Part shown: piece after piece, positions 1 through 9,405 of the stretch
Position numbering within the stretch: the first letter of the stretch is position 1
Layout of the letters: the number at the start of each line of letters is the position of its first letter
Origin: Nitrospinota bacterium
GTDB lineage: Bacteria; Nitrospinota; Nitrospinia; JACRGO01
Direction of reading: 5' to 3'
NCBI GenBank assembly: GCA_016212295.1
Contig: JACRGO010000096.1
Location: 1 to 9,405 of the forward strand
DNA length: 9,405 nt
Made by a program: the position numbers and the translations under genes
Notes under the pieces: generated by a model
What the model was told of the DNA's origin: nothing
The model's input: the letters and a program-made list of their open reading frames with translations, nothing else
Databases searched by the model: none

Positions 1-143
1 CGGCCACCCCTCTCAAGAGGGGAATTTTTTAAAAACAAATTTTCAGACGCCGTTGACAACTCAAATTTCTGAACGTAACAATCATAATGGCCTGTTGAAA
101 AGGCGCCGTCATATATAAATTCCCCTCTTGAGAGGGGTGGCCG
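1..143. repeat. MITE-like inverted-repeat element, left edge of window
   Basis: Bases 1-27 and 117-143 are perfect reverse complements (27 of 27), with about 89 bases between them. Each arm contains its own short palindrome: a 7-bp stem CCCCTCT/AGAGGGG around a 2-base loop. The bases after the right arm (GAAGGCCGGGGTGTGTTA) probably belong to the same element, so its left partner is likely cut off by the window edge. The interior is not an obvious gene; it includes a small GGCCTGTTGAAAAGGC stem near 89-104. No transposase is present. The element lies 3' of the ABC permease gene. Between 144 and the permease stop at 296 I see only AT-rich non-coding sequence. Whether the element is mobile or acts as a terminator is inference. 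Confidence 0.8.
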
Positions 144-295
144 AAGGCCGGGGTGTGTTAAGAATTTCTCCGGCTATTTGCTTGCAAGCCTTAATGTTTT
201 TTTCAAGACAGCTTCTTAATTTTTGTAATTTTGGTTATTGAGATTTATTTGGAATTTTGTTTTGCTGTTATACCCAATGGCCACGCTGTGTTCCA

Positions 296-1072
296 TTATC
301 CTCTCCACTTCCCGGAGTCGAGGGAGCGAAGCGTGAGGAAAAGAGCTATAAAAGTAAAATTTAAATAATAAAGGATGTCCCTGGTGTCAATTATCCCCTT
401 GGCGAATTGCTCGAAGTGTTCGAGCAGCGACAGGTGCTTGAGAATTGCGCCAAGCTCCGGGCTGACCAGTCTCTCGGACGCCCCAAGGAGCCAGAAAAGC
501 AGGAGAACAGCGAAGGTCCCGACGCCCGCTATGATTTGATTTTCCGTGAGCGAGGAGACCAGGAGTCCGGTGGATATAAAGGCCGACCCTACAAGCAAGA
601 GCCCAAGGTAGCATGAGAGGACCGGTCCCCACTCCACCCCGCTGTATACGGACAACATCAGCGGATAAAGGAGGGTCCCGGCGAGCATCACGCAGTAGAC
701 CGCAAGGCAGGCCGCGAACTTGCCGAGGACCGCTTCAATGTCCCGCACTGGATAGGTCAGCAGGATTTCAATGGTCCCAAGTTTTTTCTCCTCGGCCAGG
801 AGCCGCATGGTAAGGAGCGGGACCATCAGCAGGATAACAATCACGACATTTGAATAAAGGGGCCTGCACACCATTTCCGCGGTGTTTATCTGTTCCATGA
901 AACCTGCCCCCCTTTGCATCCCCATCGAAAAAACCACATAGTTGAAAAAGGAGTAGATATTGTAAAAGAAGAAACCGGAAACCAATAAAAACAGGGCTAT
1001 CACCACGTAGGCGATGGGGGAATTGAAATAGGATTTGAATTCCCTCTTGAAAATCGGGAGAAAATTACTCAC
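296..1072 (-). CDS. ABC-2 type transporter permease, GldF-like
   Basis: Membrane subunit of an ABC exporter, 258 aa, the usual length for the family. Hydrophobic stretches at about residues 18-38, 71-91, 114-139, 148-173, 180-199 and 233-249 suggest six membrane helices. The N-terminal pattern (FKREFKSYFNSPIAYVV) and the cytosolic loop after helix 2 (TMRLLAEEKKLGTIEILLTY, residues 88-107) are characteristic of ABC-2 permeases of the GldF/NosY group. The start is GTG at 1072, overlapping the stop of the upstream ATPase gene (GTGA), with a good AGGAGG ribosome site about 7 bases upstream inside that gene. The pair is therefore translationally coupled and almost certainly works as one transporter. 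The substrate cannot be told. In many bacteria this pair is followed by a GldG-type auxiliary protein; here the next 295 bases hold no gene. Confidence 0.88.
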   Translation of the reverse strand: MSNFLPIFKREFKSYFNSPIAYVVIALFLLVSGFFFYNIYSFFNYVVFSMGMQRGAGFMEQINTAEMVCRPLYSNVVIVILLMVPLLTMRLLAEEKKLGTIEILLTYPVRDIEAVLGKFAACLAVYCVMLAGTLLYPLMLSVYSGVEWGPVLSCYLGLLLVGSAFISTGLLVSSLTENQIIAGVGTFAVLLLFWLLGASERLVSPELGAILKHLSLLEHFEQFAKGIIDTRDILYYLNFTFIALFLTLRSLDSGKWRG

Positions 1073-2022
1073 GCGCGGCCTCCTTCTTCCTTGGTGACCA
1101 ATTTGATGAAGATATCTTCCAGGCTCATCTCCAGGGGCCTCATTTCAAGCAATCCTATATTTTTTTCCACGATGGCCTTTGCTATTTCCTTCCGGACGTC
1201 ATATCCTTTTTCGGTTTCCACGATCAGGGATTGCGTCCCGTGTCCGCTGAGTTCCCCATCTTGGTGGATGGCCTTTACTCCGTGGATGGCCCCTATTTCG
1301 CCAAGGACCTCATCCGCCCGCCCTTCGACTTTTATGAACAGCCTTGAGGTCTTTTCCAGTTGTTCCGTGAGTTTGTCAGGGGTGTCAACAGCAACGATCC
1401 TTCCATCGTTGATTATGATTATCCGCTCGCAGAGCTGGCTTACTTCCGGCAGGATGTGGGTGCTCAGGATGATGGTCTTTTCCCCGGCCAGGGATTTAAT
1501 CAATTTGCGGATCTCAATGATCTGCTTGGGGTCCAGGCCGGAGGTGGGTTCATCAAGGATAAGCAATTCCGGATTTCCGATCAGGGCCTGGGCGATTCCT
1601 ACCCTTTGCCTGTAGCCCTTGGAGAGATTCTGAATAAGCTTGCCGGCCATGTCCTTCACGCCGCAGGTCTCGATGATCTCCTCAACGTGCTTTTTTCTTT
1701 CACGCCTTGGGACCCCTTTCAGTTCAGCGGCGAAGCGGAGGTAGCTCCTTGGGGTCATGTCGCCGTACAGCGGCACATTTTCCGGAAGGTACCCTACCCT
1801 CTTCCTTACTTCCAGGGATTGGGCAAAGACGTCGAATCCGGCCACTCTGGCGGTCCCGCTGGAGGCGGGAAAAAAGCACGTGAGTATCCGCATGGTGGTG
1901 GATTTGCCCGCGCCGTTTGGTCCGAGAAAGCCGAGGATTTCCCCCTTCTCGACCCTGAATGATATATTTTTCAGGGCCGGGTAAGGTCCGAAAAATTTGG
2001 ATAGGTTTTCAACTTCGATCAT
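1069..2022 (-). CDS. ABC transporter ATP-binding protein, GldA-like
   Basis: Energy-coupling ATPase of the adjacent ABC-2 exporter, 317 aa. Visible motifs are Walker A GPNGAGKST (34-42), the YLPEN region at the Q-loop (78-82, with Glu where many ABC proteins have Gln, as is common in this exporter branch), the signature LSKGYRQR (133-140), Walker B LLILDEP (153-159) with the D-loop SGLDP (161-165), and the switch histidine STH (187-189). Residues from about 215 onward form the C-terminal extension typical of drug/GldA-type exporters. The ATG at 2022 opens directly into the usual MIEVENLSKFFG beginning, but the sequence before it is a poor ribosome site. The gene overlaps the permease by four bases. 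It is 130 bases downstream of rpoZ on the same strand, separated by an inverted repeat, so co-transcription with dnaK-rpoZ is possible but uncertain. Confidence 0.92.
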   Translation of the reverse strand: MIEVENLSKFFGPYPALKNISFRVEKGEILGFLGPNGAGKSTTMRILTCFFPASSGTARVAGFDVFAQSLEVRKRVGYLPENVPLYGDMTPRSYLRFAAELKGVPRRERKKHVEEIIETCGVKDMAGKLIQNLSKGYRQRVGIAQALIGNPELLILDEPTSGLDPKQIIEIRKLIKSLAGEKTIILSTHILPEVSQLCERIIIINDGRIVAVDTPDKLTEQLEKTSRLFIKVEGRADEVLGEIGAIHGVKAIHQDGELSGHGTQSLIVETEKGYDVRKEIAKAIVEKNIGLLEMRPLEMSLEDIFIKLVTKEEGGRA

Positions 2023-2035
2023 TAGAAAGTCTTTT

Positions 2036-2145
2036 TACCACTAAGCGCACAAAGCAAAGTAAGGGCACGATGCATCGTGCCCTTACAAAAATATCACAAA
2101 GTTTTTCTTCGTGTTCTTCGTGAATTTTTTGTGCCCTTTGTGGTG
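2036..2145. repeat. Intergenic hairpin repeat with nested palindrome
   Basis: Outer arms 2036-2053 and 2128-2145 are inverted repeats (15 of 18 match; theme ACCAC.AAG.GCACAAA). Inside sits a perfect 28-bp palindrome (2059-2086). A further short direct repeat, CTTCGTG at 2107-2113 with CTTCGTG at 2116-2122, lies nearer the right arm. The whole unit fills the space between rpoZ and the ABC ATPase gene. It contains no reading frame of note. It could shorten or stabilise a dnaK-rpoZ-ABC transcript. Confidence 0.75.
2059..2086. repeat. Perfect 28-bp palindrome, copy 1
   Basis: The bases read the same on both strands over 28 positions, with the core GGGCACGATGCATCGTGCCC at 2063-2082 flanked by GTAA and TTAC. 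The first 24 bases recur exactly at 6239-6262, inside a different outer inverted repeat. Confidence 0.9.
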
Positions 2146-2152
2146 TTAATAG

Positions 2153-2428
2153 TTAATCCGCTTCTTCTTTTATAGGAAGGGCTAGGAGAGCGCTGGCCGA
2201 TTTATCATTGGCGAAAATCTGGATTTTCCCTTGCTTGAGTTCTTCTATGGCCAATTCCATCAGGGTATTCCCTTTTGACTCCACCATTGCAGGAGCCCCC
2301 ATTTCCAGTTGGCGAACCCTGTCGGCTATGATTCTGATCTTAACGAATTTGTTGTTTAACTGCAGATCTCTATATTCCTTCTGTTCCTTTAACGGGTCTT
2401 TCTGCTCGCTTAACTGGGATTTTCCCAT
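2153..2428 (-). CDS. rpoZ: RNA polymerase omega subunit
   Basis: Small assembly subunit of RNA polymerase that chaperones beta'. 91 aa, normal for omega. The segment NNKFVKIRIIADRVRQLEMG (residues 26-45) followed by PAMVESKGNTLMELAIEEL and KQGKI matches the conserved omega core (N+F.LV..AA.RARQL..G....V......K....AL.EI..G.I). The N-terminal 25 residues are highly charged and replace the usual R(I/V)TVEDCL segment, so the match rests on the core. The ATG at 2428 has AAAGGAAA about 6 bases upstream. The gene lies 52 bases downstream of dnaK with no convincing terminator between, suggesting co-transcription from the dnaK promoter. The alternative is an unrelated small protein, which is less likely. 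Confidence 0.8.
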   Translation of the reverse strand: MGKSQLSEQKDPLKEQKEYRDLQLNNKFVKIRIIADRVRQLEMGAPAMVESKGNTLMELAIEELKQGKIQIFANDKSASALLALPIKEEAD

Positions 2429-2480
2429 TGAATTTCCTTTCTGTTGGGGTTTATATTATTACCTTCCCCATTATAAGCTA

Positions 2481-4403
2481 TTATTTGGTTTCTTCAAACT
2501 CCGCGTCCACTACGTCATCTTCCGTTTTTTTCTTTCCCGCGTCTCCAGAAGAGGAAGGGCCATGTGTCCCGGCTCCCGCGCAGCCTCCACCGGCTTGCTG
2601 GGCAGAGGACTTCTTATACATTTCCTCGGCCAGCTTATGCGACGCCTTGGTCAATGTGCCTATGGACGCCTTGATTTTTTCGACGTCCTTGGAGTCCAAT
2701 GCCTTTTTAGCGTCCGCGATGGCTGCCTCAAGGTTCTTGACGTCGGCCTCAGGCAATTTGTCCCTGTTTTCGTTAAGGGTCTTCTCCGTTGTGTAAATCA
2801 GGGAATCCGCCTGGTTTCTTACCTCAACCTCCTCCTTGCGCTTCTTGTCCTCTGCTGAATGCGCCTCGGCGTCCTTGACCATGTTTTTAATTTCATCCTC
2901 TGACAACCCGCTGGAGGCTGTGATGGTGATTTTCTGTTCCTGCCCCGTGCCGAGGTCCTTGGCCGAGACATGCACTATGCCGTTGGCGTCGATATCGAAT
3001 GTGACCTCGATTTGCGGAATTCCCCTTGGGGCAGGCGGGATGCCCACCAGATGAAATTTGCCAAGGGTCTTGTTGTTGGCGGCCATTTCCCGCTCCCCTT
3101 GAAGCACATGGATTTCCACGCTGGTCTGGCTGTCCGCCGCTGTGGAAAACACCTCGCTTTTTTTGGTCGGGATGGTGGTGTTCCTCTCTATGAGCTTGGT
3201 CATCACGCCGCCAAGGGTCTCGATTCCCAAGGAAAGAGGGGTAACGTCAAGGAGCAGTATGTCCTTGACCTCTCCGCCCAGGACCCCGCCCTGAACGGCC
3301 GCGCCAAGGGCCACAACCTCGTCCGGATTAACGCCCTTATGCGGCTCTCTTTTGAAAAGGTCTTTTACCAATTGATGGACCTTTGGTATCCGCGTGGAAC
3401 CGCCCACCAGAACGGCCTCATGGATCTTCGAGGCGTCCAATCCGGCGTCGGACAATGCCTGCTTGCAAGGTCCAAGGCTCCTTTGGATCAAATCGTCAAC
3501 CATCTGCTCGAACTTGGCCCTGGTCAGCCTCATGCTAAGGTGCTTCGGCCCGGAGGAATCAGCGGTTATAAAGGGAAGATTGATAGTGGTCTCCAGCGTG
3601 GTGGAAAGCTCCATCTTGGCCTTTTCAGCCGATTCCTTGAGCCTTTGGAGGGCCATGTTGTCCTGGCCCAAATCAATCCCCTGGTCTTTCTTGAATTCCG
3701 TGATCAACCAGTCGATGATCCGGTGGTCCAGGTTATCGCCGCCCAGATGGGTGTCTCCGTTCGTGGCTTTTACCTCCACCACGTTGTCGCCCACTTCGAG
3801 GATGGATATGTCGAAGGTGCCTCCTCCGAAATCATAAACGGAAATGATTTCATCTTTTTTCTTGTCGAGACCGTACGCCAGGGCGGATGCGGTGGGTTCG
3901 TTGATTATCCGTTTTACATCAAGTCCTGCGATCCGGCCGGCATCCTTGGTTGCCTGTCTCTGGCTGTCGTTGAAATATGCGGGAACGGTTATTACAGCCT
4001 CTGTCACTTTTTCTCCAAGGTAGTCTTCAGCCGCCTTTTTTAGCTTTCTTAGGATCATCGCGGAGATCTCTGGCGGAGAGTATTCCTTGTCCCCGGCATG
4101 GACCTTTACGTCTCCGTTGGAGGCCCTGCTCACTTTATAAGGGACCATCTTCATCTCTTCTGATACTTCATCGAACTTTCTTCCCATGAACCGTTTTATG
4201 GAAAATACGGTGTTTTCAGGATTGGTGATGGCCTGCCGCTTGGCCACCTGTCCGACCAGAATTTCCCCGTCCTTGGTAAAGGCCACTACAGAAGGGGTGG
4301 TGGTGCTGCCTTCCTCATTGATTATTACCTTAGGCTCTCCGCCTTCCATGACAGCCACAACGGAGTTAGTTGTTCCAAGATCGATCCCGATAATTTTTCC
4401 CAT
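2481..4403 (-). CDS. dnaK: Molecular chaperone DnaK (Hsp70)
   Basis: Cytosolic ATP-dependent chaperone that binds exposed hydrophobic segments of unfolded proteins. 640 aa, full length. The nucleotide-binding domain shows IDLGTTNS (7-14), the [13 protein letters not shown] stretch (168-180), [11 protein letters not shown] (190-200) with the conserved Thr196, and [10 protein letters not shown] (333-342). The interdomain linker region [17 protein letters not shown] is at 383-399. The substrate-binding domain is about 400-510, followed by the helical lid and a low-complexity Gly/Ser tail with the usual end [10 protein letters not shown] (629-638). The ATG at 4403 follows a purine-rich AAAGGGCGGGAAG. 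No grpE, dnaJ or hrcA is adjacent; the downstream neighbour is rpoZ. I found no CIRCE operator upstream. Confidence 0.98.
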
Positions 4404-4469
4404 CAGCTTCCCGCCCTTTCTGAATAAAAAATTAGTAATAATTTAAAAATCCAAATTTTTCGCTGTTTT

Positions 4470-4498
4470 TATATAAGATTGAGTTTTGGGAATGTCAA
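4470..4498 (-). promoter_or_regulatory. sigma70-type promoter for dnaK
   Basis: On the minus strand, TTGACA (4498-4493) is followed by a 17-base spacer and TATATA (4475-4470). This is a perfect -35 and a 5-of-6 -10 at ideal spacing. The predicted start is near 4463, giving a leader of about 60 bases before the dnaK ATG. No CIRCE inverted repeat is visible between 4404 and 4593, so heat control, if any, must act through something else. Confidence 0.7.
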
Positions 4499-4520
4499 GA
4501 AAATTTTCCATTGGGACCTC

Positions 4521-4550
4521 TTGCCCTGTTCCAGGTTTATTTGATAGTAT
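4521..4550 (+). promoter_or_regulatory. Possible promoter for the tat genes
   Basis: TTGCCC (4521-4526), an 18-base spacer and TAGTAT (4545-4550) lie 43 bases upstream of the tatA/B start codon. Each box matches the sigma70 consensus at 4 of 6 positions, so this is only a candidate. It would fire divergently from the dnaK promoter about 25 bases away. Confidence 0.35.
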
Positions 4551-4593
4551 TGTTTTGTGCGGCTAAAAATGATTTTTTTATAAGGAAAATGCT

Positions 4594-4836
4594 ATGTTTG
4601 GCATAGGCATGTCTGAATTGATGGTTATCCTGGTAATAGCCTTGATCTTTATCGGCCCCAAAAACCTGCCGGAAATCGCCAAGACCCTTGGCAAGGGCTA
4701 CCTCCAGTTCCAGAGGGCGTTCCGGGACATGAAAGGGACCATAGAGGAAGAAATAGACGAGATAAAGAAAGAGACGGAAATATCCCTGGATAAGGAAATA
4801 TCCCTGGACAAGAAAGAAAAAAAGGAAAAAACGTGA
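4594..4836 (+). CDS. tatA: Sec-independent translocase subunit, TatA/TatB family
   Basis: Single-span membrane subunit of the twin-arginine (Tat) pathway, which exports folded proteins. 80 aa. It has the family layout: a short N-terminus MFGIGMSEL, one hydrophobic helix (about residues 8-22), a FIGPKNLPE hinge, the amphipathic helix with GKGYLQFQRAF, then a highly charged tail. The FIGPK hinge in place of a plain FG, and the IEEEIDEIKKE tail, lean towards TatB-like members. With tatC next door and no second small subunit here, one protein may do both jobs, or the partner lies elsewhere. The ATG at 4594 has AAGGAAA upstream (about 4582-4588). The tail contains an 18-base tandem duplication. 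Confidence 0.92.
   Translation: MFGIGMSELMVILVIALIFIGPKNLPEIAKTLGKGYLQFQRAFRDMKGTIEEEIDEIKKETEISLDKEISLDKKEKKEKT
4776..4811 (+). repeat. 18-bp tandem duplication inside the tatA/B tail
   Basis: Bases 4776-4793 and 4794-4811 match at 17 of 18 positions. The unit encodes the six residues EISLDK twice, in frame, near the C-terminus. This is a recent-looking duplication in a tail that tolerates length change. Confidence 0.85.
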
Positions 4837-4837
4837 T

Positions 4838-4938
4838 ATGGAACACGGATGGCACAGATAAAACGGATTTACGCGGATAAATAAAATACTTTTAAAAATC
4901 CGTGCTGATCCGCGCTTTCCGCGTTATCCGCGTTCCAT
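4838..4938. repeat. Intergenic hairpin repeat between the tat genes
   Basis: Arms 4838-4878 and 4898-4938 are imperfect reverse complements (about 28 of 41), built from repeats of a CGGAT/GCGGAT theme, with a 19-base AT-rich loop. The left arm starts two bases after the tatA/B stop codon. It could act as a processing site or attenuator between the two tat genes. No T-run immediately follows the right arm, so a classical terminator is not supported. Confidence 0.65.
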
Positions 4939-4985
4939 TTCTTTTCCTGAAATGCCCACGATTTTAATACCACCCTCCAGTTTTC

Positions 4986-5795
4986 ATGAAAATGGCTGAA
5001 AAAGAACAAATCTCCAATGCGCAGGAATATAAAGTCCGGCGGATAAAGGAAGATGAAAAAATCCCCTTCACTGCCCACCTTGCGGAGTTAAGATACCGGA
5101 TCATCGCCTCCGTAATCGTGGTCATGCTGATGTTCTGCGCCTGTTATTATTTCATTGATATTTTTATCCACATACTGGAGAGGCCAGTCAAGTCCGCCGT
5201 TCCTGACCTGAAATTGACCTTCCTTGCCCCGGCGGAGGGTTTTTTCGTGAGCATGAAGGTCGCCTTTTTCTCTGGAGTTGTTGTGTCATGGCCGGTGATC
5301 ATTTACCAGGCATGGATGTTCATATCCCCGGGCCTTAAAAAAAACGAACGTAAATACGTCTTCCCGTTCGTTATATTCGGGACCCTGCTTTTTTTCATCG
5401 GGATTTCGTTCTGTTACTTCATTATCCTCCCATTAGGCCTGAAGTTTCTGATAGGTTTCGGCCAGACCTATTGGTTGGCCAATATCGCCGTGGATTATTA
5501 CCTTTCCTTTTGCATGAAGCTTTCCCTGGCCTTCGGATTTGTGTTCGAGCTTCCCCTGGTCCTGGCCCTGCTCGGAAAAATGGAAATAATCACATCCAAG
5601 CAATTGAGAGAGGGACGCAGATACGCTGTTGTCGTGGCCTTTATCATCGCGGCCATACTGACCCCGCCGGATGTGGTCAGCCAATGCCTCATGGCCATTC
5701 CGCTTGTTATTCTTTACGAATTGAGCATTTACGTGGTAAGGGCGATTGAGAGAAAAAACGCGGAGACTGAAACAGCGGCGGAGGAGACCACATGA
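4986..5795 (+). CDS. tatC: Sec-independent protein translocase TatC
   Basis: Multi-span receptor of the Tat system that recognises the twin-arginine signal peptide. 269 aa. The family signatures are clear: PFTAHLAELRYRI (27-39), AEGF (83-86), YQAWMFISPGLKKNERK (107-123, with Glu121 at the place of the signal-binding glutamate of E. coli TatC), FELP (187-190), and TPPDVVSQ plus IPLVILYE (226-245). Six hydrophobic helices can be placed. The N-terminal 25 residues before PFTAHL are longer than usual and very charged. Two ATG codons (4986 and 4992) are possible starts; neither has a good ribosome site, and the sequence just upstream is pyrimidine-rich. It follows tatA/B after a 149-base gap occupied mainly by a hairpin repeat. 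Confidence 0.97.
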   Translation: MKMAEKEQISNAQEYKVRRIKEDEKIPFTAHLAELRYRIIASVIVVMLMFCACYYFIDIFIHILERPVKSAVPDLKLTFLAPAEGFFVSMKVAFFSGVVVSWPVIIYQAWMFISPGLKKNERKYVFPFVIFGTLLFFIGISFCYFIILPLGLKFLIGFGQTYWLANIAVDYYLSFCMKLSLAFGFVFELPLVLALLGKMEIITSKQLREGRRYAVVVAFIIAAILTPPDVVSQCLMAIPLVILYELSIYVVRAIERKNAETETAAEETT

Positions 5796-5806
5796 TACTT
5801 GTTAAA

Positions 5807-5872
5807 TTGAAAATTTAAAATTGTAAATTGTTGGGTTTTCCAAATCTTCAATTTCAAATTAACAATTTTCAA
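5807..5872. repeat. AT-rich intergenic hairpin between tatC and acylphosphatase
   Basis: Arms 5807-5830 and 5849-5872 (theme TTGAAAATT..AA) are reverse complements at 19 of 24 positions, around an 18-base loop. The last base of the right arm is the A of the first possible ATG (5872) of the acylphosphatase gene, so the repeat has taken the place of a normal ribosome-binding region. Confidence 0.6.
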
Positions 5873-5883
5873 TGTTTTTCATT

Positions 5884-6162
5884 ATGAGCCAAACCAGGGT
5901 GCATCTTAAAATCACCGGCTACGTTCAAGGGGTTTTTTATAGGGCCACCACGCGGGAAACCGCCCTCAGGCTTGGATTGAAGGGGTGGGTCAGGAACCGG
6001 AGCGATGGTTCCGTGGAGGCTGTGGTTGAAGGGGATGACTCCTCAGTGGACAGTTTCATGGAATGGTGCAAGAAAGGCCCTCCTGGGGCCACCATCCATG
6101 ACATGGAAGTCAGGCGCGAAGAATGCACTGGAGAATTCACCAGTTTCCAGATCAGGTACTGA
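5884..6162 (+). CDS. acyP: Acylphosphatase
   Basis: Small cytosolic enzyme that hydrolyses the carboxyl-phosphate bond of acyl phosphates. 92 aa from the chosen start, the usual size. The signature GYVQGVFYR (12-20) supplies the phosphate-binding loop and catalytic Arg20. GWVRN (34-38) supplies catalytic Asn38, and GSVEAVVEG is the typical next strand. I chose the ATG at 5884 because it gives the normal MSQTRVHLKITG beginning; the ATG at 5872 would add MFFI and begins inside a repeat arm. Neither has a visible Shine-Dalgarno site. The gene follows tatC after 76-88 bases and converges on the histidine kinase gene. Confidence 0.95.
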   Translation: MSQTRVHLKITGYVQGVFYRATTRETALRLGLKGWVRNRSDGSVEAVVEGDDSSVDSFMEWCKKGPPGATIHDMEVRREECTGEFTSFQIRY

Positions 6163-6209
6163 TCAAGCCTTGCTTCCTTAGTAAAGCTTGCGTACACTTT
6201 TATTTTTTT

Positions 6210-6314
6210 ACCGCGGAGACGCAAAGGCACGGAGAAAGGTAAGGGCACGATGCATCGTGCCCCAACAGCTAAAACATTTTACAAAAAATCTCTGAGCCTC
6301 TGCGCCTCCGCGGT
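6210..6314. repeat. Intergenic hairpin repeat with nested palindrome, second locus
   Basis: Outer arms 6210-6235 and 6289-6314 are reverse complements at 22 of 26 positions (theme ACCGCGGAG.CGCA.AGGC). The right arm ends directly at the stop codon of the kinase gene. Inside, 6239-6262 repeats 24 bases of the palindrome at 2059. The unit occupies the convergent gap between acylphosphatase and the kinase. The strong stem could separate the two transcripts, but no clear T-run is present. Confidence 0.8.
6239..6262. repeat. Palindrome, copy 2
   Basis: This is identical over 24 bases to 2059-2082, including the perfect core GGGCACGATGCATCGTGCCC (6243-6262). Here the right flank is CAAC instead of TTAC, so the outer four pairs are only partly kept. 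Confidence 0.9.
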
Positions 6315-8012
6315 TCACATTCTGGATAATTTAGCTTGAAATTTCGGCAGAACCACCTCGAACCTGGTCCCCTTCCCTTCCTCGCTTTCCACTTTAATAG
6401 TCCCGTTATGGGCGTCTATGATCTTCTTTGTGATGGCCATTCCAAGGCCGGTGCCCTTACTTTTCCCATAGGTGGCGAAAGGCTCGAATAAGGTCTTTAT
6501 TATGGAATCCGGCATCCCTTTCCCATTATCTGATAAAATAATAAGGATATGGTTTTTGTCCTGGGATTCCGAGACCTCCACCACGAACTCCCCTCCCTCC
6601 TCCAAGGCGTCCAAGGCGTTTCCGGCTATATTGTAGACCACCCGTTCGATTTTTTCCGGATTTATCTCCATCTTGCCTGTGTAATTGATCTTGGGGACGA
6701 ACTTGACCTTCTTCTCCTTCATATCCCTTTCTATGAACAAAAAAATCTCCGAGAAAAAATCCAGGCAACTGGTCTCACGCCATTCCAATGTATTGTCAAT
6801 GCCCTTGGCAAAGTCCAGCAGCTCCTGCGCCATGTTCGTCAACCGGTCCACGACCCTTATTATGATATTGCTGAATTCCTTGTTCTTGGGGGATTTATTA
6901 CCTAGCATTTCCGCGAAGCCCCTGATTGAGGTCATGGGGCCTTTAATGTCGTGGATTATATAGCTGGCCATGTTCCCCACCGCGGCCAATCGTTCATTTT
7001 TGATGTATTCCTGTTCCAGGATGGAATTTTCAATCAAGACGCCGGCCAATGACGCGAACATGACAAGGACCTCCTCATCCTCCTTTATAAATGAGACTGC
7101 TTCCTTATTCAACACTTGCAGCACCCCGATGAGTTTCCCCTGAAGGTTTTCCATTGGGACGCACAGCAGGTTTTTTGTCTTGAACCCTGTTTTAATGTCG
7201 AATTCCGGATTGAATAATTCATGGCTGTAAACGTCTTCTATATTCATGGTCTCCCGCGTCCGGGCCACATGCCCCGCGATTCCTTTATTGACGCTGAACC
7301 TGATTTCTCCTATCTCACGCTTTTCGGAAACCTTAAGCCAAAGTTCCCCGGTTTTTGGGTCATGAATAAAAAGGGACGCCCTCTCGGCTTGGAGAATTTC
7401 GCTCGTGCCCTTTAATATGGCGGCGAGCAATTCATCAAGGTCCCTGATGCTGGACATCATCTCCCCGATTTTCAGTATTCGGGATATTTTAAAATTCCTT
7501 TCCCGCAGTTGCCTGGTCTGCGCGTTGACCATTTCGCTCAACTGTTCATTCCTGGTCTTTAGCTCTTCCGTCAGCCTGTCCCGCAGGGTTTGCGCATCAA
7601 TTTCGATTTTTTTCCTTTCCAGGGCCTTCCCGATAGCGGCGCCGATTCCAACGAAACCGTACTTTTTGGAAACGTAGTCGTCGGCCCCCAATTTCATTAG
7701 CTTGACAGCTATGTCCGCTGAACCTATCATGGTCAGTATGACAATGGGCATGAACGGGCGTTCTTTTTTAATTATTTCCAGCGCCTCGTCTCCTTTCATG
7801 TCCGGGAGATAATAATCCAGGAGGACAATGGAAGGGGGGTCTTTTTTTATGGCTTCCAGGGCGTCTCTTGCCGTGCTTACGCATACAATGGAGCATTTTT
7901 CCACGGTAAAGTAATCGGCCAGCTTGGCCGCTGTTCTCTTGGCCTCCAGGGAATTGGACTCCGCTATCAGCAATTTTATTTTTCCGTTTCTGGATTGAAT
8001 GTTTTCCGACAT
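6315..8012 (-). CDS. Response regulator receiver / GAF / sensor histidine kinase
   Basis: Predicted cytosolic signalling protein, 565 aa from the chosen start, with no membrane span. The N-terminal receiver domain (about 12-130) has the phosphoacceptor Asp66 in LLDYYLP, Thr94 and a Lys at 116/117. The first acidic pocket is reduced to Glu18 (IAESN). A coiled-coil linker (about 139-180) leads to a GAF domain (about 187-333). The kinase core follows: phospho-accepting His354 in YIIHDIKGPM, N-box NIAGNALDAL (461-470), G1 DNGKGM (495-500), F-box FEPF (509-512), G2 KGTGLGM (519-525) and G3 GKGTRF (546-551). The ligand of the GAF domain is unknown. I prefer the ATG at 8012; a TTG at 8030 would add six residues, and neither has an ideal ribosome site. 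No separate response regulator gene is adjacent, so it probably joins a phosphorelay encoded elsewhere. Confidence 0.93.
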   Translation of the reverse strand: MSENIQSRNGKIKLLIAESNSLEAKRTAAKLADYFTVEKCSIVCVSTARDALEAIKKDPPSIVLLDYYLPDMKGDEALEIIKKERPFMPIVILTMIGSADIAVKLMKLGADDYVSKKYGFVGIGAAIGKALERKKIEIDAQTLRDRLTEELKTRNEQLSEMVNAQTRQLRERNFKISRILKIGEMMSSIRDLDELLAAILKGTSEILQAERASLFIHDPKTGELWLKVSEKREIGEIRFSVNKGIAGHVARTRETMNIEDVYSHELFNPEFDIKTGFKTKNLLCVPMENLQGKLIGVLQVLNKEAVSFIKEDEEVLVMFASLAGVLIENSILEQEYIKNERLAAVGNMASYIIHDIKGPMTSIRGFAEMLGNKSPKNKEFSNIIIRVVDRLTNMAQELLDFAKGIDNTLEWRETSCLDFFSEIFLFIERDMKEKKVKFVPKINYTGKMEINPEKIERVVYNIAGNALDALEEGGEFVVEVSESQDKNHILIILSDNGKGMPDSIIKTLFEPFATYGKSKGTGLGMAITKKIIDAHNGTIKVESEEGKGTRFEVVLPKFQAKLSRM

Positions 8013-8076
8013 AGCGCTACGTGGCCTCAACCAAAATAAATTTCTCTTGAAGCATTCAACGCGGATTGCCTATATA

Positions 8077-8117
8077 TTTTCAGGAAATGCCAGATATATA
8101 ATAGCCTATCCTGAAAA
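8077..8117. promoter_or_regulatory. 9-bp inverted repeat upstream of the kinase gene
   Basis: TTTTCAGGA (8077-8085) and TCCTGAAAA (8109-8117) are perfect inverted copies 23 bases apart, with TATATAAT-like sequence between them. The pair is 65-105 bases upstream of the kinase start. It could be an operator overlapping the kinase promoter; this is inference. Confidence 0.3.
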
Positions 8118-8202
8118 AAATAAAAACCAACAAAAAACATTTGCAATTTTTATGAGGAAGGCAGGGAGGCATGAATTTTTTTAGCTACCGTTAACGAGGT
8201 GT

Positions 8203-8221
8203 CGTGAAAAACAGCTTCACG
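8203..8221. repeat. Small hairpin
   Basis: CGTGAA (8203-8208) and TTCACG (8216-8221) form a perfect 6-bp stem with a 7-base loop. It lies 19 bases left of the larger repeat element. No function can be assigned. Confidence 0.4.
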
Positions 8222-8240
8222 CTCAATTGCAGGGGAAATC

Positions 8241-8331
8241 ACATCCCCCTTGGTCCCCCTTCCTAAGGGGGAATTAAAACAGAGCCCATTTTAGGGGCGT
8301 TTCCAGCATTCCCCCTTAGCAAGGGGGATGT
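8241..8331. repeat. Inverted repeat element with CCCCCTT / AAGGGGG arms
   Basis: The right arm (8308-8331) is 24 bases. Its reverse complement is found in the left arm as two exact 12-base blocks, 8241-8252 and 8263-8274, separated by ten extra bases (8253-8262). Each arm also folds on itself through CCCCCTT/AAGGGGG. The interior (8275-8307) is short and non-coding. This is a MITE/REP-like element between the divergent kinase and biotin ligase genes. Confidence 0.8.
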
Positions 8332-8362
8332 AAAAAATAGCTAATGAGGCTTTCTCTGGCTT

Positions 8363-8391
8363 TTCATGGCAACCCTGTAAGCGGTTATAAT
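8363..8391 (+). promoter_or_regulatory. Possible promoter for the biotin ligase gene
   Basis: A perfect TATAAT (8386-8391) lies 22 bases before the start codon. The -35 position (TTCATG, 8363-8368, 17-base spacer) matches only 3 of 6 bases. A start near 8398 would leave a leader of about 15 bases, which still includes the GAGAG just before the ATG. Confidence 0.4.
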
Positions 8392-8413
8392 TTTTTTATT
8401 TAAAATGTGAGAG

Positions 8414-9187
8414 ATGAATTATCGGAATAGGCGGATAGTATCTAAAATAAACCAAGATATTTTACATCAAATTGCCTTGGAACTTCCCACCAAATTCATT
8501 GGAAAGGAAATTATTTTTTTCGATGAAATTGATTCCACTAACAATTTCGCCAGGGAACTCTTTCACAAAAAAGAGGGAAGGGTTAAAGAAGGGACCGTCA
8601 TAGTGGCTGCTACCCAGACCAAGGGGAGGGGACAGTTTGACAGATCATGGCATTCCCCGGACCAAGGAGGGGCCTATCTTACGGTAATCCTTACTCCGCC
8701 TGCCGGCATGGGAAAATTCCTGCCCGCCGTTTCCCTCGCCGCGGGAGGGGCAGGAGCGGAGGCATTGGAAGATATAGCGCCTGTAAAGCTTTCCCTCAAA
8801 TACCCAAACGATATATATTTAAAGGGAAAGAAGGTGGGGGGCGTCCTGGCGGAGAATCTTCAGGGGACAAAATACGGGCTTCAAAGCCATTTCGTTATTT
8901 TAGGAATAGGAGTCAACCTTTATACCAGCCCTTCTTCCTTTCCAAATGAGATCAAGGAAACCGCTTCATCCATGCTACATCTTTCCGGCTATATGATAGA
9001 ACCGGCGCAATTCATCCGCGGGTTTTGTATTCAGTTGGAGAAGTGGTATGGATATTTTCTGTCCGGAAATTTCAACCGAATTATGGACTGCTGGAATGAG
9101 CGAATGACGGCAATACCGGAAGGGGCAAAGGAAAAGCTGCAAGACTTGCTGGAATTCAAGAGAGCTGGCAAGCAAGTGAGGAAATAA
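8414..9187 (+). CDS. birA: Biotin-[acetyl-CoA carboxylase] ligase, catalytic-core type
   Basis: Activates biotin with ATP to biotinoyl-AMP and attaches it to the biotin carrier protein of acetyl-CoA carboxylase and related enzymes, in the cytosol. 257 aa. Motifs are FFDEIDSTN (35-43), the nucleotide/biotin loop TKGRGQFDRSWHSP (69-82), GGAYLTVIL (85-93), KYPNDIYLKGKKVGGVLAE (129-147, with the catalytic-site Lys129) and ILGIGVNL (162-169). No N-terminal helix-turn-helix domain is present, so it should not be a repressor. After the catalytic domain the protein ends in a charged helix-like tail (about 230-257) instead of the SH3-like C-terminal domain of about 50 residues seen in most homologues. 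The sequence after the stop does not look like that domain in another frame. ATG 8414 follows GTGAGAG. The gene converges on the partial gene at the right edge. Confidence 0.93.
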   Translation: MNYRNRRIVSKINQDILHQIALELPTKFIGKEIIFFDEIDSTNNFARELFHKKEGRVKEGTVIVAATQTKGRGQFDRSWHSPDQGGAYLTVILTPPAGMGKFLPAVSLAAGGAGAEALEDIAPVKLSLKYPNDIYLKGKKVGGVLAENLQGTKYGLQSHFVILGIGVNLYTSPSSFPNEIKETASSMLHLSGYMIEPAQFIRGFCIQLEKWYGYFLSGNFNRIMDCWNERMTAIPEGAKEKLQDLLEFKRAGKQVRK

Positions 9188-9234
9188 GAGCCAATGGCCA
9201 ACTCCCACGGCAACTGTCAACCGGAAACAGCGTG

Positions 9235-9281
9235 AAAAAAACGTTCTCCGCCGTCCGCTCTCAGAGGACGCCTCTAGGCGG
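9235..9281 (-). terminator. Possible terminator of the right-edge gene
   Basis: Read on the minus strand, CCGCC (9281-9277) can pair with GGCGG (9252-9248). Inside this an AGAGG/CCTCT stem with a 3-base loop (9275-9263) can form. A run of seven T follows (9241-9235). The structure overlaps the last codons of the partial gene and has a gap of 6 bases before the T-run, so it is a weak candidate. Confidence 0.2.
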
Positions 9282-9405
9282 GAGGAGTTTTTCAATGAGG
9301 GCCTGGAGTTTTTCGATGAGGGATTTCAGGAATGAAAGCTCCTCCTTTTGCGCCTCAAGGGAGGTTTCTATCTGGGTTAGTTTCTTCTGCTGATTCCAGA
9401 GTATC
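9261..9405 (-). CDS. C-terminal end of an unidentified coiled-coil protein (partial)
   Basis: An open frame enters from the right edge on the minus strand and ends at TGA (9263-9261), giving 47 residues. The sequence is almost all helix-formers with leucine/isoleucine spacing of a coiled coil: QQKKLTQIETSLEAQKEEL, then SLIEKLQ and ALIEKLL, then PPRGVL at the end. The two seven-residue units SLIEKLQ/ALIEKLL are encoded by 18-base near-copies 21 bases apart (9284-9301 and 9305-9322, 17 of 18 identical), i.e. one heptad. The frame stays open to the window edge and has the right composition for real coding sequence. I do not recognise the protein; the start is outside the window. Confidence 0.6.
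   Translation of the reverse strand, partial: ILWNQQKKLTQIETSLEAQKEELSFLKSLIEKLQALIEKLLPPRGVL

Follow-up and report, generated by a model that had tools for sequence, protein, structure and literature searches.

REPs are usually regarded as species-specific and as dependent on a resident RAYT. RAYT group 4, which corresponds to TnpAREP subclass 2.4, goes with double-foot REPs, and REPs in frame between HUH and Y have been described for it (Quentin et al. 2018, PMC6006769). REPs inside palindromes have been reported as A. variabilis GTAG-15, T. roseum GTAG-23 and H. neapolitanus CGTC-1 (Di Nocera et al. 2013, PMC3733652). The IS200/IS605 single-strand transposons combine HUH-tyrosine enzymes related to RAYTs with hairpin ends and a short guide sequence beside the stem. 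Rickettsial palindromic elements, as they are cited by Di Nocera et al. (PMC3733652), are tolerated in frame within genes and carry a CGTC tag, and that account gives no known transposase for them.

Here we describe a 20-base palindrome that occurs twice in a 9,405-nucleotide stretch of Nitrospinota DNA (the window, that is, the whole stretch analysed) and recurs in the rest of that genome and in many others. Like the double-foot REPs of Quentin et al., it has feet at both ends, with matching palindromes that flank the RAYT gene and lie in frame within it, and, like REPs of subclass 2.4, it is patchily distributed over many phyla (PMC6006769). It differs from that subclass in that at least nine phyla have one and the same exact core, that many copies lie nested within hairpins, that the feet in the window read GTAA/TTAC and GTAA/CAAC, and that no cognate RAYT was detected in the genome of the host. 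As with the GTAG- and CGTC-tagged REPs of Di Nocera et al., REP units lie within larger palindromic repeats; for two of their three species no empty target palindromes turned up, whereas here filled and empty ones occur in one genome (PMC3733652). In contrast to IS200/IS605, these sites hold a bare palindrome and no transposase-carrying element with two hairpin ends and, unlike the Rickettsial elements as cited, the in-frame copies are at one transposase-gene region. Since the element type and the nesting have both been published (PMC6006769, PMC3733652), neither is new in kind; what is unusual is the occurrence of one exact sequence in at least nine phyla, the 8 of 25 hosts with no detected group-4 RAYT, and the copies on three viral contigs.

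Two nested copies in the window

Exact copies of the palindrome GGGCACGATGCATCGTGCCC lie at 2063-2082 and 6243-6262, as a sequence-only reading of the window had placed them, and 24 bases are common to both (2059-2082 and 6239-6262) when the left flank GTAA is counted. At its 3' end copy 2 has CAAC where copy 1 has TTAC. The features are as follows.

2037-2144, no strand assigned: outer hairpin repeat of the ACCACAAAG type, left arm 2037-2054, right arm about 2127-2144
2059-2086, no strand assigned: REP copy 1, perfect 28-bp palindrome GTAAGGGCACGATGCATCGTGCCCTTAC, core 2063-2082, feet GTAA/TTAC
6210-6314, no strand assigned: outer hairpin repeat of the ACCGCGGAG type, arms 6210-6235 and 6289-6314, 85% complementary
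6239-6266, no strand assigned: REP copy 2, GTAAGGGCACGATGCATCGTGCCCCAAC, core 6243-6262, feet GTAA/CAAC

The first outer hairpin, with a predicted fold of -43 to -48 kcal/mol, is intergenic, with a gene for an omega-like RNA polymerase subunit (PF01192) on one side and an ABC ATPase gene (PF00005) on the other, and the second lies between convergent genes for an acylphosphatase (PF00708) and a histidine kinase. Both copies had been described as centred in an outer inverted repeat; they are indeed inside one, but off centre, at 5 and 41 nt from the outer arms for copy 1 and at 3 and 22 nt for copy 2. The outer arms differ, as was also claimed, but they are not wholly unrelated: an ACCRCRRAG-like pattern is common to ACCACTAAG and ACCGCGGAG.

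A dispersed palindrome in the Nitrospinota genome

The element is not confined to these two copies. A search of the Nitrospinota genome (a 3.74 Mb assembly, 90.5% complete) found 27 sites, comprising 14 exact copies of GGGCACGATGCATCGTGCCC and 6, 4 and 3 copies with one, two and three mismatches, respectively. The chance expectation for a fixed 20-mer in 3.74 Mb is about 3e-6, and a reversed control pattern had no match in this genome. Nineteen of the 27 copies do not overlap any open reading frame of at least 90 amino acids. The palindrome is thus dispersed, multi-copy and mostly extragenic.

A conserved signal that does not move, for instance a bidirectional terminator or an element that stabilises mRNA or binds a protein, would fit the very stable intergenic hairpins (-43 to -60 kcal/mol), the location of copy 2 between convergent genes and the copies that separate structural genes in the phage-like contig L286 (below). 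Against it, 59 relatives of the class, the same genus included, have no core that matches exactly or with one mismatch; in the same-genus genome, the orthologous spacer lacks the core and is a diverged spacer with a different hairpin repeat. Desulfosporosinus species likewise differ in the presence of the palindrome at the same spacer, and in RAYT genes it is read in frame. A fixed signal of this kind is, in our judgement, very improbable.

Filled and empty outer hairpins

Inspection of the flanks places about 20 of the 27 sites of the Nitrospinota genome in outer hairpin repeats. The same genome holds outer hairpins without the palindrome, about 9 of the ACCGCGGAG type and about 14 of the ACCACAAAG type. 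Because the same outer hairpins thus occur both filled and empty, the palindrome was added to hairpins that already existed, as the earlier reading had supposed for this genome.

In the ACCGCGGAG family, the loops measure 45-47 nt in filled copies and 20-30 nt in empty copies of the same subfamily, and the linkers (GAGAAA.. and AACTGTAAACATTTTAC-like) are alike in both; the other filled copies of this type have 80-88% identity. The net gain, about 19 nt, is smaller than the 28-bp unit, which would mean either that some of the loop was lost or that the loop of the true empty ancestor was shorter. In the ACCACAAAG family about 14 copies are empty and two are filled, the latter with about 27 and 32 nt of net gain. 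Two more nested contexts were found, one with AACATCGAAC.. (L003/L006/L062) and one at L066. A sister palindrome, GTAAGGGCACGGCGCGCCGTGCCCCTAC, is nested in yet another hairpin of this genome (L152, C103:8787-9222).

Among filled ACCGCGGAG copies the position of the palindrome is constant and the feet are nearly always the same. Either a single insertion later amplified with its hairpin or several insertions into that one loop may lie behind these copies. In a tree built from the arm sequences, the filled copies form no cluster (5 changes, against a mean of 6.3 in shuffled data, with 110 of 500 shuffles as low); as far as the arm sequences go, this tree, unresolved for filled and empty copies, gives no support to the idea that the composite arose once.

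Nesting in other hosts

Flank complementarity was compared at 111 sites and 765 random intergenic positions. In the Nitrospinota genome, 8 of 27 sites, which are not independent of one another, fall beyond the 3.5% tail of intergenic positions, a figure that underestimates the nesting, since these hairpins are also part of the null. The palindrome is also nested in a Spirochaetales genome (G063), where all three sites have p values of 0.017-0.051, and in an Anaerolineae genome (G061), where outer palindromes that differ in sequence (GGGCGCAATAAT, GGGCACGATAAT, GGGTTTGATAAT, CCCCTCCCCATTGATG) enclose between their arms an element of approximately 100 nt that includes the REP. At the G061 loci (L019, L041, L018 and others), the REP is in the middle of the element and there are at least four different flanking palindromes; among exact matches, no copy of the approximately 100-nt element without the REP core was seen. 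The 34 Atribacterota sites are outside hairpins (best p about 0.06), as are the sites of nearly all other hosts, including nearly all single-copy hosts. The targeting of hairpin loops, which the sequence-only reading had suggested, therefore does not hold as a general rule: outside the Nitrospinota genome, most copies lie outside hairpins.

These data bear on the reading in which the REP or its transposase picks the exposed loops of existing hairpins, nesting being target choice and not co-amplification. The palindrome is present in at least four different outer palindromes of the Nitrospinota genome (ACCGCGGAG, ACCACAAAG, AACATCGAAC and the L066 context), filled copies form no clade, and the tail sites of that genome, the three G063 sites and the differing G061 palindromes all point in the same direction, with precedents in Anabaena, Thermomicrobium and Halothiobacillus, whose REPs are within palindromes (PMC3733652). 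On the other side, besides the many sites outside hairpins, the nested copies within each genome are the same in position and linkers, as co-amplification predicts, and loop choice as the cause of the nesting seems unlikely to us. The nested copies of the Nitrospinota genome may instead descend from a few insertions that were multiplied along with the outer hairpin.

Relation to RAYT group 4

The sequence-only reading had tied the palindrome to RAYT/Y1 transposases by analogy, and the tie is borne out by the identical palindrome inside and beside RAYT genes of other genomes. The exact core is held by RAYT genes of G079, G073, G081 and G077 (L211, L212, L213 and L216) and by a gene fragment (L025), in all five of which it is coding sequence just after the catalytic HUH motif. 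The palindrome is also beside the gene in L211 and L212 and only beside it in L210, and in L037 it is in frame within the RAYT gene and on both its sides. In the RAYT genes the exact core is flanked by GTAG..CTAC, a strict pair (the class foot is GT[AG]G with its reverse complement) as against the GTAA..TTAC and GTAA..CAAC of the window; near-identical cores with GTAG..CTAC feet are also found in the Nitrospinota genome (L063, L069).

With the related RAYT of L026 as query, a protein search yielded 23 RAYT loci that could be used. A palindrome is located 26-60 nt after HUH in 17 of the 23 genes, and in about 20 when the whole HUH-WQ interval is considered; upstream of HUH, a palindrome with an arm of at least 10 was found in only 2 of 23. 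The internal palindrome recurs (at least 17 of 20 positions) in the flanks of its own gene at 9 of 22 loci, compared with 22 of 462 swapped pairs (Fisher p about 1.5e-6, the loci being not fully independent). The motifs MPNHIHG, VWQRNYYEHIIR and YIxNNPxxW are recognizable in most rows of the alignment and fit the NH[IFV]H, WQ and YIxNNP of group 4, and a variable insertion between HUH and Y coincides with the palindrome. Scores of RAYT proteins against the NF047646 REP_Tyr_transpos model were 56 and 74 bits, below its cut-off of 80 bits. Taken together, the palindrome is probably a REP of the double-foot type that goes with RAYT group 4 (TnpAREP subclass 2.4). In the RAYT tree, the core-bearing genes are in a supported clade (96/91), mixed with genes that carry other palindromes; the core-bearing RAYTs do not form one group inside this clade, and half of the branches of the tree are unresolved.

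A Pfam Y1_Tnp search of the Nitrospinota genome returned two RAYTs only, both of other groups; its group-4 RAYTs were missed by this model and found by the protein search alone. These group-4 RAYTs, among them a second one with an open frame (L233), carry other palindromes, and no RAYT with the core palindrome was found in this assembly, which is only 90.5% complete. One group-4 RAYT is split across contigs (C186:41422-42037 and C20:1-400; L282, L240), and the break is bordered by matching GTAACAGTTTAGCCC-like inverted ends, which would be consistent with an inserted element. Palindromes of the form GGGGCGTATTGC..CGCCCC are found in and beside the split gene and are almost absent elsewhere in the genome. 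The RAYT palindrome GGGGCGTATTGCCATACGCCCC of this genome was considered as a dispersed family and rejected, being found in only two places at up to one mismatch and in one more at three.

Distribution across phyla and viruses

Exact matches to the 24-mer were present in 44 contig stretches from 25 genomes, where 0.002 would be expected, and those 25 other genomes contain 206 exact 20-mers. The hosts belong to Atribacterota, Chloroflexota, UBP2, Spirochaetota, Desulfobacterota/Deltaproteobacteria, Bacillota (Desulfosporosinus), Calditrichota, Omnitrophota and Edwardsbacteria, so that one exact sequence is common to at least nine phyla. Among the eight of 25 hosts in which a group-4 RAYT was not detected (G060, G068, G069, G071, G074, G076, G082, G083) are G071, which has 40 copies, and G082, an isolate genome. 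Some single-copy hosts may be artefacts of metagenome binning, but this would hardly explain the hosts with many copies.

In the Desulfosporosinus spacer of copy L159, the palindrome is present in G082 and G107 and absent in G083 and G100, which is consistent with gain or loss, the flanks being too diverged to fix the edges of an insertion. Three viral contigs carry the palindrome. One of them, the IMG/VR contig L286, has two exact copies, at 5129 and 10520, between structural-like genes; read from its open reading frames, it appears to be a tailed-phage-like contig and is a possible vehicle between phyla. Protein searches of plasmids and phages gave distant RAYTs only, with 32-39% identity.

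Exchange of cores and arms among hairpin repeats by recombination, gene conversion or replication template switching, with no dedicated transposase, could be read from the variable outer stems and constant inner parts of the G061 elements, from the several hosts without a detected group-4 RAYT and from the interleaving of filled and empty hairpins on the tree. It leaves unexplained both the identical in-frame and adjoining palindromes at RAYT genes and the identical sequence in nine phyla, and we hold it to be quite improbable.

Proposed origin of the nested copies

The explanation that we consider likely is that a double-foot REP of RAYT group 4 entered hairpin loops, that the ACCGCGGAG composite multiplied, and that the copies in the Nitrospinota genome are relics or were mobilised in trans. 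By analogy with published work on E. coli TnpAREP, the group-4 RAYT would presumably recognise the foot and hairpin in single-stranded DNA and help the palindrome to copy into new places. In the Nitrospinota genome, the palindrome was inserted in a few assorted palindromes and in two kinds of ACCRCRRAG hairpin, within the A-rich loop, as is shown by hairpins that exist both with and without it; it would have been moved by the RAYT and have entered as single-stranded DNA. Amplification as a unit probably followed, at least for the ACCGCGGAG composite, as we infer from the identical position and nearly identical feet of its palindrome. Because the cognate RAYT was not found in the assembly, the copies there are probably relics or mobilised in trans. 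Against this explanation count the failure to find that RAYT, the hosts without a detected group-4 RAYT, the window feet that depart from strict GTAG/CTAC, the small net gain in the ACCGCGGAG family and the lack of clustering of filled copies on the arm tree.

A broader proposition, that this is a REP carried in frame in its own transposase gene, which prefers hairpin loops, crosses phyla unchanged, partly on phages, and needs no resident RAYT, strikes us as decidedly doubtful. That one exact palindrome recurs in at least nine phyla, and often where the enzyme is lacking, opens the question of how REPs cross species barriers, and genomes with both filled and empty hairpins offer natural before-and-after pairs for the insertion step.

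Other repeats in the window

Between tatA and tatC, at 4838-4954, lies a repeat, GGAACACGGATGGCACAGATAAAACGGATT.., that recurs in about ten places of the same-genus genome G001, often on both strands; G001, which carries this repeat, lacks the REP core. Positions 1-143 contain a perfect 27-nt inverted repeat, CGGCCACCCCTCTCAAGAGGGGAATTT, with arms at 1-27 and 117-143 and related copies in G001. A further hairpin repeat, TCCCCCTTCCTAAGGGGGAAT, occupies 8254-8328, and its left half is present in about a dozen copies in G001.
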